DNA of 41,672 nt from Eubacteriales bacterium (lineage in GTDB: Bacteria > Bacillota > Clostridia > Lachnospirales > Lachnospiraceae), in assembly GCA_030537195.1 (NCBI GenBank), contig JAUNOK010000023.1, forward strand, positions 1-41,672, in the 5' to 3' direction. Numbering within the stretch: position 1 is the first letter of the stretch; each line of letters opens with the position of its first letter. The position numbers and the translations under genes were made by a program. Below, one piece after another: positions 1 to 41,672 of this stretch. The notes under the pieces were generated by a model. It did not search any database and was not told where the DNA came from. It worked only from the letters and a program-made list of their open reading frames with translations.

Positions 1-51
1 ATGGTTATATCAAATTTTTCGGGGTAGTTGTAGGTACATGGGTTGGAGCGT

Positions 52-222
52 TTACCTCTTAATTGCATCGGTTAACTGTTCTAATGAAACTTCTGTTATC
101 TGTCCATATTTATCCTGTAACTTTACATACTCATCAGTTGCATTATTAAGACTATCACTCGCTTCTACAGAAACATTTATGTCTGATGTTCTAAGATTCT
201 TTTCTGTTATTTTAATTGTTGG
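52..222 (-). pseudogene. Open reading fragment without a start codon, downstream of the truncated prepilin peptidase
   Basis: This minus-strand stretch stays open for 56 codons and ends at a TAA at 54-52, but it has no ATG, GTG or TTG start. It is preceded in frame by two stops at about 223-228. It lies one base out of frame with the peptidase-like gene ending at 207: a -1 slip on the AAAA run at the end of that gene would enter it. The translation is hydrophilic and acidic (for example SVEASDSLNNATDEYVKLQD) and has no membrane segment, so it does not look like the missing half of a prepilin peptidase. It could be the remnant of another pilus gene fused by a deletion, or simply an open non-coding stretch. 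I do not recognise it. Positions 1-51 show nothing. Confidence 0.3.
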
Positions 223-590
223 TTATTAAAATACCCAATTCCCAAACAAATAATTGCACTTAATGAGAGAACAAGTGGATAAATGTTCGGAATTCTATGC
301 TCCCTATAATCCATAGCAGCAGCTCCTGCTAAACATATAAGTGCAATGTTCATCTTAATAATATTTAAGTTGTTACTTACATCTTGAATAATAGAAACAC
401 ATGCTACAAAAGATGAAAGAAATACAATGCTGGTTATAATATAAATTTTATTTTTAGAAACACCAATTTCATGACAACAATTTTTATCTTTGTTTTTATT
501 CAGTATTTTAATTTTACTGCACAGATTTTCATCCAAATTTATATATGTAAGTATTGCACATATTAAAGCAACTACTATTCCATACTCCAT
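207..590 (-). CDS. Truncated prepilin peptidase-like membrane protein (A24/CpaA type)
   Basis: A 127-residue hydrophobic protein at the end of the Tad pilus operon. Three or four membrane segments are visible, at about 3-18, 49-68, 80-93 and 103-121. Residues 94-102 read DYREHRIPN, which matches the first catalytic-Asp motif (D...RIPN) of A24 prepilin peptidases of the CpaA/TadV type. These enzymes cut the leader of Flp prepilins and need a second Asp in a GxGD motif some tens of residues further on. Here the protein ends 25 residues after RIPN with no GxGD, so the active site looks incomplete. The start has a good GGAGG site. Position after the pilin gene supports a pilin-processing origin. 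It may be a decayed gene, a deletion product, or a family variant with another role. Confidence 0.6.
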   Translation of the reverse strand: MEYGIVVALICAILTYINLDENLCSKIKILNKNKDKNCCHEIGVSKNKIYIITSIVFLSSFVACVSIIQDVSNNLNIIKMNIALICLAGAAAMDYREHRIPNIYPLVLSLSAIICLGIGYFNNQQLK

Positions 591-611
591 ATTTCCTCCA
601 ATTCATTTACA

Positions 612-657
612 TTGGTCTTGGCTGCACCATGTACATAAAAGGTACAGCTAAGACCAA
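612..657 (-). other. Strong stem-loop between the pilin gene and the peptidase-like gene
   Basis: A 17-base-pair inverted repeat (612-628 with 641-657; all Watson-Crick except two G-U positions) closes a 12-nt loop. No U-tract follows on the transcribed strand; the next sequence leads straight into the ribosome binding site of the downstream gene. This fits an mRNA-stabilising or processing hairpin at the 3' end of the pilin message better than a classic terminator, though partial termination cannot be excluded. Confidence 0.65.
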
Positions 658-668
658 CAGTAAAATTC

Positions 669-875
669 TTAACTAATAGTAAAGCCATTGATTATGTTCT
701 GCACCTGACCAACTATCTGATCCTTGAATGCCATAAATACTCCTGCAAGAATAATAACGATTCCAAGAATAATGAGAATAGAAATGAAATTTGTATCACC
801 TCTCTCTTCCTTAACTGCAGTACGTACAATGCTATTTACTTTTGCACTCATGTTGTTAACTAATGACTTAATCAT
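669..875 (-). CDS. Flp1-like type IVb pilin (putative major Tad pilin)
   Basis: A 68-residue protein with a short charged N-terminus, the sequence EERGDTNF at about 23-30, then one long hydrophobic helix (about 30-48) and a short polar tail. This is the layout of small Flp1-like pilins of Gram-positive Tad systems: a prepilin peptidase would cut after Gly26 and the helix would pack the fibre. The canonical Glu at +5 after the cleavage site is absent (Ile there). The gene sits directly after tadC, as expected for the structural subunit, and is flanked by hairpins on both sides (912-936 and 612-657). A GGGGG ribosome binding site lies 8 nt before the ATG. Identity as a pilin is inferred from size, topology and operon position. 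Confidence 0.7.
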   Translation of the reverse strand: MIKSLVNNMSAKVNSIVRTAVKEERGDTNFISILIILGIVIILAGVFMAFKDQIVGQVQNIINGFTIS

Positions 876-911
876 TAATGAGTCCCCCTTTCCTATAAAA
901 TATTAAAATAT

Positions 912-936
912 ATATCCATGCATTTAATGCGGATAT
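912..936 (-). other. Stem-loop between tadC and the pilin gene
   Basis: An inverted repeat pairs 912-917 with 931-936 and continues inside as GCAT/ATGC (920-923 with 927-930) across a 2-nt bulge. It sits between the tadC stop at 939 and the pilin ribosome binding site. With the larger hairpin after the pilin gene it brackets the pilin message. Confidence 0.4.
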
Positions 937-938
937 CC

Positions 939-1802
939 TTATAACCCAAAACTCTGCATTGCAGCTGCAAGGACTATCATCATAACACCTAAAAACATTA
1001 ATGCTATTGGCATAAGCAATGCGCCAGCGGCTTTTTCACCTTTTTGAAGCATGACCTGCCTACGTGTAGCCCATAATTCAGATGACTGATTAGCTAAAAA
1101 CTGTGGAAGATCTCCTCCACCACGTTCAATACTCTGAATTAATGCAGAAGTGAACTTCTTAATATCATCAGAATTTGTTTTTTGACCAAACTCATATATT
1201 GCGTCAATTTCGGATACTCCATTTTTCATTTGTTCACAAGAATCTTGCATCATTTCATATAGTGTCCCCTTGTTACCAAACGCAACCATTTCCCATGATT
1301 CATGCAATATCACTCCAGAATTTACAATAAGCGCAAGCTTAGAAATCGCGTTTGGAAATTCTTTTTCACATTCATTGGTACGCGTCTTTATTTTCCCACT
1401 TGTAAAAGTAAAAAAATAATAAATAATTATTACACATACAACTACACCAACAATTCCAAGAAAACCGGACATATTATTAAAAACTCCAGCAAGAACGAAA
1501 AAAAATGCCAAGCAAGCATGTGCCAACGAAATCACTTGCGCCCAAATAATTCTTGCATAATATTCACTGTATTTCTTTGAATAATACAAATTAGCATCTT
1601 TTCTAAGTAAATTTCCTGGAACACCTCGAAGTTTACCAATCTTAAAATCTTGCCAAGCAAGACCTACACTGTACATTGACTTAAATGGGAAAGCATCACC
1701 CGAAAGTGATTCTAACATATAGTCATATTTCCCTCCTTTAAACAACATGATAATAAAAAGTATCGACAATACTGTTCCTATAGAAAGTAAGATACCACCC
1801 AT
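939..1802 (-). CDS. tadC: Tad pilus inner-membrane platform protein TadC (T2SSF domain)
   Basis: About 287 residues. It has membrane segments near the N-terminus, a pair at about 95-130, and one at the C-terminus (GALLMPIALMFLGVMMIVLA). Between them is a helical cytoplasmic domain of the type II secretion F family, ending in the typical ERGGGDLPQFL...LWATRR...EKAAGALL pattern. With TadB it forms the membrane platform on which the ATPase CpaF works to add and remove pilins. It follows tadB after a short gap. The start is uncertain: an ATG at 1802 or a GTG two codons upstream (1808) are both possible, and neither has ideal ribosome-binding-site spacing. Confidence 0.85.
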   Translation of the reverse strand: MGGILLSIGTVLSILFIIMLFKGGKYDYMLESLSGDAFPFKSMYSVGLAWQDFKIGKLRGVPGNLLRKDANLYYSKKYSEYYARIIWAQVISLAHACLAFFFVLAGVFNNMSGFLGIVGVVVCVIIIYYFFTFTSGKIKTRTNECEKEFPNAISKLALIVNSGVILHESWEMVAFGNKGTLYEMMQDSCEQMKNGVSEIDAIYEFGQKTNSDDIKKFTSALIQSIERGGGDLPQFLANQSSELWATRRQVMLQKGEKAAGALLMPIALMFLGVMMIVLAAAMQSFGL

Positions 1803-1818
1803 TTTCACACCATCCCTT

Positions 1819-2664
1819 CTATTTTATACTGATAATTTTTTGACCCCAGAAATAGGATATTACAAAAATTACAATAGCTATTGTAGTAATAATAACCCCC
1901 ATGAACGAAGAAAGATTTGCTGCAAAACTTGAGCTGGAAATTTTTAACATTCCTACTAGTGCTATCGGCATAAGACACATTGCTTTGTGCTGCAACTTAT
2001 TAGAAGCCAACTTTGTTTCTATTTCTTCCTCAATTGCAATCTTATCGCTGATAATATCACGAGTTTTCCTAATGACATCTTTAAAGTTTCCACCCATTCT
2101 GTAACAGTTGCTTACAACATTAGCAAAGTTCTCAATATCTTCATTTCCTGCCCGATTACCAAAGGCTGTTATCATTTCTTCGAGAGTATGACCATTATCC
2201 AGACCAGAATTAATCTCAATCAACTCCTGAATAATCATGTCTTTTTCGGAATACTGGTTTTGCATATCAGATTTCGCATTGATAAACGAATCATTCAATG
2301 TATTACCTGCTGCCAAAGAAACAGAAAGGTCTTCAAGCAAATTCATAAACTGTTTTCTTAATACCTTATCTCTCTTGTTTTTAAGTCCTTTTCTTATAGC
2401 TGGAATAAAAAACTTAGTTCCTATAAGACCCACAAGACAAAAAACCACAATATTGCTAATCATAGTTACTGTAGTTGCTTTGCCTTCGGTTTTAAATAAT
2501 CCACCATAGAAAATAAGTCCGACTATCCCTCCAGCAATAAATGTCAATAGAAAATAGAACACCTTCTCAGTAAATGACATATAATATACCTTGTAATTTA
2601 GCATTTGATTATTTAATATTGATGGAACAAATTGTGGTTCAACTTCTCGATTCTTCTTTAACAT
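1819..2664 (-). CDS. tadB: Tad pilus inner-membrane platform protein TadB (T2SSF domain)
   Basis: About 281 residues. Two membrane segments near residues 30-80 precede a cytoplasmic helical T2SSF domain (about 105-225, including ...MGGNFKDVIRKTRDIISDK...), followed by two C-terminal hydrophobic helices. TadB and TadC are the paired platform proteins of Tad pili. I chose the ATG at 2664 because GAGGTG lies 6 nt upstream; a GTG three codons earlier is also open, but that GTG is part of the ribosome binding site itself. The site lies within and just after the cpaF stop codon, so the two genes are likely translationally coupled. Confidence 0.85.
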   Translation of the reverse strand: MLKKNREVEPQFVPSILNNQMLNYKVYYMSFTEKVFYFLLTFIAGGIVGLIFYGGLFKTEGKATTVTMISNIVVFCLVGLIGTKFFIPAIRKGLKNKRDKVLRKQFMNLLEDLSVSLAAGNTLNDSFINAKSDMQNQYSEKDMIIQELIEINSGLDNGHTLEEMITAFGNRAGNEDIENFANVVSNCYRMGGNFKDVIRKTRDIISDKIAIEEEIETKLASNKLQHKAMCLMPIALVGMLKISSSSFAANLSSFMGVIITTIAIVIFVISYFWGQKIISIK

Positions 2665-2674
2665 TTCATTCACC

Positions 2675-3913
2675 TCATATTTCTGTCTTGATTCCTGAAA
2701 GTTGCAACTTGAATGTATTCTGCATAGGATTTGATGTTCTCTTTAAACTTCCAGACACTTTATCTAACGTACTGTTTTCATCCTCTTCAAACACATACAA
2801 TGGATTAAGTATTATCTGACCATCTTTATAGCCAACAACTTCTGTTATTTCCATTGTTTTTCTACTCTTGTCACGCAGTCTTGAAAGATGAATAATTATA
2901 TCTACTGCTGATGCAATCTGCTGCCTGATAGCCTCAAGTGGTAAACCTGCCGCTCCCTGCAGAACCATTGTTTCCAAACGGCTTAACATATCCTGTGTTG
3001 AATTGGCATGTCCTGTTGATAATGAACCATCATGACCTGTATTCATTGCCTGAAGCATATCCAACGCCTCTCCGCCTCTGACCTCACCTACTATGATTCT
3101 TTCTGGTCTCATTCGAAGAGAAGACTTTATAAGATCTCTTATTGTTATCTGACCGGCACCTGATGCATTAGCATTTCTTGTCTCAAGACTTACAAGGTTA
3201 TCTATACCTGTTATCTGTAATTCAGCTGAATCCTCAATCGTAATTACTCGTTCATCATGTGGTATATAATTAGAAAGCGCATTCAAAAATGTTGTTTTTC
3301 CAGAACCTGTACCACCACATATGAATATGTTAAATTTAGCTCTTACAAGCAGTTCTAATTTGTCAGCTATTTCCTGAGTTAGAGAACCATATTGTATAAG
3401 TCTTTCTATTGTCATAGGTGTCTTAGAAAATTTTCTTATTGTTATCGTTGGCCCACATAATGCTATTGGAGGAAGAACAACATTTACACGGGATCCATCA
3501 GGAAGTCTTGTATCACATATAGGATTAGCCTGATTAACCTCACGTCCTGCCAGACCAACTATTCGCTGTATAATATCTTCAAGTCTTCTCTGACTCTCGA
3601 ATTTTTTATTCAACTTAAAGAGGCGGCCTTTTTGTTCAATAAATATATTATCTGGTCCATTAATCATGACTTCAGTAATAGTGTCATCCGTAAGTATGCT
3701 GTCTAATAATCCAAAACCTCTAATTGAGCTATATACCTGTTGAACTATTGATACTCTCTGCTCTATTGAACAATATATATTTTCAAGTTTATGAGCTGTT
3801 ATATTCTCTACCTGTTCTTCAAGCTCTTCATCGCTCATTTTGCTAAGTGGAAGATTTTCTGCTATATATTTTTTTATTTCTGCTACAATATCCTGTTCCT
3901 GTTGAAACTGCAT
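2675..3913 (-). CDS. cpaF: Tad pilus assembly ATPase CpaF/TadA
   Basis: A 412-residue cytoplasmic secretion ATPase of the type II/IV family that powers Flp pilus extension. The N-terminal domain covers about 1-165. The ATPase core has Walker A GGTGSGKTT at 200-208, the Asp box VITIEDSAEL at 223-232, Walker B RIIVGEVRGGEA at 272-283, and the His box STGHANS at 299-305. Length and motifs match CpaF well and all key residues are present. The gene lies between tadZ and tadB. A GGGAGAG site precedes the ATG. The last 50 residues are polar and not conserved in an obvious way. Confidence 0.95.
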   Translation of the reverse strand: MQFQQEQDIVAEIKKYIAENLPLSKMSDEELEEQVENITAHKLENIYCSIEQRVSIVQQVYSSIRGFGLLDSILTDDTITEVMINGPDNIFIEQKGRLFKLNKKFESQRRLEDIIQRIVGLAGREVNQANPICDTRLPDGSRVNVVLPPIALCGPTITIRKFSKTPMTIERLIQYGSLTQEIADKLELLVRAKFNIFICGGTGSGKTTFLNALSNYIPHDERVITIEDSAELQITGIDNLVSLETRNANASGAGQITIRDLIKSSLRMRPERIIVGEVRGGEALDMLQAMNTGHDGSLSTGHANSTQDMLSRLETMVLQGAAGLPLEAIRQQIASAVDIIIHLSRLRDKSRKTMEITEVVGYKDGQIILNPLYVFEEDENSTLDKVSGSLKRTSNPMQNTFKLQLSGIKTEI

Positions 3914-3950
3914 ATTTTTCTCTCCCTCATACCCTGTGCTTTAGTTCTTA

Positions 3951-5015
3951 TTACATAAGTTCATCATATGTTCCCAATATACTAAGCTGTTCTATTACCT
4001 GTTTCTGAGTTGCATGTTCATATCGTGGCGAACCACCTAATGTTTTGGCCTCTATAACATTTTCCAGTAAATTTCCTGTCTTATTGCTAAACTTGTTATA
4101 GATTATTCCAATATTATTAACGATTGGCTCACCCGTATTCTGTTCAATAATTGTTAATGCATTATAAGCTCTTTGAATTTTTGTATTAGAAACCTCCGAA
4201 CCATCTCCAACTATTACTAAGTGTTGGCTAAGCGCATATATTGATAACATTGTTTTATCAACTCCAAATGGTACATCCAGGATTACATACTCATAACCAC
4301 CCATTAGTTGTAATTCAGACAAAAGGCGTTTTATATCATCCATATGTAATTCCTGCATATCTAACGCAACTTTTGTTGCGGAAAAGAAATATACACCTGT
4401 GCTGTCCTGTTTTACACAACTTTCTAATTTTAGGGCAAGATTAGCCTTGGCACTTTTGAGTGCATATATAATATCACTCATATCAAACTGTCCCTCAGCA
4501 TTAAAGAAATTATCAGATGAACCAAATGGTTCCAGATTGAAATACAATACTTTTTTGCCTTTCTTGGCGAAATTAACAGCACATGCTGCTGCAACACTTG
4601 ATGTGCCGGTTCCTCCACAAGGTGAAGAAAATGTTATTACTTTACTGCCATCCTCTGTCATTTTCATTTTAGACATATTTTCAGCTTTTTCTGAATATAT
4701 ACTCAATATCTGTCTATATATAAGATCTGCTTTTTGGAATTTACATATAGCCCGCTGTTCCTTGACATTGTCTATATCAGGAGAATCCACTAAATATGCA
4801 AAGCCACACTTTTGAGGAAGTTTTTTAACATCTACATCAAAACCTTCATTAGCCACCAATACATCAATTTTAGATGATGCTAATGACTCTAAAGCAACTT
4901 CATAGCTGGTAAATGAGTATATTTCCAACTTATCTGCATATCGTGTATTAAAAGCTATAACTATACGATTTAAATAATTAGTATCTTTTTCTAATATCGC
5001 AAGCTTAATTTTCAT
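3951..5015 (-). CDS. tadZ: TadZ/CpaE-like pilus localisation protein with degenerate Walker A
   Basis: 354 residues. The first 105 or so look like a response-regulator-type receiver fold (hydrophobic strands with DVLVANEGFD at 51-60). The rest is a MinD/ParA-like domain beginning VITFSSPCGGTGTSS at 126-140. ParA-family proteins carry KGGxGKT/S here; this protein lacks both lysines, as is known for TadZ proteins, whose family structure was determined from Eubacterium rectale. TadZ places the pilus machine in the cell rather than powering it. The gene is the first Tad gene in the window and probably heads the operon (promoter candidate at 5061-5087). Its ribosome binding site (AGGAG) is unusually far, about 13 nt, from the ATG. 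Confidence 0.8.
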   Translation of the reverse strand: MKIKLAILEKDTNYLNRIVIAFNTRYADKLEIYSFTSYEVALESLASSKIDVLVANEGFDVDVKKLPQKCGFAYLVDSPDIDNVKEQRAICKFQKADLIYRQILSIYSEKAENMSKMKMTEDGSKVITFSSPCGGTGTSSVAAACAVNFAKKGKKVLYFNLEPFGSSDNFFNAEGQFDMSDIIYALKSAKANLALKLESCVKQDSTGVYFFSATKVALDMQELHMDDIKRLLSELQLMGGYEYVILDVPFGVDKTMLSIYALSQHLVIVGDGSEVSNTKIQRAYNALTIIEQNTGEPIVNNIGIIYNKFSNKTGNLLENVIEAKTLGGSPRYEHATQKQVIEQLSILGTYDELM

Positions 5016-5060
5016 TAGTCTATTCCAGCTCCTAATTTTATAAAATTTTTATTTTTCTAA

Positions 5061-5087
5061 ATATTACCATAATACCCCCCTCGTCAA
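5061..5087 (-). promoter_or_regulatory. Possible promoter of the Tad operon
   Basis: On the minus strand TTGACG (5087-5082) is followed after 15 nt by TAATAT (5066-5061), which carries an extended TGG just upstream. The spacer is short but the extended -10 may compensate. It lies about 45 nt before the tadZ start. Confidence 0.35.
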
Positions 5088-5138
5088 TATAAACTGATAG
5101 TATTGTAGAAAAGATTAGTCTTATGTTATTTGAACGCA

Positions 5139-5173
5139 AAAAAGCCCATAGAATCTGCTTCTATGGGCTTTTT
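5139..5173 (-). terminator. Rho-independent terminator after the Rpn-family nuclease gene
   Basis: A perfect 15-bp stem pairs 5139-5153 with 5159-5173 around a 5-nt loop. The minus-strand copy ends in a U-run, as expected for a gene that stops at 5200. The stem is flanked by A and T runs on both sides, so it may work in both directions. Confidence 0.9.
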
Positions 5174-5199
5174 CAACATTCTAATTAATCAAATTATAA

Positions 5200-6144
5200 T
5201 TAATCATTTTCCTTATTCAATTTCTTCATTATTTTATCCACATCATACTCAGGTGATGCTTCTTTCACCGTATCATATAACAGCCTAATATCTTCAACAT
5301 TCTCTTCAAGTTCAGAAGCAATCGTTTCCAGAGTTTTTTCTTTCTTAACTTTCTTTATAATTAAGTTAATCATATTTAGTTGTCTGTCTTCTCTTTTTGT
5401 TTCTTCTACTGCTTCTTTTACTGCTTCATCAACTAATGTCTTCCTTACCTTCTCTTCATCATAATCATATATACTCACTTCAACGACCTCCTCCCTGTGC
5501 TTCTCAAAGAAATCGACAAGTATATTCTCCTCTATGCATTCGTCCATTGCCTCTAATACTGCCAGCTTGACATCTTCCCTTTCAGCTGCAGTTTTATATC
5601 GCACTTTATTGACAAACGTCATGTAATCCCGAAGAGTTTTGCATTTACTAAGGATATCTGCATCTTTGTTAATATTAATAACTCTCACTTTTAATTCCAG
5701 CTGTGGATTGTCAACCGGTATCTCATACATATCCGAAAGCTTAAGTTCACCTTCTTTATCAATCCATTTCTCCAGACCATTGTAGAATGTTACAAAATGC
5801 GGAACCGGAATCTTTATCATACTTCTTCTATGAAGCATGTCATTACTGAACAATTCCCTGAATACATCTGATACATAATGTAAGAATCTTAACGCCATGT
5901 TATTATTCCTGCTTGACTGCTGTTCAAACATATACAGGTTCATACTAAGTAAAAATGAGGCATCATTCTTGTACTTCATATATGAGCCTCCATTTAATGT
6001 CGTAACTTTCAAGTCATCAACATTGGTATAATTAGAATTGTTCAGTGCATTGTACAGTTCAAGTAAATTCTTCTTATCCCTGTAAAGCATACAGAATACA
6101 TTATCCTTGTATTTAACTGCTACATTGTCTCTTTTCTCTGCCAT
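5200..6144 (-). CDS. Rpn-family recombination-promoting nuclease / PD-(D/E)XK transposase-like protein
   Basis: 314 residues from the ATG at 6144, which has AGGAGG 6 nt upstream; an ATG 14 codons earlier lacks a good site. The N-terminal 200 residues show the pattern of this family: VFCMLYRDKKNLLELYNALN, then a conserved Asp in KNDASFLL, then FEQQSS (the E-x-Q of the PD-(D/E)XK core), then LRFLHYVSDVF. The C-terminal 110 residues are charged and probably helical or coiled (EAVKEAVEETKRE). Relatives are scattered in multiple copies through gut Firmicutes and are linked to DNA cleavage and recombination. I see no terminal inverted repeats or target-site duplication, so it is not a mobile element by itself. 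It stands alone with its own promoter and terminator. Confidence 0.8.
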   Translation of the reverse strand: MAEKRDNVAVKYKDNVFCMLYRDKKNLLELYNALNNSNYTNVDDLKVTTLNGGSYMKYKNDASFLLSMNLYMFEQQSSRNNNMALRFLHYVSDVFRELFSNDMLHRRSMIKIPVPHFVTFYNGLEKWIDKEGELKLSDMYEIPVDNPQLELKVRVININKDADILSKCKTLRDYMTFVNKVRYKTAAEREDVKLAVLEAMDECIEENILVDFFEKHREEVVEVSIYDYDEEKVRKTLVDEAVKEAVEETKREDRQLNMINLIIKKVKKEKTLETIASELEENVEDIRLLYDTVKEASPEYDVDKIMKKLNKEND

Positions 6145-6326
6145 AGATATCCTCCTCGTCTCTTTCACAGGCAGATATCCACGCACATATACTAATATTA
6201 TTTCTATATATGTATATTAGCATTTACAGATATCTAAAACAAGCCTGCATATTCAATTATGTGTTATGGGGTTCTTGCTGAATGATTATTCAGCATTAGA
6301 TAAAAGAATTAAATTCTTTTAATATA

Positions 6327-6355
6327 TTAATATCATATCAGATTATATATGTCAA
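6327..6355 (-). promoter_or_regulatory. Promoter of the Rpn-family gene
   Basis: Minus strand TTGACA (6355-6350), 17-nt spacer, TATTAA (6332-6327) with an upstream TGA giving an extended -10. The implied leader is about 175 nt long and contains two inverted repeats: 6301-6321 (A/T rich) and 6277-6294 (perfect 7-bp stem). The rest of the 6145-6444 gap holds this leader and the terminator at 6381-6418; I see nothing else there. Confidence 0.6.
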
Positions 6356-6380
6356 TAAAATATTTTTAATACCGTATCTT

Positions 6381-6418
6381 AAAAACAGCTATCCACACCT
6401 TCCGGCATGAATAGCTGT
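6381..6418 (-). terminator. Terminator after the GPH symporter gene
   Basis: An 8-bp perfect stem (6385-6392 with 6411-6418) around an 18-nt GC-containing loop, followed on the minus strand by a U-run. It lies 27 nt after the transporter stop codon. Confidence 0.75.
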
Positions 6419-6444
6419 CCGCATTTATTTCTTATTCAACTATC

Positions 6445-7947
6445 TCATTCCTTATAACCAATGTTGTTGTTACCAAAACATTTGTCATAAGAAATACCTG
6501 TTAATTTCTCAATTACACTTCTTGTTTCCTCAGAAACGTCCTCTTTTCTGCCACCTGCATGAATTCTGTCAAGCTCGTCAATGACAATCTTATGAGTCTT
6601 GTGGTTTAACTTCATTCTGCATGAGAAGATAATACCAATTACTGCAAGTCCGCCAACGCCGACAAGAAGTACACCTGCTATCGCATTGACTGCGCTCTGT
6701 GGCTGTGTTGATGCGCCTGAAACAAAGCCAAATGCAGCAAGAACCTGGCCTAAGATAAAGACAACGCTTGCTCTCATAAGCTTTCCTGCCATTGTCATAG
6801 CTCCGGCATATACGCCCTCTCTTCTTCTGTTAGTTACAACCTCATCAACATCAGCCATAAATGTATACGCTGTCCAAGGAATGTAGTAAACACCACCTGT
6901 TCCAAGACCGAATATAACCATTACCCCGAATACAAGGACTGTAATGTGTGCAACATGGAATACAAATATTCCAAAGAAGCAGAGGATTGCGCCGATTACA
7001 ACTGAAAGTGCTGCGATAAATGGCTTTGCAAATCCCTTCTTTGCTACAATTCCGATGAATACGGCTGTTGATATAAGCTGTAAAATACTGCTCAAGCTGT
7101 TAAGCTCTGAAACAAGTGTTGAAGGCTGGTTCAGACAGAATACTATATAATAAGTAAAGCATGCTGTGAAAAGCCACTCTGCACCGAATCCGAACAGATA
7201 CATTCCAAGGTGCTGTCTGAAAGTCTTGATTCTTAATGTTGATGTTATATCAACGAAAAGCTTCTTAATTCCCTCAAAGAAATTAGGAATATTCTCCTCT
7301 GCGACATCTTCATAAGGTCTCTCCCATGAATTGAAGTAAAGGAATGTAAGCGAAATAATCATGATTACGCAGTATGTAACACCTGTATAGAAGAATGGCA
7401 ATGGTGAATCCTTACCAAATATTCCGATGAAGAATCCTGGTATAGCTGCACCTAAGAAGTTAGCCAGCTTTCCAAACATTGCCTTGAATCCTGTAAGATA
7501 AGTTCTCTGATTAAAATCAGAAGTCATCTCAACAGCAAGTGTATCATAAGGAATCATAATACTTGTATACACAAATTCAAAAAGAATATAAGTTGTAAGA
7601 TAATAGAAGAAATTCATATTCTTTACCCAGAGCATAGGATAAAGAAGCATAAGAGGAATTCCTGTAAGGATAAAGAATCTTCTTCGTCCAAATTTTCTTC
7701 CCAGCTTAGTTCTGTAGAAGCTGTCTGTAATAAATCCCATCAAAGGATTAAGAATTACATCGAGATATGTTGCGATTGAAAATATAAGCGTTGCCTTAAC
7801 AACCGACATATTACAGAATGTCGTATAAAAATATAAAAGCCATGCCCCGCTTATTGCCAAAGCTCCGCTTCCCAGCATATTACCACTTCCGTATGCCAGT
7901 TTGTGAATGAGAGTTATCTTTTTGTTCTTAGTTTCTGTGCCACTCAT
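6445..7947 (-). CDS. GPH-family sugar:cation symporter (MFS)
   Basis: 500 residues with about 12 hydrophobic segments. The N-terminal part carries the glycoside-pentoside-hexuronide family pattern LDVILNPLMGFITD with GRKFGRRR shortly after, in the loop between helices 2 and 3. Such proteins import glycosides, pentoses or hexuronides with a proton or sodium ion. The substrate cannot be read from the sequence; a pectin-derived uronide or oligosaccharide is an inference from the two pectate lyases in the window. Two ATGs overlap at the start; the second (7947) has GGAGG at 6 nt, the first at only 3 nt. The gene is divergent from a GntR-type regulator, which probably controls it. No sugar-degrading enzyme is adjacent. 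Confidence 0.85.
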   Translation of the reverse strand: MSGTETKNKKITLIHKLAYGSGNMLGSGALAISGAWLLYFYTTFCNMSVVKATLIFSIATYLDVILNPLMGFITDSFYRTKLGRKFGRRRFFILTGIPLMLLYPMLWVKNMNFFYYLTTYILFEFVYTSIMIPYDTLAVEMTSDFNQRTYLTGFKAMFGKLANFLGAAIPGFFIGIFGKDSPLPFFYTGVTYCVIMIISLTFLYFNSWERPYEDVAEENIPNFFEGIKKLFVDITSTLRIKTFRQHLGMYLFGFGAEWLFTACFTYYIVFCLNQPSTLVSELNSLSSILQLISTAVFIGIVAKKGFAKPFIAALSVVIGAILCFFGIFVFHVAHITVLVFGVMVIFGLGTGGVYYIPWTAYTFMADVDEVVTNRRREGVYAGAMTMAGKLMRASVVFILGQVLAAFGFVSGASTQPQSAVNAIAGVLLVGVGGLAVIGIIFSCRMKLNHKTHKIVIDELDRIHAGGRKEDVSEETRSVIEKLTGISYDKCFGNNNIGYKE

Positions 7948-8000
7948 CATTAACCTCCGTATCTTTTATATTACTCTATGTGTTATATATTTCATGGTGT

Positions 8001-8029
8001 ATAATATATATCTGTTAATAAAATGTCAA
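8001..8029 (-). promoter_or_regulatory. Promoter of the GPH symporter gene
   Basis: Minus strand consensus TTGACA (8029-8024), 17-nt spacer, TATTAT (8006-8001). The start point would be about 45 nt before the ATG. It sits back to back with the regulator promoter at 8041-8069, so one bound regulator could affect both. I could not pick a convincing GntR operator in this A/T-rich stretch. Confidence 0.75.
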
Positions 8030-8040
8030 GTGTTAAAAAA

Positions 8041-8069
8041 TAGACAATTTTACAAAAATATGCTATAAA
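8041..8069 (+). promoter_or_regulatory. Promoter of the GntR/FCD regulator gene
   Basis: TAGACA (8041-8046), 17-nt spacer, TATAAA (8064-8069) with an extended TGC directly upstream. It lies about 30 nt before the regulator's start. Confidence 0.65.
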
Positions 8070-8098
8070 ATATATATCATTAACATTTGGGGGTATTT

Positions 8099-8779
8099 AT
8101 GTTAAATATTACAGAAAAATCAGAAGGCGAAGCAGCGAAAGATTATGTACTCAGACAGCTTGTTTACAATATTGTCCACACTAACCTGCTTCCAGGTCAG
8201 AAGCTTGAAGCACCTGAACTCTGTTCACTTATGCATGTCAGCAACAATCCTCTTCGCGAGGCAGAATTAGAACTTGCACAATCAAAACTTATAGAGATAA
8301 AGCCTAAGATTGGCGCATTTGTATCATATGTCAATACAGATATCGTAGAACAGCTCCGTGACCTGCGCTGCGTACTTGAAGCACAGCTTGCCGTTGAAGC
8401 CTGCGACATACTGACAAAGAGCCAGCTCGATTCCTTATATGAAAACGTAGCTTTATGGGAAATGTATATCAAGCGTGATGATGAGGAGAAAATTTTCCAG
8501 CTAGATAAAGAATTTCATGGAAGCCTGTATAAAATGTGCGGTAAAACAGTATGGTATGATCTTGTCGAAAGCATGGCACCACATTTTGACAGAACAACTA
8601 TCTTAAGTTTCAGATGTAAAAAAACATCCCATATATTAAAAGATCATGGCGAACTTGTGGCCGCTATTGAGAATAAAGACAAAGAAAAAGCTGCCCATAT
8701 ATCGCAGAGACATATGAGCAGATATTCTGAAAATATTAATGCAATGAGAAAAATGTTTCCCGAGTATTTTAATGATTAA
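8099..8779 (+). CDS. GntR-family transcriptional regulator, FadR subfamily (FCD domain)
   Basis: 226 residues from the ATG at 8099 (GGGGG 5 nt upstream); a TTG four codons earlier is open but unlikely. Residues 12-78 form a winged helix of the GntR type, with the recognition region VSNNPLREAELELAQSKLIE at 47-66 in place of the usual SRTPVREAL. Residues 80-215 match the all-helical FCD ligand domain, with Asp136, His140, His183 and His205 in the positions of its metal-binding set. Members sense organic acids or sugar acids. Divergent orientation with the GPH transporter suggests control by the transported compound. The stop codon overlaps that of the convergent ABC-F gene by two bases (8777-8778). 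Confidence 0.85.
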   Translation: MLNITEKSEGEAAKDYVLRQLVYNIVHTNLLPGQKLEAPELCSLMHVSNNPLREAELELAQSKLIEIKPKIGAFVSYVNTDIVEQLRDLRCVLEAQLAVEACDILTKSQLDSLYENVALWEMYIKRDDEEKIFQLDKEFHGSLYKMCGKTVWYDLVESMAPHFDRTTILSFRCKKTSHILKDHGELVAAIENKDKEKAAHISQRHMSRYSENINAMRKMFPEYFND

Positions 8780-10329
8780 ATACGTGTTGTCCACTTTCCG
8801 CAGTCCCACACATCAGTCGCAAGACCGTCGTAGAACTCTGGCTCGTGGCAAACCATAAGTATACTGCCCTTATATGCCATAAGGGCTCTTTTTAATTCGT
8901 CCTTGGCATCTACATCAAGGTGGTTAGTAGGCTCATCGAGTACAAGAATGTTGCTCTCGCGGTTAATCAGCTTGCACAGACGCACCTTCGCCTGCTCTCC
9001 ACCGGAAAGAACCTTAACCTTGCTCTCAATATGCTTGGTTGTAAGACCACATTTGGCAAGAGCTGAACGAACCTCATACTGAGTATATCCCGGAAATTCC
9101 TGCCATATCTCCTCAAGACATGTAGTTTCAATTCCTGCCGGAGTCTCCTGTTCGAAATATCCTATCTCAAGATAATCTCCCTGCTCAACATCACCTGACA
9201 ACGGCTTGATAAGTCCTAATATACTCTTTAACAATGTAGATTTACCGATACCGTTAGCACCTGTAAGTACAATCTTCTGACCTCGCTCCATCTCTAAGTT
9301 AAGCGGGCTTGAAAGCGGCTCATCATAACCGATAACAAGGTCGTGTGTCTGGAAAATATATCTTCCCGGTGTTCTCGCAACCTTGAAATTAAACTCTGGC
9401 TTTGGCTTCTCTGCTGCCAGCTCAATAATATCCATATTATCAAGCTTCTTCTGTCTCGACATCGCCATATTTCTTGTGGCAACTCTCGCCTTATTTCTTG
9501 CAACGAAATCCTTAAGCTCCGCAATCTCCTGCTGCTGCTTATTGTAAGCCGCCTCAAGCTGCGCCTTCTTCACCGCATACACCTTCTGGAAATTATCATA
9601 ATCACCTGTATAACGGTTAAGCTCCTGATTGTCCATATGATATATAACATTTATAACGCTGTTAAGGAATGGGATATCATGCGATATCAGTATAAATGCG
9701 TTCTCATAATCCTGAAGATATCTTTTAAGCCACTCAATATGCTCCTTGTCAAGATAGTTCGTAGGCTCATCCAGAAGCAGAATATCCGGCTTCTCAAGAA
9801 GCAGCTTTCCAAGCAGTACCTTAGTTCTCTGTCCGCCTGAAAGCTCAGTTACATCTTTATCAAGTCCAAGGTCAGTAAGTCCTAAAGCTCTTGCAACTTC
9901 CTCAACCTTCGCATCTATCATATAGAAATCATGCATTGTAAGAAGGTCCTGAATAGTTCCCGCTTCCGCCATCAGCTTGTCCATCTCTTCTGGAGATGCG
10001 TCGCCAAGCCCTGCGTATATCTCGTTCATCTGATTCTCCATGTCATACAGAAAGTCAAATGCAGAAGCAAGCACTGACTGGATAGTCATGCCCTTCTCAA
10101 GCACAGCATGCTGGTCGAGATATCCGACTCTGACATTCTTAGCCCACTCAACCTTTCCCTCGTCAGGCATAAGCTTGCCTGTTATTATATTCATAAATGT
10201 GGATTTACCTTCGCCGTTGGCTCCCACTAATCCAATCTTATCAAGCCTGTTAAGCTGGAAAGACACATTGTTAAATATCGCTCTGTCGCCAAATCCGTGT
10301 GTAAGTCCGGTTACTGTAAGTAAACTCAT
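8776..10329 (-). CDS. ABC-F family ATP-binding protein (YbiT-like)
   Basis: 517 residues with two ATP-binding cassettes and no membrane segment. The first has Walker A GANGEGKST near 37-45 and signature LSGGQRTK. The second has GANGIGKST and LSGGEQAK. Both have intact Walker B (LLLDEPTN, LVLDEPTN). The linker between cassettes is charged and helical (KKAQLEAAYNKQQQEIAEL). Members bind the ribosome E-site and relieve stalling, and some give antibiotic protection. This one resembles the general housekeeping YbiT type more than known resistance types, but linker length alone does not settle that. The ATG at 10329 has AAGGA at 10 nt. It is convergent with the GntR regulator. Confidence 0.9.
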   Translation of the reverse strand: MSLLTVTGLTHGFGDRAIFNNVSFQLNRLDKIGLVGANGEGKSTFMNIITGKLMPDEGKVEWAKNVRVGYLDQHAVLEKGMTIQSVLASAFDFLYDMENQMNEIYAGLGDASPEEMDKLMAEAGTIQDLLTMHDFYMIDAKVEEVARALGLTDLGLDKDVTELSGGQRTKVLLGKLLLEKPDILLLDEPTNYLDKEHIEWLKRYLQDYENAFILISHDIPFLNSVINVIYHMDNQELNRYTGDYDNFQKVYAVKKAQLEAAYNKQQQEIAELKDFVARNKARVATRNMAMSRQKKLDNMDIIELAAEKPKPEFNFKVARTPGRYIFQTHDLVIGYDEPLSSPLNLEMERGQKIVLTGANGIGKSTLLKSILGLIKPLSGDVEQGDYLEIGYFEQETPAGIETTCLEEIWQEFPGYTQYEVRSALAKCGLTTKHIESKVKVLSGGEQAKVRLCKLINRESNILVLDEPTNHLDVDAKDELKRALMAYKGSILMVCHEPEFYDGLATDVWDCGKWTTRI

Positions 10330-10364
10330 ATCTGATATCCTTTTCTATTAAAATTTCTTAAAGT

Positions 10365-10394
10365 ATTATAAGTTATGTACATTATTATTGTAAA
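10365..10394 (-). promoter_or_regulatory. Promoter of the ABC-F gene
   Basis: Minus strand TTTACA (10394-10389), 18-nt spacer, TATAAT (10370-10365). It lies about 35 nt before the start codon. The rest of 10330-10476 is A/T rich and must also hold the divergent promoter for the DUF4012 gene, which I could not place with confidence. Confidence 0.6.
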
Positions 10395-10476
10395 TACCTT
10401 TATTATCTGATAAACTAAAATATTGTTTGTATACACAATTTATTAATAATTCTTACATACAGGAGGATTAATATAC

Positions 10477-12318
10477 ATGGATGAAATGTCATTTGAGTGG
10501 AGTGAACATGAGCATCATTCTCATCACTCGCATAATTCTAACAATTCGCATCACCATCATTCGCATCATACAAAGAAGCGTAAGCGAAAACGTATCATAA
10601 TAGGCGTTATAATCGCTGTAGTTCTTATTCTTGGATTAGGCGGTGCATTTGGTGCTGTTACTGCTAAAAGAGAAATATCTGACCTCAAACAACAGGCTGT
10701 AGTCCTTAAAGCAGACCTGAAAAATGTATTATCTGCCCTGAAAGCACAGGATGCTGATTCAACATTTGCAGCATGCGATGAGCTTGATATTGCTCTTGAT
10801 AATATTAATGCCACATTAGACAAACCTCTGTGGAGAATGGTCTATAAAGTTCCTAAGTTCAAGGGTTATATAGACTCTGTAGAGAGACTTCTCTCTCTTG
10901 TAGATGAGGCTTCTAATGATATTGCTCGTCCGACAGCGACTGTTTTTGAAGAATATCCTTTATCAGAATTAAAGGTTGATGATGGTTTTAACATAACTAT
11001 TATTAACGCATATCTGTCTCTTCTTGAAGATATTGAGCCTAAGATTGATGATATTGTATATTCAATGAATCAGGTTAACCTGCCGATGGGACTTAACAGC
11101 ATGATATCTGATTATTCTACACAGATTGCTTCCATGACTGGTTCATATGATAACCTTAAAGAGTTTCTTCCTTTATTCAAGACATTTATCGGAGATGGCT
11201 CAGACAGAACATATCTGCTTGCTGCGCAGAACTCTTCCGAGATTCGCGCTTCCGGCGGTTTCCCTGGTTCAGTTGGAACCATAAGAATCCGTGATGGAAT
11301 CCTTACAATAGGTGACTTTAGCAGTGTATATAATGTTCTTGCAACTTACACACCTTCCGCTGCTGGCATCACAGATGAGGAAAAAGAGCTTTTTGGTTCA
11401 TGGATGAATGGGCCAAGAGATGCATGTTTTGATCCTGATTTTGAAAGAGTTGCCTATATATGGGCACTTGCTTATGAACAGAAGAATTCGGAACATGTTA
11501 ATGGTGTTGTATCTCTTACCCCTGCTATTATACAGAATATGCTTGGATACATCGGTAATGTAACTCTTTCCGATGGCACAGAGTTAACAAGCGATAACGC
11601 TACACAGGTTCTTCAATATGACCTTTATTACCGTTATCTTAACAATTACACATCTTCTTCTGTAGCTGATTATGTAGATGATCTGTTTGCTGAAACTGCC
11701 AAAGTAACTATGGCAAAACTTGTTTCTGAGTTTGATGTGAAGAAAGCCGGAGATTATTATAAGGTATTCTCAGACGGAGCAAAGAACCGCACAGTTATGA
11801 TGTGGATGGAAGATGAATCCGAACAGGAACTTGTTAAAAATGCCGGATGTTCTGGTGGACTTAACGATGACCCTGAGAATCCTGAAACCGGAGTATACTT
11901 TAGTATCTCTGATCCATGTAAGTTAGGATGGTTCCTTAATATAGACACACAGATAAGTGAGCCTGTTGTTAACAGCAACGGTTCAAGCACTTATGAAGTA
12001 ACTGCTATATATAGCAATACATTAACCGATGAAGAAAGCAAATCTCTTGGAAGATATATTATCGGAAGTTATGGTGGCACAATTACAGGTTATATTCATA
12101 TATTTGCCCCTGCAGGCGGTAATATATCAGATGTAGAGATGAGCAATGGTGGTACAATGAATATTGGTAATTATCACAACCTTCAGGTTGCCTACAGATT
12201 TGGCAATTCAATTGCTCCTGGTTCAAGCATAACAGTAACTTACAAAGTTACTACCGCACCTGGTGTTACTAATCCACTTGGTGTTAATTCAACACCTACA
12301 TTACAGAACTACCGATAG
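10477..12318 (+). CDS. DUF4012 membrane-anchored protein with histidine-rich N-terminus
   Basis: 613 residues. The first 35 are cytoplasmic: 12 His fall between residues 11 and 31, followed by a Lys/Arg cluster (KKRKRKR). One membrane helix spans about 40-62. The remaining 550 residues are extracellular. The central part has the DUF4012 hallmark LLAAQNSSEIRASGGFPGSV. This family is found in cell-surface proteins of Gram-positive bacteria, often near exopolysaccharide genes; its function is not known to me. The ATG follows AGGAGG. The gene is monocistronic, divergent from the ABC-F gene, and closed by the terminator at 12354-12384. The His cluster could bind metal ions, which is an inference from composition only. 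Confidence 0.8.
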   Translation: MDEMSFEWSEHEHHSHHSHNSNNSHHHHSHHTKKRKRKRIIIGVIIAVVLILGLGGAFGAVTAKREISDLKQQAVVLKADLKNVLSALKAQDADSTFAACDELDIALDNINATLDKPLWRMVYKVPKFKGYIDSVERLLSLVDEASNDIARPTATVFEEYPLSELKVDDGFNITIINAYLSLLEDIEPKIDDIVYSMNQVNLPMGLNSMISDYSTQIASMTGSYDNLKEFLPLFKTFIGDGSDRTYLLAAQNSSEIRASGGFPGSVGTIRIRDGILTIGDFSSVYNVLATYTPSAAGITDEEKELFGSWMNGPRDACFDPDFERVAYIWALAYEQKNSEHVNGVVSLTPAIIQNMLGYIGNVTLSDGTELTSDNATQVLQYDLYYRYLNNYTSSSVADYVDDLFAETAKVTMAKLVSEFDVKKAGDYYKVFSDGAKNRTVMMWMEDESEQELVKNAGCSGGLNDDPENPETGVYFSISDPCKLGWFLNIDTQISEPVVNSNGSSTYEVTAIYSNTLTDEESKSLGRYIIGSYGGTITGYIHIFAPAGGNISDVEMSNGGTMNIGNYHNLQVAYRFGNSIAPGSSITVTYKVTTAPGVTNPLGVNSTPTLQNYR

Positions 12319-12353
12319 ACCCCATATAATTAATACTTCTTTATAAATAAATT

Positions 12354-12384
12354 GGCGGCTGATACGAAAAATCTATCAGCCGCC
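12354..12384. terminator. Bidirectional terminator between convergent genes
   Basis: A perfect 11-bp GC-rich stem (12354-12364 with 12374-12384) lies between the stop codons of the DUF4012 gene and the convergent pectate lyase gene. T-rich sequence follows on both strands. Confidence 0.8.
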
Positions 12385-12403
12385 ATTATTATTTATTCAT
12401 TTA

Positions 12404-15400
12404 TTATCTTACGAACTTCTTCTTTGATGAAAGAACAATTGCAACTACTCCTGCTGAGATAATCATTGCTAATGCAAATGGTACTGCATGCATTGTATCT
12501 CCAGTCTGAGCAGAAGGCTCTTTAACTGTTGTATCTGTTCCTGTTGATGGTACATTTGCATCATCCTTATCATCAGGTGTTGAAGGTGTTGGTGTTGGAT
12601 TAACATCCTCACTTCCTGATGAAAGCTTAGGAATAGCTGTTACATTAGTCTTCTCTGTACAACCTGCATGTAAGCAGTGCTGTGACTTAGAACCTTCTTC
12701 TGTTGTAGTAGCTTCTTTATCTACTGTGAACTCATTGCTGAATTCATGTCCGAGAGCTTCGATTTCTCTTGTCTCTTCAACTCCACATATTGTACATGTT
12801 CTGTGCTCTTCACCATTTTCTGTACAAGTTGCTTCCTTAGTTGTTGTCCATTCACCATATACATGAGAAACAACCTCTCCAGCCTGTGGCTTAACGCTTA
12901 TTGCTTCTTCACTTGTTGTATCAAGTCTTGCACCAACATTATCACTTAATACACCAGTCTTAATAACTAAAAGGTTATGCATATCGATTGTTCCGTCTGC
13001 ATTTCTTGATGGTGTAATTGTTGTATCTACACTTTCAAACCACTCATCTGTAGCCTTCTGACCAAGATTGTTATATGATTCTGAACCATTATAAATGTAG
13101 TTATCATCACCGTGCTGTGAGAATGGAATAAGGTCTGCCTTAGCTGTCAAATCTGACTTAGACATAGATATAAGACCACTAACTTTCCACTCCTTAAGCA
13201 TAGAATCCATAGTATTAAGACCTATGCTGTATGAATCAGCATTACCATTGTTGTATGCTGTACATCTTGTGATAGAGATATCTGGGCAGCTATTACTTGT
13301 GATTCCCTTAGCATGGTTACCATAAGATACACAGTTAATAAGCTTATGTCCACCCTTAAGGTATCCACCACCTAACTTAAATCCGTTACCTTCACCATAG
13401 TTATAACCAGCAGCAGTTACATCATCTGTTGTAAGCCATCCATTGTTGTATGCTACACAATTCTCTATAGTAACTGAACCGATTGTACCAGATACTGACT
13501 TAGCATAGAGATCCCAGCCATCATCAATATTATTATGTGATATACAACCATAGAATCTGTTACCTTCACCACATGTTAACTTTGCTGCAAATCCATCAGC
13601 ATCATTTCTTCCTGCATCGCAGTTATCAAATGATTCACAGTTCTTTACAAGGTTGCCTGTTGGCCATAACTTACCCTGAATTCCAGCATAATTATCAGCG
13701 CTTCCGCTTCTGCTTATCTGAACACCTGTGTTAGCTGAATGATTAACTGTACACATATCTATTGTATTATAGTTACCGCTTATCTGAATACCTACCCCTG
13801 AAGAATCCTTAACATATAAGCCATATACATGCCAGTAGCTTCCGATTACTGAAAGACCTGCTCCAGATAATACTACTCCATCTGTTCCATCTGTTGAGAT
13901 TGATTCTGCAACAAGATTAATTGGCTTATCTGCTGTTCCGCTTACACTTCTGTTAATTGTGATCCACTTGTCATATACACCATTCTTCATAAGAATTGTC
14001 TGTCCTGGCTGTGCATATGAAACTGCTGTATTAATATCTAATGGACTTTCCTCTGTTCCATCACCAGTTGCCTTACCATCTGGAGTTACAATAATTGTCT
14101 CCCCAGCTACACCATATACCTTACGGTTAACAGTTGTTTCACTTGTTACTGTCTTAGTTGATGTAATATTAGCAGCTGCTGCTGGCTCAAATTCTGCCTT
14201 AATAGTATTGCTTCCTACATTAATTGCAACTGGAATTCTTACAACTTCATCCGCTGTTACTTCTTTAGTAACAACCTTACCGTCAGCACTTCCTGTTACC
14301 TTTAAAGTACCTGCACAATTAGGAACTACTGTGTATTCATACTCATCAGCTCCACATGTGCTAGAAGAATATACTCTGATTGATGGTGTTACCTTATCTT
14401 CTACAACCTCTGATGTTGCAAGTCCCTTACTTTCTGATGTAGTAAACTTGATATCAGTAATCTTAGCACCAATCTTTCTTGCTACCATAACACCTACAAC
14501 TACAGTTCCATCTTCCTGTACTGATGTGAAATCATTAGCTGTAAGCTTCTGTGTCTGTGTTCCATTCTCTGTTGTTGCAACTGCTTCATATCCATCGTCA
14601 GTCTTTCTTACTGTAAATGTATACTCAGCTCCAACCTTGAACATATCTGTTCCTGTTAACTGGTTAAACTTAACATTATTATTAACTCTGTCTACACCAT
14701 CTTTATTAGATGTATCTGCTGATGTATAACCTGTGATATAACGCATTGTTGGTGCATTATTCTTAGAGCTGTACATCATCGATGAGAAGTAATTGAAATA
14801 CTTATGTACATAACTTGGTGCACCCCAGTTATTAACACCTAATGTATCTGCAACTACAACACCAAATCCTGTCTGGTTATCAGGTGTAAGAGATATATCT
14901 GTTACTGTAAATGTTGCAGTTAATTCAAAGTTCTCTTTCTCTGGATTAACCTTAGTATAGTAATATGAGAATCCATCTTCATCATCAGAAATCTTTCCTG
15001 ATGCCTTAGCCTGGATTTCCATACTTCCTGTTGTATTAGTAATATCCTTTGCCTCAGTTGTAGCAACCTTCTGTGGTGCTGTATCACCATTAGCCATATC
15101 TACAACCTGTGTATCACCATCTGCATCTGTAATAGTTGCCTTAGTCTCCTGAGCAGAACCAACAGTTGATACATACCAGTTCTTCTGTGCATCTGCTGTT
15201 ACTGTTAATTCCTTCTCTGAAGCTGTTGAATAATATCCATCAGCTCTGTTTGCAACAACGCTGAATTCATATGTACTTCCAACTGCTAAATCCTTTACTG
15301 TATAATCACCTTCTGTGATTCCATCAATCTTAACTGCTGTGCTGTCCTCTGCATCCTTAACCTTATATGTTAAAGTATAATCCTTGGCATCACTTATATT

Positions 15401-16801
15401 AACCCAGTCAAGATATACTTCTCCGTTACCCTTGTTCTCTGCCCATGTAATAGTTGGCATCTTAACACCGAGTACGAAATCCTTTACTTCATAAGCATCT
15501 GAAGCTTTATCAGCACAACCTAATCTCTGTGCTGTTGCAACAAATGTATAATCACCACTCTCATAAGCTGTAAAATTAACTGTTGCTGTTCCTTCTGATC
15601 TCTTTATGACAGTCTCTCCAGCCTGTCCATCATTATGAAGCATTGTTACAACAATATCTTCAGCCCCGTTAAACTCATCCACAATTCCTTCAACAGTAAC
15701 TGTAAAGCCATCTGATCCTGCTTCTACTTTACTGATAACTGGCTTTGCTACTGATTCCCATTCAACTACAGTCTTCTTATTTAACTGTGAGTAATATACT
15801 TTCCAGATCTGAGCTGTTGCTCCTCCAAGGTATGCATAATATGTCTTTCCTGCTTCTACCTTAGTCTTAACTGTATTGTATGTACTTTTATCTGAAGAAT
15901 TCTTTACCTCTGCTGCCTTTGTTCCATCTTCTGCTACTACATAGAAAGTCTTTCCTTTTCCTATCTTAGTATCAATTGCTAACTCGCCATTGGCTGCTGC
16001 TGTATACTTTATATAACAGCCCTCATCTGGTACTGTTCCTGCTGCTGTCTTTCCATTAGTCTTTGCTTTTACAGATCCTGCCTTAGCATTATCTCCTAAT
16101 GCACTAAATCCATCTTCAAATGCTACATCATCTGGTGCTACATTATTACTCCAACCATCTCCGCATAATGTTAAACCATTATTATATGTTGTTGAAGCTA
16201 ATATATCTGCTGCTGACCACTCTGCTTCAGCAGGTGTGAAGTATACCTGCCAGATCTGTGCTGTTGCTCCTCCAAGGTATGCATAATATGTCTTTCCTGC
16301 TTCTACTTCTGCCTTAACAGTATTATATGTACTTCCAGAAGTTCCATTCTTTACTTCAGCTGCTTTTATGCCATCTTCATCTACTACATAGAAAGTTTTT
16401 CCCTTTCCTATCTTAGTATTAATGGCTAACTCACCATTAACAGGTGCTGTATACTTTATATAACAGCCCTCATCTGGTACTGTTCCTGCTGCTGTCTTTC
16501 CATTAGTCTTTGCTTTTACAGATCCTGCCTTAGCATTATCTCCTAATGCACTAAATCCATCTTCAAATGCTACATCATCTGGTGCTACATTATTACTCCA
16601 ACCATCTCCGCATAACACCAAACCTGAATCTCCTTCTTGTGCTGCAAGAATATCTGCTGCTGACCATGTCACAACAGATGATTCTGTACTTGCTGTCGAT
16701 GCTTTAGCAACAATGTTGTTAAATCCTGTAACTGGTACAATACTAACAACCATTAATGCTGCCATAAGAATCGACAACGCTTTTCTGGTTCTTTTTCTCA
16801 T
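12404..16801 (-). CDS. Secreted, wall-anchored pectate lyase, family PL9, multidomain
   Basis: 1465 residues. A signal peptide covers about 1-35. Two near-identical copies of a 149-residue domain follow (about 44-342; start pattern WSAADIL...CGDGWSNN), then fibronectin-III-like domains (about 345-540), a lectin-like domain (about 540-805) and a short strand-rich region. The catalytic domain is a right-handed beta-helix at about 905-1290. Asp1069, the DDGWD motif at 1093-1097 and Lys1142 in GNGFKLGG align in spacing with the calcium-binding Asp residues and catalytic Lys of Pel9A, so it should cleave polygalacturonate by beta-elimination. C-terminal Cys/His repeats of the CTENGEEHRTCTICG kind, a Thr/Pro linker, SAQTGD and a terminal membrane segment with a basic tail follow. 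The sorting motif deviates from LPxTG. No convincing promoter was found in 16802-16972. Confidence 0.88.
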   Translation of the reverse strand: MRKRTRKALSILMAALMVVSIVPVTGFNNIVAKASTASTESSVVTWSAADILAAQEGDSGLVLCGDGWSNNVAPDDVAFEDGFSALGDNAKAGSVKAKTNGKTAAGTVPDEGCYIKYTAPVNGELAINTKIGKGKTFYVVDEDGIKAAEVKNGTSGSTYNTVKAEVEAGKTYYAYLGGATAQIWQVYFTPAEAEWSAADILASTTYNNGLTLCGDGWSNNVAPDDVAFEDGFSALGDNAKAGSVKAKTNGKTAAGTVPDEGCYIKYTAAANGELAIDTKIGKGKTFYVVAEDGTKAAEVKNSSDKSTYNTVKTKVEAGKTYYAYLGGATAQIWKVYYSQLNKKTVVEWESVAKPVISKVEAGSDGFTVTVEGIVDEFNGAEDIVVTMLHNDGQAGETVIKRSEGTATVNFTAYESGDYTFVATAQRLGCADKASDAYEVKDFVLGVKMPTITWAENKGNGEVYLDWVNISDAKDYTLTYKVKDAEDSTAVKIDGITEGDYTVKDLAVGSTYEFSVVANRADGYYSTASEKELTVTADAQKNWYVSTVGSAQETKATITDADGDTQVVDMANGDTAPQKVATTEAKDITNTTGSMEIQAKASGKISDDEDGFSYYYTKVNPEKENFELTATFTVTDISLTPDNQTGFGVVVADTLGVNNWGAPSYVHKYFNYFSSMMYSSKNNAPTMRYITGYTSADTSNKDGVDRVNNNVKFNQLTGTDMFKVGAEYTFTVRKTDDGYEAVATTENGTQTQKLTANDFTSVQEDGTVVVGVMVARKIGAKITDIKFTTSESKGLATSEVVEDKVTPSIRVYSSSTCGADEYEYTVVPNCAGTLKVTGSADGKVVTKEVTADEVVRIPVAINVGSNTIKAEFEPAAAANITSTKTVTSETTVNRKVYGVAGETIIVTPDGKATGDGTEESPLDINTAVSYAQPGQTILMKNGVYDKWITINRSVSGTADKPINLVAESISTDGTDGVVLSGAGLSVIGSYWHVYGLYVKDSSGVGIQISGNYNTIDMCTVNHSANTGVQISRSGSADNYAGIQGKLWPTGNLVKNCESFDNCDAGRNDADGFAAKLTCGEGNRFYGCISHNNIDDGWDLYAKSVSGTIGSVTIENCVAYNNGWLTTDDVTAAGYNYGEGNGFKLGGGYLKGGHKLINCVSYGNHAKGITSNSCPDISITRCTAYNNGNADSYSIGLNTMDSMLKEWKVSGLISMSKSDLTAKADLIPFSQHGDDNYIYNGSESYNNLGQKATDEWFESVDTTITPSRNADGTIDMHNLLVIKTGVLSDNVGARLDTTSEEAISVKPQAGEVVSHVYGEWTTTKEATCTENGEEHRTCTICGVEETREIEALGHEFSNEFTVDKEATTTEEGSKSQHCLHAGCTEKTNVTAIPKLSSGSEDVNPTPTPSTPDDKDDANVPSTGTDTTVKEPSAQTGDTMHAVPFALAMIISAGVVAIVLSSKKKFVR
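15998..16615 (-). repeat. Direct repeat inside the first pectate lyase gene (two identical 171-bp blocks)
   Basis: Positions 15998-16168 and 16445-16615 read the same base for base by eye, offset by 447 bp (149 codons). They are the best-conserved part of a tandem domain duplication that extends, with more differences, about 280 bp towards the 3' end of the gene. Confidence 0.9.
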
Positions 16802-16972
16802 GAGAAAAATTCCTCCTTATATTTTTCATAAATCTGTAATCAGATTAACACCGTACACTTCAAATAGTCAATAACACTTTTAGTAAACTTCTTTTTAAAA
16901 GTTATTTTAAGTAAGTTTTATTTTAGTAACATTGCACAAGATTTGCTGACTCTTAAATATTATTGAACAACT

Positions 16973-17004
16973 AAAAAACTGAGGCCTGGAAATCCAGACC
17001 TCAG
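16973..17004 (-). terminator. Terminator after the second pectate lyase gene
   Basis: A 12-bp stem (16979-16990 with 16993-17004; one G-U pair on the transcribed strand) with a 2-nt gap at the tip, so the real loop takes in neighbouring pairs. A U-run of six follows on the minus strand. It separates the two lyase genes, so they are probably transcribed independently. Confidence 0.85.
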
Positions 17005-17032
17005 TCATATGTCTTATTAAATTATAGCTTTA

Positions 17033-20000
17033 TTAAGCTCTCTTTCTCTTCTTCTCGAAAAGAACTACTGAACCTGCAAGTAATGCCATAAGCATAAGCA
17101 TTGCATATACAGCTGCCATATTACCAGCGAAATCGCCTGTCTTAGGAAGAACCTCAAGCTTTGTCTCTGCAATATAACCATCTGTGAAGTAAGCTCTGAA
17201 TGTATGCTCAGCTGCCTTTAAACTCTTGATATAAGAAGCCTTGAATGTAATAACTGTTGTATTACCATTAGCCTCTACAGTGTACTTATAAGCATCGAGA
17301 ACTACATCATCAACCATAATGTAATCAAATGTAGATGCATCTGCATCAATTGTCCAAACGATATCTGTTGATGTTCCCTGAACAACTGCAACATCTGTTG
17401 TGTTACCCTTAACTACATCCTTACCTGTAATAGAAATTGTCTTATGACCCTTAATTCCTTCAGGAACAACGATGTTAGCTGATGGAGTACCAGTCATTCT
17501 AGCACCTGCATTAGCTGCTGCCTTGTCTGTAAGAACAAGGAGACCATTCATGTTGATTGTGTTATCAGCATTTCTTGTTACCTTATGTGATGCATATACA
17601 TGTGTTGCATAATCCATTGTTGTATCAACTGATTCAAACCAGTCATCTGTTACAGTTGTAGCTGAGTTCTTAGCTGTTCCACTGTAATTCCAGAAATAGT
17701 TAGTATCGTTATCAACCTTTGTCTTATCCTGTGTTCCAAGTAACTTGAACTGCTCAACATTGTCCTTCATATATGTTCTGTATGAAAGTACACCTGTTGC
17801 TGAGAAATCAGTATTCTTAGCTGTATTAGTGTAAAGAGCAATGTTGTATGACTCATTGTTGAATGTTGTACAGTTAATTACATTGATATCTGGACAAGAG
17901 TTAGAATCAATACCCTTAGCCTTGTTATCAAATGCTACACAGTTTTCAAGAACATGCTTGCCTGACATGCTGTCACCACCAAGCTTGAATCCATTACCGT
18001 TACCAGCATCTGTACCATCTTCAAGGTAACCATTACCATAAGCAACTGAGTTCTTGATTGTTACTACACCGATTGAACCTGTCTGAACCTTAGCGAAAAG
18101 ATCCCAACCATCATCAGCGTTGTTGTATGAGATACAACCATCAAATACATTACCATCACCAACTGTTAACTTAGCTGCGAAACCATCAGCATCTTCATAA
18201 CCTGCATCAGCGTTACCGTATGATGTACAGTTAAGAATTAAGTTATATGCTGGCCACATATCAAATTCATCTGTTGTAAGATATCTGCTAATCTGAAGAC
18301 CTGTATTACCATTGTGGTAAGTCATAATGTTATCCATTGTATTGTACTTACCTGAAAGCTGAATACCCTTCTGTGCATTAGCTGAATTAGTTACATCAAA
18401 TCCCTGGAAGTACCAGTAATCACCAGCAAGTACCATACCTGCACATAATCCCTGGAAATCAAATACTGGTCTTGAAGAAGCTTCTGGATCAGCAACCATC
18501 TGAATTGGCTTATCTGCTGTACCGTCTACTCCTCTTTCTACCTTAATAGTTCTGTCAAGGTAATATGTACCTTCCATAACTACGATAGTCTGTCCTGGCT
18601 GTACATACTTAACAGCATCATAGATGCTCATTGGGTCTTCCTTAATACCAACACCGTACTTACCTGGTGCAACGTAAATTGACTGACCCTCAACACCGTA
18701 TGTTCTGTATGTAACTGTAAATGTACCTTCAATTGGCTCATATGATGACATAACCATATCCTTTTCTGGGATATAATCAGCATCTGGTGTAAATACATAT
18801 CTGAATGTATTCTTACCTACGTTAAGTGTTGTTGTTGCTGGCTTAACAACTGTGTTAGCTGCAACAGCGATATCTGTAGCGATTGCATTATCTTCGCTAT
18901 CCCAGATAGAAAGAGTACCATCACAATTAGCTGTGAATCTGAACTCATAATCGCTTGTACCTGTTGAAGTCTTAGAGTTAAATGCTGCATTTGTTACTAA
19001 TTCTTCAATTGGCTTCTCTTCTGCTGGAGCATCATCAGATGGATTAATTGTTGTAAATGTTACATCTGAGAATGTTGCCTGTGCATATCTACTTGTAAAG
19101 AAACCTACATATACATTATCTGCATCAAGCTGTGATAATGTCTCTGTATCATAATACTTCTTAGTTGTTGAATATGTTCCATCTACTGATTCATAAGATA
19201 CAAAGTATCCTGTGTTGTTCTTCTGAATTGTAAGATACATCTCTGTAACAGGATTCTCTATTGTATCACTAACTGGCTTAACAGCATTACCAATAATATT
19301 AACATTCTGTGCATATCTCTGCTCAAGAGGATACATAGCACTCTGGAACTGTTTTACTGTTTCAGTATCATTAGCTTCAATTGCATCTATGTTATCCTTA
19401 GTAAGTCCTTTCTTCTCCTGAGAAGCAATACCAATCTTCTGAGATACTTTAAGGGCTGTTGCATCATTAGTAACCTTGCCTGTTTCTTCATTCCAGTTAT
19501 ATTCTGTCTTAGAAACTACTGCCATATATGAGTTGTTCCATCCAGATCCGCCAAGCTTATCTGCAGCCATAAGACCGAAGCCTTCCTGACCATTTGATAA
19601 ATTCCACTGATCAACTGTTACTTTAGCTCTTAAAGTAAAGTTAAGTGATGTAGGTACTGCTGTATAATAGAAGTTAAGTCCATCGAATGATGCTGGAACT
19701 AATTTTCCGTTATTACCGCTTCCCTTAAGAACTCCATTAGCATCTACTGCTCCAGATCTTAATGTAACTGAACCATTCTCGTTAATGTTTCCTTCGTATG
19801 CTGAATTAGATTCGCTTGCACCATTACCATATACGATATAGCCCCATACCTGCTTAGCATCAGATGTTGCTGTTGCAGATATTGTTGACTTTTCAGATAC
19901 AGCAGCTGGTGTTTCTCTTACTGCTTCTACTGCAAATTCATACTTAGTATCAACTGTTAATCCTGTAACGTCATAGCTTGTCTCTGTTGTAGAACCAACC

Positions 20001-21475
20001 TTTGTTCCCTCAACATAAACATTGTATGAAGTTGCTTCCTTAACTGGCTGCCATACAAGACTTACTGTACCATTACCAAGACTTGTAGCACTGCTGATAG
20101 ATGGTGCTGAAAGTGGAAGAGCATAATCAACATTAACTGCCTCACTTACCTTATCTTCTTCACCATCTCTAGAAATAATAGCTTTAAATGTATATGTACC
20201 TGATTCACTTGGAGCGAATGACTTTGTTACATCCTCTGCCTCGTTATCAGACATTAACTTCTTTACTTCGTTTCCAGCTGCATCTAACATTACAATAACA
20301 ACTTTATCAGCTCCATTATAACCAACTGATGCATCAGCTGTTACGTTAATATTTGCTCCATCCTGAACTGCAGATGTGATAACAGGTGTTGCTACATTAG
20401 CCCATGCTGTTCTTTCTGGCTTATCATCTCCACCTGTAACTTCAACTGTATGTGTAACAGCTACCTTGAAAATGTAGTTACTCTTTGGTGTACTTCCAAG
20501 ATAATATGTTCCTGCTTCTGGAATTGTTAATGTTGAGATAGCCATTGCATTCTTTGCAAGACCTTCTGATGTTGTAGCTACTGCATTACCATCCTTATCA
20601 AGGATAGTTACCTCACGGCCAGCATCTCCACATGCCCACCATACCTGTACAGTTGCTGCACTTTCAACTGTGAATCTGATAGCATTCTTTGCTGTTGTTG
20701 TTCCTTCTCCAAAGTTGATTCTCTGTGTTCCTTCAAATCCATCACTGAATGACTTATTTGAAGAATCAAACTTTGTCTTGGCACTACAGATAATGCTAAA
20801 GAAATCACTTTCACCAGCCTTTACAACATCTCCATCTGCCTTTGTTCCCTGAGCTACTGCTTCAAGGTCGTTAGCATTGAGAACTGTTGTTACTTCCTTA
20901 TAAACTGGTTTAACTTCAACTTCATCAGATACCTGAACCTTGAAAATATAATTACTCTTTGGTGTATTACCAAGATAATATGTTCCTGCCTCTGGTACTG
21001 TTAATGTTGAGATAGCCATTGCATTCTTTGCAAGACCTTCTGATGTTGTAGCTACTGCATTACCATCCTTATCAAGGATAGTTACCTCACGGCCAGCATC
21101 TCCACATGCCCACCATACCTGTACAGTTGCTGCACTTTCAACTGTGAATCTGATAGCATTCTTTGCTGTTGTTGTTCCTTCTCCAAAGTTGATTCTCTGT
21201 GTTCCTTCAAATCCATCACTGAATGACTTATTTGAAGAATCAAACTTTGTCTTGGCACTACAGATAATGCTAAAGAAATTATCTGTTCCCGCTTTTACGA
21301 CATCTCCATCTGCCTTTGTTCCCTGAGCCACTGCTTCAAGGTCGTTAGCATTAAGAGTATATACTTTTGTCTCTGTAGCGGCTTTTACCTTTTTAGTTGC
21401 CCAGTTTGTTGGCATAATAGCAACAACCATAAGCACTGCTAAAAAAGCGGCTAAAATTCTTTTACCCTTTTTCAT
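17033..21475 (-). CDS. Secreted, LPXTG-anchored pectate lyase, family PL9, multidomain
   Basis: 1480 residues from the ATG at 21475, which has AGGAGG at 5 nt; an ATG 12 codons earlier would lengthen the signal peptide and has no good site. Order: signal peptide (about 1-33), two copies of a 158-residue domain (about 33-345; pattern FFSIICSAKTKFD...VWWACGDAGREV), fibronectin-III-like domains, a lectin-like domain, the PL9 beta-helix (about 945-1310), a C-terminal beta domain, then LPKTGD from residue 1443, a hydrophobic helix and a KKRKR tail. Asp1097, DDGWD at 1121-1125 and Lys1164 match the Pel9A calcium and catalytic residues. It should degrade pectate on the cell surface. It is a paralogue of the next gene but has a different N-terminal repeat domain. 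No sortase gene is in the window. Confidence 0.9.
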   Translation of the reverse strand: MKKGKRILAAFLAVLMVVAIMPTNWATKKVKAATETKVYTLNANDLEAVAQGTKADGDVVKAGTDNFFSIICSAKTKFDSSNKSFSDGFEGTQRINFGEGTTTAKNAIRFTVESAATVQVWWACGDAGREVTILDKDGNAVATTSEGLAKNAMAISTLTVPEAGTYYLGNTPKSNYIFKVQVSDEVEVKPVYKEVTTVLNANDLEAVAQGTKADGDVVKAGESDFFSIICSAKTKFDSSNKSFSDGFEGTQRINFGEGTTTAKNAIRFTVESAATVQVWWACGDAGREVTILDKDGNAVATTSEGLAKNAMAISTLTIPEAGTYYLGSTPKSNYIFKVAVTHTVEVTGGDDKPERTAWANVATPVITSAVQDGANINVTADASVGYNGADKVVIVMLDAAGNEVKKLMSDNEAEDVTKSFAPSESGTYTFKAIISRDGEEDKVSEAVNVDYALPLSAPSISSATSLGNGTVSLVWQPVKEATSYNVYVEGTKVGSTTETSYDVTGLTVDTKYEFAVEAVRETPAAVSEKSTISATATSDAKQVWGYIVYGNGASESNSAYEGNINENGSVTLRSGAVDANGVLKGSGNNGKLVPASFDGLNFYYTAVPTSLNFTLRAKVTVDQWNLSNGQEGFGLMAADKLGGSGWNNSYMAVVSKTEYNWNEETGKVTNDATALKVSQKIGIASQEKKGLTKDNIDAIEANDTETVKQFQSAMYPLEQRYAQNVNIIGNAVKPVSDTIENPVTEMYLTIQKNNTGYFVSYESVDGTYSTTKKYYDTETLSQLDADNVYVGFFTSRYAQATFSDVTFTTINPSDDAPAEEKPIEELVTNAAFNSKTSTGTSDYEFRFTANCDGTLSIWDSEDNAIATDIAVAANTVVKPATTTLNVGKNTFRYVFTPDADYIPEKDMVMSSYEPIEGTFTVTYRTYGVEGQSIYVAPGKYGVGIKEDPMSIYDAVKYVQPGQTIVVMEGTYYLDRTIKVERGVDGTADKPIQMVADPEASSRPVFDFQGLCAGMVLAGDYWYFQGFDVTNSANAQKGIQLSGKYNTMDNIMTYHNGNTGLQISRYLTTDEFDMWPAYNLILNCTSYGNADAGYEDADGFAAKLTVGDGNVFDGCISYNNADDGWDLFAKVQTGSIGVVTIKNSVAYGNGYLEDGTDAGNGNGFKLGGDSMSGKHVLENCVAFDNKAKGIDSNSCPDINVINCTTFNNESYNIALYTNTAKNTDFSATGVLSYRTYMKDNVEQFKLLGTQDKTKVDNDTNYFWNYSGTAKNSATTVTDDWFESVDTTMDYATHVYASHKVTRNADNTINMNGLLVLTDKAAANAGARMTGTPSANIVVPEGIKGHKTISITGKDVVKGNTTDVAVVQGTSTDIVWTIDADASTFDYIMVDDVVLDAYKYTVEANGNTTVITFKASYIKSLKAAEHTFRAYFTDGYIAETKLEVLPKTGDFAGNMAAVYAMLMLMALLAGSVVLFEKKRKRA
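20525..21279 (-). repeat. Direct repeat inside the second pectate lyase gene (two identical 281-bp blocks)
   Basis: 20525-20805 and 20999-21279 are identical by eye over 281 bp, offset 474 bp (158 codons). Flanking sequence is similar but diverged on both sides. The encoded domain is probably carbohydrate-binding, given its Trp pair (VWWACGD) and its position before the catalytic part; that is inference. Confidence 0.93.
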
Positions 21476-21544
21476 AAAATCCTCCTTATTATAATGTAGG
21501 CACAGTACCAATCATGTTATTAACAGCATATAACACATTGTTTC

Positions 21545-21567
21545 GACATGTTGCACTACAGCATGTC
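21545..21567 (-). other. Stem-loop in the 5' leader of the second pectate lyase gene
   Basis: A 9-bp stem (21545-21553 with 21559-21567, one G-U pair) lies just after the predicted start point, about 70 nt before the ribosome binding site. It may protect the 5' end of the mRNA. Confidence 0.4.
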
Positions 21568-21589
21568 CCCTATGCCAAAAGTTACTATC

Positions 21590-21618
21590 ATTTTAACCCA
21601 ATCAAGAGTTTGCGTCAA
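21590..21618 (-). promoter_or_regulatory. Promoter of the LPXTG pectate lyase gene
   Basis: Minus strand TTGACG (21618-21613), 17-nt spacer, TAAAAT (21595-21590). The leader would be about 108 nt and contains the stem-loop at 21545-21567. The remainder of 21476-21769 holds only the upstream gene's terminator; I see no clear operator. Confidence 0.65.
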
Positions 21619-21719
21619 TAAGCATTATGGTTAATTTTTATGCATTTTTTCTATATTGTTAATATTTTTTGTGCATATTGCACATATTTATAAAACATTA
21701 CTGTACATAATACCTAGAC

Positions 21720-21755
21720 AAAAATTCCCTGCAGCACAATAAGATGCCACAGGGA
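21720..21755 (-). terminator. Terminator after the sugar-phosphate transferase gene
   Basis: An 11-bp stem (21726-21736 with 21745-21755, with two G-U pairs) and a U-run on the minus strand, 15 nt after the stop codon. Confidence 0.8.
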
Positions 21756-21769
21756 TTAAAACTTATATT

Positions 21770-23197
21770 CTACTGTCCTCCGGTTGTGAATACAGCCTGT
21801 ACTGTCTTAAACAGAATCTTAATATCGAGCAGGATACTCCAGTTATCAATATAATCAAGATCCATCTTAACAATGTCCTCGAAATCATTAACAGTCTTTC
21901 TTCCATAAGCCTGCCACATTCCTGTGATACCAGGTTTCATAGAAAGTCTTCTCTTATGATGACCTTCATACTGCTTGAACTCACCAACCGTTGGTGGTCT
22001 TGTTCCTACAAGACTCATATCACCCTTAAGAACGTTAATGAACTGTGGAAGCTCATCAATACTTGTCTTTCTGATGAATTTACCAACCTTGGTAATACGT
22101 GGGTCGTCTTTCATCTTGAACATAAGACCACTCATCTCATTCTGAGCCATAAGCTCTTTCTTACGTTCCTCTGCATCCATATACATAGATCTGAACTTAT
22201 ATATATAGAAGTAACGGCCATTCTTTCCAACACGTTTCTGCTTGAAAAAGATAGGTCCCGGAGATTCAATCATAATTGCTGGAGCAACGAATATCATTGC
22301 AATAGCCATAAATACAAGTCCGACAAGTGCTCCTAATATATCAATACATCTCTTAACGAACATTCCTTTCCAGTCATATATTCTGTTAGCAAATGTAATG
22401 ACAGGTACGCTTCCTATGTAACCAAGCTTACAGTCGAAATCCTTATAGCTGTCAAGAATCTCAAGCTTAAGATTAACCGTTACACCCATATCTTCAAGTT
22501 CCATAACCATAGGCTTGATACTTTCACGGGTTTTATAATCAACATCTATAAATACTTCATCAACAATTTCATTCTTAATATATCTCATCATGGAATGAAC
22601 ATTTGCAACAACAGGAACATCTGAGATTGTCTTGCCAGTCATATCCTCATCTGTAATTACAACTCCATCAAGTCGGCGCATCCAGTCGTTTCTTGCTACA
22701 ACCTTGGCAAGAGTATCTTCTGCACGGCTCTTAATTGTAACAACAAGAATACTATGTGTACGTATTCCACCATTACGATGTCTCATATATACCTTAACAA
22801 GCATTCTTAATATGTACATAAGAACTGCTCCAAGAAAAAATGTTATAACATATACACTTCTTGGAACGCCCTGAGTTGTTTTACTTAAAAGTTCATAGAC
22901 AGCTATTACTGCTGAAGCAATAATACTTTTCTTCATAACAGAAGCGAATTCTTCAAACTTTCCTCTGTTAAGAACATCTCCTTTGATATTACAGAAAAGA
23001 GCTGTAATAAGAACAGCTATAATTATAGTAATTATATTATTGTTAAGTGTCTGCATAACTCTCCAGAACGACTGGTGTCTGTAACCTATCAGCCATATGA
23101 ATCCTGAAAGATAATATGCAAGAAACACTGCTATCGCATCAGTGAAAAATATTAAAACATTCTGGATACTTTCTTTGGTTTTGTTAACATTAATCAT
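21770..23197 (-). CDS. Polyprenyl-phosphate sugar-1-phosphate transferase (exopolysaccharide priming enzyme, WcaJ/CpsE type)
   Basis: 475 residues. The N-terminal 130 hold four hydrophobic segments, then a nucleotide-binding-like domain (about 145-265), a further membrane segment, and the C-terminal bacterial sugar transferase domain from about 275: KRCIDILGALVGLVF, KQKRVGKNGRYFYIYKFRSM, DELPQFINVLKGDMSLVGTRPP, MKPGITGMWQ. The enzyme moves a hexose-1-phosphate from a UDP-sugar to undecaprenyl phosphate and so starts each repeat unit of an exopolysaccharide. Which sugar is used cannot be read off. Sequence and length match the family and catalytic motifs look intact. A GGAGGGGG site lies rather far (15 nt) from the ATG. 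A TGCTATATT element (23254-23249 plus upstream TGC) may be its -10. Confidence 0.92.
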   Translation of the reverse strand: MINVNKTKESIQNVLIFFTDAIAVFLAYYLSGFIWLIGYRHQSFWRVMQTLNNNIITIIIAVLITALFCNIKGDVLNRGKFEEFASVMKKSIIASAVIAVYELLSKTTQGVPRSVYVITFFLGAVLMYILRMLVKVYMRHRNGGIRTHSILVVTIKSRAEDTLAKVVARNDWMRRLDGVVITDEDMTGKTISDVPVVANVHSMMRYIKNEIVDEVFIDVDYKTRESIKPMVMELEDMGVTVNLKLEILDSYKDFDCKLGYIGSVPVITFANRIYDWKGMFVKRCIDILGALVGLVFMAIAMIFVAPAIMIESPGPIFFKQKRVGKNGRYFYIYKFRSMYMDAEERKKELMAQNEMSGLMFKMKDDPRITKVGKFIRKTSIDELPQFINVLKGDMSLVGTRPPTVGEFKQYEGHHKRRLSMKPGITGMWQAYGRKTVNDFEDIVKMDLDYIDNWSILLDIKILFKTVQAVFTTGGQ

Positions 23198-23369
23198 AAG
23201 TTAGTTAGCTTTCCCCCTCCTCTGCCATTATACTATATGCACATATAAAATATAGCATAAACCACTAAAATGAACTTCAAATATTCCAGCATACACTGAC
23301 CAATTTGCACACTGAAATGAGCCTTGCTAATCATTATATAGACACAGGTTAAAAATATCAAGCATTAAT

Positions 23370-25796
23370 TTAACTAAAAAAGTAAAAATATTCAATTGCA
23401 GCATTATTATAATGATACATTGCTTTCATCAGATTTCTAAGTGCTTCATTATCTGAATATATGTATACATATCTTGCGTATACAAATGCACCATATTCAA
23501 TCAGCATCTCCACAGATTCATCAGATTTCTTCTTAACATATATATTATAATTATCACCAAGTTCATAAGCTTTAACATTATTAATATCTATATAATATAA
23601 GGAAGAATCTGCTTTTTGAGGTTCCAGATCTTTCTTCACTCCATCTGCGTTCTGCTCATAAAACTCATAATCTGCTATATTATATCCATCATCTAACTGG
23701 AAGTAATTTCTTAAAGTAGTATCTGATTGAAGCACTAGTGAACTTCCATAATATCCGATTCCTTCTACCTCATCTGAATTAACAACTTTTCCTTTATAGG
23801 TTCCAAATGCAACCTCATCCATAACTCTGTCTGCATCTGACATAATGGAGTTAGCCAGGTTATCTGTGTTATATTCAAAATACTGCTGTGCTGCTGTTCC
23901 ATAATTAAGCATCGCCTTAACCGCATTTACTGCTTCTTCTGAATATACGCCATCTGCAGCATTAAGCACAGATTCTGCATATTGTTTTACAGAATATGTA
24001 TATATATTACCTTTAATTCCATTGCTTACAATTCTTGCAGTTACCACATCGGCCATCTGCTTTGCAGCTATTCCACAAGAGAATACATACAATCCATCTG
24101 ATGTCTTTCTGGCATCAGATAACATTTCCTTTGACGCACATCCATCTGGCATTGTGAATTCCATATATGCACCTGAATCATTGACAACATTATCAGGAAG
24201 ATTCATATAAAAATTCATATCAACCTTTCCATCCATGCTTAAAGTATAGCCTTCTAATCTGTCTCCCAGCTCAACATTATTAGATGTAAATGCTTTTATT
24301 CTGAAATTATAATAAAACTTCTCGAAATTATATCCATTATAATAATAGCTTCCCTCACAATTATCCCAGTAACTTACAGCATTCTCCCATACCATCTTGT
24401 CATCTGTACCGCCTGGATTAGTACTTTCTGAATATCCATATTCAATTTCGAAACCGCCTTTATCCAGTGTCACTACAACTGCATAATATGTATCCGGATT
24501 AAGAATCACTTCATGTTCAAGGGGAATTGTGTATATTCCTGCAAATGTAGTCCTTCCGCTTGTAGTTGCTTCTTCATGCTTAGTTCCACTTGCTGGATTA
24601 CCAGCATCTGTAAGGTCTGTATATATATCAATTGTATATCCTACATCAGCTGTCTGTGTGCATGATATAGATACTGACTTAAGTGTCTCTGAATCAACGC
24701 CATCCTTTTCAGATACATGAAAAACATTGGCAGCCTTAGAATAGCCTATAGATGCTGTATACAGACCACCATCAAGCTGATAATTGTTATCCAGGCCATC
24801 ATCTGCTGACATATCAAATACCCATACATTATCCTGAAGAGAATATGTTTCATAAGACATCCAGAAGTAATCAAAGTAAGTTCCCCAGCTGTTTCTTATA
24901 AGCCATGCACCATTATTCGCAGGCTTGCTTGTAGTTGTGAAATTATCTTTAGAATAATCATCATCCCAGCCGACAATCATAATGGCATGTCCTCCGCCGC
25001 CACTTACAATTCCCTGCCAGTCATAATAAGAATTGTTGTAAGTATTTGCTCCGTTATAATAATGGGTATAACTTGCACCAACAGCGCCATGCTCCATTAT
25101 CTGCTGTTTAACCACATCCGGTTGTTTCTTTGCATTGATTAAATAAGCATTCTGCAAATGTGCCACATCATAATCATATGCATATTTATCATCAAGACCA
25201 TTATTATATACTGTGCTGGCATTGCTGTATGGGACATCCGACTCATTGACAGTTCCTGACCACTGGCTTAGTCGTCTTACAGCCATTTCATAATTGCCAC
25301 CTCTGTTAAGATATGAATTGCTTGTATTATCATTATAATACTTTGAATAATCTCCCTTAGTTCCTCCTAGTGGGTCTGTTACTGAATTATAAGCAAAATG
25401 TATAAGCTGTAATTCACTAAGATCTACACTTGAATCTCTCTGACCCTTGGATATAAGATCGAATTCCGCCAGACCTATTGACGAGAATGCCCAGCATGTT
25501 CCATATGGATTCTGATTTCTTGAAGGATGCTCTTTCTTATAAGAAGATATATCTGATGGATATGCAGATGGAATTATTTCATTCGCATAAGTTGCAATAT
25601 CCGATACATATACGGGTGCATTATTATCAAGATCACCGGGTATATAACCTCCGACATAATAATCATCCATTATGCTTTCTGTCTGTGTATATGCATCCGA
25701 TTCGTTAAATGAGCCTCCATGTACTGTAATGTAACTAACTGGACTTACCACAAGAAGAGCACTTAATAATAGTGCTGATAATTTCTTTATTCTCAT
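23370..25796 (-). CDS. Secreted papain-family (C1) cysteine protease with lectin-like domain
   Basis: 808 residues. Signal peptide at about 1-27. The C1 peptidase domain spans about 55-325: oxyanion Gln95 and catalytic Cys101 in NQNPYGTCWAFSS, His270 in GGGGHAIMIVGWDDD, and Asn302 in WLIRNSWG. A lectin-like beta domain follows (about 330-500), as is common in C1 proteases of gut Clostridia. The last 300 residues are a domain I cannot name, rich in Tyr and Asp, with helices such as VNAVKAMLNYGTAAQQYFEYN. No wall-sorting signal or C-terminal membrane helix, so it is either released or held by the C-terminal domain. It lies between cpsD and the priming transferase, with an AAAGGA site 7 nt from its ATG and the cpsD terminator upstream. 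Confidence 0.88.
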   Translation of the reverse strand: MRIKKLSALLLSALLVVSPVSYITVHGGSFNESDAYTQTESIMDDYYVGGYIPGDLDNNAPVYVSDIATYANEIIPSAYPSDISSYKKEHPSRNQNPYGTCWAFSSIGLAEFDLISKGQRDSSVDLSELQLIHFAYNSVTDPLGGTKGDYSKYYNDNTSNSYLNRGGNYEMAVRRLSQWSGTVNESDVPYSNASTVYNNGLDDKYAYDYDVAHLQNAYLINAKKQPDVVKQQIMEHGAVGASYTHYYNGANTYNNSYYDWQGIVSGGGGHAIMIVGWDDDYSKDNFTTTSKPANNGAWLIRNSWGTYFDYFWMSYETYSLQDNVWVFDMSADDGLDNNYQLDGGLYTASIGYSKAANVFHVSEKDGVDSETLKSVSISCTQTADVGYTIDIYTDLTDAGNPASGTKHEEATTSGRTTFAGIYTIPLEHEVILNPDTYYAVVVTLDKGGFEIEYGYSESTNPGGTDDKMVWENAVSYWDNCEGSYYYNGYNFEKFYYNFRIKAFTSNNVELGDRLEGYTLSMDGKVDMNFYMNLPDNVVNDSGAYMEFTMPDGCASKEMLSDARKTSDGLYVFSCGIAAKQMADVVTARIVSNGIKGNIYTYSVKQYAESVLNAADGVYSEEAVNAVKAMLNYGTAAQQYFEYNTDNLANSIMSDADRVMDEVAFGTYKGKVVNSDEVEGIGYYGSSLVLQSDTTLRNYFQLDDGYNIADYEFYEQNADGVKKDLEPQKADSSLYYIDINNVKAYELGDNYNIYVKKKSDESVEMLIEYGAFVYARYVYIYSDNEALRNLMKAMYHYNNAAIEYFYFFS

Positions 25797-25882
25797 ATGT
25801 TTTTCCTTTCACTGGTATTAAATTGCACGTAAATCTATACATTTATAATATCATAATAACATATAAGAATCCACATTTAACT

Positions 25883-25907
25883 AAAAAAGTGGCACATATG
25901 TGCCACT
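25883..25907 (-). terminator. Terminator after cpsD
   Basis: A perfect 20-base palindrome (25888-25907) followed on the minus strand by a run of six U. It ends the cpsBCD transcript. The 85 nt between here and the protease start probably carry that gene's promoter, which I could not place. Confidence 0.85.
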
Positions 25908-25916
25908 CCAGTCTTA

Positions 25917-26630
25917 TTAATCATTATCCTCGCTATTACCATAATAACTGCCGTAATATTTGCCATAATATTTACCATAGTACTTACCATAATAAGAACC
26001 ACCTGATATATCAACTTTATTAAGCACGCTTCCAAGAATCTTACAGCCTGTCTTTTCGAGCTGTTCTAATGATTTTCTTGCGAACTTATAACTTATATCA
26101 CCTGCTCCTATTACAAGAATTCCACCATCACATACTTTAGATATAACAGCTGCATCCACAACACTACCTATAGGAGGTGTATCAATAATAACCATGTCAA
26201 ATGTATTTCTTGTCTCCTCTACCATCTTGGCAAATCTTTCATTACCAACAAGCTCACTTGGATTAGGTGGTACAGGTCCTGCAAATATCATGCAGAAATT
26301 AGGCACATCACTTACACATATAACATCTTTAAGTTCATTCTTTCCTGAAAGATAATGTGTGAGTCCGTACTTAATCTTACCTTTCTTTCCTCTGTTTTTC
26401 ATAACAGATTTTCTTGTATCTGCATCTATAAGTAATGTGTTCATTCCATTCTGTGCAAATGACATTGCAAGTTCGAATGCAACAGTACTCTTTCCTTCTC
26501 CTGACATACTGCTTGTTATAAATATTACTTTATTATTATCACCTGTAAATTCAATGTTAGTTCTTAACATCTTATAAGCTTCTCTTGTCCTGAAATCAAG
26601 ATTACTCTGCTTTACTGAAAACTCCTGCAT
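25917..26630 (-). CDS. cpsD: CpsD/CapB-type bacterial tyrosine kinase with YYGK repeat tail
   Basis: 237 residues from the ATG at 26630 (GGAGGG at 6 nt). An ATG 20 codons upstream would overlap the previous gene and lacks a site. Walker A SGEGKST lies at 43-49, Walker A' LLIDADTRKS at 66-75, and Walker B MVIIDTPP at 146-153. The C-terminus has five YYG units (residues 213-231, ten tyrosines), the cluster whose autophosphorylation controls polymer length and export together with CpsC. This is the stand-alone cytoplasmic form typical of Firmicutes, activated by the membrane partner encoded just upstream. Phosphate is removed by CpsB, also in this operon. The regularity of the tail is striking and is coded by a short tandem DNA repeat. 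Confidence 0.93.
   Translation of the reverse strand: MQEFSVKQSNLDFRTREAYKMLRTNIEFTGDNNKVIFITSSMSGEGKSTVAFELAMSFAQNGMNTLLIDADTRKSVMKNRGKKGKIKYGLTHYLSGKNELKDVICVSDVPNFCMIFAGPVPPNPSELVGNERFAKMVEETRNTFDMVIIDTPPIGSVVDAAVISKVCDGGILVIGAGDISYKFARKSLEQLEKTGCKILGSVLNKVDISGGSYYGKYYGKYYGKYYGSYYGNSEDND
25938..25994 (-). repeat. 12-bp tandem repeat coding the tyrosine tail of CpsD
   Basis: Nearly five copies of a 12-bp unit encode YYGK YYGK YYGK YYGS YYG. Third-codon positions vary between copies, so the protein repeat is kept while the DNA has drifted. Copy number could change by slippage without breaking the frame. Confidence 0.75.
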
Positions 26631-26658
26631 CTCTTGCCCTCCATAAACTATCTTACTG

Positions 26659-27441
26659 TTATGATTTGAAAATCTTTGACTTCGCATCATTCAGTCCCTT
26701 CATTACATTTCCATTATTATGTGAAGACTTTCTTCTGTCAGAATTCTGATCTTCTGCATGATTCATAGGAATAAGTGCCAGTGTACTGATACCCAGATAT
26801 TTCTCTATATCCTCTGAGCTCTTGATTGTATCATCAAGCAGGTATCTGACAATAATAATTATAATTGAAACAATTATACCTATAACAATTCCCACTAATG
26901 TCCATTTTGTAATTGATGGAGAAACAGGAGCTGTCGGGAGATTAGCTGAATCTACCACATTAACAGCTTCAATATCCATAACCTGTGTGATATGCTGTGC
27001 TGCAAGATCTCTTACCGCATTGGCTATCTTCTGTGCCTGCTCTGCACTCGGATCTGTAACAGTAATTGCAATAATTCGTGTATCGTTAGTATTAACTGCT
27101 GAAACTCTTCCAACAAGGCTCTCATATGTTTCATTAAGACTTAACTGTTTAATAACACCTTCAATTACATAACGGCTTGTAACAAGCTGCTCATAATCCT
27201 TTGACAAAGTTGTTGAAAGCTGTACATCACTATATGTAACTGATGTACTATTCTGTTTATTAAGAATATATACCTTAGTCGTTGACTGATACTGTGGTGT
27301 TATAAAAAAGTTACTGTATATAAATCCTACAGCTCCACATATAAAACCAGCTAATAATATCATCCACATTCTGTGAAGTAATAATCCAAATATCTCGCCC
27401 AGATTAACTTCAATCTTATCTGTTCTCTTATTAGATTCCAT
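26659..27441 (-). CDS. cpsC: Exopolysaccharide chain-length / kinase activator membrane protein (CpsC, Wzz type)
   Basis: 260 residues with two membrane helices (about 27-47 and 181-200) flanking an extracellular domain of about 130 residues. The N-terminal EVNLGEIFGLLLHRMWMIL and the Pro-rich stretch before helix 2 (ANLPTAPVSPS) are hallmarks of the Wzz/YveK family. In Firmicutes this protein activates the separate CpsD kinase through its C-terminal cytoplasmic segment and helps set polysaccharide length. The ATG overlaps the cpsB stop (TAATG), with AAGGAG 8 nt upstream inside cpsB, so the pair is translationally coupled. Confidence 0.92.
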   Translation of the reverse strand: MESNKRTDKIEVNLGEIFGLLLHRMWMILLAGFICGAVGFIYSNFFITPQYQSTTKVYILNKQNSTSVTYSDVQLSTTLSKDYEQLVTSRYVIEGVIKQLSLNETYESLVGRVSAVNTNDTRIIAITVTDPSAEQAQKIANAVRDLAAQHITQVMDIEAVNVVDSANLPTAPVSPSITKWTLVGIVIGIIVSIIIIIVRYLLDDTIKSSEDIEKYLGISTLALIPMNHAEDQNSDRRKSSHNNGNVMKGLNDAKSKIFKS

Positions 27442-28214
27442 TATCTGTTCTCCTTTAATGTATTAGTATCAGTTAACAGTCTGTCAAACGCATTGCCATA
27501 CAATATGCTGTCAACATACGCTTCATCATACTTTTTATAAAGCAGTTGTGTGCAATCTTTCATCTTAGGAATCCTGCTTCGTTCACATCTGTGTGCATCT
27601 GTTCCAACATAATCAACTAACTCTTCTTTCAGAAGCTTGTGCACGAATTTCTTGATTTCTTTACCCATACTGCCAGTTATACTTGACGCATTAACCTGAA
27701 TCTGTGCTCCCATATGTTTGATTTCCCTGACATTGTCAATATCATCAACCATGCATCCATATCTTTCAATATGCGCAATAATCGGATGATATCCATCACC
27801 AATTATCTCATCAATCGAATTCCTTATATACTGATATGGATCAGATGGCATGAATTCAACAAGAATATGATTAGTTCCATTCATCCTGCTAATCTTTCCT
27901 GCATCAATATAACTGCACATATCCTCAAAGTACAGGATTTCATTTCCCTGATACAGATTCATATTAATTCTAAGTGTAGCTGCTGCATCGTTAACTGCAT
28001 TTATAAGCTCTCCCACCTTCTGTGGAGCAGCATTATGATGACCGCTTTTAAAATGCGGAGTAGCAATTATATGCGTTATTCCTTCTTCCTCTGCGATTTT
28101 AAGCATCTTAATAGTTTCTGTCATATTTCTGGAACCATCATCTATTCTCGGCATAATATGACAATGTACATCCACAATGTACTTTGCATTTTTCTTCTTA
28201 TTACCAAACAACAT
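27441..28214 (-). CDS. cpsB: PHP-type tyrosine-protein phosphatase CpsB
   Basis: 257 residues from the ATG at 28214, which has GAGG 6 nt upstream; an ATG four codons earlier is less likely. The N-terminus VDVHCHIMPRIDDGS contains the PHP metal ligands His17 and His19; further metal-site candidates are ATPHFKSGHH, HIERYG and GTDAHRCERS. The fold binds Mn ions and dephosphorylates CpsD. The gene is the first of cpsB-cpsC-cpsD and has its own promoter (28256-28284) right after the end of the acyl operon. No flippase, polymerase or glycosyltransferase is in the window, so the rest of the polysaccharide pathway must lie elsewhere. Confidence 0.92.
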   Translation of the reverse strand: MLFGNKKKNAKYIVDVHCHIMPRIDDGSRNMTETIKMLKIAEEEGITHIIATPHFKSGHHNAAPQKVGELINAVNDAAATLRINMNLYQGNEILYFEDMCSYIDAGKISRMNGTNHILVEFMPSDPYQYIRNSIDEIIGDGYHPIIAHIERYGCMVDDIDNVREIKHMGAQIQVNASSITGSMGKEIKKFVHKLLKEELVDYVGTDAHRCERSRIPKMKDCTQLLYKKYDEAYVDSILYGNAFDRLLTDTNTLKENR

Positions 28215-28255
28215 AATATTCCTCATACCACTTTATTATTAAGTAAATCTTAAAT

Positions 28256-28284
28256 ATCTTAACAGTGTATATAATACATGTCAA
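28256..28284 (-). promoter_or_regulatory. Promoter of cpsBCD
   Basis: Minus strand TTGACA (28284-28279), 17-nt spacer, TAAGAT (28261-28256) with an extended TGT directly upstream. The -35 element starts only 5 nt after the stop codon of the upstream acyltransferase gene. No hairpin separates them, so read-through from the acyl operon into cpsB is possible. Confidence 0.75.
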
Positions 28285-28288
28285 CCAT

Positions 28289-29041
28289 TTATCCTATCAG
28301 TTCATAACTCTCATTAATCTCTCCAGCCTTAATCTGAGCCATTCTTTCAGCAATTCTGCTCTTTACGAGTTCGGCAACTTCTTTCTTCTTAAGTTCTCCA
28401 TACTCAGAATACAGAATTGGTTTCAGAAAATGAACCTGAGTATCAACTCTCTCAAATGTATTGCTGTTCATAGATTTGTATGAATCAAAAAGTGCTACAG
28501 GAACGATAGGTGTCTTAGTCTGTAAGCTGCATGAAAAGCAGCCAGCCTGAAATTCCTGAAGCTCATTCTTATTGTCAGTGTAACCGCCTTCTGGGAATAT
28601 AAGGAAGTTTCTTCCAGACTTAACCTGCTTGGTTACATCCATAATAGCTCTTACCTTATCACGGTTATTATCAAGATCAATAACAACTGCATCAATAAGA
28701 CCACATACCTGACGGCTCATAAGTCTTTCTGCCTGTTTCTTTCCCCAGAGAACGCCACAAGGTTTATCCTGTGCAAGAATAATTCCTAATGCATCATATT
28801 TTCCCTGATGATTAGGATACATTATGTAATTACTATCAGTTGGAATATTCTCTCTGCCATATACCTTTGTTCTGGTTCTGGCATGTTTTCTCATATAATC
28901 GATAATCCACTTTGCATATCTAAACCGTTCCTCTGCTGAATGACTACTTTTATTGGCAATCATCTTATTAGCCTTAGGTACAGCATGAAGCACCATGTGC
29001 CAGCTTGATATAACAGTACATTTGAAACGCAGATTAAACAT
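28289..29041 (-). CDS. PlsC-family acyltransferase (second copy in acyl operon)
   Basis: 250 residues. The HX4D motif is NHQGKYD (His78, Asp83) and the acyl-acceptor motif FPEGG lies at 149-153. These are the catalytic and substrate-binding blocks of glycerophosphate and lysophospholipid acyltransferases. There is no clear membrane helix; a hydrophobic patch near the N-terminus may bind the membrane surface. Acceptor and acyl donor are unknown; the acyl carrier protein in the same operon makes acyl-ACP a natural donor (inference). It is the last gene of the operon, 69 nt after the SGNH hydrolase, the largest gap there. It is not a close copy of the acyltransferase at the head of the operon. 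Confidence 0.85.
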   Translation of the reverse strand: MFNLRFKCTVISSWHMVLHAVPKANKMIANKSSHSAEERFRYAKWIIDYMRKHARTRTKVYGRENIPTDSNYIMYPNHQGKYDALGIILAQDKPCGVLWGKKQAERLMSRQVCGLIDAVVIDLDNNRDKVRAIMDVTKQVKSGRNFLIFPEGGYTDNKNELQEFQAGCFSCSLQTKTPIVPVALFDSYKSMNSNTFERVDTQVHFLKPILYSEYGELKKKEVAELVKSRIAERMAQIKAGEINESYELIG

Positions 29042-29110
29042 TCTAATTCCTCATCTTTCTATATAATCCCCAATCCCCGCTAATTACACAAAAATCTCCG
29101 CATGTGAGTA

Positions 29111-29797
29111 TTACTGCACATGCGAAGAAAAATATCTTTCAAAATCATCATGAATGATAGCATAACCTGCTTCATTCGGATGCATTCCATCTTTACTATA
29201 ATATGCCTTCATGTCATTAAGTGCAAGAAAACTTTCACAAAGACTTAATATTTCACAGCCATTTTCCTTTGCAACGGCTCTCATTATGTCACCATATTCA
29301 GCAAACTCATCCTTCATCTGCTGAACTGAGTTCACATATTCTGACATAATATCTTTATCTACTCCACTCTCAAGCAGATGTGAAAGATACACTTCAACAG
29401 GAATTGGAGGGGCAATTACGGCTGTAACTGCAATATCCTTTCCCTGTAACAAATGTATCATATCCTCATAATTCTTTTTAAAATCCTGCGGGGCAACTCT
29501 GTGTCTGTGTTCATAGTCACATTTACCATCACATATTGCCTTCCAGTCATAGTCACAGTCGTTACCGCCACATTCAAGAAATGCAACATCAGGTGCAGGC
29601 TGTCTTAACATTGTCTGTGTAAGCCACATTTTTACTCTCTCTGATGTGAATGTCGGCATTGCGTAATTGACAAACTTCATATTATATTGTGTCTGCATTG
29701 TCTCAAAACCGATTGCATCAGAGCTGTGGTAATTCCACGATTCGTCCGGCATAACCCCGCGCATAAGCGAGTCACCAAACATATAATATGTTTTCAT
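29111..29797 (-). CDS. SGNH/GDSL hydrolase
   Basis: 228 residues with no signal peptide. Block I is FGDSLMRG with nucleophile Ser10; block III is GGND with Asn79; block V is DGMHPNEAGY with Asp203 and His206. The catalytic set of an SGNH esterase or lipase is thus complete. Such enzymes remove acyl or acetyl groups from lipids, thioesters or sugars. It sits 10 nt after the flavodoxin-like gene within the acyl operon, which points to an intracellular lipid or acyl-thioester substrate. The sequence CDGKCDYEH (89-97) adds a Cys pair not needed for catalysis. Confidence 0.88.
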   Translation of the reverse strand: MKTYYMFGDSLMRGVMPDESWNYHSSDAIGFETMQTQYNMKFVNYAMPTFTSERVKMWLTQTMLRQPAPDVAFLECGGNDCDYDWKAICDGKCDYEHRHRVAPQDFKKNYEDMIHLLQGKDIAVTAVIAPPIPVEVYLSHLLESGVDKDIMSEYVNSVQQMKDEFAEYGDIMRAVAKENGCEILSLCESFLALNDMKAYYSKDGMHPNEAGYAIIHDDFERYFSSHVQ

Positions 29798-29807
29798 AAG
29801 CCGCCTC

Positions 29808-30554
29808 TTATCTTAAATTAGGAGCTGGAAGAGGATTCTCTGGTGTAACTGCATCCCAGTAATTATTCATAAGCTTCTCCAAAGCTCTTTGTGGAATCAT
29901 TGGCTGTGAAGCATAATCAATCATATCCTGAGGAATATCCTCACCCTTTCCCATAACCTTACCGATTTCTGTGTATCTCTTAAGATATTCATTAATCTGG
30001 TTTACCATTGGTGGAATTGCAAACATTTCACTCTGTGGACAGAGGAGAGCCTGATATCTGCCCTTGCCATAGATGAAATTAAATTCCTTGATAAGAGCGT
30101 CATATATCTCCTGGGTTCTTCCGTATCCGCATGATGATATAACATAGAACTTCTTACCGCTTACATCATAACGGAATTCATGGAATGCATTATCCCCTAT
30201 ATCTCTGACCTTACCCTTGTAAGTCTCCATAAGTGGCATGATTCTGTCAACAAATGTTTTCATTGGACCTGGCATACCGAAGAAATACAGTGGGAAACTG
30301 TATATAATTACATCGGCATTCATGAATTTAACATGAACATCCTGCATAACATCATTGATAACACACTGTCCTGCTGTCTTTCCCCAGCAGCTCATACATC
30401 CCATACATGGCTTGATATCCATGTCTCTGACTGTAAGAAGCTCAATCTCAGCTTCTGGATTAGTCTCCTTAAGTCCCTTAAGAACCGCATTTGTCATCTG
30501 CATAGTATTGCTCTTAGGTCCTTTAGGACTTCCGTTTACTACTAAAACCTTCAT
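29808..30554 (-). CDS. Flavodoxin-like NAD(P)H-dependent FMN oxidoreductase
   Basis: 248 residues. The N-terminus MKVLVVNGSPKGPKSNT is the FMN-phosphate-binding loop of the NADPH-dependent FMN reductase family. KPCMGCMSCWGKTAGQC (about 53-69) is a Cys cluster found in a clostridial branch. The middle (YSFPLYFFGMPGPMKTFVDR) matches the flavodoxin-like fold, and the C-terminal 70 residues are specific to this branch. The reaction is unknown; in this operon it could reduce an acyl chain, a quinone or a redox partner. Its ribosome binding site lies in the last codons of the patatin gene, 5 nt upstream, so the two are probably coupled. Confidence 0.85.
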   Translation of the reverse strand: MKVLVVNGSPKGPKSNTMQMTNAVLKGLKETNPEAEIELLTVRDMDIKPCMGCMSCWGKTAGQCVINDVMQDVHVKFMNADVIIYSFPLYFFGMPGPMKTFVDRIMPLMETYKGKVRDIGDNAFHEFRYDVSGKKFYVISSCGYGRTQEIYDALIKEFNFIYGKGRYQALLCPQSEMFAIPPMVNQINEYLKRYTEIGKVMGKGEDIPQDMIDYASQPMIPQRALEKLMNNYWDAVTPENPLPAPNLR

Positions 30555-30559
30555 TATAA

Positions 30560-31414
30560 TTAGTCCTCCATAAACTTCTCAAATGCTTTAAACTGTCTTC
30601 TCATTGTGTCATATCCATACTGATAGCACTGAAGAAGTTTTTCATTATTACTCTCAAAATGTCTTATCATCTGCTCCTCTGGGCGGATAACAAAAACTTT
30701 ACCCTCTTCGACAAGCTTTTTCATGAACTTATCCTGTTTGTCATAAGCCTGTCTTCTGTGAGCCATAGCCTCACAAAGCTCTGGGTACTTCTTATAGCTC
30801 CACTCAATCAGTTTCTTTACCTTAGAATAATCTGTAGGCTTAGAACCTTCCGGCTTGGTAAGCACAACAACAATCTTCTCGCACCCCTTCTCAACTGCTC
30901 TCTCAACCGGTATCGAATCAATGATACTTCCATCAAGATAATGATAACCGTCAATTTCAACAGGTTCGCATATAAATGGCACAGAGCAGCTTGCCATCTG
31001 ACACTTCAAGAATTCATCTTTAGTCTTAAAATTGCCCTTATACTCTGCCTTTCCGGTCTCACAATTCACAACAACACTCTCGCACTCTGTCTTAGACGCG
31101 AAAAATGTATCAAAATCATAAGGAATATCTTTAAGTGCATATTCTGCCACCAGCATTTCAAGATTAAGAATCTTCTTGTTCTCGAAAAGCTGTCCGACAC
31201 CATAGTAGGCTTCTGCATTCTCATGGGTAATTATCTGTTTAGTTCTTCCTTCCTGTCTGGAAACATAGTTAACTGCATTACCAGCTCCTGCAGACACTCC
31301 TATAACATAGTCATAATAAATGTCTTTCTTAAGCATGTAATCAAGAACTCCGGCTGAGAAAATACCTCTCATAGCCCCGCCTTCCAGCACAAGCCCTGTC
31401 TTTACTTTACTCAT
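30560..31414 (-). CDS. Patatin-like phospholipase (YjjU type)
   Basis: 284 residues. Oxyanion loop EGGAMRG at 11-17, nucleophile Ser41 in GVSAG (39-43), and the dyad Asp161 in DGS. These complete the Ser-Asp dyad of patatin phospholipases, which free fatty acids from membrane lipids. No signal peptide, so it acts inside the cell. Its length and the C-terminal region (KKLIEWSYKKYPELCEAM) fit the bacterial YjjU-like branch often annotated simply as patatin family. It starts 9 nt after the acyl carrier protein gene. In this operon it would be the source of free acyl chains for the AMP-forming ligase. Confidence 0.88.
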   Translation of the reverse strand: MSKVKTGLVLEGGAMRGIFSAGVLDYMLKKDIYYDYVIGVSAGAGNAVNYVSRQEGRTKQIITHENAEAYYGVGQLFENKKILNLEMLVAEYALKDIPYDFDTFFASKTECESVVVNCETGKAEYKGNFKTKDEFLKCQMASCSVPFICEPVEIDGYHYLDGSIIDSIPVERAVEKGCEKIVVVLTKPEGSKPTDYSKVKKLIEWSYKKYPELCEAMAHRRQAYDKQDKFMKKLVEEGKVFVIRPEEQMIRHFESNNEKLLQCYQYGYDTMRRQFKAFEKFMED

Positions 31415-31423
31415 AAGCGCCTC

Positions 31424-31651
31424 TTATTTAGCGTTAGCTTCTACATAATCAACAATATCTTTAACAGTTTCAAGCTTTGCATCAGAGCTGAATCTGATCT
31501 TGAATTCATCCTCAACAGTAATAGCAAGTAACATCATATTAAGAGAATCCACTCCTAAATCTGTTGTAAGAACGCTGTCCATTGTAATAGTTGATGGATC
31601 GCACTGTGGCATAACCCTTCCAAAAATCTCCTTTAACTTCTCGAATACCAT
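31424..31651 (-). CDS. Acyl carrier protein (dedicated to the acyl operon)
   Basis: 75 residues, acidic and helical, with the phosphopantetheine attachment motif LGVDSLN (Ser36). Length and pattern are those of an ordinary type II acyl carrier protein. It is not next to fatty acid synthase genes but between an AMP-forming ligase and a patatin lipase, so it is likely a second, specialised carrier. AAGGAG lies 8 nt upstream of the ATG. Confidence 0.93.
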   Translation of the reverse strand: MVFEKLKEIFGRVMPQCDPSTITMDSVLTTDLGVDSLNMMLLAITVEDEFKIRFSSDAKLETVKDIVDYVEANAK

Positions 31652-31686
31652 AATTGAATCTCCTTTTCTCTAATATAATTCTATTT

Positions 31687-33171
31687 CTAAGCCTGGTTTC
31701 TTAATATCTTCATTGCGCCATTTCTCTTGAAATCATCTTTACGCATCTTAAGTTTAAGCACTCTCTTGAACGGAGGAAGTTCCTTATTAACTTCATTAAC
31801 AACGTCCTGTAACCGCTTCTCTATCTCTTCCTCAGATGCTCCCTCTAATTCTGGCATATATGGAATAATCTCAACACCAATAACTGTGTTTCCATTCATT
31901 TCCATCTCCTGCACAAGGCAATCCTTTACAAGTGGCTGCTTGTAGAATAATTCTTCAATCTCCTCTGGTGATACATTTTCACCATTAGGAAGAATAATAA
32001 GGTTCTTGATACGGCCTGTAATATATATCCAGTCATTATCATCAAACTCTACAAGGTCACCAGTCTTAAACCATCCATCCTCAAATACTTCTGCTGTATG
32101 CTCAGGATCTTTGTAATATTCCTTCATTACATTGTCACCCTTAATCCAGAGTTCTCCGTTAACAACCTTAACCTGCTGTTCTGGATAAATGTGTCCCATA
32201 GACTCAGGCTTCTGATCCGTATTACAGTTACCTGCTGTGAGGTTTGCACACTCTGTAAGCCCATAACCCGCACATAATGTAATTCCAAATTCACGACATT
32301 CTGCCATCTGTCTTGGAGGAACAGGTGCAGCTCCGCACATGATAAGCTCAAGGTCTCCTAAGAACGCTCTGCCCTTAGCTTTTGCAATGTTAAGGATAAT
32401 CTCAACAAGTCCCGGAACAAGTACAAGTGTTGTAGGTCTTACAACTGGAATATCACCAATTGCGGCTCTCATATCAACGCATGTGTATGTAAGTGAGCCA
32501 GTATACAACTTAGCCATATAACCCATAATAGCACCAAATATGTGTGAAAGCGGAAGCATTGCTATATATCTCTTATGAAGAATATTTCCTGGTCCGAATA
32601 CACCGTTAAATGAGCCTCTCATAATAGAACCATGGCTGTGAACAGCGCCCTTAGGTGCTCCTGTAGTTCCTCCTGTAAAGAAGATGGCTGCTGTAGTATC
32701 CTTCTTCACATCTGCAAACGCGCTTTCTGTCTCACCAATAGAAGTGCTTGGCCATGTCTTGCAAGGTACATTAGCTGTAACCTCAGTAAATTCCTTGCCA
32801 ACAAACATTCCGGCAAGATCGAACTTCATGCTGATTCCTGCAAGTGCCTTATCATTAAGTGCATTAGGAAGCATAATAAGTACATGTCCTGCCGCTGGAA
32901 TTGCAAGGAACAGTTCCATTGCATCAAGATCATTCTTTGCAAGAACGGCAATATTAGAACCTTTTTCAAGTCCTAATGAATTAATAAATGTAACTCTCTT
33001 AGCCACCCTTGAAACAAGTTCTTCATATGTATATGTAGTAACCTTGTCACTTATGGCAGGATAATCAGAATATTGTTTCTTAATAAAATCAAGAAACTTT
33101 GGAATAGTTGGAATATATTCCAGAGTCTGCATCTCTTCTGGAGTTACCATATTATAAAAATAATGATCCAT
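31687..33171 (-). CDS. AMP-forming acyl-CoA/acyl-ACP synthetase
   Basis: 494 residues from the ATG at 33171 (AAGGAG at 7 nt); an ATG six codons earlier has no clear site. It belongs to the ANL superfamily: phosphate loop TGGTTGAPKG at about 166-175, then GYGLTE, GWFKTGDLVEF and GRIKNLI, all intact. The C-terminal domain ends in a typical KRNGAMKIL. These enzymes activate a carboxylic acid as acyl-AMP and pass it to CoA or to a carrier protein. The carrier protein gene directly downstream makes acyl-ACP synthetase the preferred reading (inference). The substrate, probably a fatty acid, is not determined by the sequence. Confidence 0.87.
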   Translation of the reverse strand: MDHYFYNMVTPEEMQTLEYIPTIPKFLDFIKKQYSDYPAISDKVTTYTYEELVSRVAKRVTFINSLGLEKGSNIAVLAKNDLDAMELFLAIPAAGHVLIMLPNALNDKALAGISMKFDLAGMFVGKEFTEVTANVPCKTWPSTSIGETESAFADVKKDTTAAIFFTGGTTGAPKGAVHSHGSIMRGSFNGVFGPGNILHKRYIAMLPLSHIFGAIMGYMAKLYTGSLTYTCVDMRAAIGDIPVVRPTTLVLVPGLVEIILNIAKAKGRAFLGDLELIMCGAAPVPPRQMAECREFGITLCAGYGLTECANLTAGNCNTDQKPESMGHIYPEQQVKVVNGELWIKGDNVMKEYYKDPEHTAEVFEDGWFKTGDLVEFDDNDWIYITGRIKNLIILPNGENVSPEEIEELFYKQPLVKDCLVQEMEMNGNTVIGVEIIPYMPELEGASEEEIEKRLQDVVNEVNKELPPFKRVLKLKMRKDDFKRNGAMKILRNQA

Positions 33172-33207
33172 AACCTTACTCCTTTTCATTATAATAATAA
33201 ACTTTTG

Positions 33208-33825
33208 TTACTTTCTAAGCTGTTCTACAGCATTACGGAATCTCTCACATTCTCCTGCAAGATATTCAGCATTAAGTCCCTTACCTTCTTTAGTAAGTTC
33301 CATTGGTTCGCCAACGTACAGTTTAAGTCTCTTCCCAAACAGCTTATGATATTCTCCGTTATTATATACCGGAACAATCTTAGCTCCTGACATTACTGCA
33401 AGCATTGCAAATCCGGGTTTGAACTCATCCATAATACCAGTCTTGGAAGTATGACCTTCTGGAAATATAATCATGTTATCACCGGCCTTAAGATGCTCTG
33501 AAGCTCCTCTTATCCAGGTAATATCCGTTCCAAAACGGTCAACCGATATGAATTTGCCACCACTTGTAAGCCACTTAAGAATCTTCTTGTCAGCCCAGTC
33601 CTTGGCTATTATGAGGACACTGTTTCTAAAAAGCATATAAAACATCTGTCCGTCATTATGTCCCACATGGTTACCAATGAATATGACTCCGCCTTTTTCA
33701 ATCTCCTCTTTCGCCTTTCTGCTTTGATAACATATCTTAGGTCTGAACATAATATACAGGTAAGCATATAAAAGACCTCTTCCCATACTGGCTGTTACAT
33801 TAATAAATGCGTTTTTCTTTTTCAT
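33208..33825 (-). CDS. PlsC-family 1-acylglycerol-3-phosphate acyltransferase (first copy)
   Basis: 205 residues. The HX4D motif is NHVGHND (His53, Asp58) and FPEGHTS lies at 121-127. Short and close to the common PlsC layout. It heads the seven-gene operon, with GAGGG 7 nt before the ATG, and follows the TetR-type operator-promoter region. The neighbouring ligase begins about 37 nt after it. Two different acyltransferases in one operon suggest two acylation positions or two acceptors. Confidence 0.87.
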   Translation of the reverse strand: MKKKNAFINVTASMGRGLLYAYLYIMFRPKICYQSRKAKEEIEKGGVIFIGNHVGHNDGQMFYMLFRNSVLIIAKDWADKKILKWLTSGGKFISVDRFGTDITWIRGASEHLKAGDNMIIFPEGHTSKTGIMDEFKPGFAMLAVMSGAKIVPVYNNGEYHKLFGKRLKLYVGEPMELTKEGKGLNAEYLAGECERFRNAVEQLRK

Positions 33826-33902
33826 CAGACTACCCTCTAGTTAGAATTAACATTTATTGCATATTACTATTAGCTTATTAGTTAATACACAAATGTTCCG
33901 AT

Positions 33903-33937
33903 AACATACAATATGTTTCTAATCAACATTGTATGTT
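33903..33937. promoter_or_regulatory. Paired palindromic operators, probable TetR binding sites
   Basis: AACATACAATATGTT (33903-33917) is a 15-base palindrome and AACATTGTATGTT (33925-33937) a 13-base one. The outer arms AACATACAAT and ATTGTATGTT are also exact inverted repeats of each other. The second site covers the -10 of the acyl operon promoter and the first covers its early transcribed region. Size and symmetry suit a TetR dimer, and the TetR gene is divergent. Confidence 0.75.
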
Positions 33938-33956
33938 TTTTAACAAATATTATCAA
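33928..33956 (-). promoter_or_regulatory. Promoter of the acyl operon
   Basis: Minus strand TTGATA (33956-33951), 17-nt spacer, TACAAT (33933-33928). The -10 is embedded in the palindrome, so a bound repressor would block it. The leader to the first gene is about 95 nt. Confidence 0.75.
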
Positions 33957-34006
33957 AGGTCAATTATTTCTTTTTTGACACTTATGTAACATTTTGTCGT
34001 ATTTTG

Positions 34007-34035
34007 TTTACTATTTTTTATGTTTGATGTACAAT
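34007..34035 (+). promoter_or_regulatory. Promoter of the tetR-HTH operon
   Basis: TTTACT (34007-34012), 17-nt spacer, TACAAT (34030-34035). Another -35-like TTGACA lies upstream at 33975-33980 but lacks a good -10. An 8-bp inverted repeat (AAAATACC/GGTATTTT, about 34054-34082) lies in the leader. The operators are about 70 nt upstream of this promoter, so autoregulation is not obvious. Confidence 0.5.
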
Positions 34036-34118
34036 ATATTTAGTTCAAAAATACCGAGTTTATCCTTTCTTTACAGGTATTTTATACGCAATTAATAATT
34101 GGATGATTGGAGGCTTAT

Positions 34119-34724
34119 ATGGATAAATCATTAGATACTAATCCTGTTACAGAAGCTAAACCTGACCGCAGAATTCTGAAGACCAAGAAAGCAATTTATG
34201 AAGCTTTAGTAGAACTTATGCAGAAGAAGAAACTTAACTCTATTACTGTTACCGAACTTGCTGCGGCAGCCAATATCAATAGAAAAACATTTTATACTTA
34301 TTATTCAACAGTTAATGATGTTCTGGATGAAGGAATTAATGAACTTATATCTTCACTGAAAGACCTTATGTATGCTATGTCGGAAGATTACAACATGTTA
34401 TCCCCACAGACATTATTTGCATTTCTTAATACAATTATGGCTGACGCAGATATCGTAAGAGATCTTTTTGCTTCAGATAACGGCAATATGCTGTTTAACA
34501 GACTTCAGAAAGCATTACAGGAGACACTGCTTAAAGAACTGGTTGATAATGACATCAAGATGAACGTTCCACCTGAACAATATCCTTTAATATCTAGTTT
34601 TGTTGCTGGTGGAATGGTTTCTGTATATTATGAGTGGATAACCAATCCTGGTGAAACTTCACTCGATGATATGGCCCGTACACTGACAACACTTATCATT
34701 TCAGGCATTCACGCATTTGCATAA
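34119..34724 (+). CDS. TetR/AcrR-family transcriptional regulator
   Basis: 201 residues from the ATG at 34119 (GGAGG at 5 nt). The N-terminal helix-turn-helix is classic: ILKTKKAIYEALVELM, ITVTELAAAANINRKTFYTY, YYSTVNDVL. The C-terminal 130 residues resemble the TetR_C_8 type ligand or oligomerisation domain. It is divergent from the seven-gene acyl operon, with palindromes in between that suit a TetR dimer, so it most likely represses that operon and responds to an acyl compound. It is followed after 9 nt by a second DNA-binding protein gene, with the intergenic AAGGAG starting inside the stop codon. Confidence 0.9.
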   Translation: MDKSLDTNPVTEAKPDRRILKTKKAIYEALVELMQKKKLNSITVTELAAAANINRKTFYTYYSTVNDVLDEGINELISSLKDLMYAMSEDYNMLSPQTLFAFLNTIMADADIVRDLFASDNGNMLFNRLQKALQETLLKELVDNDIKMNVPPEQYPLISSFVAGGMVSVYYEWITNPGETSLDDMARTLTTLIISGIHAFA

Positions 34725-34733
34725 GGAGATATA

Positions 34734-36236
34734 ATGACATTTAACGACAAGTTCAAGTTCCTGATGGACATAACTAACACTAATAATACTACACTTGCTG
34801 CCGCTATCGATATTGATAACTCGGCTGTCAGTCTGTACCGCAATGGCAAAAGAAAATGTCCCCGTAATAAAGATGTAGTCAAAAGAATGGCGGATTATTT
34901 TGCAGGAGTCATAAACCTTAATTATCAGCGCAAAGCGCTTGCACTTGCTGCCGATTATTCACGTTTTAACCACTCAAGACCTGTATCCGAATATTCAGAC
35001 ATGCTTTATCAGTGGCTTACTGACGAACTGCCAGAACCTAATAATCTCGTAGACAGTATTCTCAATGAAAGCGTACCTTCACCATCATATAACAATATAC
35101 AGGGAATCAGAACCATTGATGTCGTTCCCAATGCCACAAGCGTACTATACAGATCCGCCGGCAAACGCCAGGCGATTCTCAGTTTTATTAACTACCTCCT
35201 GACGCTTGAAGACCCGGCAACCATCTATGTATGGGTAGATGATGATGTATATAGCATATTTGATAACAAAGATATTATAGATTCCCTACAGGAACTTATT
35301 ATGAAGCTTTTAGACTATGGATATGAAATATGCCGTATTTCACCATCACCAGTTAACACAACCCAGTTTTTTGAAGAATTCTTCTACTGGATTCCTGCAT
35401 ACCTTACAGGCCGTGTAAAATCATACTATTATCCAAGAATGAGAGACAATCTTTTTTCCAAGATAAGCATAATATATCCAGGATATGCAGCTGTATATTC
35501 CGACAGCCTGTCTTCTATTCCTGATAAAACATTTACTGTACTTACTGCTGAATCAGCAATTGTCTCAACAAAGGAAGTTGAATTCAAGACATTTTTATCA
35601 TACTGCCGCCCAACAATGAACATATATGAATCCGCCGAAGATGTTTCAATATGCTTTCAGAGAATTCTGAATACTCCAACCACTCATATTCAGAAGGGAC
35701 TTAGCCTGCCTCCGGCAGCAATGCCAGCAGAACTTATATCCCAGTTTCTGTCTGACAACCCTGACAGCCTTGGTGTAAGTATGAAAACATCTTATCAGAG
35801 TAATACAATATTTGACGGTATGCGTAATGTTGACATATGTCCTCTTGCAACAGTCCGGCAGATTCTTACCGGACGCGTTCCCGTAATATTTCCTGTTGTC
35901 AAGCAGAATGTTCCTGTATATTACACACCCCGGACATATGCCATGCACCTTAGAAATGTAGTAAATATAATGGATACACATCCTGATTATTACTTTGTTC
36001 CCATCGAATATAAACCTGATGATAATGTATGTATAATTGTTAATGAAGGTTCTGAAGCGCTGCTCATCAGGACAGCTCTTCCAAGTATGGTCTTTGATTT
36101 TAACCATCCACAGCTTGTCCAGAACTTTCAGGAATATCTTTACAGGATTGCCAATGAAGTTGGTTATTCTGATATTCATCGTAAGAAAATACGCGCGCAG
36201 CTAAAAGAACTGATATCAGCACTTGAAAAAATCTAA
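34734..36236 (+). CDS. HTH-domain protein of unknown family, coupled to tetR
   Basis: 500 residues. The first 70 contain an XRE-like helix-turn-helix (TTLAAAIDIDNSAVSLYRNG, then KRKCPRNKD). The remaining 430 are a soluble mixed alpha/beta region that I do not recognise. It includes a repeated theme of hydrophobic strand plus aromatic residues (for example PVNTTQFFEEFFYWIP) and ends in a helix KKIRAQLKELISALEKI. No catalytic motif, membrane segment or signal peptide is visible. Translational coupling to tetR suggests that it regulates the same acyl operon or senses a related state, perhaps as a one-component sensor with a large ligand domain. This is a guess from position. The stop runs straight into the terminator at 36235-36278. 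Confidence 0.7.
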   Translation: MTFNDKFKFLMDITNTNNTTLAAAIDIDNSAVSLYRNGKRKCPRNKDVVKRMADYFAGVINLNYQRKALALAADYSRFNHSRPVSEYSDMLYQWLTDELPEPNNLVDSILNESVPSPSYNNIQGIRTIDVVPNATSVLYRSAGKRQAILSFINYLLTLEDPATIYVWVDDDVYSIFDNKDIIDSLQELIMKLLDYGYEICRISPSPVNTTQFFEEFFYWIPAYLTGRVKSYYYPRMRDNLFSKISIIYPGYAAVYSDSLSSIPDKTFTVLTAESAIVSTKEVEFKTFLSYCRPTMNIYESAEDVSICFQRILNTPTTHIQKGLSLPPAAMPAELISQFLSDNPDSLGVSMKTSYQSNTIFDGMRNVDICPLATVRQILTGRVPVIFPVVKQNVPVYYTPRTYAMHLRNVVNIMDTHPDYYFVPIEYKPDDNVCIIVNEGSEALLIRTALPSMVFDFNHPQLVQNFQEYLYRIANEVGYSDIHRKKIRAQLKELISALEKI

Positions 36237-36278
36237 AAAACACCCTGAGTATTGTTTCTGTAACAACACTCCGGGTGT
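36235..36278 (-). terminator. Terminator between convergent genes
   Basis: A 17-position stem (36240-36256 with 36262-36278, two mismatches) around a 5-nt loop. The U-run is on the minus strand, serving the DUF5662 gene, but the same hairpin sits directly after the stop of the plus-strand HTH gene. Confidence 0.75.
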
Positions 36279-36300
36279 ACCAGTATCTTCTCATATCATA

Positions 36301-36861
36301 TTATTTCTTCTTAAGCACATTTTTTCTTATATATTCAAATGTGTACTCCTCACCTTTATCAGCAAGCATCTGTAAAAGTTCATGAAGAAGCGCATCTGTT
36401 TCCGGATGCATAATATAGTGTCCAAGTCCCTTAATATAATAATCCAAAGGGTCTGAGTCCTTATATTTGTCTTTATTATATATCCTGCTGGCAGCAACCC
36501 TGTCACAAAACATCTCAGCAACGTATTTAACCGGCATCTTCATACCAGCAAGTACTGTGCTGTTACCATCAACATCATAATCTATCCAGTACTCAAAATG
36601 ATGCTTATTACGTCCCTTATGGTGTAACCACGCCTTTGATACTCCTTCATCCTCTCTCTGTGCATTATTAGGACTTCTATGACCGTCCTGATAATACTTT
36701 ACACCTGGTAAGAATTCAGATGGAGAATACTTGGACAAATCATGCATCATTCCCTGTCTGTATAATCCAAGCTTAAAGCAGTATTTTCTCACCAGTCTTC
36801 TATGCGAATTAACCGTGTGAAGATGTCCATTGAAATTATGCAGAAACTTCTTCAATGTCAT
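36301..36861 (-). CDS. DUF5662 family protein, possible HD-like metal-dependent protein
   Basis: 186 residues, soluble, rich in His. Motifs: H13/H15, MMHDLSKYSPSEF with His40-Asp41, WLHHKGRNKHHFEYW with His80, 81, 87 and 88, and a later HYIMHPET. The spaced His and His-Asp pairs look like a metal site of the HD phosphohydrolase kind, though the family is uncharacterised to my knowledge. It follows the DUF4317 gene by 19 nt in one operon. AAAGGA lies 9 nt before the ATG. Confidence 0.75.
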   Translation of the reverse strand: MTLKKFLHNFNGHLHTVNSHRRLVRKYCFKLGLYRQGMMHDLSKYSPSEFLPGVKYYQDGHRSPNNAQREDEGVSKAWLHHKGRNKHHFEYWIDYDVDGNSTVLAGMKMPVKYVAEMFCDRVAASRIYNKDKYKDSDPLDYYIKGLGHYIMHPETDALLHELLQMLADKGEEYTFEYIRKNVLKKK

Positions 36862-36880
36862 ACAGACTCATCCTTTCTCA

Positions 36881-38056
36881 TCATTCTTCTTCCATATATC
36901 CTTCGGCGGTTCTGTCTATAACCTCACCCGTATCAGGATTAACCGAAATTCCGTTAACCTCAAGTCTTTCATCAATCTGAATTACAAGGCACTGTCTGCC
37001 ATCAATAACCTGTGTGCTTACAATGTCAGTCTTATCAGAATTAATCTTAATTACAACATCTGGTGTCTTTACTTCAAATTTCTTTCCAGATGAAACATTT
37101 GATGCAACAAGTTTTCCATGTTCCCCCGCAGCCATCTCAAAATGTTCTTCGAAATTCTCAAGCCTCTCTTCCTTAACACCGCTCTTTTCAAGCAGATCCT
37201 TCATCTCCGTTTTATCAAGCATAACAGGTGCCGGGCTTTCCTGTTTCTTCTCCTCTATAATCTGTTCAAGATTCTCATGAATATTCTTAACAACTTCAAG
37301 GTCAGCATCTTTACCAAGTGCCTCACTTACGAGAGATGTAAATGTTTCTTTCTGCTGCTTGGCAGGAAGTGGAACAGCACAGTCAAGCAGACAGTCAATT
37401 AGCCCATCCTCAAATTCACTTACATCTTTAGTATAGAAAAGTGCCATATCTTCGTCTGCACTTCTCTTATTAAATGCAGGAAACAGAAATCCAACATCCG
37501 GCACATCTACCATATGATTCTGCTTCTTGTCATGGAAATTATTATCTTCCTCATCATACCCAAGCCCCGGCTTAGAAAGATTAACATGACATATGCTACA
37601 CAAAATATAGCTGTAAACCTCATCCGATGCATCATCCATCTCAATATTATCAGTAGTAACTGCCGGAATATCATACACCTGATTAATAAGAAGAATCAGA
37701 TAATTACCAACATAACTGTAGTTATTAATAATTCTGTCATAGAATTCATCAAGAAGCCTGTCATCTTTAAGACCGCTGTCTCTTAAGTTCATTAAAAATG
37801 TTCTTGCGCCCTCATCAGCATACGCATCAACATTAAACTTCATATCAACAAGATTCTTTCCCGGTGTACCAGAAAGAGTCTTCTTAAATATATCAAAATA
37901 CTTGTGTTTCTCTTCTTCTGGAAGATTAAGAAAGTTCTCGTTAAACTGTGTTATCTTGTTTCGCTCCCCATCAACATAACAGCCGCATAATCTTAATATT
38001 CCGCAATCCTCTAATGTATATTGTGATTTAATTTCATTAAGTTCTTTTCTTGTCAT
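36881..38056 (-). CDS. DUF4317 family protein
   Basis: 391 residues from the ATG at 38056 (GGAG at 6 nt); an ATG four codons earlier has a weaker site. The start MTRKELNEIKSQYTLEDCGI is typical of DUF4317, a family of Clostridia with no known function. The protein is acidic and soluble. The middle lists several Cys (CSICHVN) and the last 120 residues form a strand-rich domain (DVVIKINSDKTDIVSTQVID). It is co-transcribed with the DUF5662 gene. Upstream is an unusually long (390-nt) gap holding a promoter, a possible small RNA and a terminator, which may control it by attenuation. Confidence 0.8.
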   Translation of the reverse strand: MTRKELNEIKSQYTLEDCGILRLCGCYVDGERNKITQFNENFLNLPEEEKHKYFDIFKKTLSGTPGKNLVDMKFNVDAYADEGARTFLMNLRDSGLKDDRLLDEFYDRIINNYSYVGNYLILLINQVYDIPAVTTDNIEMDDASDEVYSYILCSICHVNLSKPGLGYDEEDNNFHDKKQNHMVDVPDVGFLFPAFNKRSADEDMALFYTKDVSEFEDGLIDCLLDCAVPLPAKQQKETFTSLVSEALGKDADLEVVKNIHENLEQIIEEKKQESPAPVMLDKTEMKDLLEKSGVKEERLENFEEHFEMAAGEHGKLVASNVSSGKKFEVKTPDVVIKINSDKTDIVSTQVIDGRQCLVIQIDERLEVNGISVNPDTGEVIDRTAEGYMEEE

Positions 38057-38189
38057 GATTAACTCCATCTTAGAAATTCTGTGTATATCATTAAATATAA
38101 CAACGTTGGGTTATTATATCACATTTTGTCTCTCTGCTGTGTACTTTCCATGTATATTCTCATAACTTCCTGCTGCAACATTTCAGCAT

Positions 38190-38223
38190 AAAAAAACTTC
38201 CCCGGTTCTGGGGGAACCGGGGA
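38190..38223 (-). terminator. Strong terminator ending the candidate small RNA
   Basis: A perfect 10-bp GC-rich stem (38199-38208 with 38214-38223), 5-nt loop, then a run of seven U on the minus strand. It lies 134 nt before the DUF4317 start. Confidence 0.9.
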
Positions 38224-38347
38224 TGAGTAGAGGGGATAGAAATATAGTCAAATATAAGGAATTATGGAGTTATCCTTATATCTTTGTGTATTGTTATCAG
38301 CAAAAGCAATCAAACTCACTCAAACAAATTCAATTTCCCTTGCTTTC
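38190..38347 (-). ncRNA. Candidate small RNA or transcription attenuator leader (about 158 nt)
   Basis: A strong extended -10 promoter (38354-38382) and a strong terminator (38190-38223) enclose about 158 nt on the minus strand with no sizeable reading frame; only a 9-codon ATG frame is present near the 5' end. Inside is a perfect 9-bp stem-loop (38252-38260 with 38273-38281). No T-box or known riboswitch motif was recognised. It could be a free small RNA or a leader whose terminator controls the DUF4317-DUF5662 genes downstream. The rest of the gap (38383-38448) holds a weak A/T-rich hairpin (38399-38427) that may end the serine dehydratase transcript. Confidence 0.55.
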
Positions 38348-38353
38348 ATCTAT

Positions 38354-38382
38354 ATTATAGCATATTATTTCCGTCAATCAAC
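38354..38382 (-). promoter_or_regulatory. Extended -10 promoter upstream of the candidate small RNA
   Basis: Minus strand TGC-TATAAT (38362-38354) is a perfect extended -10. A -35-like TTGATT with 16-nt spacing, or GTTGAT with 17-nt spacing, lies at 38376-38382. The predicted start point is near 38347. Confidence 0.7.
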
Positions 38383-38448
38383 AGATTTTTTGCTAAATTT
38401 CGAAAAAAATCAGTATTTTTTGTCGAATTTTTGTCAATTTTTGTGACA

Positions 38449-39330
38449 TTAATTGTCAATATTATTTATTTTTTCTTTATACCCCCTTGCAGTAGGTGTT
38501 ATTGCCAGTCCGCCATCTCCTGTCTCTTTAAGACATACCGGCATATCATTACCAATCCTTCTCATGGAATCTATAACCTCATCTGCAGGAATTACGCTCC
38601 TTATACCTGCCATTGTCATCTGTGCCGCAGTAATCGCATTGACAGCACCAGAAACATTCCTTTTAATGCAAGGAACTTCAACAAGTCCACATACCGGATC
38701 ACATGTCAGTCCAAGCATACTCTTTAATGCAAGTGCGAGTGCATTGGCACACCCTTCACTGTCCGCTCCCTGCATATATGCAAGTCCAGCCGCAGCCATT
38801 GCACTTGCAGAACCTATCTCTGCCTGGCATCCCCCTGCAGCTCCCGCAATAGATGCATTTTCAGCAATTACAGCTCCAATACCTGCTGCTATTAAAAGTG
38901 CCTTAACGCATTCATCTTCCGGTACATTGAAACATTTTTCATAAGACAATAACACGGCCGGTATAACGCCACATGAACCGGCTGTAGGCGCTGCAACAAT
39001 CCTTTTCATACATGCATTGGATTCGCCCATCTTCAAAGCCTTTTCCATAACCATGCCTATGAAATTCCCGCATATATTATTGCCAGACTCATTATACTGA
39101 TGCATCTTATATCCATCACCGCCTGCCATTCCGCTTGGCGATTTTAACTGCTGGTCATACAATTCGTCTGCGCTTTTCATAGCCTGATACATCTGTTTCA
39201 TCTGTGCAAATACATCCCGCTCCGACATCAGCTTGTCCTGTGCCTGTCCTGTTAGCACAACCTGCCAGATTTCCTGATTATTATCTGCACTTAATTTTAC
39301 AAGGTCACTGATTGAATGATATTCTGCCAT
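38449..39330 (-). CDS. sdaAA: L-serine dehydratase, iron-sulfur type, alpha subunit
   Basis: 293 residues. Converts L-serine to pyruvate and ammonia with a [4Fe-4S] cluster. Motifs SPSGMAGGDG, AAPTAGSCGVIPA and TCDPVCGLVEVPCIKRN are diagnostic; the Cys residues of the last two blocks are likely cluster ligands. Length matches the split two-subunit clostridial enzyme. AGGAGG lies 4 nt before the ATG. It follows the beta-subunit gene by 43 nt in one operon. Confidence 0.95.
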   Translation of the reverse strand: MAEYHSISDLVKLSADNNQEIWQVVLTGQAQDKLMSERDVFAQMKQMYQAMKSADELYDQQLKSPSGMAGGDGYKMHQYNESGNNICGNFIGMVMEKALKMGESNACMKRIVAAPTAGSCGVIPAVLLSYEKCFNVPEDECVKALLIAAGIGAVIAENASIAGAAGGCQAEIGSASAMAAAGLAYMQGADSEGCANALALALKSMLGLTCDPVCGLVEVPCIKRNVSGAVNAITAAQMTMAGIRSVIPADEVIDSMRRIGNDMPVCLKETGDGGLAITPTARGYKEKINNIDN

Positions 39331-39373
39331 AAAACCTCCTGCTTTTTATAACTTTAATTACTATATCTGACAC

Positions 39374-40033
39374 TCACTCCATACCAAGATAAGTCACTTT
39401 AACAACCCCTTCTGCATGTCTTAACCAGTTAATTCCGTCTTCCGGTACTTCCTGGTCACATTCGAGTACCATAACCGAATTGCCACCCCTGCTTGCCCTG
39501 TATAACTGCATTGTGGCAATATTAACGGATTTATGTGCAAGCATTGATGTAACTTCTGCAACATGTCCCGGCTGGTCCATATTATGCACAACAAGCGTCG
39601 GATAATCTCCTGAAAAATTCGTAGCAATCCCGTCAATCTGTGCAATATTAATCCTTGAACCTCCAAGTGATTCCCCCACAACCTCAAGTTTCTTACCAGT
39701 TACTGATGTTAGCAGAATCTGAGCTGTATTTGGATGTGCATCTCTTAATGTTGATTCCCCAAATGTGACTTCAATTCCATGTTCCCTTGCAATCTCGAAA
39801 CTGTCAGGAATCCTCATATCGTCCGGTTTCATTCCAAGAAGCCCGGCAACAAGTGCCTTCCTTGTTCCGTGTCCCTTTCCTGTTGCCAGAAAAGACCCAT
39901 ATAAAAGTATCTCAGCTCTTGCTATAGGTTCTCCCATAAGTTTGCCAGCTATATATCCGATTCGTACCGCTCCGGCAGTATGAGAGCTTGATGGACCGAC
40001 CATCACAGGACCTATTATGTCAAATATATCCAT
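39374..40033 (-). CDS. sdaAB: L-serine dehydratase, iron-sulfur type, beta subunit
   Basis: 219 residues from the ATG at 40033 (AAGGA 5 nt upstream); earlier ATGs in frame lack sites and the family starts here. The N-terminus MDIFDIIGPVMVGPSSSHTAGA is diagnostic. The C-terminal 75 residues (TLVVHNMDQPGHVAEVTSML) form an ACT domain that may bind serine and regulate the enzyme. It pairs with sdaAA just downstream. Confidence 0.95.
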   Translation of the reverse strand: MDIFDIIGPVMVGPSSSHTAGAVRIGYIAGKLMGEPIARAEILLYGSFLATGKGHGTRKALVAGLLGMKPDDMRIPDSFEIAREHGIEVTFGESTLRDAHPNTAQILLTSVTGKKLEVVGESLGGSRINIAQIDGIATNFSGDYPTLVVHNMDQPGHVAEVTSMLAHKSVNIATMQLYRASRGGNSVMVLECDQEVPEDGINWLRHAEGVVKVTYLGME

Positions 40034-40067
40034 AAATATCCTTCTTTCCATTAATTCAAAATATTTT

Positions 40068-40102
40068 AAAAAAGCCACCGCTCCCTGTATAGAAGCGATG
40101 GC
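40068..40102 (-). terminator. Terminator after the MATE transporter gene
   Basis: A 9-bp stem (40074-40082 with 40094-40102, one G-U or A-C position) and a U-run on the minus strand, 28 nt after the MATE stop codon and 35 nt before the sdaAB start. Confidence 0.75.
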
Positions 40103-40129
40103 ACCTTTGCTATCTTCATCTTTAGAATA

Positions 40130-41470
40130 CTATTCCGGCAGCTTTTTGTAAAGTGTAAAATACATAGTTGTAAAGCTTGCCAGCCCTCCTATTGCATTAG
40201 ATATTGGCTCGGCAATAAATACACCTTCAACGCCAAGCCCCAGCATTGGAAGTATAATAGTAAGAGGCACAACAATAATTACTTTTCTGAATATTGAAAA
40301 GAAAACTGCTCTTTTGGCACATCCTAATGCTGTAAATGTTGACTGCCCCACGAACTGGAACGACATAAAAAAGAACCCGAAGAAATACAGCTTTAAAGCA
40401 TGTTCTCCTGAGGTTATCATAGCCTTATCAGTTGTGAATATCGACAGAATCTCTTTGGGAAATATAATTACGACAAGCCATGCAACAAGCATATATATAA
40501 ATCCTATTGCTGCCGTAAATCTTATAGCTTTTCTGACTCTCTCATACTGCTTTGCGCCATAGTTATAGCCCAGAACAGGCTGTGCACCGCTTCCCAGTGT
40601 ACTTCCTGGAACAGAAAGAATCTCCCTGACAGAGTTAATTACCGTCATAATACCGACATACATATCTCCACCGTACATAAAAAGCATCTTGTTGCAGACA
40701 ATCTGTACCAGGCAGTTAGTTCCCTGCATAACGAATCCTGATATTCCAAGAGATGTTATATTGCCAACCATTGCTGCCTTTAGTTCCAGATTTTCTTTCT
40801 TAATATGGTAAAATGTCTTCTTTCCGGCAAAAAAGCTTACGACCCATGCAAATGAAACGCCCTGGCTTATGACAGTAGCTATTGCCGCTCCATAGACCCC
40901 CATATGTAATCCATATATGAATATCGGGTCAAGAATCAGATTAATAACCGCTCCAAGCATAACGGTCATCATACCCTTTTTAGGATATCCCTGTGCATTA
41001 ATAAATCCGTTAAGACCTGTTGAAAGCACTGAAAATACTGTTCCAAGAAGATATATTTTCAGATACTGGTCAGCATATACATAAGTTTCCTCACTTGCTC
41101 CGAAAAGAAAAAGCACTGGTCTTTTAAAAATGTAGCACAAAACCATAAGTACAAAAGAAGTAATTGTCAGTAAAGAAACAACCTGCCCTAATATAAGTTC
41201 AGCTTTTTTCTCCTCTTTAGCACCTCTCGCCATAGAAAAAAGCGGCACACCACCTGTTGAAAACAGATTAGTAAATGCCGCAACAAGTGTCGTAATAGGA
41301 AAAACCAGACCAATTCCTGTAAGAGCATTGCTTCCTATAACTGGAAGATGGCCGATATATATACGATCCACAACGTTATACAGAATCTGTATTAGCTGTG
41401 CGACCATAAGCGGAATTGCCTGATTAATAACATTCTTCCAGACTTTTCCCTGTGAAAAATCACTCTGCAT
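40130..41470 (-). CDS. MATE-family multidrug/cation antiporter
   Basis: 446 residues and about 12 hydrophobic segments in two homologous halves. Starts KVWKNVINQAIPLMVAQLIQ and continues NVVDRIYIGHLP, the usual MATE opening; the second half has GSGAQPVLGYNYGA. Such proteins export drugs or metabolites using Na+ or H+ gradients. The substrate is not predictable. Its ATG lies 2 nt after the stop of the upstream gene, whose last codons contain the GAGGA site, so the two are coupled. Confidence 0.9.
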   Translation of the reverse strand: MQSDFSQGKVWKNVINQAIPLMVAQLIQILYNVVDRIYIGHLPVIGSNALTGIGLVFPITTLVAAFTNLFSTGGVPLFSMARGAKEEKKAELILGQVVSLLTITSFVLMVLCYIFKRPVLFLFGASEETYVYADQYLKIYLLGTVFSVLSTGLNGFINAQGYPKKGMMTVMLGAVINLILDPIFIYGLHMGVYGAAIATVISQGVSFAWVVSFFAGKKTFYHIKKENLELKAAMVGNITSLGISGFVMQGTNCLVQIVCNKMLFMYGGDMYVGIMTVINSVREILSVPGSTLGSGAQPVLGYNYGAKQYERVRKAIRFTAAIGFIYMLVAWLVVIIFPKEILSIFTTDKAMITSGEHALKLYFFGFFFMSFQFVGQSTFTALGCAKRAVFFSIFRKVIIVVPLTIILPMLGLGVEGVFIAEPISNAIGGLASFTTMYFTLYKKLPE

Positions 41471-41472
41471 TA

Positions 41473-41672
41473 CTATTCCTCATCACTTGAATGTTCTGTA
41501 ACATCTTTAGCATCTACAATAATATCTGGAGCTGTACTGCCTGTTGAAGATGTTCCTGAAGCCTTAGAAGAAGCTCCACCAGCCTTGCTCTTGTAGCCTG
41601 CAACTATTTCTCCAGCCACCTCTCCAAGCTTATTTCCTGCCTTTTTAATACCTTTTTCAGCAGTTTTTGCAG
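41473..41672 (-). CDS. 3' end of an unidentified gene upstream of the MATE gene
   Basis: Only the last 66 codons are in the window; the gene continues past its end. The peptide begins AKTAEKGIKKAGNKLGEVAG, continues through a Ser/Thr/Gly-rich stretch (ASSKASGTSSTGSTAP) and ends in an acidic tail (DVTEHSSDEE). It looks like a disordered C-terminus after a Lys-rich helix. I do not recognise it. Stop codon TAG at 41475-41473. Confidence 0.7.
   Translation of the reverse strand, partial: AKTAEKGIKKAGNKLGEVAGEIVAGYKSKAGGASSKASGTSSTGSTAPDIIVDAKDVTEHSSDEE

Follow-up and report, generated by a model that had tools for sequence, protein, structure and literature searches.

A seven-gene acyl-transfer operon of Lachnospira as the probable attachment arm of a split, two-locus lipid pathway

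What is the function of an operon that encodes its own acyl carrier protein, two acyltransferases and two putative lipases, and in which no ketosynthase gene is found? The question is raised by seven genes at positions 28289-33825, minus strand, of a contig from a Lachnospiraceae genome; the whole analysed stretch of 41,672 nucleotides is called the window here. The first-pass annotation described a closed loop of acyl release, reloading and transfer. We propose that the operon activates, transfers and hydrolyses acyl chains as one arm of a split, two-locus dedicated lipid pathway of the polyene type (APE- or granadaene-like), a reading to which we assign a probability of roughly 60%. Its genes resemble the chain-attaching half of a dedicated pathway akin to fatty acid synthesis, and not a closed loop for recycling.

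The ORF check, Pfam and the motif check agree with the first-pass annotation on the position of the seven genes and on their intact catalytic motifs. All seven products scored above the Pfam cut-off, in gene order for Acyltransferase (PlsC), AMP-binding, PP-binding, Patatin plus DUF6363, Flavodoxin_2/FMN_red, GDSL lipase and again Acyltransferase. PlsC1 (205 aa; 33208-33825; PF01553, 4.3e-18) is a lysophospholipid/acyl-ACP-type acyltransferase, and it shares the NHx4D and FPEG motifs with the second acyltransferase, PlsC2 (28289-29041; PF01553, 2.3e-18). The ANL ligase (500 aa; 31687-33189; PF00501, 1.3e-53), with core motifs TGGTTGxxKG, YGLTE and KTGD, belongs to acyl or aryl acid activation and is the predicted loader of ACP1, a dedicated 75-aa carrier (31424-31651; PF00550, 5.1e-9) with the serine of LGVDSL. 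Besides ACP1, the genome contains three PF00550 loci. The two lipase-type genes encode a patatin-like protein with DUF6363 (30560-31414; PF01734 and PF19890; motifs GVSAG and DGS) and an SGNH/GDSL hydrolase (29111-29797; PF13472, 2.4e-16; motifs GDSL, GGND and DxxH), which flank Isf1 (29808-30554; PF02525/PF03358), a flavodoxin-type redox protein. We take the PlsC, SGNH, patatin, ACP and ANL motifs to be catalytic or carrier marks. The intergenic gaps are 18, 35, 9, 5, 10 and 69 nt, so that a spacing of mostly 5-37 nt is correct for five gaps (5-35 nt) and not for the last. No Rfam match was found in the window or in loci L080 and L081.

Isf1 had been described as a flavodoxin-like FMN reductase. 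Its flavodoxin-like fold is supported at the sequence level by PF02525/PF03358, and this part of the description stands. Reductase typing is changed by four cysteines, C50-x2-C53-x2-C56-x7-C64, which are invariant in all eight aligned cluster homologues: the motif CX2CX2CX7C is typical of iron-sulfur flavoproteins (Isf), and we classify the product as Isf-type on this motif. The compact form CX2CX2CX5-7C is described as the Isf cysteine motif in PMC3164229. A profile search of the PDB gave 17 matches, named Cd1, azoreductase, Trp repressor binding protein or quinone reductase, and none of the 17 is named iron-sulfur flavoprotein.

The operon is conserved as a unit. A ligase search of 22 Lachnospira genomes at 1e-40 matched nine, five with operon orthologues (87-100% identity) and four with partial matches (36-38%). 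All seven genes, SGNH hydrolase included, are collinear in the five genomes with an orthologue, one of which is L. eligens; within the genus the genes are thus not scattered. Median dN/dS per gene is 0.020-0.133 over 10 pairs, Isf1 having the lowest value among nine genes tested (0.020) and the SGNH hydrolase the highest of the seven (0.133). The operon genes are under purifying selection. Pfam, motifs and genus synteny together bear out the earlier view that a carrier protein and two PlsC acyltransferases belong to a conserved set. Co-occurrence of the seven families in relatives holds within the genus; outside it, order and content differ. Among 18 regions fetched, the 14 obtained from a search for PlsC2 relatives were rejected as generic, as none contained any further gene of the operon at the blastp cut-off applied. 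A scan of viral contigs confirmed no relative.

Upstream lies a divergent gene (34107-34724, plus strand, with one ATG at 34119; PF14278, 8.8e-12), which is confirmed as TetR-type by TetR_C_8, above its cut-off; TetR_N reached 22.6 bits, just below its cut-off of 24. A candidate TetR operator at 33905-33935, proposed from consensus, is an inverted repeat CATACAAT-N15-ATTGTATG that overlaps a promoter-like -10 element (TACAAT). It falls within a block conserved among the five genus genomes, the second half-site having diverged in two of them. The idea of one promoter for all seven genes fared less well: a consensus scan gave 35 sites against 24.6 ± 4.8 in shuffled sequences, and inserts of 239-673 nt separate plsC1 from the ANL gene and the ANL gene from the ACP gene in three of the five genomes. 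The TetR gene is followed in all five by a gene for a 500-aa protein (34734-36236, plus strand), 74-84% identical in the other four genomes and matching no Pfam or NCBIfam family at the limits used; its membership in the system is uncertain.

Lack of a ketosynthase gene had led to the earlier view that the operon must recycle or import chains. This does not hold at the genome level, since a dedicated synthase locus is present outside the window (locus L199, contig C27, about 8.4-19.1 kb). This locus, arm B, contains a fused ketosynthase/chain-length factor (KS-CLF), an ACP, KR, FabZ, a malonyltransferase (AT), AccDA, a second Isf and PlsX. Arm B of L. eligens (NC_012780.1, 221557-232834) and the operon, arm A, lie 39.9 kb apart on one 626-kb plasmid. 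A PF00109 search of the window's own genome found only FabF and the fused KS. The KS half keeps Cys-His-His, and in the CLF half Gln replaces Cys in nine of ten aligned Lachnospiraceae fused proteins; a tree of the two halves had long branches and served for motifs only. Arm B has no typed or annotated enoyl reductase beside KR and FabZ, and strong FabK matches in this genome and in L. eligens occur only at the housekeeping FAS locus, matches elsewhere being weak and partial. The annotation of the L. eligens arms includes no exporter, PPTase or FabH. The fused KS is present in four of five genus genomes with the operon versus none of 17 without it (p=0.0007, uncorrected for relatedness and assembly incompleteness). 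At the threshold applied, no 10-mer is common to the sequences upstream of arm A and arm B.

A direct association of the two arms is seen outside the genus. A KS-CLF search at E<=1e-60 matched 298 of 397 genomes, and nearly all matches listed cover one FabF-type half. Nine of those listed span the whole fused protein, which leaves seven loci without the own genome and G020, all with 46% or more identity; two of them (L213 and L219) are broken by contig ends. In G017 the order is plsC1-ACP1-patatin-Isf-plsC2-ANL, followed directly by ACP2, KS-CLF, KR, FabZ, AT and carboxyltransferase, and G683 has the same arrangement without patatin, so that the synthase adjoins six or five, respectively, of the seven operon families. 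In G696, G042 and G023 a TetR gene is divergent from patatin-PlsC1, followed by ACP2, KS-CLF, KR and FabZ; among nine TetRs compared, those of these three clusters are the best E-value matches of the operon TetR (30-32%). Over the seven listed loci, a PlsC1-like gene occurs at seven (30-44%), Isf at five and patatin at four (45-52%), while ANL (45%), ACP1 and PlsC2 (45-50%) occur at only two, G017 and G683. A short PlsC2 match at L213 (29% over 59 residues, within the PlsC1 gene) was excluded from this count. The SGNH hydrolase, the 500-aa protein and the complete family set were found at none of the seven. PlsC1-like genes, patatin and Isf were each absent from 20 hand-picked housekeeping FabF loci, with which Fisher tests were made, and from the fetched regions of three distant fused-KS loci (G020, G924 and plasmid pBM500; 29-33%), which argues that the link between the arms is specific to this KS-CLF group. 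The G020 protein (32%) does not have the CLF Gln, and G924 is the only other match in the phylum sample. Because the G017 locus prompted the arm link, six of the seven loci are independent. The G017 ANL is without TGGTTGxxKG and the C-terminal lysine, which suggests that ANL activity is not needed everywhere. In relatives, then, the synthase sits in clusters that contain several of the operon's gene families, which again speaks against obligatory recycling or import.

Gene content, motifs, conservation and genomic association are observed for the two arms, and it is likely that the arms are functionally coupled. The individual reactions, the substrates, the polyene product and the role of Isf we infer. 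In arm B, AccDA and the FabD-like transferase would make malonyl-ACP2, which the fused KS-CLF would elongate and KR and FabZ would process. The predicted task of the ANL ligase is to charge ACP1 with a carboxylic-acid starter or to recharge it with freed chains; PlsC1, PlsC2 and PlsX2 would hand the acyl group to lipid acceptors, and patatin and SGNH hydrolase would release it. Since arm B is without a typed or annotated enoyl reductase, the chain probably retains double bonds, unless it is reduced by the FabK of the housekeeping pathway or by the Isf proteins. The chance of a polyene-type product is a little short of even. A more far-reaching and rather doubtful proposal is that L. eligens and its relatives produce a membrane lipid not described before, with a polyene or otherwise unusual chain, which the plasmid-borne split type II synthase builds and dedicated PlsX/PlsC enzymes insert into glycerolipids, the two Isf proteins taking the place of an enoyl reductase and modifying the chain as reductases.

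An unlikely alternative, though the strongest, is self-contained acyl recycling or incorporation of exogenous fatty acids, in the manner of a dissected Aas: patatin and SGNH hydrolase would free or trim lipids, the ANL ligase would charge ACP1 with fatty acids that have been freed or imported, and the two PlsC enzymes would re-esterify them. Both PlsC proteins weakly resemble Aas-type proteins (NCBIfam, below cut-off), and ligase-ACP-PlsC modules are also seen where the fetched region has no KS-CLF, in one case beside DegV and FakA genes. A profile scan of genome contigs with the ligase alignment, which has generic motifs and is no census, gave at least L106-L109. Regions such as L108 and L109 have ANL, ACP and two PlsC but no KS-CLF, and some of them also have MFS, DegV and FakA genes; in L106, from a MAG labelled Bacteroidales (ligase 52%), ANL and ACP alone of the query set were found. 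In genome G187, which carries a comparable set (L033), the sole match to KS-CLF is of the FabF type. Within the genus, all seven operon genes persist under constraint in G265, where only the AT is left at a syntenic arm B site; the operon may thus be able to function by itself as well, and recycling is a possible second use. Against recycling as the main function stand the clustering of the synthase with PlsC1-like genes at all seven and with patatin at four of the listed loci, the synthase in four of five operon genomes, and the lack of an LplT-like transporter among the operon genes by Pfam.

Two further explanations are far less probable. Acylation of an envelope polymer, linked to the adjacent capsule/EPS genes (cpsB/C/D), is very unlikely: cpsB lies 62 nt downstream of plsC2 in the window and follows plsC2 in four of the five genus genomes with the operon, but not in the fetched G264 region, where it is not beside the seven genes, and on this ground an EPS-tailoring operon was rejected. 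Moreover, cpsB is at none of the seven listed KS-CLF loci, and the neighbours there that were run through Pfam include no EPS gene. Least probable of all is a pathway to fatty acid amides that resembles OaaA/OaaACP/OaaC of Coprococcus eutactus, in which ANL and ACP would present fatty acids for amidation. Several next-nearest ANLs adjoin an ACP, and the two large ANL neighbours tested (L036 and L049) are condensation domains; we rejected this pathway because a PF00668 condensation domain was matched in none of five genomes tested, the own genome included.

The two-locus lipid pathway that we favour concerns L. eligens, a human gut symbiont. For APEs, oxidative-stress protection and envelope attachment are described (PMC8253772), and an L. 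reuteri polyene cluster activates the aryl hydrocarbon receptor (PMC6498181). Detection rules that expect a single cluster could overlook a pathway whose genes are divided between two sites on a large plasmid, and the two-locus hypothesis predicts clearly what analyses of pigment and lipids should show.

In agreement with the first-pass annotation, our literature search found no named system of this make-up. Aas/LplT lysophospholipid repair combines an Aas fusion (ANL and PlsC functions) with the LplT transporter; the Lachnospira system shares these two functions in unfused genes and differs by its own ACP, the lack of LplT and a synthase partner. The OaaA/ACP/OaaC clusters of gut Clostridia (PMC13142362) have a stand-alone ANL and an ACP in common with it, whereas the Lachnospira genomes are without the condensation domain. 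The E. coli APE cluster, as described in PMC8253772, comprises an acyl-ACP synthetase, two ACPs, KS, CLF, KR, DH, a lysophospholipid acyltransferase and the thioesterase ApeK, and enzymes of these classes (ApeD, E/F, H, K, O/C, Q, I/P) recur in the Lachnospira arms. Acyl-ACP synthetase, dedicated ACP and LPLAT have counterparts in the window by family only (ANL, ACP1, PlsC1/2), the KS-CLF pair is present as a fusion at the second locus, and lipases stand where APE has ApeK. Unlike the Gram-negative APE systems, this Gram-positive anaerobe has fused KS and CLF, two loci, and added Isf, PlsX and AccDA; by PF00109 its genome is without a second, ApeR-kind initiating KS, and the L. eligens arms have no annotated RND exporter, LolA, LolB or glycosyltransferase. 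The type II polyene clusters (fun/pks) of L. reuteri encode KS, ACP, KR, DH, malonyltransferase and Acc subunits, and the 688-aa size of the pksB KS suggests a fusion (PMC6498181). Plasmid pBM500 of Priestia megaterium encodes a fused KS of 33% identity together with KR, FabZ, ACP and AT, and also GcvT-like and PPTase genes. Arm B resembles these granadaene-type systems in its fused KS, ACP, KR, DH and AT. No GcvT-like, PPTase or MFS/ABC gene is annotated within the Lachnospira arms, which instead have PlsC, ANL, patatin, Isf and PlsX; of these, PlsC1, patatin and Isf set them apart from pBM500.

The seven minus-strand reading frames at 28289..33825 are all present as the first-pass annotation had claimed, encoding PlsC1, an ANL ligase, ACP1, a patatin, the flavin protein Isf1, an SGNH protein and PlsC2. 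Each passed a Pfam cut-off, and consecutive genes are separated by 18, 35, 9, 5, 10 and 69 nt. The catalytic motifs had been called intact, and a motif scan confirmed family motifs in the operon proteins, which we take to have their usual functional meaning. The operon is real and conserved. The window's genome and L. eligens share a genus, in which a ligase orthologue (at least 87%) occurs in 5 of 22 genomes; the conserved co-occurrence check gave the same seven genes in the same order in all five. In each of these, the TetR gene is followed by a 500-aa protein (34734-36236 in the window) for which no family match was found. Median dN/dS per gene ranged from 0.020 (Isf1) to 0.133 (SGNH) over 10 pairs per gene, with several dS values close to or beyond saturation.

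In L. eligens the operon is located on the 626-kb plasmid, represented in the genome used (G250) by a 626,744-base contig on which the ligase coordinates are consistent with NC_012780.1. GC-rich inserts of 239-673 nt separate plsC1 from ANL and ANL from ACP in G250, G256 and G264, so a single transcript is not assured. The L. eligens inserts (10074-10721 and 12219-12662 of region L081) have relatives in regions L079 and L080, and the inserts of all three regions are related sequences with inverted self-matches. A 20-base insert core that was tested is not in the window, and an Rfam search of the insert-bearing regions L080 and L081 gave no match.

A search of 250 family genomes placed the nearest ligases in G224, G017 and G187. 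The G017 cluster runs TetR, Mntp-like, plsC1, ACP, patatin, Isf, plsC2 and ANL, followed directly by ACP, fused KS, KR, FabZ-like, FabD-like and carboxyltransferase genes. Because this operon-like set is contiguous with a synthase, the same synthase was sought in the window's genome, and a PF00109 search identified a fused KS both there (contig C27) and in L. eligens. The lack of a ketosynthase, the earlier ground for proposing acyl recycling, thus fails genome-wide. In L. eligens this second locus, arm B, has the order TetR2, alpha/beta hydrolase, ACP2, KS-CLF (797 aa), KR, FabZ, AT, AccD, AccA (an ORF missing from the PLSDB table), Isf2, PlsX2 and an arginase-family gene, and lies 39.9 kb from the operon (arm A) on the same plasmid. 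Arm B of the window's genome (locus L199) has this gene order with 92-100% identity, and the alpha/beta hydrolase has no match in it. The first KS half of KS-CLF keeps Cys-His-His; in the second half Gln replaces Cys and the histidines are missing, which is the usual signature of a chain-length factor. In each arm, one intergenic gap contains a repeat of about 65 nt (L199:17220-17288; the L. eligens patatin-Isf1 gap, G250:C2:274928-274987) that has matches on many contigs throughout the genus.

The two arms are associated across genomes. Fused KS occurs in 4 of the 22 genus genomes (nine of the assemblies being under the 90%/5% quality mark), all four among the five operon carriers (Fisher p=0.0007, kinship ignored). 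Outside the genus, seven KS-CLF orthologues of at least 46% were among the matches listed for 397 family genomes. A PlsC1-like gene is clustered at all seven loci, patatin at four and Isf at five, with two contigs ending within loci; ANL, ACP1 and PlsC2 occur together at two, and SGNH at none. The seven include G017, the source of the operon-synthase idea. At 20 hand-picked housekeeping FabF loci, PlsC1, PlsC2, patatin, Isf, ANL and SGNH each scored 0/20, and ACP matches were found at 15. PlsC1, patatin and Isf were also absent from the regions covered at three distant fused-KS loci (G020, G924 and Priestia megaterium pBM500; 29-33%), so the link is specific to this KS-CLF group and not to fused KS generally. 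Within a phylum sample of 398 genomes, a KS-CLF match at 1e-90 was obtained only in the window's genome and G924. By E-value, and among nine TetRs compared, the window TetR is closest to those of G023, G696 and G042 (30-32%), which are encoded divergently from patatin. Acyl-ACP thioesterase genes, a possible further pathway part, lie about 10 kb from L. eligens arm A (NC_012780.1 289340-290056) and next to Isf in the G696 cluster (L212:1433-2203).

The proposal of a self-contained acyl-recycling operon is demoted to a less likely alternative by the KS-CLF locus and its association with the operon. In its favor is G265, which has all seven operon genes and only AT left at the syntenic arm B site; barring assembly error, the operon can therefore persist without the synthase. 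Coupling of the arms is also opposed by their upstream regions, where no 10-mer common to both passed the threshold applied, and by a candidate operator (33905-33935) seen at arm A only. The G017 ligase (L032:8304-9824) has a full-length frame but misses two core motifs, TGGTTGxxKG and the C-terminal lysine. Regions L108, L109 and L033 carry ANL, ACP and two PlsC genes but lack KS-CLF within the region, and one of them also contains DegV and FakA genes; use of the module therefore need not be confined to fatty acids. They represent another cluster type, some members of which have an ANL-ACP fusion, MFS, DegV, FakA or LRAT-PPTase genes. A ligase 52% identical to that of the window, plus ACP, is found in a MAG labelled Bacteroidales (L106:9001-10746), by either transfer or mis-binning; nothing else of the query set was found there. 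An ANL-ACP pair in a Clostridiales MAG (L107:6782-12018) is possibly a minimal operon version: genes for TetR, SGNH and a PlsC-like protein lie close by, and there were no patatin or Isf matches.

The window protein annotated as an FMN reductase is a predicted flavin protein and is relabelled Isf-type for its CX2CX2CX7C motif, whose four cysteines, together with C142, are invariant in 8/8 aligned cluster homologues. This spacing fits the compact motif of iron-sulfur flavoproteins, CX2CX2CX5-7C in PMC3164229, hence the name Isf1. Against the label, none of 17 matches in a PDB profile search was named iron-sulfur flavoprotein, and the best NCBIfam model was an azoreductase, under its cut-off.

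Taken together, the observed gene content, order, motifs and genomic association of the arms make it most likely that the operon serves as the transfer arm of a dedicated type II lipid pathway, polyene-like and split between two loci. The ligase would load ACP1, KS-CLF would elongate the chain on ACP2, PlsC/PlsX would transfer the acyl group, patatin and SGNH would hydrolyse, and Isf could perform any redox step. No description of this split pathway was found in the literature searched, which took in few subscription papers; related work includes PMC13142362, PMC6498181, PMC10132072 and PMC8358021. The chains could also be saturated or hydroxylated. Strong FabK matches (TIGR03151) in the window's genome and L. 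eligens occur only at the housekeeping FAS locus, those elsewhere being weak and partial. This apparent lack of a dedicated enoyl reductase, judged genome-wide by FabK, together with the likeness to two known systems, points to a putative polyene-type chain: the enzyme inventory of the Lachnospira arms resembles that of the aryl polyene cluster in Table 1 of PMC8253772, and the P. megaterium cluster on pBM500 has a 33% identical fused KS with GcvT-like, PPTase, KR, FabZ and AT genes.
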